This document shows, piece after piece, positions 1 to 64,000 of a DNA stretch of 64,000 nucleotides. Each line of letters opens with the position of its first letter. Position 1 is the stretch's first letter. The notes under the pieces were generated by a model, which was not told where the DNA came from, did no database searches, and saw only the letters and a list, made by a program, of their open reading frames with translations. Location: positions 20,866,015 through 20,930,014 of the forward strand of contig NC_036461.1 of the NCBI RefSeq assembly GCF_002775205.1. The letters are read 5' to 3'. The DNA comes from Xiphophorus maculatus (Eukaryota > Chordata > Actinopteri > Cyprinodontiformes > Poeciliidae). Made by a program: the position numbers and the translations under genes.

Positions 1-1589
1 GCTACGATTTCAGAGGAAATGAGAATGGAACATAAAATCGTTTGGATTTTTCTGTCCCTCCGCAGAATTTTTTTTGGAGAATACTTTTTATGGATATTAT
101 GATTAAGATAAAACAATGGAAACGGCTTGATGGAGGAGCCGCGTTGCGATGACTTCCTGAAGGCAGAGTGACGGAAAGAGCAGAAGCTTCTTAAAGAGAC
201 AGAGGCCCAATTTCAAGGCGTTAAATTGCTAAGTCAAATTTCTTTTAAGTAGTGTAAGATATATGCAGGATTTTTTTCTTACAACTGAAGGTAACATTAT
301 TTGATTGTGTTATAATTAAGTACCTGAAAAACACACGGCACCGGCCCTTTAAGAATTAACTTACATAATTTCTCAGTGGAAACATTCGCAAAAAAAAAGT
401 CTAGTGATGCTTCACAGGAAAACATCGAGGTCTACATGTGGAAACGTGCGTAATTATAATCTAGGACTTTCCTCAATAAGGTGTTTTGGGCAAACAGGCC
501 AGAAACTCTACCATGGAAGAAAACAGGCCGTCTTTTCAGCAGCAGTTCTCGGAAACACCAGGAAGTAACTCTCTTCTCAGAGAAAGTTGGATCTGTTAGA
601 GGAAGTGCTGTGGTCGGACTAACGTCTGACCAAACGCTGGCTGGACGTGTCTGAGACTTTCTAATGGAAGTCAGAAGCACGAGCTGCTGAAGGACGGCCA
701 TTCATGGACGCTAGTGATGCAAACATGCTAAAAGTCCAGAATTCCTTCTTGGCACGTCCAATGAATCCCTCCATTTATGGCGTGTTCGAGAAGTTGACGC
801 GGACAATGCCCTGCGGAACAATTATAAGGCCTGAAACATTTTATTTTATTGCAATATGCAATAATATAATACATCATTTTCTAAATTTTCTTGAAAAGTC
901 AGTGAGTCCAGGCTTTGCAGATCCACTTTAACTTGCAATAACAGCTGCAGGTATTTTGTTTCTGTTTTTTTTTATACCAAAAAGTTGTTTTTTGATTACC
1001 ATTTTTGAAACGACATAAAAAGAATGAAGCTTTTTTTTAATCTTTATAAAATAGCTTAATCTAATACAGATTGTGTGAACATGAATTTTGACGTCTCACC
1101 ATAGATCCACAGTTAAATTTTGGGCTTTACTTTGACTGTGCCATCCTCACATTATTCTGCTTTAATATAAGGCATTCTTTCTCAGCTGGTTTAGAGTCTG
1201 TTGCCTAACTTAAATCCTTCATGTCTCTAAAATAATTTTTCTCTATATTGTCTTTACTGAACGTGAATTAATCAAAAATATAAGGGTAATTATTAGGTGA
1301 CATGTTGGTCATTAGTTGCACTGCATTTATGCTTAGAGATGTTTAAGCAAAAGTGTATTAGCAAAAATGCTAACCAACGCAAAACTTTTCAGACTTTTAT
1401 TTTGAAGCTACGCATCCTGTCTTCCACGCTTCACAATTATTATACATTATGCTGGTCAAACGCCCAAAATAAAAACAGATGCATTGACGTCAGTCATTGT
1501 GATGTTTTGGATGTTTTTTCTCTAAAAACAAAGTATAATTTCCCATTGCTCCTTGAACTGGTCTGACCTCAGATTATATCTTTTCCCAG
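1..1589 (+). other. loxl3 intron (5' side of window)
   Basis: No coding exon is visible. The exon for the first half of SRCR3 must lie further upstream. About 125-345 matches the right part of the repeat at 42641-43215, sharing GCTTCTTAAAGAGACA and the ACTGA.GGTAACAT block. Short ORFs here show no protein-family signal. Confidence 0.6.
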
Positions 1590-1744
1590 GAATGGGTCCG
1601 ATCTACATGAACGAGGTGAAGTGTGTCGGGAACGAGAAGTCGATCTGGAGCTGCCCGTTTAAAAACATCACGGCGGAGGATTGCCAGCACATGGAGGACG
1701 CCGCTGTTCGCTGCAACATCCCGTACATGGGCCAGGAGAACTCG
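1590..1744 (+). CDS. loxl3: loxl3 exon: second half of SRCR domain 3
   Basis: Begins after a pyrimidine tract and AG at 1588-1589. The first two bases finish a split glycine codon. It encodes [11 protein letters not shown] ... [10 protein letters not shown] ... [12 protein letters not shown], with the conserved NIT glycosylation sequon and SRCR cysteines. The end at 1744 assumes the weak donor GTCAGA, chosen because it gives phase 0 and the expected length before the IRI start of SRCR4. Confidence 0.88.
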
Positions 1745-4700
1745 GTCAGACCGAACCGCCTCACCCACATGTTCATTTCAACTGTTTGGTTGCTTCATGT
1801 CACGTTGTTTGGTTTTAGATTAGCAAGTAAAAAATGACTTACTGAGTTTTTCACACCAGGTTGTATTAGTTTAAGATTTTTATAGAATAGCAGAATGGAA
1901 CAAACTTCTGAAATATCTGTTGTTCCCATTCCTTTTAGTGCATTCATTTGTGTTTATTACCAAGTACATCTAAAAGAAAACTTTAATATTATGAAAAAGT
2001 TTAATAATTATCACCTTTCACAATGTGAAAAATAAATAGATTTATGACACGTAGAGAGAAATATTTACAGCCTTTTTATCTTGTTGACCACGGAGAACAG
2101 ATAAAACCCAAAATTCAGTGTCTCAGAAAATTTGAATGTTACATTAGATCATTTAGAAATGTCTAATTTGCTGATTGGGATGTGTCACTATGACTCTGGT
2201 AATATATGAATTCAGCTTCTGGAGTCAAAAAATATTATTTTTCACAATATTCCATGTTTTTTAGATGTGCTTATACATAGATTTGCTACTCTAACACTAA
2301 TCTGTTACAGAAATGTGAGATGCAAAGTTAACTGCAGGAGCTACTGAGCTAGTTAACTAGTTAGCTAACTACAAGAGATAGTTAACTAGCTAGATAACTG
2401 CAGAAACTACATAGCTAACTGCCGGAGCTAGTTAGCTAACTGCAGAAGCTAACTGTGGTTAGCTAACTTTCAAAAAAACTTGCATCTGTAACTTGCTAAT
2501 ATTTAAACTCTTTTCAAAATATGCTCCTCGAAAAACATATTTTAAGGTAATGTATTAGCAAAGCATTTTTTAACAGTACTTAATTTTCAATTTGCACAGC
2601 TTCATGTTTTGTTTTTTATTGACCTGATCTCCAGTAGATGCCACAAATGGTTTGCGTAAAATTTCCCCTTTCGTCAATGAAAGGAACAAAAATAAAATCT
2701 TCACTAGTAACTTTGAGCTTTTACACAAAACATACAGAAATATTTCTGACCAAACCCAGAGCTTCCTTTTGTTTCAGGAGGATTTGTGAGGAATCTGCTC
2801 CGTCTGTGTCTACGCTCTGCTATGTAGCATGTAGCATGTAGCCTAACCCCCTGGTCTCACACAGATCCGGATCACAGGCGGACGGAGCCGCTTTGAGGGC
2901 CGCGTGGAGGTGCTGAGCTCTGACGCTAACGGGACGGAGAGCTGGGGTCTGATCTGTGGTGAGACCTGGACCACCAGGGAGGCCATGGTAGCCTGCAGGC
3001 AGCTGGGTTTGGGCTACGCTAACCAGGGCCTGCAAGTAGGTTATTAACAAAGACAATTTGCTGCTGCAAAGCAAATGTTCGCTTTCTTTTGGTTTATATT
3101 GCATATGCAAATTTAATGTACTGTCAGATGGGCAGTTTGTTTGTTTTTTTAATGTTATGGTGCGTTCTTTCTGTAGAACCAGTGCAAAACTAACATATTC
3201 TCACTATGGCCATAAATGGATGATGCATTTGGACTTCTCTTCTTTTTCAGTGTAGAACAAATTATGCAACAAACAACTTGGATACATTTCAACAAGAAGA
3301 ATTAGCTCCAGAATTAGATTACAGACTTCCTCTGATCCTCAAAATTAACTATAGTTTAACATTTTACGTGTTGAACGCTAATCCAAACTCTTAAAAACTT
3401 AAATGAGAAAACCAACAAACAAACAAATAAAAACAGTGTGGTTAGTCAACATTTTACTGAGGATTCAATATTTAATCTAATATAATTGGACCTGTACGTA
3501 TAATTTTGACACTAGGCACAATCATTTGAAACACGTGAACTCTCTTCTTGTTATTTAAATGTATTTAGGTAGTTTCTACCAGAATCCTTCCACCAGGCAA
3601 AAAGAACTGTTCAAATCTATCTGTAAGGAGCTAAAAATGTATCTGACATCCACGGCCACGTTGAGGGTGTGTAAACGTTCTGCTTCTGTTTGAAGAAAAA
3701 GAAAACCGCATCATTTCGGCCTGACTCTAAGGTCTGACTGCAGCCTGTTTGGCAGCAGCGACCGGAGTGTGTTAACCGTCACGTAACAATGTGTCTGGGA
3801 ATCTAATGTTGTTGGTCAGCCGCTACTGATGTCTGTGAATTTACTGCGTGGTCAAATATACGACACTGGGAGTCATTTAATTACATCAAGAGGCTTTGCT
3901 TAATTCGAATGATAAATAAATGTAGTTTTTTTTTTATTATTATTTTCATTATTAAAGCTGCAGTATGTAACTTTTCTAAGAAATATTTTTTTACATAGTT
4001 GTTGAAATTGTCACCATGTCGCGAAAATATGGCCTGACAAAAAAAATTGAGTTCCTCTAACTTTCCTAGTGCTAACTACAAACAAGCAATCAGAGAAAGG
4101 AGGTGGGCCTTAGCGCTGTAAATCACATAGCTCGCTGCTATGCTAATACTAAGGCTAGTTAGCATAGCCACCTATGACGGCAGATAAATGTTTTTTCTGT
4201 GATGGTAAATTGTTTCTCCGCCATTAGGATATTTAGCAGGGCATACATGAGTTGATTGACAGCGCTAAGGCCCTCCTCCTGGCTGTGATTGGTTGTTTTG
4301 GGGGCATTTCTTTAAACCGCAATGGTAGCTCAGAGAGGATGTGGAGGAGATTGATTGATTTATTTATTTATTTTTTCACAACCAACTGTCACAACATGGT
4401 CCCAGTTTTAGCAAATATGTTTATGGTTCTATACAGTATTATTATAATTATGCATATGCAATATATATCTTTCTGGACATGGAATATTTACATTGTTGCC
4501 ACAGGCCTGTTCCATGTGGAAGAGCTAAAAATGGCCCCATGCAGAGCTTCTAATCAAAGTCAGAGCTGCTCACCACCGTGACCTCATGTGGAAACCACGG
4601 CGATCCCCTCGGCCTCGGCAGACTAACCAGCACATTTTCCATCGACTCCATATAAACACCGGGTAGTCTTTAGTTTAGACGGGTCGCAGACAGGACAGGA

Positions 4701-7700
4701 AGCTTGTCCCCCGTCTGACTCCCAGCAGGACGCTCCCACAGATCCGGATAGCGGGCGGCCGAAGCAGCTACGAAGGCCGGGTGGAGGTTCAGGTTGGGTC
4801 CAAGTGGGGCACAGTGTGCAGCACAGGCTGGACGACGAAGGAGGCCATGGTGGCCTGCAGGCAGCTAGGGCTCGGCTACGCCATGCACGCCGTCACCGTG
4901 AGTAGGAGCTGAAAATGTGTGGCACAGCTAGAAAACAAATGTTTGAAGCCGTTTCATCCCCCACTAGATGAGATAAGCAGGCGAGCTAAAACACTTAGCA
5001 ACGATAGCTCATTATTTTTCCACATCTGATCATGCCAAATTGATTGAAAGGTAAAGATTTGCACCAACAAGTTGATGAGGATCGGAGTAAACAACTCAAA
5101 TATTTGGAAGTCATCTTATATGAAGAATCATCACAGTAGAGGTTATGAGAGTCACAAAAACAGAAGCTAGTAAGCTAAAAATGAATGTTTTAGTTGTTTA
5201 ATTGAGATGTAGAGTCAGTCACAGTAACAATAAAAAAAACATGATTCTGGGCATTGTGAAATAATTACTTGAATCTTCTGGTTCTTACGTTAAAATCATT
5301 TGACTTTTATTCCCAAAATGAATCCAAAGCACAGAAGTATATGATACATCACCTAAAAAACAATATCCTGACCACTTCCAAACTTTTACAATTCAAATGT
5401 CAATATAATAAAAAAACAATGTCTTATGACAAACCAACAGAATGAAGCAGGTCATTGTGCAGCCATGTCTTTGCGCCACTTTATTTTCAGTTCATGCAAA
5501 GAATAGCGAGTGACAGCGGGGGGGTGGAGAGGGGGGGCCATCTAATGTGCCAACAGCAGAGCTCATTTTTAGCTTAGCGCTTTAGCGTTTTTGCTAACTG
5601 TGAAGATGTTTAGCGCACTGAGCTTCCCCTAAATGAATTTTTCCAAATAAATTTTAAAGTGCTATTTAAGGTGCTATAATTCACCGGACTGCTTTGTAAA
5701 CTTCCAGTTGGATAAAGTTTGACTTCTGTGTTGAAGTTTTGGCTAGCGGCTGTCTCCACGTAGCTAGCCGTTCATGCTCACGCTCCTATTTACCGTAGGG
5801 TGAAGTTCGGTTTTCCCTCCTCACTTTCTCATTTTGTTTTCCCCAATCACTTTATTTAGAACAAAATAGAACAGACAGAAGAATAGAAGATATAAACATA
5901 AATTCAACATAATAATAGACATAATGTCAACTGAAATCCCAGTGTAATACCTCAATGTATGTGGTTGTGTTGTACATAAATGTTTTTTGGGTTTTTTTTT
6001 TTAATGAAGCGATGTGCCTTTTGTATTTAAGTAAATATTGAATCAATATCTGGTTTATTGGGTATTTATTAGCATCTTTAGTATTATTTTTAAATTGTAG
6101 TTGTCTTGAACTTTTTGTCTCCAGTCAGCAGCCAAGTCCTGCACATCTGGTTTACAGAGCTGCCACATAAAACCTGAACTCTGAGGCGCCGCGTGTGAAT
6201 CTGTCCTGATCATCATGCACTGTTTCTCTCTCTTTCTTTTGTTCGTTCGTTTCTGTGTTATCTTTTTTTTTTTAACCGCCGGTAAGGAAACCTGGTACTG
6301 GGACAGCAGCAACGTCACAGAGATGGTGATGAGCGGCGTGAAGTGCACAGGAAGTGAGATGGCTCTGAGCCAGTGCCAGCATCACAAAACCGTCAACTGC
6401 CAGAAGGCGGCCGCAAAGTTTTCAGCAGGAGTCATCTGCTCAGAGAGTGAGTTAAAGCCCCGGAAACAACCAGAAGGGGGCAGTAACTAGTTACATTCGC
6501 TGGAGTAACTTTTAATCACTTTCAGGAGTATTTTACTGACGCTGTACTTTTTACTTTTACTTGATTAACTTTATGATGAAGTATCGCTGCTCTTAGTTGA
6601 GAATTATTTCTGGATACACTCTGTTGGTAACTTCATTAAATGAAGAACAAACTTATTTTAGCCATTAATACACCATAAAAAAATGAGTTTTTGTCAAAGT
6701 TTCATAAGTTTCAATTTAAAGAAATGTTTCTTTTGCCTGATTTTGTTATTTTGTAATTATTCAATGAATTATTTTTATTTTGGTCCTTGAAATACCAAAA
6801 CTTCCATATAACTTTAGATTTTGGTCCATCTGATGATGTAATTTTTAAATATTAACTGATTAATGTTTTGATCAGTTACTCAGTATTTTTCTAAATACCG
6901 CCTCACCCACATGTTCATTTCAACTGTTTGGTTGCTTCATGTCACGTTGTTTGGTTTTAGATTAGCAAGTAAAAAATGACTTACTGAGTTTTTCACACCA
7001 GGTTGTATTAGTTTAAGATTTTTATAGAATAGCAGAATGGAACAAACTTCTGAAATATCTGTTGTTCCCACATTGTGTTTATTACCAAGTACATCTAAAA
7101 GAAAACTTTAATATTATGAAAAAGTTTAATAATTATCACCTTTCACAATGTGAAAAATAAATAGATTTATGACACGTAGAGAGAAATATTTACAGCCTTT
7201 TTATCTTGTTGACCACGGAGAACAGATAAAACCCAAAATTCAGTGTCTCAGAAAATTTGAATGTTACATTAGATCATTTAGAAATGTCTAATTTGCTGAT
7301 TGGGATGTGTCACTATGACTCTGGTAATATATGAATTCAGCTTCTGGAGTCAAAAAATATTATTTTTCACAATATTCCATGTATTTTAGATGTGCTTATA
7401 CATAGATTTGCTACTCTAACACTAATCTGTTACAGAAATGTGAGATGCAAAGCTAACTGCAGGAGCTACTGAGCTAGTTAGCTAACTGCAGAAGCTAACT
7501 GTAGTTAGCTTACTTAAAAAAAAAAAAACTCGCGTACTAATATTTAACCTTTTCAAATTGTGCTACTATAAAAACATATTCTAAGGTAATGTATTAGCGG
7601 AGGTATTTTTTAACAGTGCTTAATTTCCAACATGGAGTATTTATACTTGCACAGCTTCATGCTGAAGAAGTTAACTTTTGGGTCTCTGGAAGCAACAGGA

Positions 7701-10434
7701 AGTGTCTTCCACAACAATTCACACACACATTGTTCCACATATTAATGCTTTAGTATAAAATGTTGATGCTTTAGAATGAAATGTTGAAATGAGACGGTCC
7801 CTCAGCCCAGTCTCTGTTCCCCCCCCCCTGCGCGTCCAGCCACCTCCGACCTCGTCCTGAACGCCTCCCTGGTGGAGCAGACGGTCTACATCGAGGACCG
7901 TCCTCTGCACATGCTCTACTGCGCCGCCGAGGAGGACTGCCTGTCCAAGTCTGCGGCCAAAGCCAACTGGCCGTATGGACACCGGCGGCTGCTCCGCTTC
8001 TCCTCCCAGATCCACAACGTCGGCCGGGCCGACTTCAAGCCCAAAGCCGGGCGCCACTCGTGGGTGTGGCACGCCTGTCACGGGTAACGTACAACATAAA
8101 GTCGGATATGGATTTAAACTCAAGACACAACGAGCAGGAAACGATGAAAGATATGTGTGACAGAGCAAACATATTGTTATTATTACTTTTTTGTGGTCGG
8201 TTAAAATATCCTTTGAAGGAAGGAAAGAAACAAAACAAACAGCCAGTTATAGTGGGATGAACTGGATCTACGCTTGTGTGTTAGAATGGCCTAATCAAAG
8301 TTTCCACAGGTGGGCTCAATAATGTGACAGATTTTTCTGTTTCTTTGTGAAGTGATTTGAAAACCTTTCATCTCTTGTCTACCTTGAGGTTTGTGGCTGT
8401 AACATGACATAAAAATGTAAAAAAGTGAATATTTTCGACAGCTTCAACTAGTTCATTAACTGCTGTAAGTTACAGAAAACAATAGAGCAACGTAGCAACA
8501 AAATACCACAACTTTCAACATTATGTTGACCTTGAAGTAGATGATTTTCTGGTTTGAGTCTAATTCATGTCGCTCTGACTTCACCCAGCCACTATCACAG
8601 CATGGACGTCTTCACCCACTATGACCTGCTGAACGCTAATGGCAGCAAAGTGGCAGAGGGCCACAAAGCCAGTTTCTGCTTGGAGGACACAGAGTGTCAA
8701 GAAGGTCAGTCTCATGCTTTGACTAGACGAGGTTACAATCTGGAAAAAAAAGAAAACATTTTATTTTATGTGATCGTCACCCAGAGAAGAACTTTGCTTA
8801 TGACTGTAAATTATACAGATACTTATTTATTTGTACTCCATTCATGTGGACCATTATTCATGTCCTTCTCAGTAATAAGTGGATAATAATAGCAATCAAA
8901 ACTTTTCATGTTGACCAGTTACTTCATTGTGTTCACTGCTGAGCTCTAAGTATTTATAGTTGGTTCAGGTCCGTCAATGGTAAATGGAGCTTTTCCTGTC
9001 CTTTTGACAACCCAAAGCACTTTAGAAATTGATTGGTACCAACATGTGACAAGAGGAAACTGAAATCAAACCCACAACCTTCTGATTAGAAGACAATAAC
9101 TCTACCTACCCACTGAGCCGCTGTCTTCCATCCAAAGATTTTCAATCACCTCTTTGAAAAATATTATATTACCTCCAATCTGAAGAAACATGCTGATTAA
9201 ACCTAAGTCTGCCAACGGTGTGGATAGTTTGGGTGAGCCGTGAGCGTTCAGTTGATGTCTTTAGGCTCCCACGGTAACTCCCACTCTTTATCCGTATCGA
9301 TCAGGTATTTCCAAACGATACGAGTGCGCCAACTTTGGCGATCAGGGCATCACGGTCGGTTGCTGGGACTTGTACCGCCATGACATTGACTGCCAGTGGC
9401 TTGACATCACGGACGTCAAACCTGGAAACTACATTATGCAGGTGAGTGTGTGGGGTTTTATGTGGAGCACGCAGCCTGCCAGGTGCCGGCGTGACCATGT
9501 TGTATCACAGATCTTTCTTCCTTCAAATTCTCTGATGACTAAGCGACAGAGTTGCACAGTGGCCACAAACCATCAACTCATCAGCTGCTGTTACCAGGCA
9601 GCAGCTGATGAGTTGATGATCCTTCTGCTAGAAGGATATTTGAATTGGGGGAGAGTAGTGAACCGAGTATTGAGCCTTGAGGAACCTCATAGTTTGAGAC
9701 CATCCAGATTCTGCGTGATATTGAATGTGGTGTCAGTACGGTGTGAAGGGCACTCAATGTGTCACTATGCACCTAGAAATCAACCAGTCGACATATTGGC
9801 TCCTTAATTTTGGGTGACTGACAATCAACCGATACTTTCATGTGAAACCGATCTTATCCAGTGATCTTGACTATCTCTGCAAATGTCTGAAAATCCAAAA
9901 ATTGATATCAGTAAGGATCTTTTTTAAAGATTGGGTATTCTGCCAGAAAAATGCAATTGTTGCCGTCAAGTACTATAGACGGTACTTGAAGTCTAAGCCG
10001 TTATCTCATTCAACATGACATGGCTGTCATAGTTCAGGATCTTTCTACAAAGATCTCTCAATGACGTTGAGATGAATTTTAAAAGTTGCAACTTTTGATT
10101 GATTACTTCAGCGTAGCCAGTCTTCGTCGTCTATCTCTGCTTTTTCTCGCCCGTTCAGGTCGTGATCAATCCGAATTACGAAGTGGCCGAGAGCGACTTC
10201 ACAAACAACGGCATGAAATGCAACTGTAAATACGACGGACACAGGATTTGGCTCCACAACTGTCACATCGGTAACCACTCAGGAACAGCCAAACTGCTCA
10301 AACGTTATGTAAAACTTGTTGAAACTCACTATAGCTGCCACCTTTTCTAATGTCTTCCAGGCGACGCATTCAGTGAGGAGGCAGAGAAAAGATTTGAGAA
10401 ATACCCCGGACAGATAAACAACAGGATCTCCTAA
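1590..10434 (+). CDS. loxl3: Lysyl oxidase-like 3, 3' part of the gene (gene-level entry)
   Basis: Secreted copper amine oxidase that deaminates peptidyl lysine in collagen and elastin precursors to start cross-linking. Coding exons here: 1590-1744, 2865-3035 or 4742-4897, 6287-6446, 7840-8083, 8589-8704, 9305-9441, 10159-10270 and 10361-10434. All have GT/AG borders and matching phases, giving 388 or 383 complete codons to the TAA. The order is second half of SRCR3, SRCR4, then the catalytic domain. Seen in the catalytic part: the copper-site cluster [11 protein letters not shown], the lysine of GHKASFC (codon 8665-8667) and the tyrosine of LYRHDIDC (9373-9375), which by family knowledge form the LTQ cofactor. 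LOXL3 rather than LOXL2 or LOXL4 is indicated by stretches such as [32 protein letters not shown] and [14 protein letters not shown]1, SRCR2 and the first half of SRCR3 lie upstream of the window. Whether it is loxl3a or loxl3b cannot be told here. Confidence 0.95.
1755..2606 (+). repeat. Intronic duplication, copy 1
   Basis: Matches 6897-7661 base for base over most of its length, starting 11 bp after the donor of the 1590-1744 exon and ending at CAGCTTCATG. Differences are a short insertion near 1928-1950, point changes, and an expanded GCTAAC-rich tract at 2338-2475. No clear terminal inverted repeats or target-site duplication were found. Confidence 0.92.
2338..2475 (+). repeat. GCTAAC/CTAGTT degenerate tandem repeat
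   Basis: Imperfect units such as GAGCTAGTTAGCTAACTGCA repeat about six times. The matching site in the second copy (about 7454-7510) has about two units, so the tract has expanded or contracted since duplication. Confidence 0.75.
2865..3035 (+). CDS. loxl3: loxl3 alternative exon 4A: first half of SRCR domain 4, long form
   Basis: Exactly 57 codons, phase 0 at both ends, acceptor ACACAG and donor GTAGGT. It reads [17 protein letters not shown], then a loop with an NGT glycosylation sequon, [10 protein letters not shown], and [17 protein letters not shown]. Of the two copies this is the closer to the usual LOXL3 sequence (GLICG ... YAN.GLQ). It is the likely alternative to 4742-4897. Confidence 0.88.
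3036..4741 (+). other. loxl3 intron between the two alternative exons
   Basis: Holds a MITE-like block at 3955-4470 and otherwise AT-rich intron. No further SRCR-like exon is visible. Confidence 0.6.
3955..4470. repeat. MITE-like element, AAAGCTGCAGTATG family
   Basis: Starts AAAGCTGCAGTATGTAACTT. Its second half (about 4225-4420) is the reverse complement of sequence in the related copy at 35356-35920; for example CCTCCTCCTGGCTGTGATTG matches CAATCAGAGCCAGGAGGAGG there. The copy therefore seems rearranged into an inverted arrangement. Confidence 0.65.
4742..4897 (+). CDS. loxl3: loxl3 alternative exon 4B: first half of SRCR domain 4, short form
   Basis: Exactly 52 codons, phase 0 at both ends, acceptor CCCACAG and strong donor GTGAGT. 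It reads [31 protein letters not shown] and [17 protein letters not shown]. It is homologous along its whole length to 2865-3035 and keeps the same cysteines. It lacks the glycosylation sequon and five loop residues. It has no stop codon or splice damage, so it looks functional. Confidence 0.85.
6287..6446 (+). CDS. loxl3: loxl3 exon: second half of SRCR domain 4
   Basis: Begins with [20 protein letters not shown] and ends SAGVICSE plus one base of a split codon before donor GTGAGT. It carries an NVT sequon and the SRCR cysteines. The acceptor follows a T-rich tract, reading CCGGTAAG before GAAACC. It can join either 4A or 4B in phase 0. Confidence 0.93.
6470..6483 (+). promoter_or_regulatory. 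CTCF-like motif in a loxl3 intron
   Basis: CCAGAAGGGGGCAG is a consensus-quality CTCF core, 24 bp after the 6287-6446 exon. CTCF next to an alternatively spliced region can slow polymerase, but this is speculation here. Confidence 0.5.
6897..7661 (+). repeat. Intronic duplication, copy 2
   Basis: Direct-orientation copy of 1755-2606, located in the intron between the SRCR4 exon and the first catalytic exon. It is shorter because the GCTAAC tract is contracted. It begins ACCGCCTCACCCAC and ends CAGCTTCATG. Confidence 0.92.
7840..8083 (+). CDS. loxl3: loxl3 exon: start of the lysyl oxidase catalytic domain
   Basis: 244 bp, starting after CGCGTCCAG. It encodes [20 protein letters not shown], then [12 protein letters not shown], and [18 protein letters not shown], and ends in WVWHACHG, half of the copper-binding histidine cluster. 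Donor GTAACG follows two bases of a glycine codon. Confidence 0.96.
8270..8480. mobile_element. Tc1-like transposon remnant
   Basis: Non-coding intron sequence resembling the end region of common fish Tc1-like elements (AGAATGGCCTAATCAAAG; GTGGCTGTAACATGAC). Recognised by eye; the borders are approximate. Confidence 0.4.
8589..8704 (+). CDS. loxl3: loxl3 exon: copper site and LTQ lysine
   Basis: Encodes [20 protein letters not shown] and [18 protein letters not shown]. The lysine of GHKASFC (8665-8667) is the LTQ lysine in this family. Acceptor CACCCAG; donor GTCAGT. Confidence 0.96.
8975..9135. repeat. Decayed SINE/LINE-tail-like repeat
   Basis: Contains CAACCCAAAGCACTTTAGAA and CTACCCACTGAGCCGCTGTC. 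It is an older relative of the repeat at 31079-31240, which shares the AAAGCGCTT block. Confidence 0.5.
9305..9441 (+). CDS. loxl3: loxl3 exon: LTQ tyrosine
   Basis: Encodes [20 protein letters not shown], then [20 protein letters not shown] and NYIMQ. The tyrosine codon at 9373-9375 is the LTQ partner. Acceptor ATCAG; donor GTGAGT. Confidence 0.96.
9571..9618. repeat. Perfect inverted repeat, 20 bp arms, 8 bp loop
   Basis: Arm CATCAACTCATCAGCTGCTG at 9571-9590 is repeated as its exact reverse complement at 9599-9618. It lies in the intron after 9441. Confidence 0.95.
9810..9905. repeat. Dispersed repeat, copy 1 of 3
   Basis: Shares GTGAAACCGATCTTATCCA and CAAATGTCTGAAAA with the blocks at 19041-19215 and 57100-57300. 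Confidence 0.65.
10159..10270 (+). CDS. loxl3: loxl3 exon: catalytic domain, penultimate
   Basis: Encodes [20 protein letters not shown], then [17 protein letters not shown] and one base of the next glycine codon. Acceptor GTTCAG; donor GTAACC. Confidence 0.96.
10361..10434 (+). CDS. loxl3: loxl3 last coding exon and stop
   Basis: Encodes [20 protein letters not shown], then NRIS and TAA at 10432-10434. This matches the normal LOXL3 C-terminus. Confidence 0.95.
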
Positions 10435-10466
10435 CTATAGACGCCGCCTCCACTGTGGGATGGATG

Positions 10467-10472
10467 AATAAA
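10467..10472 (+). promoter_or_regulatory. Candidate proximal poly(A) signal of loxl3
   Basis: AATAAA 33 bp after the stop codon. A more typical signal lies at 11381. Confidence 0.4.
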
Positions 10473-11316
10473 AATCCGCCTCTGTATTTCTATTTGTTTT
10501 CAGGTGCTTACATGAATCCCTATAATATTCCTTCATAGTTGTTTTTATACTTGAATATTCAAGTGGTTATGATTATGTCCTCTAGTTTAATGTGAGTCTG
10601 TACTTCCTTCTTTTTTTTATTTTTATTTTTTACAAATTCAGATTTTAGAGTTTTACAGTCGATGTTTGACACGATGTACAATCCTCTATTGAATGTTTTA
10701 GTTGCAAGGCCTGAATGAAGCTTTAATGTTTTGGTATTAAACGTATAACAAGATTTATTTGCCTTTAGTATGCAGAGTCCAAACATGGAACCCAATACGC
10801 TCATATTTAATTTGTTTTAAGCAACTGAAACATGACCCAAAGCCCCAGAGATCTGGTTGAGTTTGTGGTTTCAACAAGAAAAATGAAATGGTAGAACTAC
10901 TTTTTCAAGGCACTGTAACCCCAGGAAGGGAACAAATTTACCAAGATGCAGTTTTATCAATGTACTAATGCCACCAAACTGTATGTACTGTACAACAATG
11001 ACCTGTTGTTTTACTCCAGTGAGCATTTTGCTACAATTTGATCAGTAAATGTGATTTAAACGCAAACCTTTACAAAAACATCCAGGGTTTTCTGTCTCCC
11101 ATCCTAATTTTGGTTATGCAAATTTGAGCTTCTTGTATGTTAGAACTGCTGCGATATTTTGTGAATGTATTTATTTCCAGTATGCGTTTATCAGCAAGTT
11201 TTCTCTCCAGTTCAAAGCCGTGTGTCGTTCCAGGCTGGTTTAGCTCAGCCTCGTAGTCACAGACGTTCCTCTGCATTAGCAGAAAAAACTAACGAAGATG
11301 TGTGTTTGTATTGCTG

Positions 11317-11356
11317 ATATAACCACACTTGTTACATATAACAAGTGTGGTTATAT
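11317..11356. repeat. Perfect hairpin in the presumed loxl3 3' UTR
   Basis: 18 bp arms around a 4 bp loop: ATATAACCACACTTGTTA at 11317-11334 and its reverse complement at 11339-11356. A third partial copy (AACCACACTTG) follows, then the AATAAA at 11381. Confidence 0.9.
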
Positions 11357-11380
11357 ATGTGTGCAACCACACTTGCATCA

Positions 11381-11386
11381 AATAAA
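11381..11386 (+). promoter_or_regulatory. Candidate distal poly(A) signal of loxl3
   Basis: AATAAA in the context CATCAAATAAAGCTCAATTG, followed by an AT-rich stretch. If used, the 3' UTR is about 970 bases. Confidence 0.45.
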
Positions 11387-12471
11387 GCTCAATTGAATGA
11401 TAATTCTGCATTTTTTATATATATATATATATATATAATCAGTTTTCTGTTTTTACCCCATCTTCAGATCTCAGAATGTGGTTAAACATGAGTGATGTTC
11501 TGACTGTGTGAGTTCCTCTGGTGTTTATGGGTTCATCCCAATCCACTGATTATCCTAGTCTCCATTAACCACAGAGGGGCAATCCCATTAACCTCTCTTA
11601 CCAATCACATTAACCGTGTGCACAGCTTCACACCAGCTTACTAATGGCAGTATGAAGCAGCAGTATTATTATCCACCTGAGAAGAAGTAATTCTAATCCA
11701 GTTTAGATTCGTCTAATGTATAAATACAAAATGAAAGTGTTTCTAGTCCCGTTCTCATCGACTACCTGGGATTAAAGCTGTTATTGATTTGCTCAGAGGC
11801 TGAGGCAGGTTTCTGGAAGTTTACCTCAGATCACCCTCATCCCATAAACATGCTAACCTCGCCTGATGGAAGATTAGCAGACGAGTTGTCGAACATGAGC
11901 TGGTCCGTGTTGGTTTGAGGTCGTAGCATCCAAACAGCAGAACTGCAGGAAGTGTTTGGGTTCCGTTGCCAAGCTAAACTTCAAGAAAACGTTTTTTAAT
12001 ACCAGAACTTAAGTTGTTTTTCATGATTATTCAGAAAGTGTTCAGTTTGTAAGCTCCTCTATGTCTGTTGTTTCTTTGTCTTGAAGATGTTCACTAATAT
12101 TCTCCAAATTATAAAATAGGACCAAAGAAACTGACAAAACCAGAACAAAAAGAGAAAACGTTGCATTTTGTGCAGTTGTGTTTCCTAACACAGTTATTAG
12201 AATATGTCAGAATTATTTTACAAATATCTTTCTGACATATTCTGACAGAACATGGTTAACATTTAGAAATTAATAAAGTCTGATGCGTATGTTACACATC
12301 ATGTTTTTATACTTTTATGTTGAAAAAGAAATTTTTTTTACAATAATATACACTTCCAGGTGCAGGCATGAAGTGGTTTTCAGAAAACATTAAATGGATG
12401 ACAGAAGTCTGATCTGAGTCTTGATGGAGGAAAAAAAAAAAGAAACGCACACAGACGTGAACTCGGCCGTT

Positions 12472-12603
12472 TCACTGCATCGCCGTCCTTTTCACCACTT
12501 TCCCCTCTTTGTCGATGGCAAAGTTGTAATTCTTTGGATTGTCCAGCGCCTCCTCGATTCGCTGATCCAGGTTCTCCAAGGTGACGAAGTTCTTAGCCTC
12601 GTC
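12472..12603 (-). CDS. mrps26: mrps26 exon 4 and stop
   Basis: Acceptor GCTAACAG. Encodes [20 protein letters not shown] through KRTAMQ, with TGA at 12472-12474 (read on the minus strand). Confidence 0.93.
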
Positions 12604-14023
12604 CTGTTAGCATTCAAAACAAATAGCACTGAGATTAACTGGAGTTTAATATTTGCTTTGTTTTATTTTTTTTCTCCTGGCTTATTGTTTATTTTACTGA
12701 CTATAACTGAGGCTCGTGTGTGTGAGAGATGTTTTTACCTGCAGCTTCAAAATCTCTTCCTCTTTTTGCCTGATGAACTCCTGCTGCTCCTGTTCCCGCC
12801 GAATGGCGGCTTCCATTTTCTTCCTCTCAGCTTCCTCCTCTTCCTGTTGGATCCTTAATACTCTAATGTGAGAGGATTGAACAGAGTTGTTAAACTGAAA
12901 CAGACACCATCCTAATCTTGAATCGTTTCTTTTCGGTCTTCCCTACCTGGCTTTCAGTATCCGCAGGTTTTCCTGATTATTCCAGTCCATCAGGGCGCGA
13001 TGCTCCTCCTCTTCCTGCCTCGCCCTCTGTTCAGCCTGGGAGCCCATTTCCTCCTCGTACTTTTTGCGCAGCACCCCCTCCCTGAACTCCATCCTGACAA
13101 ATGAACACCATTTTAAGTGTCAAGCCAGCATCATGTACTTGTTTTAGTTAGTTTTTTTTTTTAATCTGACAGATATAAATAGTGACAATCTTGTAATTCC
13201 TTCATTTCTTATTCGGTTTAAAACTACTGACTCGGTCAAATAACATGCAGGACATTTTTTCTGTTGCTCGTGCAATAGTTATTAAAAAATCTGAATCCGT
13301 TGAAGCTGAAATCGTTTGGCCAGATCTCAAAATTGTATTGACAAAAAAAAAACCTCGTTGGTGCGCTCCTAATGAACGTGAAAGAGAAACTGATCCTTTT
13401 TTTTTTAAATACTATTGGCCTTTACTAATCAGTAAATTGACAGGAAATAGGAGAGAGAAGGGAAAGACATACAGCACAGGGGCAGAGACCGGGAATCGAA
13501 CCCGGAACAACCGCACCGAGGGCAACAACTTCTGCGCGCCACACCAATTGAGCCACCGAAATGCACCTAATTAAACATTAGTTTAAAAATGTGTGTAAAA
13601 ATATGTAAAAAGATTTTTTTCCCCAAATTTTAATAATGAGTGATGCGTGTTTTGAATGCAATATGCAAAATATAAGCACAAAATAACTGGTAAATCTGGT
13701 CGTCCCGCATTCATTTTCGGGTTAGTTTAACAGTATTTAACTTGAAATAATTCAACAGTGTTTCTGACCGAAATGTCACCCCTGACCTCCAGGTAAACGT
13801 ACCGAAGCGCCCTCATGATGAGCTCGTACTCCGAGTATCTCTCCTTGAGCACCACCATCTCCACCGGGTCGACGGGTGAAGGCACTTTAATCCGTCCTTC
13901 TTTGGACTTGGCCACCGGGTCGGTCCGAGACTTTCGGCCCCGGACAGCCTCCACGAGCACGGCGCTCCTGGGCGCGAGGAGCCGGGCAGCCTGGACGCTC
14001 CGTCCCCCGATGACCTGGAACAT
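12472..14023 (-). CDS. mrps26: Mitochondrial ribosomal protein S26, complete (gene-level entry)
   Basis: Component of the mitochondrial 28S small ribosomal subunit. Four coding exons on the minus strand: 13803-14023, 12947-13093, 12739-12853 and 12472-12603. They total 615 bp and 204 residues, close to the usual ~205. The N-terminus [20 protein letters not shown] is basic and looks like a mitochondrial targeting sequence. The middle is charged and coiled-coil-like ([40 protein letters not shown]). The C-terminus [20 protein letters not shown] and [18 protein letters not shown] match the conserved MRPS26 end. All junctions are GT-AG with consistent phase. The ATG at 14021-14023 is the first in frame with the family N-terminus. 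The gene is convergent with loxl3. Confidence 0.93.
12739..12853 (-). CDS. mrps26: mrps26 exon 3
   Basis: Acceptor TATTAAG. Encodes [20 protein letters not shown], then [18 protein letters not shown]. Donor GTAAAA. Confidence 0.9.
12947..13093 (-). CDS. mrps26: mrps26 exon 2
   Basis: Acceptor TTTGTCAG. Encodes [20 protein letters not shown] ... [18 protein letters not shown]. Donor GTAGGG. Confidence 0.92.
13397..13567 (-). mobile_element. tRNA-derived SINE in mrps26 intron 1
   Basis: On the minus strand it opens with a tRNA-like A box (GGTGGCTCAATTGGTGTGG) and a perfect B box (GGTTCGATTCC). It then has a non-tRNA body and an A-run tail. The acceptor-stem pairing of a real tRNA is missing, so it is a SINE. 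Confidence 0.8.
13803..14023 (-). CDS. mrps26: mrps26 exon 1
   Basis: Encodes the targeting region and [20 protein letters not shown], then [18 protein letters not shown]. Donor GTACGT follows two bases of an arginine codon. Confidence 0.93.
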
Positions 14024-16284
14024 GGCGGTAGCTGTAAAGACCTAGTTAGTAACTGTTCCTGATACTTTAAAGTATTGCAGTGTTTAACTAGCAACAAAAT
14101 GTAACATTGAGAGGCAAGCGTTAGAGACGCAACATGGCAGCCATGTTTGTGTCCTATGACAAGCGGAAGTAATTAAAATACGGATGTTTGCTAGTTCTTT
14201 TACTGCCATCTGTCGGTGATGTTGATGTATAGCGCTTGGTATTATTTAAAGCTCTAGAGTCTAGTCTAGAGCTAGCTCTTTATGTTGAATATATTTATTT
14301 GTCGAATGTTTGCGGGCAAATATGAACTTTTATTTTTATTCACCATTTTAGTTTAATATATTTAAGCATACGTTTTTTATATTAAGGAAAAATAACAAAA
14401 TACGAAACAGAAATTTTTTATCTTTACACCGACAGTATCATGTAAGTATTTTGTGTAAATATTTGAGAAAATGTCTCAGTAAAGTATTTTTGAGGAGGGG
14501 GTTTCATGTTGCAAAAACAAACACCAATGCATTGTATGGCATTCTATCTTACTGAGGGGTTACATTCAAAGAAAGAAGATGTATAACAGAGAGTACATTT
14601 TAGTCCAAATTTGCTTCTAAATATCCAGATGGGTTGCATATTCTTAATGGTAAAAAGTTGTTCTTGACTCATCATAACTTCTATGTTGTTAGGTGTTATT
14701 TTTGTTGTTACTCACAGGAAAAAAATCATGCTTTCTTCTTCTTTCAGGGAAACATCTCCTCCATTGTTACAATGTCTGTACCTTGTGACAGCTGAAGGAC
14801 TGTGCTGATGTTTTCAATTCCCTAAGTGAAGTGAAGTACACCAAAAAGTTGCTTACTCGTGTAGTCATATTGCTGCATCTGCAGTCAACTGTGCATTCTG
14901 TTTCTTTCCTCGGGATTTAGAGTTATTGTTAGAAGTTATTTATGATACTGCAGGCCGTCTGTCAACTCAGTACAAATCGATAAGTGCTTTGGTGTCTCAG
15001 TCCTTCAGTTCAGACACTATAAGTGGGAAGAGATGCAAGCAGGATGCTTTACTATTGTAGTTTGCTAAATTTCTCTTGCTGTTGGTGCCGTACATTATCT
15101 AAAACATATGAATCAGAAATCTCATAATATGTTTCTCGTGCCAGATAATCCAGTCAGGTGACAAACAGAAGATGCACATATCTTATTTTATCTTTATGGT
15201 TTGGAATATGGCTAAACTTAAAATTTAACTTTAGGCTTGAATACCTTGTAAGGATTTCTTAGATATAAATTAAAAGACAAATACACAGATGCAGGTCAGT
15301 TATGTGTTTATTCAGCTTGTTGTTGGTTGTTACAAGGACAAGGACACCGATCGTTATGGTGCCGACTTTGTACGGTTTTCACAGGTGTAGATCCGAAATC
15401 AACCGACAAAGAACAAGGGGCTCCCTTAGCTAGAGCTGTCATGTTAAGATTTTTCTAGTTTTTAATGACTTTGTTGAGCAAATTTGGCACAAATCGTCTA
15501 TGAGACAAACAATTCCTCAAGAGGAAACTCTCAAAATTTTAGAGCATTTACGTGCCTGGAAGTTGGGTAGTTTATTAAACATCCAAAGAGCCAATTATCC
15601 AGTCACAAAGAGCAGATTCACCCAATTTTTGTAGTACCATATCATAGAACAGAGTAGGTCGTGTGGTCATCAGTTTAAAATAAATGTTTAAAGTTGCCGC
15701 TTCTAAATTATTACCGGAAAACCGGATGCAGGGCATTGCTTCACTGATTGGTTGGGTTCCAGGTGGAAGAAAATATGCGGCAGATAAGATCCAAGCACTG
15801 AGAGATGACTGGATTTCTTTCCGCCTCCTTCACAAACAGCTGGTCAAATGTTTGGATACAGAGGGATCGAGAAAGTCCAGTGGCTAACTCTGCTGCTTGG
15901 ACCTTAGCCTGCCTTAATGGAGAGGAACTCAGCCAAAGCAAAACTGCCACCTGCTATTTGTTACGTAACTAATGCAGTCCAGCCACTCTGTGTTGGACAG
16001 GTCGCCATCTTCATGATGTGTGGTGTCAGGACGTGTGTAGAAGAAGGGGGACTTCTTATGGACCTCTTGTTTAGCACAAGGGCGCTGCCGTCTTGAGAGA
16101 GATGAGTTTCTGCTTTTGGTATGTTTCTTGGAAGAGTTGATGAATGGTTGTTTCGGAGAGACTGAAGTTAGAGGAAAGGCGAGAGTGGGATAAAGAATGT
16201 TGGGGAAGAACATTTAAGGAAGAGAAAAGGGAGGTTGTGTTTCTGAAGATATCAGTGTTACGGTACGCAGACGACGTTTAGGTT
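14024..16284. other. Spacer between mrps26 and the intermediate-filament gene
   Basis: Contains the mrps26 promoter (no TATA box seen, as expected of a housekeeping gene) and probably the 3' UTR of the filament gene from about 15290 to 16284. A short ORF at 15684-15887 has no recognisable family. AT-rich, with no clear exon. Confidence 0.5.
15307..15312 (-). promoter_or_regulatory. Candidate poly(A) signal of the intermediate-filament gene
   Basis: Minus-strand AATAAA in the context CTGAATAAACACAT, about 0.97 kb after the stop codon. No nearer canonical hexamer was noticed. Confidence 0.4.
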
Positions 16285-16345
16285 TTAATTCAGAGCAGGA
16301 AGGGAAGGGTACGTCAGTCGAATCTCCTCCCCCTCCAAGAGTTTC
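16285..16345 (-). CDS. Intermediate-filament exon 3 (rod end, ten-residue tail, stop)
   Basis: Acceptor CTCTTTCAG. Encodes the end of [10 protein letters not shown] and then [10 protein letters not shown] and TAA. No alternative downstream tail exon was recognised, but one cannot be excluded without transcripts. Confidence 0.88.
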
Positions 16346-17658
16346 CTGAAAGAGAGAAAAAGACAAACAGAGGACATCAGATAGAACATAGCGAGTGAGT
16401 TTGCTTACTTAGAGCAAACAAAACAATGTCTCACCGGTACGCTGCAATTTCAATGTCAAGGGCCATCTTGACGTTGAGAAGGTCTTGGTAATCTCTCAGG
16501 TAGCGCGCCATCTCTTGCTTCGCCTCAGTAATGTCCTGCTCCAGTTCACTTATCCTCACCTACAAATAGAAAAAACACAGCTCCTCATCATCGCAAATGA
16601 TAGGAAAGTTATAATCATAATATAGCATTCTGATTCAGACTCATTCTTACCTGGTATTTCTCAACCTCCTTGGCCTGTGTGTCCTCCAAATCCTCCAGTT
16701 GCTTGTTTAGGGAGTTGATGACATTCCGCAGAGCTTCAATCTCAGACGAACGAGACTGAAGCAGCCTCCGGTACTCCATAGTCTCTTCCCGGATGGCGTG
16801 GACAGCTTCGTTGTTCTTGCTGGCCATCTCCGCCACGCTCACAAACTTGCTCTTGTACCAGTCCTCGGCGGCCTGCATGTTCTTGTTGGCGAGCCGCTCG
16901 TACTGAGCCCGGATGTCCCTTAGGGCGGTGGAGAGGTCAGGCCTAGACAACTCTACGTCAACGCTGATGTTTGCCACCTGCAGCTGGTCCTGGAGCTCTG
17001 CTTGCTCTTCTGCAAAGACTTTCTTCAGGAAGACTATCTCGTCACACAGCGAGACCACGGTGGCCTCCGTGTCACAGTTGTAGAGGACGGCCCGACTCGC
17101 CTCCTCTCTGGCCCTCTGCAGGCCCTCCTCAGCATCCAGACGGCGCCTTGCCTCGTCTTCGTAGCGTTCCTTCATCTGGTCATACACGTCCCGCAGGTAG
17201 TCCCTCTCTGCCTCCATCTGCATCTTCTCGTTGTTCTCCGAGTCGATCATGGCTCTCAAACTCCGAGCTTCCCCCTCATAGAATGCCTGCAGCCGGGACG
17301 GGTCGTTCTGCCTCCTCCTCAATGCGTCCAACTCGGCCAGCAGGGCTCGGTTCTGTAGCTCAAGATGCCTCACCTTCTCGATGTAAGTGGCGAAGCGGTC
17401 GTTCAGGTCCACAAGCTGCTCCCTCTCCTGGGACCGCATTTCCAGCAGCTCGGTGTTGATGGAACTCACCTGAACCAGATCCATCCTCTGTGAGCCGTCC
17501 GGCAGCAAAGAGGTTGTCGTCTTCAGGATCCTCTTTCCGGATGGAGGAGCACGGAGAGAGGAGTACAGAGAGGACGACATGGAAGACTTGGTGGTAGGTC
17601 GGGAGCCTTTGCAGCTGTCCCAAGGACGTCGGTGGGAGAAGAAAGACTCGTAGCTCAT
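16285..17658 (-). CDS. Type IV intermediate-filament protein, NEFL/internexin-like, nearly tailless (gene-level entry)
   Basis: Cytoskeletal filament subunit with a central coiled-coil rod. Three exons: 16651-17658, 16435-16559 and 16285-16345, total 1194 bp and 397 residues. The Ser/Arg-rich head is about residues 1-80. The rod starts at [19 protein letters not shown] and ends at [20 protein letters not shown] then EGEEIR, both consensus helix boundaries. [20 protein letters not shown] and [10 protein letters not shown] are typical of coil 2. The 125 bp middle exon, ending inside the RKLLEGEE arginine codon, is the type IV (neurofilament/internexin) gene structure, not the many-intron type III one. 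Rod sequence is closest by eye to NEFL. After the rod only [10 protein letters not shown] follows, so the long acidic tail is absent. I give no symbol because the fish orthology is unclear. Confidence 0.9.
16435..16559 (-). CDS. Intermediate-filament exon 2 (rod end, 125 bp)
   Basis: Acceptor TTTGTAG. Encodes [20 protein letters not shown], then [20 protein letters not shown] and Y plus two bases of R. Donor GTGAGA. The 125 bp size is diagnostic for type IV genes. Confidence 0.94.
16651..17658 (-). CDS. Intermediate-filament exon 1 (head and most of rod)
   Basis: 336 codons from the ATG at 17656-17658, ending ...KEVEKYQ before donor GTAAGA. It has an open frame throughout, with the heptad pattern of rod coils 1A, 1B and 2. 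The longer antisense ORFs inside it are shadows. Confidence 0.94.
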
Positions 17659-17820
17659 GATGATTTTTTGTTGTGTATTTTTTTTAGGGTTTTAAGAAAA
17701 AGATGTATGTTTTAGTTTCAGAAGATTTTTTTTTATGTCCCCCTTGTTCTGCACACCATCGGTGAGGATGAGTGTGCGTTTTGCACTGCACCAGTTCAGT
17801 GATGCTGCAGATCCGGAGCC

Positions 17821-17826
17821 TTTATA
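17821..17826 (-). promoter_or_regulatory. TATA box of the intermediate-filament gene
   Basis: Minus strand CTCTATAAAGGCTCC, about 165 bp upstream of the ATG. The predicted start of transcription is near 17795 and the 5' UTR about 135 bases. Regulated filament genes commonly have TATA promoters. Confidence 0.7.
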
Positions 17827-17932
17827 GAGTGAGCCTGCTCCCCCCTCCTCCTCCACAGAGAAACATCACTGGTGTCAGCATTTGCTAGACCAATAGCAAG
17901 CCTCTGCAGTGAAGAGAGAGGAGGTTTTCAGA

Positions 17933-17950
17933 CTCTCTCTCTCTCTCTGC
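17933..17950 (+). repeat. Short CT repeat upstream of the filament promoter
   Basis: CTCTCTCTCTCTCTCTCTG about 110 bp upstream of the TATA box. On the minus strand this is a GA tract of the type bound by GAGA-like factors. Confidence 0.6.
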
Positions 17951-18114
17951 AAGGCAGCGAGAGCCAGCGTGCCAGAGCCGATGATCCTTAATTCTGCCAT
18001 TAACAGGACTTTGAAAACAGTTAGCTCTCATTTACTGTAGTTTTTTTTTTTTTGTTATCATTTATTTTTTTCTCTGTTTCCTTCTGTCACTGCAGGCTTA
18101 TGAGAAAATAAATC

Positions 18115-19000
18115 GAGCAACAGCAAATGTGAAAGCATCGACCACCTTTTAATGCAATGACATTTTCATTCTAATGTATAAAAACAGCTCAAGCTGAAGT
18201 CAAATTGGATGGAGAGCCTCTTTTCCAAGACTATCTTACAGTTTATCAATTGGATTTAGGTTTGTACATTGACTTGGTCATACTAGGTTCCTGGTCTAAC
18301 ACACCTTAATCAAATGGCTGGCATGCTAGATGGAACTATCCATCCATCCTTTTTCTAACGCCCTTGTCCCTAGTGGGGTTGGGAGGGGTTCTGGTGTCTA
18401 TCTCCAGCTAACGTTCCGGGCGAGAGGCGGGGTTCACCCTGGACAGGTCACCAGTCTGTCGCAGGGGACCACAGAAACAGACAGGACAGCACACACACAC
18501 TCACACCTAGGGAGAATTTAGAGAGACCAATTTACCTGACAGTCATGTTTTTGGACTGTGGGAGGACGCCGGAGAACCCGGAGAGAACCCACCATGCACA
18601 GGGAGAACATGCAAACTCTGTGCAGAAAGACCCCAGGAATCGAACCCAGGACCTTCTTGCTGCTAGGCAACAGTGCTACCAACTGCGCCACTGTGCTGCC
18701 CCAAGATGGAAGTAGCATGGTTAAATACCTATGATCTGCTGTATCTCTGACTGTATGTTTAGGGTTATTGTCTGGCTCAAATGTGAACTTCTGCCCCAAT
18801 CTCAAGTCTTTTGCAGGATTTCTTTCTGTGTTGCCCTCTGTTAAGTTCTGTTCATCTTCCCATCAACTCTGCCCAGCAGCTATCTGAACCAAAATAACCT
18901 CACAAGATATTACTGCCACCACCACATTTCAAGGATTGTGCGGTCTGAAAGGTTTTCAACCAGGTCAGGTTTTCTAAGAGGTTTTCTTCCAGTTATTTCT
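18115..19000. mobile_element. Tc1-like transposon relic split by a SINE
   Basis: Left part (18115-18325) has AGCTCAAGCTGAAGTCAAAT and ATTGGATTTAGGTTTGTACA. Right part (18720-19000) has CCCCAATCTCAAGTCTTTTG, CTTCCCATCAACTCTGCCCA and CTGCCACCACCACATTTCA. These are blocks I know from widespread fish Tc1-like elements, in the same order. No intact transposase frame. Confidence 0.65.
18337..18702 (-). mobile_element. tRNA-derived SINE (V-SINE-like) inserted in the Tc1 relic
   Basis: Minus strand: tRNA-like head with A box (GTGGCGCAGTTGGTAGCA) and B box (GGTTCGATTCC). A core follows with TTTGCATGTTCTCCCTGTGC and CCTCCCACAGTCCAAAAACA, then a CA repeat and a tail ending in GGATGGATGG. This is a common teleost family. 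Confidence 0.82.
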
Positions 19001-19040
19001 TTAATTATCTCGATCAATCTTCCGTTCAACTTTGTTACTG

Positions 19041-19215
19041 TCAGAATTTAACACTGATACACTAATAAATTGGCCAGCCGATAAATGCTGATGAATTGAC
19101 TCCAATTTCCAGATTTTTTGGCAGATTGGCCAATGCTTACACGTGAAACCGATCTTATCCACTGATATTTTCTACCGATCTTATCTACTTTCACAAATGT
19201 CTGTAAACCAGCCAC
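19041..19215. repeat. Dispersed repeat, copy 2 of 3
   Basis: Contains TTGGCCAATGCTTACACGTG, AAACCGATCTTATCCACTGA and CACAAATGTCTGTAAA. Related to 9810-9905 and 57100-57300. Confidence 0.65.
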
Positions 19216-20240
19216 TGTCATGCCATGAGAGAGGCCTGACAGACAGACCCACCCACCAGGTCATGTCATTAACAATAGTCACACGTGTTTTGCGTGTGAG
19301 TCGAAAGTTCAAGTCGATGTTGTTAGACAGATCCACATTTATTCAGCCTTTAAGAGGAATTTGTTTTGTTTTATTTCCCTGTTACAGGGTTCAACAAATA
19401 TCTCAAACAGTAGGTACATGGAAGATGAAACAAGACAGCAAAGCAGGGAAGCTTTTGGAAAGTTACTTACATGTACCTGTTTTCTTACAATATATAGTTG
19501 ACTTTGGACTTTTTAATACATATTCAGCCTCGTCTTTAAATGTGTTGTTAGAAGAGAGAACCCAATTCTTTTTTTAAAACCTCACATAACCTCTTTTCTG
19601 TTTATACGATCTCTAACTTTGTCGGCGTCTACGTTGCTGTGAATGCCCTTTCATGTTGCTTTTATGTCATCTGTTTCCCGGGAGTCCAGATATATCCGTT
19701 TGAGCTAATTAGGCTGCAAACTGATGAGTCACTGATGCTCTTCAGCTGTCCTGACTCCGCCGGCGCGTGGGAGGCACGACTGATGAAGAAAGTGCAAACT
19801 GTACCTGCTGATACACAGAACTCCCCCTCTTCCCTGCTGTTTATTCGTTTACCAGAGAGTCAAAGTGAACGCAGAAATCATTATTTGTTGACGGAGAAGC
19901 GGTGAACAGCTAGGATCCACTATAGGAGCTCACGGATTTATGGGTTGGCATGTCCAGACTGATGAACGGTGCCTGAACATGTCGTCAAAGCCGCTCTGTC
20001 TTTGTCGTGTTGCTCAGCAAAGCATTGACCTCTTGACGCCCAACGGGAAAATCATTTATCGGTGCAGGTCTTAATCAATACAGAGGAGTTTGTGCGCATC
20101 GCTAAGGTCACCAAAAATCATCTGAGTAAGAATTTGAAAATTTTATACATTAGAGAAAAGCCACAAAGTGTAATTTTCAGAACATTGTATTGTAAATTTT
20201 CTAAAGCCTGACAGGTATTAATGTTTTAATAACTAATGAG

Positions 20241-20254
20241 CCAGCAGGTGGCGC
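20241..20254 (+). promoter_or_regulatory. CTCF-like motif
   Basis: CCAGCAGGTGGCGC matches the vertebrate CTCF core (CC..nAGGTGGCGC). By-eye match; occupancy unknown. Confidence 0.45.
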
Positions 20255-22228
20255 CGTTATACAGGACTTGATCTGCGGTGCTGAGGCAACAATACAATTC
20301 AAGACAATTCGGTCTTGTGGTTCAGGAAAAAGGGAATTGATGTGTAAAGTTGTTGTCAGAAATGTTGGATACGACCTCCTTTTGACTTCTTTTCATCCTG
20401 TTGAACTTAAAAAGAATGGAACAACTTATGAGTCGTGTATTTAAAGGGAAGCGTGGCGATGTAATGTAACAGAACCACAGTGAGATTTACAAAAATTTAA
20501 ACACCCCTTGATTTTTTTTTTAGATTTCATTAAAACCACAAATGGTTCTGTATGATTTTGTGTGGTGTGTCACTGTGGAGAAAAACACATCAAGATCTAA
20601 AGAACTCATAATGCATTTCAGCCACTTTTAGTCGATAATTTGTAGACCCACCTACCCCACAGCATGATACTACCCCTACTTTACCGGCTGAACTGGACAG
20701 ACTCCTTTAAAAATTGCCAGCCAGCACAGGCGGTTGATATAAAGTGACAATGTGTTTTTTGTGTTTTTGTTTGGGGTTTTTTTACAAATAAAATCTCCCT
20801 AGAATGAAAAAATGTCAGGTGGAACTGGTCCCCCCCCCCCCACACACACACACACACACACTTATTATCCAGGTTTCTGCACACATCTGAATTTTGAGCA
20901 AGAGCAGTCCCAAAAAAAAAAAAAAATTAGAAATGTACATGTCTGTACATGAAAATCTGCTCTGTGCCATTATTAGCAATTGCCAATTACAATTAACAAG
21001 AACTAAATATTCTGGCACTTTCCAGAAACAGTTCAGTGTAGAAATTGAGTGCAGGTGGATTGTGACAGAGCAGTAAAGACTTTCCAGTTGTTTATTAGCT
21101 GCTAAGCTAATCAGGAAAACTTTGTGTGCAAAGTAAAGTAAGTAAATAATATATGAAAGTTTGATATTATTTGTTGGATTATGCATACAAATACTAAGCT
21201 GATTTGTATTTAACTGTATTTAACGAAGAAGGTTACTGGTAGGTTATGTAAATTTGTCTGTATTTCTTTCATTTATGATACTGAGGTTAACTTTGATGCC
21301 TAGGATTTAGTCTACTGCTTTTTTTTTTTTGCACAATTTTTAAGTTGATAAAAGAAGTTTAATGAGTATCTTTGCACACATTATGTAACAAATAACCTAA
21401 GTGGTGAACTTTCTTTTATCTATGTACTCTACAAACAAAGGCAGCTTTGTGTGAACTAAACTGGGCAAAACCTAATAAAAGTACTAAAAGACAAATAAAG
21501 TCTCATCTTCAAAAGGATGCCTGCGGCTTTCCAGTAAAAGTAATGAGTCTTGAGTTTACAGGTACAACCCTGTTCCTCAATGAATAATACAGCAACCCCT
21601 TTATAAGAACTCGTGACCTATGACCCTTCTTGTTGCTGAGCTTAGACTAACTAAAGTCCTCTAGCCTGAAAAATCATCAACCAAAAAAGAAAAAAAAATG
21701 CTATCCAGACCCATGTTGTACAAAAGTCTGACTACATTGCATTTTTAGATTATTATTGAGCAGATACTCCGCAAGAAATAATTTAAACAATTTTATAAAA
21801 ATAAAACGTCAAGCGGCTTTGAACTTGACAATCTTTTCCCACATGGTAAAAAGTTTGCACATCCCTGACCACCATTTATAAAATAAACACGAGTCGCCGT
21901 CGAGCCCAACTGCTGAAACAAACACGGATATGAGTTGAATCAAATTTGCACCCAAAAGCTTAAAAAGGCAGGAAAAAAAAATTCTAAATAAAAAAAAAAG
22001 ATTTTGGTTACACTTACTTTATCATTTTTATATTTTAATGGCAAATGGTTGTGCTATGTGGGTTTTGATAAAGTCAATTGTTTTCCAATAAACAAATATA
22101 CTCAAGTTAAAGGTTGGAATTTTCAAAGTTTTTGTGTGTGAGATCATATTATTGCATTAAGAGATGAATTTATTTGAAGGCTTTTCAAAAGTCTTAATCT
22201 GTCGCAATGTTGCTGTTGAAGGCTTTGA

Positions 22229-22242
22229 GCACTAGGGGGCAG
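22229..22242 (+). promoter_or_regulatory. CTCF-like motif
   Basis: GCACTAGGGGGCAG is a near-consensus CTCF core, just beyond the presumed 3' end of nanos1. Confidence 0.5.
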
Positions 22243-22361
22243 ACTTGTGTTTATAAAGTGAGCTCATTATAGATGCTCTCTTTATGTTTGACCTCTTTAA
22301 AAAGTGCTCGGTTGGTTACAGTCAAAGTGTCATGTAGTCAAACTTATCTGCAAATCACATG

Positions 22362-22367
22362 TTTATT
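22362..22367 (-). promoter_or_regulatory. Candidate poly(A) signal of nanos1
   Basis: Minus-strand AATAAA in CTGAATAAACATG, about 850 bases after the nanos1 stop. The intervening 22368-23213 would be the 3' UTR. It includes a long T-run (A-run on plus, 22507-22532) and a G-run. Confidence 0.4.
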
Positions 22368-23213
22368 CAGAGGTTTTTAACAGTGAATATATTCCCCAGT
22401 CACACATCAGGTAAAAATAAGTACATAAAACGTTTCTATTGACACTTAAAGACTTTGGAATGTCAAGCTTTTCATCTCTAAAATTATTTATACATTTACA
22501 AGAATCCACATTTTTATCACCCACATTAAAAAAAAAAAAAAAAAAAAAAAATTCTTTCATTTTTCTTGGACGTAAAGGGGAACTAGTTTGGGCACAAAAA
22601 ATTGCATGTCATGTTAATTTCCCCCCCCCCCTCTTTTGTACAATTAGCTTAAATTTGTAATCACTGCAACCCACATAGAATATAAGACATCCAACAATAT
22701 AAACAGTCCAGAAAAAGAATCACTTCGCGGTATAAGTTTCGATATAAAAGTGTATTCCTTTGGTAGAAAAAAAAGTGAGTTTATCTCAGGAAAATATGTG
22801 CTGAATGTAAGGACGTGTTTGCATCAGACTCCCTGCGTCCACAGACCGGTGGGCGACAGACGTTCACCTACAACAGAGAGAGCTGCATATTCACTTCCGT
22901 GTGAGCTGGACGCACAGGGCCGTCAGTTTCCACTTCGCATGGCAGCATGGAAGTGGTCATTCACAGGTCGGGCTGGACAGTACTTTGGTTCTTATCTTTA
23001 GAGTGCTGGGGAGGGGGGGTGACTAAGACGCACAATGCGTCCGGGTGTAAACTATGTGCTCATACAGTTACGATATATAGACCAAAGCATTTCAGAGCAA
23101 ACATAGAAAAGATATTCTCTTCAAGTCGTTCTCTGTTAACTCCAGTGCAACTTCAGCTTCTTCTTCTTCTTTTTTTTTTTTTTTTTAGTTTTTTGTTTGT
23201 TTCCTGCTCTTGC

Positions 23214-23873
23214 TTAAAATATCTTCAGTCTTTTGCCGAACGCCCTGGCCCCCTTGGGGACCCTCTGGCCAGCCTGGTCCTTGGAAAGCGGGCAGTACTT
23301 GATGGTGTGCGCGTTGTCGCCGTTGGCGCTGCAGAGAGGGCAGGTGTACGCCCGGAGTATCGGGCACAGGACCCGCCCGTCCGCCGTTTTCAGGATGTGG
23401 GTGCCGTAGACCTCCTCCGGGGCGCCGTTATTCCGGCAGAAGACGCACACCTTCGGCTCCGGCTTCCCCCTCTGAGTCTGCTTGCGCCGTCGCTCGGCGG
23501 AGAACAGGTCGAAGGCGGCGAAGCTCCCACCGTGTGAGGGGGACTCGCCGCCCCCCAGCTGCTCGTACGGTCTGAGGAGAGAGATGCGCTCTTTCAGGTC
23601 GTAGATGGAGATCGGCGGGGAGCCCGCGGGCGCCCCGCAGCAGCAGCAGCTGTCCAGGGCTCCGTCCGCGTCTCTGGCCTGGCCGACCAGGCAGGAGCAA
23701 ACCGGGGAGTCGTCCTCCAAACCCAGAGTCGCTTTCAGAGACTCGGTGATGGAGTTCGGGTTGCAGATCGGGCTGTTGATCTTGTTTTTGGCGACAAGAG
23801 TAGACAACCCGAGGTAGTCGTTCCAGAAATTAAACGTGTAGTCATAAGGTGAGCGCATGTCCAAGAAGTCCAT
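23214..23873 (-). CDS. nanos1: Nanos homolog 1, complete single exon
   Basis: RNA-binding translational repressor that works with Pumilio and recruits the CCR4-NOT deadenylase. It acts in germ cells and neural tissue. 219 residues, intronless as usual for NANOS1. Residues about 10-27 ([18 protein letters not shown]) match the NOT1-interacting motif. The C-terminal region has the two CCHC zinc fingers: CVFC, then H of YGTHI, then C of GRVLC; and CPLC, then H of NAHTI, then C of KYC. The linker has [14 protein letters not shown]. After the fingers comes a short basic end. Start ATG at 23871-23873 is followed directly by the conserved N-terminal motif. The antisense ORF over the same DNA (22947-23537) is a shadow. 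NANOS2 and NANOS3 lack this long N-terminus. Confidence 0.95.
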
Positions 23874-26800
23874 CCTGTCGGAGCTGCGGGGTTTTAATAA
23901 TGTCCACAGGAGAGAAGAAACAGTTGGGATGCTGCGTTTGTGAGCATGAGGAGCCTGCGATTCGCTTTTTCTTCTTCTCTGCTCTCTTGTTGAGTCTGGA
24001 TTGCTGAGTTTTGAGCGTGTAGGCGCTGATAAACTCCCCTGAATAAAGCATGGGGGCGTGGCTTAGATCAAGCTGATTTACTCTGTGGCCCCCATAGGAG
24101 GATCCACAACACCACAACCATTCTGTAACAATCCTACTGTAAACTTCCCTCTCTGTGTTATCTCCCCTGTAAGCAGTGGAAATCTGCTTTTTTTTCTTTC
24201 TTTTTATTTTTCTGAATTTAATTTAAAGGGACAGTTCAAGAAAAACATTGAAGTATTTCTGCTTCAACACATTTATACTCAAGTGAAAGTAAAAAGTAGA
24301 AAGTACTCAATAGTTAAAAAGTATTTGATGTGGGATGCTGCATATTTTGGTATAGATCTGAAACTAGGTTAATACAATGCCAGTATTGCCAATACTGATA
24401 CGGACACCAATACCGATACTTCTTATTATTTTTCATTTTGATATATCATCACACTATTGACCTCTAGGTGTTTTTTGCAGTTTTTACCCCTGAATTGCTT
24501 TAAGGATAGAATTTGGATGAAGTTCATGTCAACAAAATATTTTAACCAACATATTAACGTGATAATAGAAAAATGAAACAAACGTGCATTTTTTTTTCTT
24601 AAGTAAACAAAATGCAAAGAGTTATAATTTCAGAGAAAATCAAAACAAATTCTTTTTGGAGGTAGAGGTGAGAAGCTACAATAAGAAAAATAAACAGCAT
24701 TTCAAGAGGAAATTTGAAACTAAAGTATCAATCTTATCACAGTTTATTGGTCCAATACTGATATCAATGGGGTATCAATATTACCAGTGTCTTGGATCGA
24801 TCTGCCCAGCTTTAGTATTAAAAATTATACTGAAATACTGAGCAGCTGATCACAAAATCTGATTTAGCATATTAAAATGTCGTCAGATGGACAAAAATAT
24901 ACAATTATGAGCAATTTCTGTTTCTTGAGACAGTGAACAGGGTAAAGTACTTTTAATGACAATATGTGGCGTTTACTGTAAATTCACTTATCCTAAAAAT
25001 AACACAGCAGGCTCAGCAGATAGAAAATATGAACACAGCTTGCGTGTACAAACAAGATGTCTCACTTTACCATAAACTGTGGGCGTATGTCTGTATCTGG
25101 TGTACTGTTTTTTTAATTGAAATACATTTATTTTCATTCAGGGAAGTTACTTGCATTGGCAGAGCATCCAGAAATTTTACTCAAGTAAAATACTTGCTGA
25201 GAATACTGCTTAAGTAAAGTAAGAGTACAACATGACAAAACTACTAAGAAAAGTATTTTTTGTGTCTGAAAAGTGACTCAAGTAAATGGAACTGTTTAAG
25301 TGTAAGTGGTTTCTACTCACCTCTGCTTTAAACAACTCTCAGCAGCATTATGCAAACGATGTTTCATTAACTTTTCAAAGGTCATCACTCTAAAATGCTA
25401 TACCTATTTTTATTTAAATTAGGTTTGTATTCTTTACTCAAGTCTCACTAACTTGTTTATTCAACTCTAGTAATGTGAGTAATGTACATGTTTGGCCGGT
25501 GTCCGCCCTGACTTCGAAGCTGTTTATTTTATTTAGATTTTTTGCTTTTGTTTTTTACCTCTGAGTGGTGAACTTTCTATTATCCGTATGTTTATTTGAT
25601 ATGGAAAAGGCCCATGCACTTCCATCATATGTGCCCTCTGTCCACCGCACTTTTTCAGCCGTTACAACGGTTAATCCGTTGACAAAATGTAGTAAAGTGT
25701 TTTTCCGCCTTTAAGTGCAACATTAGCGTTAAGATGCTCGCACCAGTGGGTTCGGACCGGAGACGTGTTGCTGTGCAGAGGTGCCCACCGGTGTGTTAGA
25801 ATCATGGCACAAAACCATGACAGACATATTAAAAGGCAAAAATCTTCTTTTTTTTTCTAAACAAACCGAGTAAGTAGAGTAATGCTGTTGGACGCAATGC
25901 TGGCTTGTTAACAACAATAAGTCACGTTAAGCTAGTTAATAGGCTGCCCATTGTGTTGTTTTTCTTCCGAGCTGGGTAGTAGAGGTTACATTTACTTGAA
26001 TAACTTTTTGGGGGAGGGGCACTGCACTTTTCACTTCTACTGCTAGGAGTAGTAATATGATGAACTATTGATACTTATGATTGGGTAGACTGGTTTTGCA
26101 TAAAGAAATAGACTAAAGTGATTGGAAACATTAGATTCTTAGACTTCTGCAACATCTGAGCAAATGTTTATGCAAATCTGAGCTTGCTCAGCATTTTCTA
26201 CATGTCAGTGTTGACATCATTCATTTTTTTTGTATTAATAAACAAAATGGGTACTTTGTTTGAAAGTTATGCGCTTGTTTATGCATTTATATTGAATAAA
26301 ATGCCTGTTTACTGTGCCACCCCAAAATCAACAAAACTCCTCCGCAGCCGGGCTTGATTGTTACTGTTTGTGCAGAGTCCACCAGAACCAGAGTGGAGGG
26401 TGGGATCTCTGTGCTGCATTCAAGTCTGAAAAGGAGTCGTTGACAACGCACTTCCCGAGATTCTTGTCCAGTTTGAAAGAAAGGTGAGCTTTCCATCTGA
26501 TTTTGTTTAATAAGATGAAGGAAATTCTGCAAGTTTTTAATTTATATCTTGTTCAGTAGCTCGAGCACACATGCACATGACGGCTCCTCACATCCTCTCA
26601 TTTGCAATAACCAGCCAGTTTGATGCTGTATTAAAGGGGGGATTTGTATTGATGATATTTGGCTGATTGAGACTGGAAAAAACACAGTTTGTTGTTGAAA
26701 TAATGAATGACTGAGCAACAGTCTGTGGCATTAATATAATAATCAGCTGATAGCAGGTTGGAAAATTGCTGTTGCTCCTTGAACTGGACAACCATCAAAA

Positions 26801-27000
26801 TTCTAATCAGTCTTAGTCAGACAACAAATAAGGGTGAACAATTATTTTATGCCACTTATTGTGAAAAAATGTGATTTAGTTTCTTCAGAATAAGCAGTCC
26901 TTACTTTTATTGTTTTTCCTACTTGTAGACCAGTGATGTTGTTGCCTTGACGACTGCTATCCTGCGATGTCTCTCTGTTTTCCTCGAGGACGAAGAAAGA
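23874..27000. other. Upstream of nanos1 and start of the gene desert
   Basis: No exon recognised. About 24350-24830 is bounded by opposed TACCGATACT-like ends, so it looks like a degenerate MITE. 24840-25320 contains poorly conserved repeat-like AAGTACT/CTCAAGTAA sequence. The nanos1 promoter must lie in the first few hundred bases; no convincing TATA box. Confidence 0.45.
24350..24830. repeat. Degenerate MITE-like repeat
   Basis: Left end contains CAATACTGATACGGACACCA and ATACCGATACTT. The right end contains the opposed CAATACTGATATCAATGGGG and TTGGATCGATCTGCCCAGC. AT-rich interior without a protein. Confidence 0.45.
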
Positions 27001-27589
27001 GTTCTACAATGTCTCTGGTATGTATTGCTATTGCGTTTGTCGGAGGTTGTGCACAAGGAAATCAAAACTTCACCTCATTCTTTTTTTAATTTGCAACTTT
27101 TCTTATTATCCACAGGATTCAGATGCCATGGCAGACCTCATCCAGGTTCCTGTGGGGTTATTGAGTGTTATGTTATGCTAAGTATATAATTTTGTTGAGA
27201 TAAAATGTTGAAATTTGTGAACTTACGAATCTTTTGTTGTGGTTACTTAATTTATTTAGGGCAACCGGTTCCCTAGATTCTGCTAAGTAAACTGTACTGT
27301 TCATGTAAGTTGGACTAACTTGATGTAGTTAAGAAGAGGATAATTTACTTGCTATTTCTAAGTTGAAACAACTTCACTAAACTAAGTTAAATTAACTTGA
27401 CACAATTAAGTTCATACAACAAGGTCATATGTTAAGTAAACAAAACGTAAGAATAGTAGTTAAACTTACTTAAAATTTTCAAGGCAATCGGCTTCCAAGG
27501 TTTTTTTTTTAAGTAAAGTCAACTTGTCAAAGTTTAGAGTGATGAAAGTTCCATTAAACAGTTATTCACACAAAAAGCTGATGAATATT

Positions 27590-27665
27590 TACACAGGAAA
27601 TTGAAGTCGGAGGCGGCGCAGCACCAATTATCCTCCTGTGTGAAACCTGTACTGAAGACGGAAGA
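27590..27665. repeat. Dispersed repeat, paired with 43660-43735
   Basis: TTACACAGGAAATTGAAGTC ... CAATTATCCTCCTGTGTGAAA is matched by TTACACAGGAAATGGATGTA ... CAAATCATCTTCCTGTGAGAAA at 43660-43735. The two ends of each copy are inverted (CACAGGA / TCCTGTG). Confidence 0.65.
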
Positions 27666-27979
27666 GGCAACGGGAGAATTCGCTTGCATTACCTTAACTC
27701 TGGTTGTGTGTTTTGCAGTTTCTAAGAAGTATCCTCCAGAATTACGTTATATATCATAAACATTTTACTTTTGAATAAAATATTAGAAAATTAGTGTCAA
27801 AATAAGACTAACGGTGCCATCTTACACCTATGAGATTTGATTTGGATAATTCAAGAGAAATATTGAATTAAAAGAAGTGTCCACACAGCTTCACAGGGGA
27901 ACATTTTGAAAAAATTTAGCACACAGAAATGTTAAATATATACACAATCTATTCAACGATTCCTCTTTCACTTATGAAT

Positions 27980-28140
27980 GAGTCATTCCACGCAAAGCAT
28001 CAGACTACTGTGCACAGCCAGCCCTCCTCTGGCCCCATTGTCTCATCTCTACAGCGGGCCGTTTAACTTCATTAATATGCATTAAAACGGAGCGGGCCAC
28101 ATCTGTGTTTGTCAGTCAGAGACGGCCCGGTTAGACAGGC
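27980..28140. promoter_or_regulatory. Candidate conserved non-coding element
   Basis: GC-balanced, non-repetitive block in AT-rich surroundings, with TTCATTAATATGCATTAAAA (homeodomain/POU-like core) flanked by the inverted pair CCGTTT/AAACGG and GGGCC motifs. No ORF. Conservation is inferred from texture only. Confidence 0.35.
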
Positions 28141-29089
28141 TCACAAAACATGACAAAAAATGAAACAAAGGGAGTTTGATAATTGACCTGAAGGCTACGG
28201 GACAGGGACCTATATTAGAAAACGTGTTGAAGCCTTAACATTTTTAAAACGTAGCTTCAAAATGAAAGACGCTTTATTTGTGGTTGTTGGCACAAAAATT
28301 CCACAAAGTAGGAATATTTCACCGAAATTCATGCTGAAATGTTAGCAAAGACGAGCGTCCTCTAAAATTAGCATACCTGCAAACGAGTTTCCTAACATTC
28401 ACGTTCGCAAGACCAGTCTAGAAGAGTCTTGAAGGAAATCTTGCTGTGTACGAATACATTTTCTTCAGAATATGCCACGTGGGCCATTTTCAAGGTCACT
28501 GCCGGCTCTGCGCTCGCAGAGGAAACCATGAGAGAGCATTTAAAAGATGAATGGCTGCCATATCACAATGGATAAATTGCACAGCGGGGGCGGCCGCAGC
28601 TCTGCTGCTTCAGGGAGGCCATCATGACTGGAAATACATTTAAAAAAGAAAAAAAAACGGTTCGGCGACAACAAAGGAGGTACGGATAACGAAAATGGAA
28701 AGTATTTAGCCGTTCGCCGAAGAGTTGAATGGAAACTGTCAACAAGCTGAAAACGGGACAGAAGCAGCTGAATGGTTTTCTGCCACTAGAGCAATGAACT
28801 AGCTGCACTGGCGCAAACAAACAAACAACAACAACAGTTTAAAAGGTGACTACCTCTGCTGGTAAAGAGAACAGAGTGCGTTTGCAGTTTTGGGGAACTT
28901 GATAGATTACCCCTAAAGGTTAATAAAAGGCAAATAAAGCGGAGTAGAGAAAATTAATTCCAGACGCAGAGAAAGAACACTGTTTTTATTTTTGAAGTAG
29001 CAACAACAGGAGCAGGTTTGTCCACAGTGTTTACAACCACAAACATATATATTCTGTTTGTTTACGATCAACAAACACCGAGTTATTGT

Positions 29090-29230
29090 GAAAAGGACGG
29101 GAATCTGTTAATAGAACCCATAAAAACACATCATCCTCATAAAATAGTGAAACATAGTGGTGGCAGCATCATCCTGTGGGGATTCCTTCAGGGAAGTTGG
29201 AAATATGAACAGAGTATTTTTTATCAGTAT
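29090..29230 (+). pseudogene. Tc1-like transposase fragment
   Basis: Reads HKIVKHSGGSIILWGFLQGS in one frame, the (V)KHGGGS..LWG block of Tc1/mariner transposases. Flanks are non-coding. Confidence 0.6.
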
Positions 29231-30252
29231 TCACGCATTGTTATTGTCAAACTAAAGCCTAGACTTAAAAACTGATGTTCACAAAAACACTGTCCCATCC
29301 GAGTGAGATAGATCTAGTTTTTGCAAGTTAAGTGAGCAAATAAAATCAACCTGCAGATACGCAAAACTAGTAGAAACACACCTAAAAGATTTGCTGGACT
29401 ATCTGCATGGCACACATTTTTGATTTTTATTTATGAAATCTTTAAATAAGGGCTCTACTTCCTGTTGATCTTTCGGATGAAATTCCTTTAAAAACAGATT
29501 AAAATGATTGTAAACCCAAGAAATAAGCCTAGATTTCCGAGGTGTTCTAGGATGGCAGGCAAGATATCTGTGAGCAGCACTATTACATCTTAATTAATTA
29601 ATTCAATTTTAGAGTAGTAGGACAAGAAAGAGAGGAAAAGTGGTCAGTTTGTCCTGCAGTATAACCATAGAGACGGCAGAGCCTGGCATGTCATGTGTTA
29701 CATCTTAGTACTTATAATTTCGTATTTGCAACTGAATTAAATTTATTGTTAGATTTTGTGTTTTTTAAATACCAGCAAAGCTTTAACAAATTTGTAAATT
29801 AACTCATAACCCTAAGAAATTCATGTTAGGAGTTTTTGAGTGACTTAAGAAGACCAAGAGAAGGTACGACCAGCGGAGCCAAGATAAGAGCTAATCTCAA
29901 CTGTAGCCAAACAGCAGAAACAATCCTTGCTTTGTTCACGTTAAAAAGTGGCCATTGTCTCTCTGTGTTTACTCGTCGGCACCATCTGGCCTCCGTACAG
30001 GCTGCTGCAGAGTGCCAAGCTCACATCTAGCACACTTCCTCCAGTAAATGCAGAGATGCTAGCATCCGAAGGGTTAAAAACACCAAAATCTCCATGTGTA
30101 AATTTGGCGATGGTACCCAGAGGCCTCCCAGGCGGCGGTGCTGTCTGGCCCGGCAAGCCGTGGGCAAGATGGGCCGGCTCAGCTTCCTCATTTATCACTG
30201 TCGAGTTGAATAGGAAATTAACCAATCCCTTAATTAAAAGACCTGTCCACAT

Positions 30253-30267
30253 TCGTGTATGTGTTTG

Positions 30268-30329
<62 letters not shown>
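30253..30329 (+). repeat. GT microsatellite
   Basis: About 77 bp of (GT)n with a few TTT and GC interruptions. The ORFs crossing it on both strands are artefacts. Confidence 0.95.
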
Positions 30330-30331
<2 letters not shown>

Positions 30332-31078
30332 GGAGCACGTGCCAGCTGCACTGCTTCATGGTGCAAGCGACAACGGCTTGGTACTCTGGTAAACACCGCA
30401 TTGATTGCAACAACCACTGCATAATGCCGACTTCAAGTTCATCCCGGACCTTCAGACGTCTCCAGACGTATCGCCGGGGCGACGGAGCGGCTGGGGCTTT
30501 GATCCCTGACCTCCAGCTCCCTCTCTTGAGAATATAAGAGGGCATCCCCAACGGTTGTCCATCTGCACACACACACACCCCTACACACCTACACACACAC
30601 ACACTCTCGGAGTCAACCGAACGCCTGACGCGTGTCGTCATCACCGTTAGCTGCAGGGAATGCTAAACAAGCCGAGGTCAGCTCCAAATTAGGGGGTGTT
30701 TTTCTGGCCTGTCAAATGCTTTGTCATGACCACCGGTTCGCTGAATGCAGCCTGCTATTACTTACGCTGAAGCTCCACCCACTGACCCCCCACCACACAA
30801 AGCAGCCAGACATTCATGTATTCATCCACATATACTTAAAAACCTCTTGACATGGTTGAAGTGCAAGGACTGAATAGAATCCGAGTCCAGAGCCGAGGAT
30901 TTGTCTTTTACACGTTTAAACTCAGTCAATAGAAGTTGAGGCAACGTGTCAGTAATCCTGTTTTCTTCCAGCTGGATGGTCTTTTTGAATGTGTTTTGCT
31001 ACTATTTGTGCAAATACACTAACAAAGACCCGTGTGGCAAATCAGGATGTTTCCTTAACATTAAATGGCCTGTCTTTG

Positions 31079-31240
31079 TCTAGCGCTTTATCAAGTCCAG
31101 AGGACTCCAAAGCGCTTCACACTATGAGGGGGGCCGAGTGTCTTCCCCAAGGACACGACGACAGAGGCAGACGAAGCTGGGACTGAACTCATCGATTGCG
31201 GGACAAATTCTTACGACCATCGCCACCATCGCCCCGGAAC
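31079..31240. repeat. Dispersed teleost repeat
   Basis: AGCGCTTTATCAAGTCCAGA ... CAAAGCGCTTCACACTATGA ... GGGACTGAACTCATCGATTG. A common fish repeat tail; an older copy lies at 8975-9135. Confidence 0.55.
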
Positions 31241-33762
31241 CTCAGATCCAGTCACAATTAACCAATCGCTACTGGAGACAAAGAACAAATGAACAAAAAG
31301 AAACATGTTTGGGTTCTTTATAGTCTTCACTTGTGTGTTTTAGATTTGGTTTTAAGGTGCTTTTTAATGTATTGTTCTAAAAATTTTGCATAACTCAAAT
31401 ATGACATAAAAACAATTGACTTCACAATGACGTTGATGCCTTGAAATTGGGTCGTATCTCTTTAAGAAGCTCCTGCTCTTTCCGACACTCAACCTTCATC
31501 ACAACAACGCTTCTCCATTATGCCATTTACAACCGCTCTTTCAAGTGTTGCACAGAGAAGTACTTCCTCGCCATTCCTCTGGGTGGCTGCTAGTTGCTGC
31601 TACCGCTAGTCTGGAGGAGCTGAGGGAGGGAGGAGAGCTCAGTGAGGCAGAAGAGGTGGAATGTTTTTGTTTTTGTTGGGGTTTTTTTGCAGAGTATTTT
31701 ATTCACCGTGGACATGAGTTTGGGAGCATCTCCACTGTGGAAACGGTCTGATGCGTCAGGAGACGCTGAGCAGCAGCTCCTCCAAACCCTCAGTGTGAGC
31801 GCTCACCTTAAAGACAGTCAGACTAGCTTGTTTTCTCACTTTGAAGCAACAGGAGTGGAGATCAGAAGAATGACAACTATACCCAGTATTTTAACCAATT
31901 ACTTTGCTGTAGCTTGTACTTCAACTTATGTAGTGTTTTTTTTTTTACTACAATACACTCATACACCAACACACACGTCAGCAGGCGGCTTGGGGTTAAT
32001 ATATTAAGAAATTATATTAAGATATTTATCTTTATCATATCTTTATGGTAAAGATTTCATAAAGATATAATATCTTATCTTAACACCATATAATATCTTA
32101 CTTCACAGCGCTTCCACTGTGAAACTGGATTACAGTCACTTCAAATCGTACTATGTAGCATCCATGGATGTTCAATGAATGAAACCTCAGATATGTGTCA
32201 TAAAAACACAAGCCACACACGATTCATTCGCTCAGAACGGTGTATTAAACTTTTTTGTTTGTTTGTTAAGAACACAAATAATTTCAGACCACAAAATATC
32301 ACTGACAGAAGACAGGAGACGATGTTACTTGAGTAAAACTTTTTTTTTTCTTAATCAAACAACCTCAGCAAAACTCTGCCAAAAAGTTCCTGTTGAATGA
32401 AAAACAACTGCCCCCATCCCAGGGGGGTAAACCTCCACAGGTCAATGCGGCGTAAAGGCAGGGGGGGTAAAAAACTGACTGAGAGTCAAGACGTGCTTTT
32501 TGTTTCACTTTAATGGATTAAAGTTCAGGGTTTTTTCCCCCCAATTTGACTTAATTTTAAGTTAATACGTCTGTTGCACTTTTAATAAGTGGTATATTTG
32601 CATCTAATTGTTCATGTCTGGCAGGTAATATAAAAGCACTAGTTTAATTTGTTTTGTTTTTTCTCTTGATGACATTCAATTCAATCAAATGTATAGTTAA
32701 TAATTTTATTAACTATGTTAACTTCTTTTGTTGTACTGGTGTGATTAAAGAACTTTTACACCAATTTTCACCCCAAAATTGATGCTTTTTTTTTTTTTTT
32801 TAGAACTTTAAGTGTACATCTAATGTCTCACCATCAACATGATAGCCTTTCCTATAGTTCTGGGGGACGGGGGGGTTGGGGGGTTCAAATCGTATCTTGT
32901 TTTTCTGTTTATATGATTTGTATTACCTCCTGTTTTCAACTTTGTGCTTCCCTTGTTGTGTATGATAAACACCCTAAGCTGCAAATAAAGAGTTGACTGA
33001 CGGTTTTACTGAGTTTCCTTCAAATGTCACAATCCCCCCAAGTTTGTGGCTTGAATTTTAACTCGTAGGAAAAACGTCTTTTGCAAGAACTGGGCTGCAA
33101 CCTGGGCTGCTGGCAGCTCCTGTAACTGAACTTGTCACCGTGAAGGGAGGGCAGAACGGAGGAGGGGAACTGGTGGGTCCAGGGATCAGAAACTTGTTTA
33201 ACTCACCTAAATCTGCCCAGATTAGAGCTGGAAGTAGTCAAAGGGCTTAGAGTATATCTGTACAATGGAGCATGGAGGATTAGAGGTGGATTCGCTGAAC
33301 TCCCGGGATGCCCTTCATCTCAGGGGGTCCTCAGCCGGAGCACCTTTGTTGGGTTAACTAACGGCGCTTCCCATGAACGCAGCGAACACACCAATCCCTT
33401 TTTAATGATGCAGGGAAAATTCCATCGGCCCTGATTACCGCCGCGCTTTCGAGAGCCGCCATTGTCCCCGCGCACCATGTCGAGCTTTTAAACTGTGCAG
33501 CCAGGCGAGTGGACAGGGAGTCGTTTGAAGTCCACTTGTGGAGTTTTAGCCCAGTGGAAATGACGCTGACTTAAACAATGCTGTTTTTTTTTTGCATACA
33601 TTTTATGATTCTGGCATATTGCTGCAGCTCCAGCTTATTAATGTACACCATGTGCAGCTGTGTAGAGCTCAAATTAAGTTCAGTTTATAGAATGGTGACA
33701 AAAGCTGCGCTTACATTACAAATGTGTGCAAAACTTCCATTAAAAAAGAAAATTGAAATCAC

Positions 33763-34095
33763 GTGAATAAGTTTGTTCATGTGGTAGGTTATTTTAAAAA
33801 AACATGTCGCGCCATGATGCTCCCTACTGCTTCCTGTCGTCTTCTTTTTCGTGGATTGCGCCAGTGGCAACGTCCAGCTGTTGATCATGTGACTCGTGTG
33901 ACACGGAAAAAGTTTTTCTGATAGTTTTGAGAAATAAACTAATTTAAAAAAACAAAAACAAAAACACCTCACCCAGCGTCACAGCATTTTATCAACAAAC
34001 AAGAGGTTTTTTTTTTTAGTTAGCTGCATTTCCGTTGACCATAAAATTGTGCAATTAGACATTTTGAACACATTCGCTCAATGGAAACACGACAA
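33763..34095. repeat. MITE family with AGCTG.GTTTCCAT ends, copy 1
   Basis: Contains GAATAAGTTTGTTCATGTGG, CTTCCTGTCGTCTTCTTTTT, GAGAAATAAACTAATTTAAA and CACCTCACCCAGCGTCACAG, ending near CGCTCAATGGAAACACGAC. Shared in order with the copy at 37108-37443. Confidence 0.7.
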
Positions 34096-35355
34096 ATATG
34101 TCGCCCAGCGTTTGATGTCCAGATATATTCCAGCCCTGGTGTCATAAATAATATTTCCAACATATCTTCGTATGCTTAGATCAAATCATAGTATTGCAAA
34201 AAAATAAAAGAAAGAAATTTGTAAAAAAAAAAAAAAAAAAAGTGGGTAAATGTTAACAGAAACTTTCTGTTAAGACTTTTTACAGGGGATTTTCCTATAT
34301 TTCCTACTTCGTGTCAATGTTTGTGGATATACCAGGAGACATACTGTAAAAAATTTGGACAATTAAATTTTTAAGCGACAGAAATATTTGTGAACATTCA
34401 ATGAGATATGCTGTAACATTTAGTAAATGTTAGTTTGGGTTTATTCGTGAACCTTGAATTAATATGAGCAACATTTAATTTCCCTTTGGGATCAATAATG
34501 TATTTTTGAAGTGAATTGAAGACTAAAAAAAATATATACATAAAAAAAGACAAACTTGCTGCCAATAACTGTAAAAGAAATAAAATGTTTATGTTTAATT
34601 GTGAACCAGGATTTTTAGTTTAGCCAAGTAAAAAAATATTTGATTTTCTTTTCTGTCCAAACCAAGTTTTATCTCAGCTTAACTTGCACCAAAATTGAAC
34701 TTTAAACCTTTCTATGGTATGAAAATAGGGAAGCTAAAACCTGATTAAGTCATTCATTAAGTTACTGTAAATTCCGCCCATCTGTACTGCAGGCAAGTTC
34801 AAACCAGAGACAGTTTAGCTGCTATTAGTTGACCCACCGTCCCGTCTGCAGTGCACACAGAGCAGAGGACCCATGTGCAGATCGGGGCAGACCTGGCGGT
34901 GAAATGGTCGATACCCACGCAGGACCGCAGATGGGTCCCTGCACAGAGGAGCTGGTGGCTGGCGCCGCAACCTGGCCGCTGGCCAGATGGGCCACCCTGA
35001 GAGAGGTGCAGCCTGTCGAGCCAAAACAGCCTGATCCAGTTACTCCAGGCCGAGACTGGAGTCTGCTTCCGAGAAAACTCACAAGCTCAGATTTTTAGGG
35101 GCGTCGATGCAGTTGTGCCCATTTGTCACTGCACTGAAAAAAACACAACATCTCACCAAGTGTTTTTGGTCTAGTTTTTAGTCCAAACGTCTCAGTACAC
35201 TTCAAATAAGACAAAACTAACTTACATGTTTTTTTTCAACAAGATATAGAAGCTTGTTTTACTTAAATAATTTGGTAAGACTGATTTTTAAGAGAGCACT
35301 AGTTCTACTGGTGGATTATTTCCCATGAGTGGAACTAGTGTTTTTTCATTCTTAC

Positions 35356-35920
35356 TAAAGCTGCAGTGTGTAATTTTTATAAAAACTGTTTTTTGCATAT
35401 TTGTTAAAACTGTTACTATGTTGTGACAGTACAACACATGTGTCAAACTCCAGTCCTCAAGGGCCGCTGTCCTGCAACTTTTAGATGTGCCTCTGCTGCA
35501 CCACACTTGAATAGAATAATTAGGCCATTAGCAAGGCTCTGGAGAACTGATCTACACAAGGAGGAGGTAATTAAGCCATTTCCTTCCAGCATTTCGTACC
35601 TGTGGCACATCTAAAAACTGCAGGACAGCAACCCTCGAGGACTGGAGTTTGACACCCCTGCAGTACAATATGAGAGATATAATCTGTGGCCTCCAACTCC
35701 TACCATCTGAAGAAATGCACCACTTCTGAAAGAAAAACAACCAATCAGAGCCAGGAGGAGGGACTTAGTACTGTCAATCAACCTTGTGTACTCACTACTC
35801 AATGTGCTAAAGGAGGAGAAACAATTTACGGTTACAGGAAAACCATTTATCTGTTGTCAGTGGTAGCTATGCTAACTAGCCTTAGCATTCACAACAGACT
35901 CTGCTACCAGAGAGCATGTT
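35356..35920. repeat. AAAGCTGCAGT-family MITE, interrupted
   Basis: Begins AAAGCTGCAGTGTGTAATTT and resumes after the inserted element with TATGAGAGATATAATC ... AACCAATCAGAGCCAGGAGG. Related to 3955-4470. Confidence 0.65.
35435..35660. mobile_element. hAT-like MITE with 8 bp target-site duplication
   Basis: 226 bp. Ends are inverted repeats: left CACATGTGTCAAACTCCAGT, right reverse-complements to CAGGGGTGTCAAACTCCAGT. It is flanked by the exact 8 bp duplication CAGTACAA (35427-35434 and 35661-35668). Non-coding. The family, with CAGGGGTGTCAAACTC ends, is common in fish. Confidence 0.92.
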
Positions 35921-36016
35921 AATTCTGTCTCATTTCAAGGATACTAAGAAATTTGCACTAGAAATTTCTAGTGTCAAATTTTTCGTCTTAAAAAAATTTC
36001 TTTTTTTTAGTCGTTA

Positions 36017-36059
36017 GACTTTTAATTGGCAAGCCTCTGTTGCTTGCCAATTAAAAGTC
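36017..36059. repeat. Perfect hairpin, 17 bp arms, 9 bp loop
   Basis: GACTTTTAATTGGCAAG at 36017-36033 and its reverse complement at 36043-36059. A further partial copy of the arm follows (TTTTTAATTGGCAACAAC). Confidence 0.93.
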
Positions 36060-36828
36060 CTACCATTTTTAATTGGCAACAACGGTAAGACTTTCTTTTT
36101 TTGCAGTGTGGTTGGTCTTTTCTCAGCTTTTATTGTTGTTCAAACTGCAAATAAATTAGTATAATGTGAAGTTTTCTTGTTTAAAAAAAACAGTATAAGA
36201 GGAGTTTTGAATTTTCTGCTCTGAGTATTTTATTATGGAACACCTTGCAGAGGAGCCTTATTAAAGGATGGACGTGTGCATTGCTCACACAAAGCATGCT
36301 TTGCGTGAGGTCCCTGTAGATCGGTATCTGTCTGAGCACAAGCCAAAATGTTATATATGCTAAAAAAAAAAAAAAAAAAAAAAAAAACCAACAACATAGT
36401 TTTGAGATTCCTGAATTATTGATGAGTGAAGCTGAAAACGAAGCAGCGAGTTAGTGAGTGCAAACTCCATGCTCTCTACTAATCTGAACCCATGGTGGAT
36501 AAATGTTTCAATGCACATTTTAGAAGACAGTCGGATGTCTGACAGCAGCGCTGCATTCCTGTTATTATGAAGAATTTGGGTGAAAAGAACTCGACGGCCC
36601 ATATGGAGTCATATCTGCTTTCACATAATGGCTGAAGTCCATGTGTCGGTCATGGAGAGGTATTTTCTTCTTCTTTTGCTTCGTCTGTTGTATGTTTTTT
36701 AGCAAGGCTAGTACAGAAAGGTCAGCCAGAGCAACTCATTTTGATAGACTTGTATCTATTAATGTAAGGAGGAGATTAATGTTACATGAGGCCAAAAACA
36801 AATGACCTCCTACTGACATCAACAGCTG

Positions 36829-37037
36829 TTTTTCCATAACGAATGTGCGCAAAACTTTGCCAATGTCGACAAAACACAATTTCATCATTGTGGTGTTTGC
36901 ATTAAGTAAGAAATTACACGTGAATAAGTTTGTTCACTAAAAATAAGTTGCGCCATTTCAGTTGTTTCAAAATTAACCTGTTTCTATCAAGCAAATGTAT
37001 TTTTGTAATTCCAGTTTGTCCAATGGAAACACAGTTA
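36829..37037. repeat. MITE family with AGCTG.GTTTCCAT ends, copy 2 (short)
   Basis: Starts AGCTGTTTTTCCATAACGAA, contains CGTGAATAAGTTTGTTCAC, and ends TCCAATGGAAACACAGTT. The ends are inverted repeats. Confidence 0.7.
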
Positions 37038-37107
37038 ATAGCTAGAAGACGGTGCTAGCTAGTAGCTACTACTAGCTAGTAGCTACTACTAGCTAGCACT
37101 AGCTGGG
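37038..37107. repeat. AGCTAGTAGCTACTACT tandem/palindromic cluster
   Basis: Two tandem copies of a 17 bp unit rich in CTAG and AGCT, between two MITE copies. Confidence 0.75.
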
Positions 37108-37443
37108 ATAATAACCGTGTTTACATTCCCAATTGCAGTATTTCTATTAAATATGAAACACATTAAAAACTATGCGATTAAAGTTAGTTTGTTCACGCAA
37201 TACGTCATTAAAAAACACGCTGCACCATCATCCTCCCACCACTTCCTGTCGTCTTCTTCATTTGTCGGTCATGTGCAAAAAAAGTTCCCATTGTAGTTTT
37301 GCAAAATAAATCTGTTCCAAAACCTCACCTCGTCGTAGCACCAAAACTTTTCAGCAAAAAAATAGATTGTTTTCAAAATTTTTGTGTGTCTATTAGACAA
37401 AAATTCATTTTCAAAATGGCAAATTGCACCAATGGAGACGCAG
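37108..37443. repeat. MITE family with AGCTG.GTTTCCAT ends, copy 3
   Basis: Contains GTTAGTTTGTTCACGCAATA, CACTTCCTGTCGTCTTCTTC and AACCTCACCTCGTCGTAGCA, ending ATTGCACCAATGGAGACGCAG. Confidence 0.7.
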
Positions 37444-37539
37444 CTAGAACCGGCCGCAGTGATCCCGGGCGTCTCACCTCAGACTGACAGCTCCGAAGCA
37501 GGATGAATGAAAAGCATCTCCTGGGGTCAAGGTCTGATT

Positions 37540-37760
37540 TGGGCCAGGAGGCTCGCCTTATTGTCGGAGAGCATCTTTATTTAAAATTCAGAGTGAATAA
37601 TTCAGGTTGTGACTGGCAGCGTGAGCGGCGGAGGGGCGCTGGGGGACTGTAACATTCACAGAAGCGGGCCAAGATGGATGGATAGGCTTTCTTATTGTGC
37701 ACTCATTTCCACATTCGGGTGATTAAGTTTATTATTTGGCCCACGGTTGCATTAGCATGT
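37540..37760. promoter_or_regulatory. Candidate conserved non-coding element
   Basis: Non-repetitive block with TTCAGAGTGAATAATTCAGG, GGGTGATTAAGTTTATTATT and TTGCATTAGCATGTGATTAC, rich in homeodomain-type TAAT/ATTA cores and clear of repeats. No ORF. Confidence 0.35.
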
Positions 37761-37984
37761 GATTACCCAGGGTATCCTACAGTGTGAGAGAGAGATGGGA
37801 ATATTTATGGTCTTAGAACAAAGGAGGATCTCGTCGGTCACCTGAGTCTCTAATATTTTTTTTTTTTTGGAGGATGCAGCAGAGAGACGTTTCAACCCGA
37901 CTGCTCTGGCCTGGGACCGCGTTCGGCTCTGTGCTTCCTCTCTCAGTCTGCTAGCAAACAACTCTTCCCGACTCTTTTGTTTGC

Positions 37985-38145
37985 CAAGATCAAGGTTACC
38001 ATGGCTACCAAGAGGGGCTCTATGAGCACCTCATCCCTCATCTAAATATTCCTAGTTATCTATGGTAATGAAATGCACACACCATTATCTGGCTTAATGA
38101 AACACACTCCATTGTCTCTGATTAGAAGATGAGGTGCTCTGTGTG
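37985..38145. promoter_or_regulatory. Candidate enhancer with X-box-like motif
   Basis: GTTACCATGGCTAC at 37995-38008 resembles an RFX X-box. It is followed by TATGGTAATGAAATGCACAC, CTGGCTTAATGAAACACACT and CATTGTCTCTGATTAG (Sox- and homeodomain-like cores). Inference from motif texture only. Confidence 0.35.
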
Positions 38146-39327
38146 TTGCTGCAGAGCTCCGTGGCTCCCAAACCACAACTAGCGGGAAAATATGGAAACA
38201 ATGTCCGGTTGCATACTGCGACAGATCGCACTGGTTGTGCTGCCGGGGCTGTTTGATCGAACTAATTGGGCTGTCAGCTTTCCCTTCGCCTTGTGATAGA
38301 CTTGCAGCTTCTGTGAATTTTTTTCTGTTTTTTTTTTTTTTGCTTTCAGACAAAAGTGGCTCATTAAAAGAGATGGATTATGACACAAAATCCTTTGCCG
38401 CTCTCCGGTTTGACAAGGCTACGGCAAGCGGGAGAGACCTTCATTATCCGACCGCGTCTGAACGCATCGTCATCGCCTCTACCACGGCCTCTAGAAATAT
38501 TTCACTGGTCTGGATATGGATGGAGAAACAGTATGCAGAAAATATTTTTTACGTTAAAAGCTTAATCCAGCCATAAGGTTGTCACAATGACACATTTGTG
38601 CTGGACGATAAATTGGCCCAGAAGTTATCGCGATAAATGATAATATTGTCATTTTGAGATTGTTTTCAAGTAATGGTAACGGCAAATTAATCCAAGAACA
38701 CATTGCCAAAGATCTTTAAACTTTACATTCTAAGACATTTTGACTACCCAAAATAAATAAACAAAAACAACAGAAACAACAAATGAAATGAATTATGAAT
38801 CTGTAAACAAAATTGTCCTCCAAAAAAGGGGCCAGTTGAGACAAAATCACCAGACTGAAAACTTTCATCATCCAGTTTTTGGCAGAAAGAGAGAAAAGAG
38901 AAAAACAATAAGTCATGCAAATGGAAATTATTGAGCTCATTTTAATTTACCACGGGATTAATTGATGTATTGCTTTTCCATCCATCCATTTGCCCCTCCT
39001 ATTCATTCATCCATCCATACGTTGATCAATCTGCTGAATCATTCATTCATTCATCCTCTAAAACCAGACTTTAAAAGGAATGAGAATTCTGGACATGGAT
39101 GAATTGTGTGTGTAGGAAGCCTCTCTGTCATTTCGTGTCTACAGTGGAAAGATGCAGATCAACTCTTAGAAAATTTTTTTTTTCAATCTTCTGTATTTAT
39201 TCTTTTATGCTCCGAAATAACACGACCAATGAGTGGTACCATAAAACGCTTCTACTGTAAAGCCGTGCATCCTCGTATTCCAGGGGCGGAAAAAAAACAC
39301 AAAAGCTTTGACCAGATCCTGCTTCCA

Positions 39328-39331
<4 letters not shown>

Positions 39332-39415
<84 letters not shown>
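39332..39415 (+). repeat. Long GT microsatellite
   Basis: About 84 bp of almost pure (GT)n, the longest dinucleotide run of this type in the window. Confidence 0.97.
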
Positions 39416-39416
<1 letters not shown>

Positions 39417-39554
39417 GATGCGACGGTGTCTATTTCCTACTCATACTCGGGGTGATATCTGCAGATTGCACGGTTCAAGTCGCTCTGCATTTCATGAGCC
39501 GGTCCTGTCACTAACAGTTATCTCCCCGCCGACCTCTGAGGAGTTGTCTAGGTG

Positions 39555-39900
39555 AAATGATTCTCCGAAGCTCTGAATAATGCATGAAATTACGTAATGC
39601 AAATGGAGGCCTTATTTCCCCTGCCCTTTTTTTTTTTCCCCAGACGCCAGCGCCTGAGCCACTGTTTTAGACGAGGAACAGCGGGGAATCCCCTGGGGGC
39701 AAAAAAGGAACCACAGCCAAGAGCGAAAAGGTCAAGCGCTAAAAGCTGAGCCTGCTCCTCACCCGGTCATGAGTTAGAGTTATCAGTAAACGCCACAATC
39801 ACACACCTTCCTCACTGGGCTGTCATTCCAAGCAGTGAAATATTCATTAAGAACCAGCTTGGCTGCTTTCCGCACTCGACTGTAAACAGAAGCCAAATCA
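39555..39900. promoter_or_regulatory. Candidate conserved non-coding element with octamer
   Basis: TGCATGAAATTACGTAATGC followed by AAATGGAGGC contains a perfect ATGCAAAT octamer (POU/Oct site, about 39597-39604). The following 300 bp is non-repetitive and GC-balanced. Confidence 0.35.
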
Positions 39901-41523
39901 ACAGGGCCGGACGACTGACTTTCTGGGGCCGTGGGCAGGGTCTTCACGGCTTAGTGCTTTTCATTATAGTTTAGTTTCATTTTGTTGTGACTTTTTGTTT
40001 TTATCTAATTCAGTTAGTTTTCAGGATGCCTTTGCTAGTTTCTATTAGTTAAATATCGTTTTGTTGTTGGTTCTTGTAAGTTATAGCAGTAGTTTTAGTT
40101 CTTTCATACTTTGGTTAATTTTTAGGCGCAGAATTCAAAAAGGTTAAAATATTTGTATAGTGCTTATGCACACGTCGATTGGCTAATGAATACTCAACAG
40201 ATGATACCATTTTCAAAAGATTTATTCAATTAGTGTTGAAAAACCAATCGTCTCTGGCGCTTTATCCCAACTTTTGCTGTCGCCATGTTGCGGAGGATGT
40301 GCCGTGATTTGCCGACAGCTGACGTAAACTGCTTGTTTGGCAGGAAAAAAATTTATTTCACATCCGTATGAAAGGTTAGTAAATATTCCTAAACACTAAA
40401 ATGAAGGATATTATAGCTATAATTTCAGTATGTTTTAGTTTTATAAACCGACAATGTAATTCCTCATTAATTACCGTTTTTATTTATTTCAGCTAACAAA
40501 AATGCTTTCTCAATTTCAGTTTTTGTTATTTCATTAGTTTTAGTGAACTGTAGTAACCTTGAGTCCTGAGCAGCGATTGATTTGGGGGCCTTCTGATGGT
40601 TCAGTTCATTTCTGCCATATAAGGATCATTAATGTTCTCAAATGGTTTTTGATAAAAACCAATAAGCAAACTGTTAAAAAATGAAGAAATAGCTGTGTTT
40701 GCATTTCTTTAAGCTAAGTTATATTGAACGTCTTTTCATCAGTCGCTCCAGGATTACGCAATTTTTCTTTTACAATTAAATTTTTTTTTACAGATTTTGC
40801 TATATATTTAATCAGGTTAATCACTCTCAAGCATTGTGATTAATCACAATTAATCATTACGCTTAATGTTTTAAGAACATGTTTTATTGTCTCGAACTAA
40901 ACATCTCACTTTTCCAGGTTTTCATATTCAGAATTCATTTGGTTTCAAACGTGATTCAGAAATGTTAACACAGAACTGGTTGAGCTTAGGTAAGGCTACC
41001 TACTGACTTTATTTAATCTCAACGTAAAAAGTGAAATTTACCACTGAGCACTCAGGTCTGACTCTCTTCGCTCATCTTTGGACGAGAGTTTGTTAAGTTT
41101 GTTACTCTGCATTGTTGACCGCAGAACGAGACCGTGTGATGCGCTGCTGTGATCTAGGCAATTCTCCTTGGGAGAGAGGCTTTTAGGTGGAAATAGGTAA
41201 CCTGGTTAATCTGGATTATGTAATATTAATGCGCCAAACGTTTTAGGTTAATCGCATGCATTAGCACGTTAACAATGACAGTCCAGGTATATTTGTTAAA
41301 TCTTTTTGATATCATGCAGATGAACTTTGAAATTTAATGTCATTAATCTGCACTATGTTTTATTAATTTGTTAAACGTTTTAGATTAATTGAATGTGTTA
41401 ACACGTTAACATTGACAACTCTAATTTTATATATACGGATATATAAAACTCCCACGCACTCTCCAGGACCCTGCTGAGGGTGTAGAGCTGGTCCAGTGTT
41501 GCACGACCAGGACAAAACCACAC

Positions 41524-41555
41524 TGCTCTTCCTGAATCATTATTCAGGAAGAGCA
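41524..41555. repeat. Perfect hairpin, 14 bp arms, 4 bp loop
   Basis: TGCTCTTCCTGAAT at 41524-41537 and its reverse complement at 41542-41555, next to the long TA repeat. Confidence 0.9.
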
Positions 41556-41575
41556 TGAATGCCATTATTCCTGGC

Positions 41576-41577
<2 letters not shown>

Positions 41578-41666
<89 letters not shown>
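41578..41666. repeat. Long TA microsatellite
   Basis: About 89 bp of pure (TA)n. Confidence 0.97.
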
Positions 41667-41670
<4 letters not shown>

Positions 41671-42640
41671 TATTTATTTTTTTCTAAGCGAGGGCCTTGG
41701 CCCCCCCTCGGCCTCCTCTCGGTGCGCCACTGTTTACAAGATGGTCTCATTGTTAGAGTGGTGTATGAGTAGTACTTTAAAAAGCTATATGCTTCATGAA
41801 AAGTGAAGATTGTTTGAGGAACCCCTTCTGGCCTGGAGTCGCCAAAGCAACCGGCTTTGCCGCCTGTTTATAAGAAACAGCTGCAGAGAAAGTTTTTAAC
41901 AAATTGAGAAACGCTGCTTCCGCTTGCTCTAAAATGAGGCTAAACTAAACCGCCGCCAAGCACCGTCTCCAACGAGCAGACGAGTCTTCCCACCACGTCC
42001 CTCCCTCTCTCTGTGAGAGTGCGTGTGTGTGTGTGTGTGTGTGTGTGTAGTGGGCTGACCTGAATGGCATTAATTGCCCCCTAAGATGACGGGCAGATGA
42101 AAGTGAGGTGCTGGTTTGCTGTGGGACATGGGGGCTGCTTACAAAGACGGGCTGGCAGGTCTCACTGACTTCAAAAGCAGATAAAGGACCTTTTTTTTTT
42201 TTAAACACAAAAGATTCCCTCCCCTCTCCTCTTTTCTTCAACCTGAATCTTCAGACTCTGGGTCCATTGGTGGAAAAACCTCCTAGCCTTTTGTCAGTTC
42301 TTAACGCTGGGGGGATTAAAGTGCTGTTGCGGAAATCATTGTTTGTGTTTTCCCTCCCGACCCTGCTGTCGTCCTTTAGTCCCGTGACGGAATTGACCAG
42401 CCTGTAACAATGGCAGAGGTTCATCTTTTCTCTTTTAAGAGAAATCAAAAGCAGGAAGGTGTGTAGTCTCCAGGTTTATCGGGGGGGGACAACGATACAA
42501 CGTCTTTGGTGTAGGCAGAGTGCTGTTGACCTTTCGAGCACTTTAGAAAAATGAGGACAAGGAGGCCTTACTTTGAGGAAATCACTGAACTGCTGTTAGA
42601 TGCAACAATGTGACCTCGTTTTCTCCTTTCACTGCAAAGG

Positions 42641-43215
42641 CCTTAAAGGGACAGTTGTGTTATGGGGGTGTTATGTCATATCAACTTTTTTTTTTTTTTT
42701 AGCTTTGTATCACGTTATAATGTTGTTCCCTCATCAAAATCACATTAGAACTCTGATTCTTTTATGCATGTTTTATGAAATAATGAATCTCCCATTCAGG
42801 ATGCCTAAACGCTTCCTCATACAAAGCACCGCCTATTCACCCAAAGCTCCTCCTCCTTTCTCCCCCACTCAGCTCCTTCAGACTAGCCAGAAGCAATTAG
42901 CAAACACCTGGTAGAACTGAGCATCTGCTGAACTCATCATATGAACCCCTATGTGCAAAGCTCCTGGAAGCTTTGAACTTACAACGCATCGTAGAGGAGC
43001 ACTGTTGTGATAACGCAGTGAAGGGGAGTGTCGGCAAGAGTGGGAGCTTCTTAAAGAGACATACGTCAATTTCAAAGAGTAAAATTGCAAAGTCAGGGTT
43101 AGGGTTAGGCTTTTCTCTTCAGGCATTATTTTTTATTTGTACAGCATTTTCATAACAACTGACGGTAACATAGTTACTTAATGATCCTATAAAATAGAAC
43201 TGTGTGTCTGGAAAA
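42641..43215. repeat. MITE-like repeat
   Basis: Begins AAAGGGACAGTTGTGTTATG. The right part (CTTCTTAAAGAGACATACGT ... AACTGACGGTAACATAG) matches 125-345. No protein. Contains a short telomere-like GGTTAGGGTTAGG that is incidental. Confidence 0.65.
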
Positions 43216-43659
43216 TATATAATACCCAACTGTTAGGAGTAGTAATTAGGCATGGACATCTATGATAACCCTGAGTTAAAACACCAAATTGTTTCATGGC
43301 GTTAAGGCAAAGAATTAAACCATATATGAATGCAAAAAACTATTAAAAAATTTGAAAAAATATAACTGAAAAGCAACAGTTAATCCTACTGCTGTTAAAT
43401 TAGCAAAACATAATTATTACAGTTATGACACTAGAGTCAACTGTATTTGCACATGTTTCAATTTAGCGAAAATGATAAATTAGGTTTTTTGCTCGCGCTT
43501 ATTGAGGAAAATGGTAAATAATGAGACTTAAAAAGAATAACAATATGAGCTTGACATATTTTCAAATCACCAACACTGGCCTCTCATGCAAGAAAAGAAG
43601 CAAAAATTGCTACAGGTAAAAAAAAAAAAAAAAAAAAAGATATAAAAGTCCGGGATTAT

Positions 43660-43735
43660 TTACACAGGAAATGGATGTAGAAGGCAGTGCGTCACAAATC
43701 ATCTTCCTGTGAGAAACATGAACTTAGAAAGGAAC
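43660..43735. repeat. Dispersed repeat, paired with 27590-27665
   Basis: See the entry at 27590. It is preceded by an A-run. Confidence 0.65.
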
Positions 43736-43811
43736 ATATATTTCCCATCACATTTACTGGTGTAGAAATCAAAATGCATGCAATCAATAACAGAATACTT
43801 AAAAAATTTTA

Positions 43812-43852
43812 TATCACTTGTATATCAGGCAGTTACTGATATACAAGTGATA
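43812..43852. repeat. Perfect hairpin, 17 bp arms, 7 bp loop
   Basis: TATCACTTGTATATCAG at 43812-43828 and its reverse complement at 43836-43852. Confidence 0.93.
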
Positions 43853-44460
43853 AATGAAGATGCCAAAAGAGCCATCTACTACTGGGAAGACAATAACTGC
43901 TCAAAGCCTTTTAACGTAATCTCATTTCAAGGATATTCTTTCTTTTTTTTTTTTTAAAGAGAAAGTAAAAGCATTGGTCAAAAAATTATTATGGTGCTGC
44001 AGAGGCTCTTTCTTCATTTGGAAACAATAATAAAAGGAGGAAAAGCAAACAGGCGGAGCAGCTTTTAATTGTTTATTCCCCTCTCTGTCAGGTTTCCAGA
44101 GCTTCACTACAACCTGGATTCCTGTCATTCTGCAGCCGCACAGCCAGACCCTCCATCAAGCCATGAATAGGAGAAGTCACATTTCTGATAGCGTTTAATG
44201 AAAAATCCACCCAGGCTTTGGGAGGCAGCGAGAGAAGGGGGTGGGAAGGGTGGATACAGAGAGGCATGTGTGTGCGTGTGTGGGTGGGGGTGTGTTTGTG
44301 TGTGTGTTGAGAGAGGAGTGTTCAACAAAGAGAGCCTTTCACAGGATTGGGAAGCCCAGATTGCTCCCTTTGCTCTCCCGCCCCACGTTCTCTCATTTTG
44401 TCTTTTTTGATTCAACATCAAAAATGTGCCAAATGACTGGGCAGAAACCTCTGGGGGAGT

Positions 44461-44494
44461 TGGGGTTTTTTGGGGTTTTTTGTCCAGTTTCTGT

Positions 44495-44525
<31 letters not shown>

Positions 44526-44529
44526 GGGG
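44461..44529 (+). repeat. G-rich tract: GGGGTTTTTT units, GT repeat, 21 G run
   Basis: TGGGGTTTTTTGGGGTTTTTT, then (GT)n, then an unbroken run of 21 G. Strong G-quadruplex potential; also a likely assembly/sequencing trouble spot. Confidence 0.85.
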
Positions 44530-46866
44530 TATGCGTGTGTGTGTCTAAAGTGTTACACAAAGGGACAGGTGTGTTGCAGTTAAAGGGGAAGGGGGCGACA
44601 AAGGTAAGAGCAACCCATCTCAGGTTTCCTTCTACGATGCCTCCAAAGAGAAGCATTACATAATCATCAATCAAAATGACATTTTACCACCATAACAAAT
44701 CAAGCTGCTGTTTTTATAAGCTTATCTGAAAAACAATATCAATTGAAACGGACAGAAATGAGTACATCTGAACCCTGGAAACATCGTTTGCTTTTATGAC
44801 GTTACAAAACACACAATCTAAAAACTACCAGATATTTACATTCACCGAATAAAAAGTCACAAACACATTTGTTTTCTTACTGTCTGAAGTTAAGTTTGAC
44901 CAAACGTCTCTTGTTTTAGCTTAGTTAGAATGACAGAAATTATTTCTATTTGCTAAATGCCAGTAAACATGGCGAGAACATTTTTTAGAGATTTTTTTTA
45001 TTTAGTCATTTTCCTTGAATTAAAGTTTGCTTACGTTTGCTCATTATCAGAGATAACTGTCTATCCACTGTATACCATTTTACTTCAATTTCACAATTTG
45101 GTATTGGTATTAAAATCTGAATAAAATACACTAAAGCAAATGGTTATAATATGGCTAAATGCAGAAAAGTTCAAGGGGAACAAATACTTTTGAAAAGGCA
45201 GAGTGTCTTTTCAGGATCTTGCCCACTGACTTTTTTTTTTCCAAATAACTCTCTGTATTTATGTTGTTTTTTTTCATTAGCAGTAGTAATCTTCATTTTA
45301 CCAGGTTAAAAATAGAAAGAAAGACAAAGAAACACTGAGGCCCATGTCTCAGGGTGAACCAGCCAAGAGGTCAACAGCACACACTTCAGAAACACAAATT
45401 ATTTAAAATAAAACAATAAATTCACATGAAGCGCAATTTGTTATATTAAAAAAAAAGAGATATTTTTCTGCATAAAGTGTTTGTGTCCATGTACTCCAAT
45501 TTGTTCCCAGAGTCCAAAAACACGTCTGGAAGGTTAATTTGTCTCTTTGTTGCCCGAATGTTTCCGTGTTTCAGTGTGTTCATGTTTTTTTCTTCTTTCT
45601 TTATATTTGTGACATTAAAGAACAACAGAAGTAGAATATCTGCTTCCTCCTGTAAATGCGACCCGAGAAAAGCTTTTAACCCCCATTAATCATGGGATGT
45701 CCGACCACTTCGCTCAAAATGTCACGTTTCCTCAGAGCGTCTCACTGGATTTGATTCTTCATCAACAAGCCTGGATTAAGTGTAAATGTGAAGGCGGCCA
45801 GTCAGATTTTCTGCTGCAGCCTCATAAGCACCGTGTTTACCTTCATTTAAATTTCAAACAGCCACAAACCGATTTCAGTCTGGGCTCGACAATAAAATGG
45901 TAATCAATACCCTGGGAACCCGTCGGCTGCTCTGTAGAGAAACGGTGAGCTGATCAGGAAATCCTCACAGATTTTTCTTCTGTTTTTTTTTTTTTTACGG
46001 ATGGCTGACTGGGTGTTCTTTGGGGGAGAGTGCACAGTTGAGAGGGTTTAGCTGTAAAACTGAGGAAAAACACAAGCCTCTTCTAAAAACTGACAGCTCC
46101 TCCCGTGTCTAACGGGAGGAAAAAGAACATTTGGCTGCGATATGATAATGTCGTTCCTCAGTTAGAACCACAATGCAGAGGGATAAGCTGCCGTTTCACC
46201 AGTGTAACCGGGCTTCCTGTGATCAATAATTCGATTCGGTTTGGTTGATTTATGTCGAGCCGATTCACAGAGGCGTTCCGAATCTTATTCAGTTGTGTAA
46301 AATGTGCTGTTTGGTGCAGACTCAAATCAACTCAACTCATATCGCTACAATTTAATCAGAAAGTCAGATGTAGGTTTGTTACAGTGCAGTGAAATTCAGT
46401 TTATGATATGAATCCGTTTGGTCAAGGCTATGCATTAAAAGCATAACCTTTAAGCATAAGTTCAATCATCTGAGAAAACATATATTTTTATGCATTTTGT
46501 ACTTTCATCCACAAAATGTTCTGTTTGATATTAAAAATTATTATTTAGAAAAAACTCCAAACGAAGTGGATATCTGAGAAAAACTTCATATTTGTGTTTG
46601 CGAGTAAACATTGGAGATTTTTGGGTCCAGCGCTTTATGGTCCACAACAAATAAGGCGTTAATATATTCACACACTTACTTCATCATGATTCCCCATCGA
46701 CGTCGTCTCGTGTTTTAATAACTTCCTATTCTAATTTGCTTTTTAAACGTAGTTCAACTTACTTATCTGTCCACAGAGTTGAACCCTCCTGGTGCCACGT
46801 TTAGCAGGAAGTCATGGTCGTTTTGAAGCAATCAGATTGAGGGACAGGTTTTAGCTTTGCACTACA

Positions 46867-46879
46867 CTGCCCCCTATGG
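46867..46879 (-). promoter_or_regulatory. CTCF-like motif
   Basis: Minus strand CCATAGGGGGCAG, followed by TGTAG. Confidence 0.45.
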
Positions 46880-49800
46880 GTTTGCCATGTTTAAAACAGC
46901 GCTCAATGTCTGTTTTGTATGGGTTCACATGGATGAAAAGTTTTCTGAAACTGATCCAGTGTGTAAAAATTTAAAATATTAATTTTTTTAAACAATATGT
47001 CGGAGACATTTATTTTTATAAAGAGCCGGCTACGTGTTATCTGGAGATTAAGGGAACAGGAAAGAGACAGGAAAAGTTCTGGTCCAGGGATAGTGTCTAT
47101 AACAAAAGAAAAGCAAAGCGTACACAGAGCTAAGAGTAGCAATAGCTCCATAAAACTCTAGCTAAACGAACTCACACAGCTAAACAGTATTTTCTACAAG
47201 GAAAACAATTAATTTCAAAAATAATTCCTCAAAGGCTCCATTTGGGAAAGTGACACAACTAAACACAGAGCACTGGGTCACAAGTGATTCCTGTGGGTTA
47301 AAAAAAAAATCAAGCTAATGACACCAAAAGCTTCAGTAGTGGCTCCAAATAAGAAAGATACACTGAATCAGCAGTTCTGGAGTGCTTCCTACAGTATCTT
47401 AGAGAGTATTACTCGCAGACATGATGCCGAAAGTGCAGGACAACAAGAGGTTTGGCGTCAATACCATGAAAAAAACTAGCTCGGTAAAATACAGGCTAAT
47501 AAAAGCTAGTAAAACCTGGTCAGAACCAGGTCAGTAAAAACTAGCTAGGTAAAAACTAATTAACCAAGTTTGCCAACTTGGCTATCGAGAAGCGATAGTT
47601 TCTTGGAGGCGTAGACTCTGTTGAAGTTTTAAATTTTACCCAATCGCTAACATGTGACGTATGTAATGCGCTAGTTCTATGCTACGAAGCTCGCCTGCAG
47701 TGTAAACAGTGAGAAGTGCCGAGCCAAACGAGGGGGATGTTAATGTTAGTTCAATTTGTGGAAGCGTGGGCAACACAGACTGAACGGCTTTGTTCATCGC
47801 CTCCACTGCCGGAGCTAAAACTACAGGCAGACTACAATTCTCTAAAACACCCAGAAAATCAACATCATCGCTCACAACTTCTCCTTCTGTTTGCTGATTG
47901 GCCCGGTTGAAATTCTACCGGAGAAAATCCAAGTAAACGGGAGAAAGCCCCGACTGTCTTTTAAGCGAGTTTTGAATCGAGCGGAATAGCACAGGAACTC
48001 AACGGCTAGGCTAGCAGAAAACCTTGGAAGTCTCTTCATACCATTGTCTTCAAATCACTAATGAGAGATTAGCTCAGTATAGCAACTCTATTGTTGGTTA
48101 ACTAAAAGGGTTACATATATAACACCTTCTCATTCTTCTCATCAGAAATAAGTCGTTTACATGTTGACCCATTTTCCCCCAACCTGCAAAGCTAACTTGT
48201 CCTTACCTTATGCAATTCAGCTGTTGCTGCATTCAGACTTTACGTCGACCTTCTTCAACGCATCAATTGGCGAGACGGTCCATTAATCCCACCTTGAAGT
48301 ATTTTGTGAAAGCGGCTACAGAAAGCTGTAGACCGGGAGTATTTTCTGTAGGGAATAAAAATAAAGAGAACATATCTCAACAAACAGAAAAGCAGACGAC
48401 ACGTTGTTACTGGTAGCAACTTTAAGGCTTCTTTGAGAAACAGAGATGCAACTTTAAAAATAGTGGAAAGAAAATAACCGGTCAACAGTGCCTGAGCGCA
48501 AATAATTGACTTTCTCTGCTGTCAAGCTTGCCATCAAATAATGAGTGAATTACAAACAGAAGAGGAGATTTACTGTTTCAATACTGAACAGGGCTCAAAA
48601 TAGAGGCGATTCCAGAGGATTAGCTGTGGCCTATCAGATATTATTCTGTGTCAAACAAACCGATGCTGTGATTTGTACACATCACACCAGGACAGAGAGA
48701 GAGAGAGAAAACCCAAAGAGAGAACTCAAAGACAAACATTTAATTTAGAAACACAGTTTTATGTTTTTGTCAGGCTGTTTCTAACAAATCCTTCGCTACA
48801 ACTCCACCGCGTTTGTACAATGTTGTCCTTTCAGTCTGGAGCTGATGATTGAGCTAATGTAGCTGAACAAATTCAGCCTCTATAGACTCTTTTCTTTTTA
48901 GGGGGACAAAGTAGAACCGGAGCTTTTCAGTAGTCGTCTAAAAAAAATTAATTTTTAGCATGAATCTAGATCAGTCAATTTGGAGGCTGAAGCTAACGGC
49001 TAGCCTGAGAGAAGCCAAGACCAAAGCTAACCTCAGCTTTTTAAAAATAGCTCACACTTATAAGAACGTCACAGTAGTTTAGGTGAATATTTTATAGTAT
49101 TTTATTAAATTGTAACGGTCATGTTTTCATTTTACTGTTTTATATAGTGAGGCTGACTATTAGAAAATAGCAGTAGGGGTTTGTGCGTAAAGGTTTTTTC
49201 AGTGTTTCAAACAGGAAGATTATTGTTGGCGCACGGTCTCTTGTAAAAAATAAAAAATAAACGCTTCTCTCTGACTAATCCACTTTAAAGGGTCATAAAA
49301 TAATGTTCGTACATGACAATTTTGAGACTCAACTTGTGGTAACATTGACAACTTTGTTCTTTGCTTGGCTAGTTCTCCCAGTGTAGCCGTTAGCTTCTGA
49401 CTGCTAATCTGGATCTCAGCGAGGTGAATCTAGTTTAGGTAACATATTAATTGATTCTATCACTTGTCTTCCTATGCAATTCTGCTTGACTGACGTCTTT
49501 GGTATCTGCAAGAAAATGTTGAAAACTGGCCATTTTTATTTTGTTCAGAATTATAGGACAGTTTGTATTGATCTCTTCCGTAAAACTGTATGACAACATG
49601 ATATAATCGATCAGAGCAGATCATTTATTTGCAGTTTTTGTGGGTTTGATGAAGACAATGTCATCGGTACCTGCTTGTCTCCGAGTGTAGAAACAGATGG
49701 CTTGTTGCTGCTAAAAAAAACAACACCTTTTCTATAATCTCTCCATTAATCACAATCATAAATGGCAGTTGAACGGCCGCTCCAGGAACCAGGCAGCAGT

Positions 49801-50779
49801 GACAGCTGGATCGGCTAAATGTGTGGAAGGAGTTGGTAAGAAGCAGCTGGGCTGTTTATTAGTTTGCTGAAGAGAAGCGGCTGGACAACTGGAGCCCGTA
49901 GTTTTGGTGGACGCACCTGCCAGAACTCTTGCGATTTGGTTATTGAAATAAAGCTTCTTCATTACGCAACTTGGAGGTGGATTTTCATAATAATAATTTT
50001 TAAAAGTTTTTAAAAAGGTGGGAAAACAGCATAAAGTGGGTCGAGTTGTCCCTGCGTGGAAGCCACCGAGGAGCCGGCGGTCCGTGTGCACGTCTGAATG
50101 ATGATTAACTGTAATTACCTTAGCACTACCTGGTCTGCATGCCAGGAGGCAGCTCAAGATTAATGGGGCTCTGCTGAAAACGGAACAAAAGCTCACATTT
50201 CCGAGGTAATGAATCGCTCTGGTACTAAGGCGTCTTCACCGTGGAGCGCACCCAACCCCCCTGACCCCTGAGGGAGGTTCATTACAACGGGAGGAGTGGA
50301 TGGATTCACTGCAGCACTCCTGAACAGGCAGAACAAGCAGGCAAGGCATGAGGAAGTCTTAAATCGTCCCAGACATCCTGGTTACCTCGCAGACCTCATA
50401 ACCAGGAGGGAGATAAACAGGCTCCTCAGTGCTTTTTAAATAGGCTGTAAATACCGCACATCAAACCACCTTGTTTGTCTTGTCTTGTTCATTCAAGGGA
50501 AAAACTTGCTCAGTTCAAATCGTCTGAGCAATAAACATTGATTTGATTAGATTAAAATGTCGGACCTACAAATGTAATGATTTTTTTTTCCTTCCAGATT
50601 TTCTGCTTTACCTCATCTTTTCGGTATTGCGGTATCTTCTCCATCTTTAAATAGTGAATCAGCTGTGACAAAACTTTTTTTTTTTTTTTTTTTAAAGCCG
50701 AGTCCAATTTTGCTGGTCACAGTAAAGCTTGATTACAAGCAGATGTATTGAATCAGGAAGTCAATTAAAAAGAACCCGT

Positions 50780-51150
50780 TTGACAACATGAAGTAGGACC
50801 TTAAAAGGCCACACACTGTGTTCTAAAATTATAAGTGATTTACATTTATCAGTCTGGAAACGGTTACAGTTCCATTTCTAAGTCATTGACTAAAAATGGA
50901 GAAAACATTTAAGTATAATGAACTTTCCCATGAGAGACCAGCTTACCAGAACTACTTGGAGAACGTATCCGAATCCGACCATCAGTTTGTGGCCTTAACC
51001 TGATGTTTATTTGGGTTTTGCTTCAGGACAACGAACCAAAGCACACCATGACGTTCCTCTCTGAATGGCAAAAAAATTAGGGTTTTGGAGTGATCTAGTC
51101 AAAGCTTGGACTTAAATACAATTGAGATGTTAGCACATGCAGGTGATTCA
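50780..51150 (+). pseudogene. Tc1-like transposase relic
   Basis: Has the C-terminal transposase block of fish Tc1-like elements: CAGGACAACGAACCAAAGCA, CACACCATGACGTTCC, TCTGAATGGCAAAAAAATTA and GATCTAGTCAAAGCTTGGAC. It corresponds to the (Q)DN.PKHT ... EW ... SPDLNPIE region but is frameshifted and has stop codons. Confidence 0.7.
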
Positions 51151-51839
51151 TGCTCAAACACCGAATTAAACTGAATATTTTAGCAAAGAAGAGATGCAAA
51201 AGAGTAGTAAATGAGTAATTGGTTTATTTGACACAAAGCAGTGTGAAAGTGAAGCTGAAAATGTAACAAATTTGGTGATTTTGGTCCCCAAACGAACTGA
51301 GACGTTTGAACTACGAGGTGTGAAAACATCCTTAAAGATCGGTGATTGGCCAGAAAACTGCAATCGGTGCACTCCTGAAAAAGTCGCTAGCAGACTTCTG
51401 TATGGAACAGCCAGTTATAAGGTTTACAGGCAATTGTTTTCACACAGCACCATATTGACTCAGCTTTATTTCACTTGATAAATGTAATATTTTGAAAATT
51501 ATTCTTTTGTATTTCCTCTACTAACAGAAAAGAAAACTGCGAGGAGGCACATACTTTTTGTCTGCTCTGTGCAAGTAGCAACAATTATACTAAAAATGAA
51601 AAATAAAAAATGTTAAATTAAGCAGCAATTTAAAATTTGAATTGCTGCTTATCTCCATTAAAGGAAGCAGGCTTTCTATTACGCAGGATGTGAGCCGTTT
51701 GGTGAAGCCTGGAAGCTAAAGTTTTATTTCAAGTGTCTCCTGTTGTAAATCACCATTTTTGCTCGGCGTTGCGCGGGTTAAACCGAGGCTTTTCTGAGAA
51801 ATGATGAACGACACAAAACGACAAAACAGGCTCTGGCCG

Positions 51840-52120
51840 CCGTGTGAAGGAGGTCAGTGTGGGAAGTGGCGCTAGCGCAGAATGAGAGCAGGTGATGAAT
51901 GGAAGTGGGCATCAATTATTGGAAGTCAGGCCCCTTGAGGCAACAATGAGAGGATTTACAGGCTGTGACATTTTTCATGCCCTCCAGCATGCTACCTTCA
52001 CGCACCGGGGTCGATAGCTGGGTGAAATACTGCCTTAAATGATTACACACAAGCTACACGTTTTCCCGCCGCGCTAAGATGTGTAAATACTTGGAGGAAA
52101 CGCACGTCAAGGCATGCCCA
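51840..52120. promoter_or_regulatory. Candidate conserved non-coding element
   Basis: GC-balanced, repeat-free block with CATCAATTATTGGAAG, CCTTGAGGCAACAATGAGAG (Sox-like ACAAT) and CTTAAATGATTACACAC. No coding frame. Confidence 0.35.
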
Positions 52121-52455
52121 GGTTCCCAACACAGAGCAGCGGCTATCTGTAAAAACACGACGACCTGCTTCGTTTACGAGCCGATATTTATGCTAGATAG
52201 CTTTTCCCCACATACAGGACATTTCTCAGTCGCTGACCAAGACCGAATATAAAGTGACACCAGTCAGGATTTGTCCCGATTTGTCTTTATGCCACATAGC
52301 AACAACCGAAGACTTTAAGCATAAACAGTTGAATAATTTATTCAGAGGAATAAAGAACGAAAGGGCATTATGGATGCTGTGCAATAAGTAGTGAGTGTAT
52401 AAAATAAGGGCCGGAAGTAATGCAGCCCTTTTATTTCTGTTGATCCAGCATCAAA

Positions 52456-52690
52456 ATGCCTAAAGTCTGTGTCCTGTACGGTTGGTCCAACCGTTCTAAC
52501 AGAGAGGAAGATAAACGTTATTTTCGTGTTTCGAAGGTAGTTGGTCACAACAAGGGAGTTAATTTTAAAATACGTACCGAAAAAAAGAGGAGAAAAGTGG
52601 ATCAACAATCTACAGCTTAAAACAGGCGGTGCGGAAACTAACAATGCCAGAGTTTGCAGCGCCCACAGGCAACGATCACATCGTTTAAAT
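52456..52690 (+). pseudogene. Broken THAP-domain exon
   Basis: From the ATG at 52456 it reads MPKVCVLYGWSNRSNREEDK and RYFRVSKVVGHNKG, the N-terminus of a THAP zinc finger. The second cysteine of the C2CH set appears replaced by tryptophan. The frame then breaks and continues in another frame with RGEKWINNLQLKTGG and NNARVCSAH, the W and CSxH part of THAP. A splice-donor-like GAGGTAAGA follows near 52746. Likely a relic of a P-element/THAP-type transposase or a THAP gene copy. Confidence 0.7.
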
Positions 52691-54429
52691 TGTTCTTTCA
52701 GATGTTGTATTGGACAGTTACTTAGAAAGACAAGCATTCAAATGTGAGGTAAGATATATATTTATGCCCTAGCTTGGTTGTCCTCAGAATGCTAACGTTG
52801 TTAGCAGCTAGCTCAGTGCCGAGTCCCAGACAAGAAAATATTATATTTTTTCAGTGGAATTTTCAGTTAAAAAAAAAAAAGCTCAATGAATTAAATGTAA
52901 CCATACAGTCACAGTGCGTTGTGATAATTTCAATCAGTTTTTTTTACACCAAAGACTCAATAATAATAAACACGTTTTATTATTATAAACACAGCAAACT
53001 AATGATGGTAAAGGGCCGCACTGGGTTAACTCGGGGAATCTCATCTGTCTGTGTATCAATCAACTCCAAACCTCTTCTTTGTTCTGTCACAATTATCGAT
53101 TTATTCCATTTTGATCATCATGCTCCAAACTTTGCAAGGACTGACCGCCCGGCTCACCGCTTCCTAATACACACAAAGCCAGCAGGCCAGTAACCTTCCC
53201 ATTCATACTTGATGACAGCCACGCCCACATCGACACGCCCACCACCCAGGTGTCAAAGCCTCCTGCTCCTGTCATATCAATAATTACTTATTTCATTCAC
53301 ATGGCTCTTACAGAGCCTCAGTGAAAACTTGTTTATTATTATTAACTGTTTGGTGCAAAAAAACTGATTGAAAATCGATTTATTCACTGCATGTTTATGT
53401 CTGTTGAGGTTGAGATGGAACTGAACATGAAAACGGCTCTTTAAACCATTCAGACAACCAGCACAACAGAGACACAATCAAAACTGTCAGATGATTTATT
53501 AACCGCGATAATAACTCAGAAAAAGTCCAAATTAGGATGTATTTTAATTTCTTTCCTACTTACAGAAAGTTTCTGTTTATATCGTAGGTTTGTGGTGCCT
53601 TTCTATCCTAAAGAAGAAGATATAAAACTTCAGATATTTCACAAAGAGATACTAACATTCATGGAAAAACCTTACATAACCTTATATTAAAGCAGAAAGT
53701 ATGGCGCCCACCGTAATAAAGGCTTACAGTATCCAATTATGCCGCATGAACTGATCAGTACAGTATTGCGAGGGAACGCAAAAGAAAAAAATTTTCCCAT
53801 GTCCCCTGGAGGGCTCCGTAATTTGCTACTTTGTGCTGGACTGTCAGAGAAAATCCTGGTAAAACACCTGGAAGTTCTGCTTGTAACCAAACAAAAAAAC
53901 CAGGAGGCGTGAGCTGTTCAGACATCACTCCGACTAAATTAGACTCACAATGAACAGATGAAAATACTCCACGAGCTGGAAGTTTCAATTCACCAGACTC
54001 TCCATTAGCTAACATTAGCACAGCAGAGACAAAAGACACCCAAACTCTCTCAAGTAGTGGCTGCTGCTTGAGTGAGAGAGTGAGGTAGAGGGCGGGGCGG
54101 GGGGGGGGGGTTGCAGCATTGTTGGTTTTGGATTCATAAATCATCATTAGTTGAGTTTTTCAATGTGATGCAAAGAAAGGAAACCAAACATGATGTTTAA
54201 ACATTCAGATACAGTTTTGTTTTTTCTTTTTTGCCATGGCTGTTAAGTATGGAGGAGCTTAGAAACCAGGCTTCAATACTCACATTGTCTTATAAATGAT
54301 TCATCAAGTGACCACAGCAGAGTGAGGGCTTTTCTTTGTGTGGCTGTTTAACATCACATTATCAGCAAAGGTTTTGTCATGGAGGGACAAAGACTTTTTT
54401 TTTTCACCCCTTCCTCCCCCCTTGCCTAT

Positions 54430-54625
54430 TTCATAGTAATAAACACTCCACAAGCTTAAATGGCAGCATGGACAAAAGGCTAAGATGCTAATTTATCTTC
54501 TCCATATGACCCTGATGCAAATGAGGGAAATGAAAGCAAGCAATCAATTCCCTAATTGGGTTCGGGGCTATTGCAACTTGTTAAGGGCTCCAGATTAAAC
54601 GGCAGGTCAATTTCTCATTGTGACA
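54430..54625. promoter_or_regulatory. Candidate conserved non-coding element
   Basis: GGACAAAAGGCTAAGATGCT, AATTTATCTTCTCCATATGA (GATA and E-box-like cores), CCTGATGCAAATGAGGGAAA (octamer-like) and CAATTCCCTAATTGGG. Repeat-free, no ORF; the densest cluster of factor-like cores in the desert. Confidence 0.42.
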
Positions 54626-54839
54626 GATACTGTATTCATTTCACAGTGCAACAAAAGGCATCAGACAAGAGATGCAAGTAATCAAGCTGATGAGAGCGAC
54701 GAAAATAGACCACGAAAAAAAACCAAAAAACACCATGTCTTATTTTGTGGTATTCAATACAGAAATCAAAAAAACATCCCATGGTCGGCTCCAAATTTAC
54801 ATCCACGTTCACATTTAGATCCTTCAAATAAAAGTTAAG

Positions 54840-54990
54840 ACATTTTCATCCAGCTGGTGCCAATCGCTGCTGCGCTCTGATCTCCTCCTCATAAATTGGT
54901 GCGACTCTTCGAGAAAAGAATGCGCTTTTGTGTTAATCACCGGGGGGAATTGGAGGAGTGGAGCTTTAAATTGTGCTCCGGGGATGTGTG
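54840..54990. promoter_or_regulatory. Candidate conserved non-coding element
   Basis: CATCCAGCTGGTGCCAATCG (E-box) and TTTTGTGTTAATCACCGGGG in a repeat-free block adjoining the previous one. Confidence 0.3.
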
Positions 54991-55189
54991 TTTCATTTAA
55001 ATGTGGATAGTAGTGATATGAATTTCCTTTACAAAAAAATAAAAGACATTTTCAGCAGGAATAAGCAGAAAAACGTGCGTGTCGGCAGTGAAATGGAGCA
55101 AACTTTTTGTTGTTGTTGCTGCTGTAATTATTGTCCAAGCACAAATGCAATTTTTCCAATGACAAAAATTTGCCCAGGAACATGATGAA

Positions 55190-55660
55190 ATTATGGATTA
55201 AGAAAAGAACAAACTGGAAAAAAAGGGGATTCAAACAGTTCTTATCCAGTAGTACAGCGAACTCTTGTCCGCCTACAAACCTAGAACTTTGGTTGAAGTG
55301 AACGCCAAGCGGACCCAAGTGCACCTCGCTCCAAAAGCAGGAAGCAGACTATAACGCAGGGCATTCTGGGTAGATACAACCAAAACAAACTCCCAAGTGT
55401 CTGGCACTTAGACGGGAGAAATGGCTCATTGCCTTTTGACAGAGAAATCCTACAACTGCTAAAATCTGACGCTACTCCACTTTTGTTTACATTTTGTTAA
55501 GAAGGAAGTTGCGCTCAGTGTTTCCTTCAGTAGTTCTTGCTGCAGCGCCGCCACAGGCGAGGAGGTAAACAGGTTTTTCAAAAACGTTTAAAGCGAACGA
55601 ACCAACTGAAAATATAACCAACGTTGCAATCTGCCAGATTGTCAGGTGTGAAAACACCCT
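55190..55660. repeat. Dispersed hAT-like MITE, copy 1
   Basis: Contains GGGCATTCTGGGTAGATACA, GTGTCTGGCACTTAGACGGG and, near its end, GTCAGGTGTGAAAACACCCT. Its reverse complement matches 59160-59870 through most of its length. Confidence 0.7.
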
Positions 55661-56849
55661 TGATGTGTTTAAATGGCATGGTTGTTGCGAGGAACGTATT
55701 AGCTGCCGGTACACAAGAAGAAATGAAATCAGGATGCAGCCAAACATTTACAGCTTTGAGAAAGCTTTAGTCGCAGGAGGTGAATTAAAGGCAGACTGGA
55801 GTTGTGACAAAGCACTTCTAAATCCCTGTCATGGATGCTGGTTTATTAAAAGCTACTGCTCACAATGTTTCTTCTGACTTAATCTTTACTGGACAAATCA
55901 TTTTACGAATTCAAATTCCAGCAATAGACTGGACTAGCAATATTCTTGGACATTGCTTTAGGGATTAATACCACAGCTGGGCGTTTTAAACATAACTTAG
56001 TCCATATCATCAGATTTTAATTACAACGTTCCCTCCTTCTTGCAATATTAAACAGTTGAAGTTGTTGACACATAAGAGAATCAACAACGTTGAAATATCC
56101 TTGGCTTTATATGGGACCGTGTCACTTGTAAAAACCAGACTTTTTGCAAGAGCTTATTGAAAAATACATGGAGAATAATTTTTCAGGCCTCGGTGCGTTT
56201 CTCCAAAATCCACAGACTGGTGTTTGTATTATCATTCCTTCAAAGAGGACAAGCAAACAGCAGCAGGCCTGTTGGGAAGGTCATGAGGTTTGAGAGGCCT
56301 GCGGGAGCAGAACGTTTATTCTACACCTTCCCTAAGAAACACAGCGACTTTATTTTCTAGCAGAAGAGAGTAGAAAATTACAATAATAATCAGATCAGCT
56401 ATCCCTGAACTAAAAGCTGCGCATTGAATTACTGCATCTGAAACATCCTCCTGAGGGGGAGTGTGGAGGATTTAGCTGCAAAGCCATATATCACAAAGAG
56501 TGGGAGAGGAGGCTGTGGTGTGTGCTGGTTCAGCTCCGTTACGACGTTCCCCTTTGCTCTCGTCGGGAGGGGAAAACCAGTTAAAAGCCCTCCAAACCAA
56601 ACAGTCTTTTAACAAGATGCACTTCGTTTTCTCTGTTTGCTTTAGTTGAGAGGGTCGGGCTTCGTCCAGGGAGCTGGCATGTTGATTCCAGCCGCTTCGT
56701 GAACCCTGACCTCTCGCTCGCATTCAATCGGCTCGCTCGCGGGGGGGGGGCAAAGCAGCGAGCGCAGACGGGAGCAAACAGGGACACATTTTGAAACATT
56801 TTGACCGCATCAATCCAACGTGAAGGTGATGCCTACGGGTTCAACGGGA

Positions 56850-56975
56850 GTTCAAGGTATTAGTATCGCGGGCCTTTCATGGGCTCAGATCAAAAGGGCT
56901 TTGTAAGGTATGCCAATTAATGCGCATGAAAACAGCTGGTCTGCATGAAAGGTCAAGGAGAAACATTTTTCACAG
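56850..56975. promoter_or_regulatory. Candidate conserved non-coding element
   Basis: TCAGATCAAAAGGGCTTTGT (two TCF/LEF-like cores, ATCAAAAG and CTTTGT) followed by CCAATTAATGCGCATGAAAA. Repeat-free. Confidence 0.38.
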
Positions 56976-57099
56976 CTAAGCAACTCAAACCCTGTTTTTT
57001 AAACCCAGCCAGCCCAAGTTGGAGCAATAGATAGATCTTTCTGGGACAGTTTTGGGTCCCAAAAAGACGCCCACAAAAAACATTGTGAAAGTGTGGGCG

Positions 57100-57300
57100 C
57101 GCCAATAAATCGGCCCAGACTTTGGGAGACAGGCCGATGCTTATATGTGAAGTCGATCTTCCCCATTGATCTCATTTAACTTTCACAAAGGTCTGAAAAT
57201 AAGCAATTTTTACAGACAAAAAAAAAAAAAAAGGTATCTGGCAAAATCTGAATTAGTGATCGGCCAAAAACTGCAATTGGTTCACCGCTATGTGACACTG
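57100..57300. repeat. Dispersed repeat, copy 3 of 3
   Basis: AGGCCGATGCTTATATGTGA, CTTTCACAAAGGTCTGAAAA and ATCGGCCAAAAACTGCAATT. A fragment with the same AACTGCAATCGGTGC end is at 51326-51377. Confidence 0.6.
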
Positions 57301-57654
57301 GTCCCAACTGACACAAGTTGTCACTTTTTGCCAAAAGTGATTCTGGCACTAAAAAAAAAAAAAAAAAATCATTTTCCAAAAATTGTTTTTAGACAAAAAA
57401 AAAAGAAAAATCTTAGGCCATTATTTTAGAAAGGTGACATTAAAATCAGAAAGAAATATGAAAAAAGCTTGTTCGATGTTGCAAAAGACATGAGGTTCAC
57501 CTTCTAAGACAACCATGGAGCATGCGCTACAGAGGAACGTTTTAAATAATAGCATTTTCACCTGTTAGCATGGCCCAGTCAAAGTTCAGAGCTAAACAAA
57601 TTGATAAACATTTAAAAACATGATTTTGATTGAAAGTCTGGAGCTGTAGTTAGA

Positions 57655-57850
57655 GCTTAAGGTGTTTCCACAAAGTATCAATTTATGTCAATTAAGGAGG
57701 GCTGAATTTAAATGCAAGCCACACTTTTCAGATTTTCTTTCAGGTTTTAAGCCGTCATCTCTTCTTTTTTGCAATACTGATCTAACAAAGAATTCAAACA
57801 TTTATAGTTAGGGGGCATGAATACTTTTTGCAAGACTTTGTGCCCCGCCT
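57655..57850. mobile_element. Tc1-like transposon end remnant
   Basis: GGAGGGCTGAATTTAAATGC, AAGCCACACTTTTCAG, and GGGGCATGAATACTTTTTGC near the end are the terminal region of a common fish Tc1-like element. Confidence 0.6.
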
Positions 57851-58438
57851 TGTATTTAATCATAAACCGGCCTCGTTTATTTGTTCCCACATTAAAAAAC
57901 ATTTGTTTTTATCCAGTGGCCCCAAAGACAACTTTAACCTGTGTGAGTCAAACGATGAACAAATGGGGCTTCTGCAGGGAGTAGTCTTCTAAAATATTAC
58001 CCCAAATCAACAAATGTGACACACAGACACAGGGACTGGAATGTAAGAAAGGTTAGAATCAAGAGCTGAACACGTTCTCTGTGACACAAAATAATTCAAA
58101 AATGAAATAAACCTTCCATTTTCCTGTTTGGCATCAATACTCTGAGCCTAACACAGACCAAGAATCAGCTGCAGCCATTTTTTTAAATCAAAACAGACGC
58201 TCCAAAACTCTGGGAACAGGAAAATTTTAATGGTCATAAACCAAACCATTGATGGTCTGTGCACACACACACACACGCCCACACACACACATAGCACAGA
58301 CCCAAAACCCCAGAAACATAAATTAAGAAAAACAACAGGCATAACATGAAACGGCTATTCAGAAAAACGTCCAAGAATCCCTGCCTTTAAAATTAAAGCA
58401 AATCGGTCCAAACCCCCAACAAGGGTTAAAATATAACA

Positions 58439-58452
58439 CTGCCACCTAGTGG
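58439..58452 (-). promoter_or_regulatory. CTCF-like motif
   Basis: Minus strand CCACTAGGTGGCAG, a textbook CTCF core, about 300 bp beyond the stop codon of the ttc31-like gene. Confidence 0.55.
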
Positions 58453-58755
58453 TGGCTTAGAACTCAACCAGAGAAATCTCTTCAAGAGCATTTTTAAAAC
58501 GACAAAGCTTACAGTCTTCCACAGATTTTCCGACCGTCAGGTAAGCATCTGAGCTAGAGGCACGTTTTAAGTACAGTTATAAAAAGGCACATTCATTTGA
58601 CAATACAATAAATGTTACACAGTTATATACGTGTTTGCACGCATGCAAAGGTCACAAACGCTTTTCTTAGTTTCTTAAGCTCTTTTTAGTGTGTTTTTAT
58701 CCACTTGAATCAAAGACCCTGTGTGAAAGCTCTGCATGTTGCTTTCTTCTGATTT

Positions 58756-58900
58756 TTAATTCCCTGCATGTGATGCGAGACCCAGTCTGCTGGTGAACTT
58801 GTCTCGGTCAATGTTCTTGTGCTCTGGGATGTGTCTGAAGGTGCAGTCATCCCTCATGCAGCCCGTCGTCCGCCAGAAAAAGCACTCCTTCTTGTACGTA
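58756..58900 (-). CDS. ttc31: ttc31-like last exon: CCCH zinc finger and stop
   Basis: Acceptor TTTAAACAG. Encodes [35 protein letters not shown] and [12 protein letters not shown], with TAA at 58756-58758. Confidence 0.9.
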
Positions 58901-59490
58901 CTGTTTAAAAAAAGAGAAAAATTATCTCTCAACTTCAATCTGTACATTAATAAAGATAGAGCTTTTACTGCTGCTTGAAGAAAGAGTGCAGTGTTCTTAC
59001 CTAAGACGTTGGTAGGCCTCTGTCTCTCCAGTGTGGCCCTTAAAGGGATATCGAACAGTCAACGGCGCGCCTTCCACTACCATTCCCTGAAAAGGAAACA
59101 AAAACGAATCTCATCTCGAAGGTCATCTGTATCATGGGGTGAGTTTTCACCCACATTTAAGGGCGCTTCAACACCTGATAGTCCGGTAAACTGTCAGCTT
59201 TCACAGCTCTAACGTATCAAACCCTTTGACAAACCCGTTCCCCTCCTCAAGAACCAGGGAAGGAAACGACGCGCAAACCTCGAAAGTGAAGTGCCATCAA
59301 GTTTTAGCGGTTGTAGGATTTCACTTTTGTCTTTGATAAAAGACTTCTGCAAGTGCCAGACACGGGTATTTGTTTTGGCTGCATTACCCAGAATGCCCTG
59401 CGCTACAGTCCGCTGTCTTCTTTTGGAGCTGTCTCCAGTCCACCATCCATATACCATCCATATGTGGACCATCCATATATATGGATGGTC

Positions 59491-59527
<37 letters not shown>

Positions 59528-59599
59528 TGCTCAAAAAAATAAAGGGAACACTTTAAGTGTTAAACACCTGTTTAAGTGTTCCCTTTATTTTTTTGAGCA

Positions 59600-59664
<65 letters not shown>

Positions 59665-62600
59665 TAGATATAGATATATATACAGTACAGACCAAAAGTT
59701 TGGACACAACTGTGTGTCCAAACTTTTAGTCTGTACTGTATATATATATATATATATACGGATTTGAACCGCGGCAGAATTCACTTCAACTGAACTGAGG
59801 TTTATAGGCAGACCAGAGTTCGTATCAGAATTTGCATTCACACGTCTTCAAACAAACTGGACCTTCTAGACAAACAAACTTCAGTTGGATTAAAGTTGGA
59901 CTAAAGCAGGGCTGGTGTGGTGCATCCTAAAATGTCCTTCTAAATAAATATGGTCAGAGACTGCAGTGTACATAACGTACTGATTTACAGTAAGTTGCAT
60001 TAAAGAATGAGGTTTTAACATGACCAAATGTTCAGAAGATTGATGCTAACACACCTAATATCCTAAGTGTTCTGCACACTTTTTTATTATTATCATCTGT
60101 CAGGCTAGAAAACTGCAAATTTTAGGTCACATGTCACCTCGAGGTTTTAAGGCCTGGAGGTGACAAGTTGTAAAAACTGACTTTTGCTATTCTCAAAAGA
60201 ACCAAACACAAACTTGTCACTTAAACGTTTTTCTTAGTGAAGAAAAGATCACAAATTCAAACACACCCGAAAGAGATGGGGAGTCATTTTATAAGAATTA
60301 TAAAATATGTTGTGTTTTGGGACGTTTGCTTCCTGGCTGAACCCAGCAGACAAGATATGGGAATCTTATGACTTGTGGTAAATCACTGACTTTTCTGACA
60401 CATTTTTTTTTTTAAAACACCTTCAGAATCAAAGGCCGTTCTTCCCACAGGAGCAGAAACAAACAGAAACCGCCTCAACTAACAAAAACAAATGTAATCA
60501 GTGCCTCTGTGTGTTATCTCAGCTGCAGGGTGAAGGAACCGGCTCTACAGAAAGAGAACAAAAAGCAATAAGAATAATCCATAAGGTGGGATATTCAGAA
60601 AATAAAATGAAAACACTATTTGAAATAGTTTTTATACAAATTAATTGAAGTAGTGAACCTACAGGCAGCTCCAATCCTTTAAAAAGCAAAAATAAGTTAG
60701 CAGAAAACATTCAAAAAAAATTTTAACATCAATGAGAAAAATGCGTAAGTTAAGGGGGAAACCATTTTCTTTCTTATTCAGAACTAAGACAAACTTTTAC
60801 TATTATTCCACAGTTTCTATGTGGAATAATAACAATAATAAATAGTTAAAGTTCAATTTGACCATTGAACTTTAATTATTACATAAAACTGTTCAAATGA
60901 TCATAAATATAATGACTACTGCTGGATATAATATATATTAGTCAATTATTGATGGTGTTTTGGTTATTGATGTTTGTTCTGTATTTCGGTGAAATAATGA
61001 TTGTTCATCCACTGTCATTAAAATTAAACAGATAATGTACTGATGGCAAAACTATTAAATATGGGTTTAGTTGTTATATGTATGGATTATACATATAATA
61101 AATGGAAGATTATGGAAAAAAGAAAACATTTTGAGATTATGCTTCATTTTTTTATGTATTCAGACAAAAATGGTCATGAAAGCCTAAAAATCAGCTAAAA
61201 TATCCTCTTGTTGCCGAGAGGCTTCAAGTTTTGAAACGTCAGCTCCCCATTTCACCATGACGACCTGGAGTAAACAAATACGTACGTCGATACACTGGAT
61301 GGCTCTCTCGCAGTCTTCCTTTCGGGTGTAGTTCACAAACGCACACTGCAGCTCCAGCAGCATCTTGATGCTGTACACCGTCCCCACTCTGAGAGAGGCA
61401 AACACCGACGACGCGTTAACAACATGCAAGTTTAAATTGGTACAAATCATTTTTCTACGACAAGGAAAAAAAGAGAAGATATATTTTAACCTCCATTTTG
61501 GTTTATTTTGAAAAGAAGATTTCAGGTTTTTACATTTAAAGTTTGGTTTAAGTAAACTCGGGATTTCATGCAGAGGGGTCAGTGTTGTTTTACAGAAGTT
61601 TATTCTGCATCAACAGAGTAAACAGTCGGGGACTCGGAGTGATGAGTGAGTCACTAGGGTATGTCACAATAAGCAATAAATCAATCAACGAGCTCAGTAA
61701 TTTTTATTTGCATGATTTATCAGTTGGTATTTTCTCCAAAACTACCAATTTTATAATTTTATATTTTCTACTGAAAACTGGACGACAAAAGCTTTGGTCT
61801 CAACTTCAGAGATTTCATAATTCATTTTATGTGATTTTTCTGTTTTTTTTTATTTTAGGTATTTAAAATATCTTCCAGTTCCACTGTTAAATCCTCATTA
61901 GAATTTAAAGTTTATTGATCTTTCAGAATGTGTTCTTGCATTATTATATCGTTACCGTTATATTATTGGAAAACTGTCTCCAAACAACAGCATTGCCGTT
62001 ATTACAATAACTTCTGGGACAAGCAACATGTTATGGTCACAGGAAAATAAGTCAGAACTCACCTGCTGAAAAGCTCATGGAGTTTTGGATAAGTCATGGC
62101 AGGACCCAGAGTTCCCACCCAAACCGAAAACAGCTCTCTTAGAGAGAAACACACGCTTACTCATCTTAACTCAAAAGCACAGATCGCTGCTCATTTCTGA
62201 AACACAGAACTGAAAACAAACAAAAACAGGACAAAGAGAAACCAACGTCTCAAACGTGATCGACCGCTTACGGTTTGGCTGAACTCCTGGAGCGAGGAGT
62301 CGGCGATTGGGATTTGGATCTGATTTGGCCCAGACAGTCGATATCTTTGACTTGCTGCATTCGTGGACGGGCCGTTTGCAGGACGGTCCACTCTCCGTCA
62401 TCGTCCTCCTCCTCCTCTTTGTCTTCATTGTTGTCGTCCTGATGCGACGGCTGGTTGAATTTGTCCCAGACGGCTCGAGCCCCTGAAAGAGGAGGAGAGC
62501 GGACAGTGTGGAGCAGCTGTAACATTCGGAGAGACCTGCTCGGTGTCTTTGATTTTATTTTTTTTGGAAACGTTACCTCCAGGGTCTTTGCTTCTGTTCC

Positions 62601-63600
62601 TGGCGAACAGAGCCTCCACGGCTTCCTCGAGGGTCGGGTGAGCTTTGAGGGCCTCGGTGCTTTGCGCCCAGGAGAAACCCATTTCCTGCGGTGACAGAAG
62701 TACACACAGCTTCCTAAATGTGATTCGCTGTGGACACACTAGCTGTGTTTCCACTGGCCACATAACAGCACAACTTAACGTCTTGAAAATAAATTTTGAA
62801 AAGGTTTCAGTGCTAGAATGAGGTGGGTTTTTTCATCCGTATTAAAATGTTGATATTTCACAAATCTGCGATGGAAACACTTTTTCACTTCACTCTAGTT
62901 ACATGATCAACAGTCGGACGTGTTCACTGGCGCAAAAAAAGGCGGCAACAGGAAGTAGTTGGAGTGTCATGTTTCCTTAAATGACTTCTTTTGTGAATAA
63001 AATTAACGTGTGACTTTAATTTCGTTTCTCATTAAATAGTAAACACAAATGCAAAATGTAGCTTTTTTTCAACATAAGCTGAATATTAAAGTGTTGCGCA
63101 CATTTGTAATGGAAAGGCAGCTATGCAGAACTTTTATATCTATTAAACTTATTGAACACTTTGTAAAAGCGCCTTCTGCTGCGCCGACAGCAGTAAATCA
63201 TTGAAAGTAGAACTCTTTGCACCTCCAGAGATGGACGTTTTGGGCGATTCTTCAGCAAAATATCTCAAACTCCAGAAATTAAGTTTTGCCTCAGATTCAG
63301 GTGGATTTAGGTCTGAGGGTTCCTGCACATTTTCCACACTCTTCTAGATTTTTGCCCAATAGGGGCTAACATTACCTTCTGATTCTTTTTTACCTGTGAT
63401 ACATAGTCATTTCTTTATTATTCTCAGACTTGTAAAAAAAAAAAAAAAAAATTAAAAAAAGCTTAACTGGTTTGAATACAGATATTAGCACCCACCATAA
63501 GGTGCAACGTTTGTGCTCGTTTCAGCTCCTGCGCAGCTTCAACACTCGAGCTTTCCAGCGTCAACACATCCTTGTAGATCAGGGAGGCCTCATAGTACCT
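58756..63600 (-). CDS. ttc31: TPR / UBA-like / RRM / CCCH zinc-finger protein, probably TTC31 (gene-level entry, 5' end missing)
   Basis: Seven exons on the minus strand: 63496-63600, 62577-62685, 62272-62482, 62063-62137, 61286-61388, 59001-59086 and 58756-58900. Together 834 bp, 277 residues to TAA, all junctions in phase. Order: end of a TPR array ([13 protein letters not shown] ... [14 protein letters not shown]), a UBA-like helix pair ([20 protein letters not shown]), an acidic linker ([13 protein letters not shown]), an RRM ([11 protein letters not shown] as RNP2-like; [20 protein letters not shown] as RNP1 region, then [14 protein letters not shown]), then a CCCH finger C-x7-C-x4-C-x3-H ([18 protein letters not shown]). 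Probably an RNA-binding adaptor. The TTC31 name rests on the TPR end and on linkage with loxl3, as on human 2p13. The domain set itself is well supported, the symbol less so. Confidence 0.82.
59001..59086 (-). CDS. ttc31: ttc31-like exon: end of RRM
   Basis: Acceptor TTTTCAG, donor GTAAGA. Encodes [20 protein letters not shown] and ETEAYQRL. The preceding 2.2 kb intron carries the palindrome-interrupted MITE. Confidence 0.88.
59461..59496. repeat. Perfect 36 bp palindrome
   Basis: Gap-free palindrome centred at 59478/59479, built on TGGACCATCCATATA and its complement. Upstream there are two more CCATCCATAT units. Confidence 0.95.
59523..59604. mobile_element. Tc1-like terminal inverted repeats joined as a hairpin (solo TIR pair)
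   Basis: 31 bp arms (59523-59553 and 59574-59604) with TACTGCTCAAAAAAATAAAG, a transposon end known from fish genomes. Only about 20 bp remains between the arms, so the transposon body is gone. Flanked by TA repeats, the Tc1 target. Confidence 0.88.
59679..59742. mobile_element. Second solo TIR hairpin, different Tc1-like family
   Basis: 30 bp arms with one mismatch (59679-59708 and 59713-59742), containing ACAGTACAGACCAAAAGTTT, and a 4 bp loop. Again flanked by TA repeats and lacking any body. Confidence 0.88.
59880..61285. other. ttc31-like intron, 5' part
   Basis: AT-rich intron with the hairpin pair at 60801-60875 and no further exon recognised. Confidence 0.5.
60801..60875. repeat. Two adjacent perfect hairpins
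   Basis: TATTATTCCACA (60801-60812) with its complement at 60820-60831, then TTAAAGTTCAAT (60846-60857) with its complement at 60864-60875. Both have 12 bp arms and 6-7 bp loops. Confidence 0.85.
61286..61388 (-). CDS. ttc31: ttc31-like exon: middle of RRM
   Basis: Acceptor CTCTCAG, donor GTACGT. Encodes [20 protein letters not shown] and [14 protein letters not shown]. Confidence 0.9.
62063..62137 (-). CDS. ttc31: ttc31-like exon: start of RRM
   Basis: Acceptor CTCTAAG, donor GTGAGT. Encodes [20 protein letters not shown] and ELFS. Confidence 0.88.
62272..62482 (-). CDS. ttc31: ttc31-like exon: acidic linker
   Basis: Acceptor TTTCAG, donor GTAAGC. Encodes [20 protein letters not shown], then an acidic run, [20 protein letters not shown] and a Ser/Arg-rich end leading into the RRM. 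Confidence 0.85.
62577..62685 (-). CDS. ttc31: ttc31-like exon: UBA-like helices
   Basis: Acceptor ACCGCAG, donor GTAACG. Encodes [20 protein letters not shown] and [16 protein letters not shown]. The MGF opening and spacing resemble UBA domains. Confidence 0.85.
62743..63122. repeat. MITE family with AGCTG.GTTTCCAT ends, copy 4 (inside the ttc31-like gene)
   Basis: Starts AGCTGTGTTTCCACTGG and ends GTAATGGAAAGGCAGCT. In the middle it has GCGCAAAAAAAGGCGGCAAC and AGGAAGTAG, the reverse orientation of the other copies. It lies in the intron between the UBA-like exon and the TPR exon. Confidence 0.7.
63496..63600 (-). CDS. ttc31: ttc31-like exon: last TPR helices
   Basis: 35 codons, phase 0 at both ends, acceptor CCTTCAG, donor [19 protein letters not shown] and [12 protein letters not shown] look like the end of a TPR. 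It is the most upstream exon seen in the window. Confidence 0.8.
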
Positions 63601-64000
63601 CTGAAGGAGTCACAGCAAAAATAAAGCATTGACTGACTGACTGTTCTAGTAACTGATTATTCGAACAAATTTTCTGATGATTAATTGAAGATAAACAAAA
63701 CTGGCACGTTCCACAGATTATTCATATAAAATATATTAAAAGATGCAAATAAACAAAAAGAATTACATTCCAGGACAGCATTCCTTTAGTGAATTTGAAC
63801 CGGAAGGAGCTAAAACTACAACTTGAGGAATTTTAGGTAAACATATTTACAAAGATGTTTTTCCTCTGAAATGCAAAATGTATAAATATATTTTGTACAG
63901 TTTAGAGAATATTGTTTTTTTAGCAAATCGGCCATTTTTTCTGAATCTGTATACTCTAATTAACGATGAATCAGTTGGTTAAATTAGATGATGATTACTT
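63601..64000 (-). other. ttc31-like intron, window edge
   Basis: No exon seen. Upstream TPR exons and the start codon lie beyond the window. Confidence 0.55.

Follow-up and report, generated by a model that had tools for sequence, protein, structure and literature searches.

Two homologous exons of a loxl3 gene, here called 4A and 4B, each encode the first half of the fourth SRCR domain (SRCR4), and it is highly probable that they represent an anciently tandem-duplicated and selectively maintained alternative exon pair, either one of which would be spliced between positions 1744 and 6287 of the window, i.e., of the whole 64,000-nt stretch of DNA analysed here. The features referred to below are as follows:

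1590..1744, + strand: second half of SRCR3, the upstream partner exon; donor TCG/gtcaga, weak
2826..2838, + strand: the word AGCATG twice, 27-39 nt before exon 4A; possible RBFOX-type site, a weak lead
2865..3035, + strand: exon 4A, 57 codons, encoding the first half of SRCR4; GLICGETW, and a long loop like that of LOXL2 with an NGT sequon
3036..4741, + strand: intron separating 4A and 4B, 1706 nt
4742..4897, + strand: exon 4B, 52 codons, candidate alternative to 4A for the first half of SRCR4; GTVCSTGW, loop short and without a sequon
6287..6446, + strand: exon 4C, common second half of SRCR4 (ETWYW...VICSE, 4 cysteines)
7840..8083, + strand: catalytic-domain exon 1, ending in the copper-binding stretch WVWHACH
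8589..8704, + strand: catalytic-domain exon 2 (HYHSMD...ECQE)
9305..9441, + strand: catalytic-domain exon 3, ending NYIMQ
10159..10270, + strand: catalytic-domain exon 4 (VVINPN...HNCHI)
10361..10434, + strand: last coding exon, 24 residues and then the stop

Judged by its sequence, the gene is loxl3, either loxl3a or loxl3b. Its SRCR3-SRCR4-catalytic stretch matched the sequence of the LOXL2 structure 5ZE3 (2.4e-98). The gene has LOXL-type SRCR domains and, after them, a lysyl oxidase catalytic domain which is nearer to LOXL3 than to LOXL2: the first catalytic exon is identical to human LOXL3 at 65/81 residues and to LOXL2 5ZE3 at 52/81, the former count being only as reliable as the human LOXL3 sequence used for it. 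The assignment is based on sequence comparison with LOXL3 and LOXL2.

Each of the two exons completes an SRCR domain when joined to 4C. The original prediction placed exons of 57 and 52 codons at these coordinates, 1.7 kb apart, in phase 0-0 and without stops, encoding the same half of SRCR4 and differing by a longer loop with an NGT sequon in 4A and by GTVCSTGW (4B) instead of GLICGETW (4A); all of this was confirmed on the sequence. Exon 4A is 171 nt long (borders cacacag/ATCCGG...CAA/gtaggt) and exon 4B is 156 nt long (cccacag/ATCCGG...ACC/gtgagt). The upstream exon ends with ...MGQENS at 1744, where it aligns without gaps to human LOXL2 (...MGLQKKLRLNGG), and 4C starts with ETWYW, thus the 0-0 phase fits. 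When either exon is spliced to the shared ones, the reading frame stays open to the C-terminal stop (337 residues with 4A and 332 with 4B). Pfam SRCR (PF00530, curated cutoff 26.1) recognised a complete domain in both spliced forms, at 76.6 bits for 4A with 4C and 84.7 bits for 4B with 4C, while 4C on its own gave 28.2 bits. Searches of the LOXL loci by tblastn with 4A found 4B, and the reverse, at E ~5e-18, so the likeness is not due to chance. The intron between them contains a stretch (4145-4299) which recurs inverted at 35734-35889 of the window.

The two exons are old duplicates, as far as their divergence indicates, and not a recent copy. They share 33/52 aligned residues, and third codon positions are identical in only 24/52 and fourfold sites in 7/18. 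Silent sites are saturated whereas dN is ~0.29; a fit of the two exons with omega = 1 was rejected (2 delta lnL 32.97), and fixing dS at 2 costs 8.16, lower values costing more. Homology of the intron flanks was not above that of shuffled sequences, which reached the observed scores in 18/200 and 25/200 cases. Saturated silent sites, low dN and lack of flank homology together indicate long-standing purifying selection on 4A as well as on 4B. Five other LOXL SRCR4 halves have 31 invariant columns, of which 4A keeps 26 and 4B keeps 25, and four of the six departures of 4B are common to 4A. One might still regard 4B (or 4A) as a relic exon which is no longer spliced in, and the modest scores of the 4B acceptor and the upstream donor (see below) would suit such a relic; however, the selective constraint just described, the intact frame and splice dinucleotides and the 25/31 invariant columns kept make this very unlikely. 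The gene does carry a recent local duplication (1755-2590 versus 6897-7630, 97% over the first 605 columns), as would suit a second copy that arose by recent segmental duplication or as an assembly artefact, but that duplication includes neither 4A nor 4B. With 53/156 aligned coding bases differing between the exons, silent divergence and unrelated flanks refute such an origin, to which we assign a practically negligible probability.

As for the origin of the pair, five residues are confined to 4A and 4B, which points to a duplication inside the LOXL3 lineage. A phylogenetic tree suggests the same with moderate support, since 4A and 4B were grouped with support of 86/91 in one model and 85/89 in another, and the SRCR3 first halves formed a separate starred group. 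By plain identity 4B is as close to the loxl2 exon on C12 (33/52) as it is to 4A. Derivation of 4B from loxl2 was disfavoured in the tree comparison (5.5 lnL worse, p-AU 0.067), which falls short of formal rejection. Four other LOXL-type genes, whose names are provisional, were found in the genome, and the SRCR4 exon is single copy in each. A relaxed-E search of the LOXL loci revealed no convincing third copy of the exon, and peptide-pattern searches of viral and genome contig collections found no relatives, as expected for fish DNA.

Splice signals were scored with a consensus matrix and compared with all + strand GT and AG dinucleotides in the window. It had been claimed that the splice sites are good, and this stood in part: fair scores were obtained for both exon donors (7.1 for 4A, 5.8 for 4B) and for the acceptor of 4A (5.7), but the upstream donor is weak (3.3, equalled or bettered by 12.8% of window GT) and the 4B acceptor is modest (2.3, equalled or bettered by 29% of AG), with another AG standing only 13 nt upstream of it. 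None of the passive mechanisms of exclusion was found at this pair. Frame shift is absent, as both exon lengths are divisible by three; the donors gtcaga, gtaggt and gtgagt are U2-type and lack the U12 consensus, which leaves no U2/U12 incompatibility; and the 1706-nt intron is too long for simple steric exclusion, taken as a branch point within ~50 nt of the donor. Exclusivity would thus need regulation. Passive mechanisms are not required for this class of exons, and the pair consists of homologous neighbours of matching phase and similar length under coding constraint. As described for human mutually exclusive clusters, 60% contain exons of length indivisible by three, 0.79% have U2/U12 incompatibility and 9% show potential steric interference (PMC5740500). 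As regards RNA pairing, no combination of 200-nt flanks was clearly better than shuffled sequence, the best of 15 pairs being reached by 3/60 shuffles, a result that covers one genome and proximal flanks only. The two AGCATG words, which are possible RBFOX-type motifs, hold the sole + strand GCATG cores in 1745-6286; two such cores do not exceed the frequency in the window as a whole (48 per 64 kb), and a regulatory site upstream of 4A is a weak lead.

In group A SRCR domains the cysteines of the first half pair with those of the second. It had been argued that inclusion of both exons would insert an extra half domain, and this is supported: the joint product would have eight cysteines instead of six, the two added ones being deprived of partners, as the second half, 4C, is present once. 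Joint inclusion would nevertheless remain in frame (171 + 156 nt), no mechanism forbidding it was seen in the sequence, and Pfam still recognises SRCR when both exons are included, in two stretches scoring 121.6 bits, without any penalty. These observations favour non-exclusive use, in which one exon is constitutive, the other is a cassette, and joint transcripts are appreciable and either tolerated or functional; given the cysteines, and given that comparable human pairs are presented as mutually exclusive substitutions (PMC9741552), we find this improbable. One-or-the-other splicing, with both exons in use, is the best model that the sequence suggests.

SRCR4 adjoins the lysyl oxidase catalytic domain. 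Under one-or-the-other splicing, a transcript would carry 4A or 4B between the SRCR3 exon ending at 1744 and the common 4C starting at 6287; the two resulting LOXL3 forms would be alike except in the first half of SRCR4. The 4A form would retain the long loop and the N-glycosylation sequon, while in the 4B form the loop would be short and free of a sequon, and the turn that follows the first cysteine would differ. The swap changes a loop, and both loxl2-like genes of this genome have an NGS sequon at the same place. The corresponding loop of human LOXL2 has N455, and 4A likewise carries a sequon there, whereas in 4B the loop is shorter and the sequon is missing (PMC10380739, PMC10532419, PDB 5ZE3). 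N455 of LOXL2 carries a glycan, and the fourth SRCR domain of the same protein is recognised by the antibody AB0023 (PMC10380739). In LOXL3, the loop change may alter glycosylation, partner binding or enzyme activity. In human LOXL3 a putative BMP-1 cleavage site lies at the place of the swapped loop. A BMP-1 switch was rejected as a firm claim, since the GDD of the human protein is replaced by GET in 4A and by STG in 4B. It is only a tentative idea that an SRCR4 exon switch has existed in LOXL3 since about the teleost genome duplication or before, toggling a glycosylated long and a bare short loop at the putative BMP-1 site of the human protein, so that splicing sets secretion, processing or activity by tissue or stage.

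The loxl3 product is an enzyme that cross-links connective tissue, and alternative use of the two exons, which is probable, would give two forms of it. Mice without LOXL3 have craniofacial as well as spinal defects, and zebrafish without loxl3b have craniofacial ones (PMC6678131). If the model is true, work on loxl3 in such fish may concern two proteins, and a natural, long-kept exon pair which changes one loop would offer a controlled comparison of SRCR4 function.

The pair resembles known mutually exclusive and tandem-duplicated exons in that the exons are adjacent and homologous, of similar length and the same phase, exchange part of one structured domain, and are ancient and under purifying selection (Hatje et al. 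2017, PMC5740500; PMC9741552); human tandem-duplicated exon substitutions are likewise mostly ancient and functionally important (PMC9741552). It differs from them in that the passive exclusion mechanisms are all absent from this predicted pair. The main texts of these two papers, supplementary gene lists aside, do not contain 'LOXL', and we found no description of a mutually exclusive or duplicated loxl3 exon pair in keyword searches of the open literature; genome annotation may list both isoforms. The SRCR region is also alternatively spliced in human LOXL3-sv1 and LOXL3-sv2, but these drop whole exons (1, 2, 3 and 5, or 4 and 5) and involve no exchange of duplicated SRCR4 exons, the form lacking exons 4 and 5 losing SRCR2 (PMC6678131). 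Exons 4a and 4b of OGDH are likewise an ancient vertebrate pair exchanging a functional segment, and their exclusion depends on distant branch points, which limit both the length of the intron and the insertion of transposons (PMC7969005); the loxl3 intron spans 1706 nt and holds a stretch found elsewhere in the window. The loxl3 4A/4B pair would add a new case to a familiar class of gene structures.

At the left end of the window lies a lysyl oxidase gene with SRCR domains of the LOXL type; its reading frame is open as far as the stop that follows a stretch of 24 residues, and its SRCR3-SRCR4-catalytic stretch matches human LOXL2 (PDB 5ZE3) with an E value of 2.4e-98. The first catalytic exon shares 65/81 residues with human LOXL3 (against a provisional copy of the human sequence) and 52/81 with LOXL2, and we take the gene as loxl3. 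Whole-genome searches and comparison of the loci revealed four other genes of LOXL type in the genome (704,300,149 bases, 101 contigs; the window is C19:20866015-20930014), two of which, on C12 and C20, are presumably loxl2-like, and two, on C22 and C5, presumably loxl4-like. No second loxl3 was seen in whole-genome searches with each exon, among the best candidates, to which scoring was confined. Within the stretches fetched, none of the four other genes had a second exon for the first half of SRCR4; the loxl4-like ones are as follows.

C22:13977514, presumed loxl4-like gene, one SRCR4 first-half exon
C5:22168487, minus strand, presumed loxl4-like gene, one SRCR4 first-half exon

The original prediction of two tandem exons for this half domain in loxl3 was borne out.

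2865-3035, exon 4A, first half of SRCR4, open, AG/GT flanks, phase 0-0
4742-4897, exon 4B, first half of SRCR4, open, AG/GT flanks, phase 0-0

The phase of both fits between 1744, the end of the SRCR3 exon, and 6287, the start of the shared exon 4C, and the two match each other by tblastn (E about 5e-18). Either exon joined to 4C gives a full match to the Pfam SRCR profile (76.6 bits with 4A, 84.7 bits with 4B; 28.2 bits for 4C alone) and six cysteines. The product with both exons has eight cysteines and scores 121.6 bits in two stretches, thus the profile itself is no bar to including both.

Five residues (columns 3, 8, 36, 43 and 51) are common to 4A and 4B and occur in none of the five SRCR4 halves compared with them, which come from human LOXL2 and the four other fish genes. 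The tree groups 4A with 4B (support 86/91 with one model and 85/89 with a second; the node is unstarred), and the alternative, in which 4B goes with loxl2, is 5.5 lnL units worse (p-AU 0.067); by plain identity 4B is equally close to the loxl2 exon of C12 and to 4A (33/52 each). Overall, duplication within the LOXL3 lineage is thus likely, short of proof.

Over the 52 aligned codons of 4A and 4B, the first, second and third bases agree at 40, 39 and 24 sites, respectively; 18/33 same-residue codons and 7/18 fourfold sites are identical. In a pairwise codon model written for the present analysis, silent divergence is at saturation, dN is about 0.29 and omega = 1 is rejected (2 delta lnL 32.97); fixing dS at 1, 2, 3 and 5 costs 15.30, 8.16, 5.65 and 3.24 (2 delta lnL). 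As yardsticks, four other exons of this genome gave dS of 1.95 for the loxl2-like pair, 4.9 for the loxl4-like pair, 1.94 for loxl3 against loxl2 (C12) and about 20, i.e., saturated, for loxl3 against loxl4-like (C22), values that are rough and not clock-like, since loxl3 against loxl2, which we assume to be the older split, does not exceed the loxl2 pair. The counterpart SRCR4 exon alone gave 0.66 for the loxl2 pair and 1.85 for the loxl4-like pair. Silent divergence of 4A and 4B is nevertheless at least about that of these gene pairs, which presumably date from the teleost genome duplication. The introns flanking 4A and 4B are no more alike than shuffled sequences, of which 18 and 25 in 200 score at least as high. 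Of the 31 columns invariant in the five other halves, 4A keeps 26 and 4B 25, and four of the six departures of 4B are common to 4A. Such a pattern is not that of a neutral relic; selection has retained both exons over a long period, a stronger case than the original prediction could know.

Among human clusters, 60% contain exons whose length is not a multiple of three, with potential steric interference in 9% and U2/U12 incompatibility in 0.79% (PMC5740500). None of the three is present at 4A/4B (171 and 156 nt, U2-type donors, a 1706-nt intervening intron), so exclusive use, if any, has to depend on regulation, such as the repression of either exon. RNA pairing among the six 200-nt flanks gave nothing strong (15 pairs; the best reached by 3/60 shuffles). 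The only plus-strand GCATG cores in 1745-6286 lie in a pair of AGCATG words, which precede 4A by 27-39 nt; GCATG is an RBFOX-type motif, and the pair could, as a lead only, be a candidate site for an RBFOX-type repressor. By approximate scoring matrices, the acceptors score 5.7 (4A) and 2.3 (4B) and the upstream donor is weak, which would suit a tiltable choice. A model in which each transcript takes either 4A or 4B makes the most sense and, on domain logic and precedent rather than transcripts, we consider it quite probable.

The swap would alter a loop. Exon 4A retains the long loop of LOXL2-type SRCR4 with an NGT sequon, at whose position both loxl2-like genes have NGS and the 5ZE3 construct reads RQGS; the loop of 4B is shorter and without a sequon, and the adjoining residues are GLICGETW in 4A versus GTVCSTGW in 4B. 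The 4A sequon presumably matches N455 of human LOXL2. PMC10380739 and PMC10532419 give N288, N455 and N644 of human LOXL2 as glycosylated and important for stability and secretion. According to a review, human LOXL3 SRCR4 has a putative BMP-1 site, GDD at 446-448, yielding a 306-residue C-terminal product (PMC6678131). Since 305 residues run from after the G of CG/ETW in 4A to the stop, this position falls right at the point where the exons differ; GDD is kept in neither, so BMP-1 cleavage there is doubtful in platyfish LOXL3.

An intronic segment of loxl3 occurs twice in direct orientation, at 1755-2590 and 6897-7630 (97% across 605 columns and 81% across another 171); other genomic matches were short fragments among the best 40 of 79 candidates, which were scored. 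This is a recent local copy flanking 4A, 4B and 4C, and in principle recombination could delete all three. Two long open frames lie further along.

16618-17691, minus strand, presumably resembling an intermediate filament protein (internexin-like)
23217-24062, minus strand, presumably resembling nanos1

The neighbours of loxl3 appear to differ from those of human LOXL3. Self-complementary stretches at 59494-59758 are probably simple (AT) repeats.

No description of such an exon pair in LOXL3 was found in searches of the main text of open-access papers. OGDH has distant branch points, which limit how long the intron can be and the entry of transposons (PMC7969005); unlike there, the intron between 4A and 4B holds a recurring stretch (4145-4299, found inverted at 35734-35889). 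Human pairs of the same kind are mostly ancient, according to PMC9741552, and loxl3 4A/4B thus adds a fresh case to an already known class.
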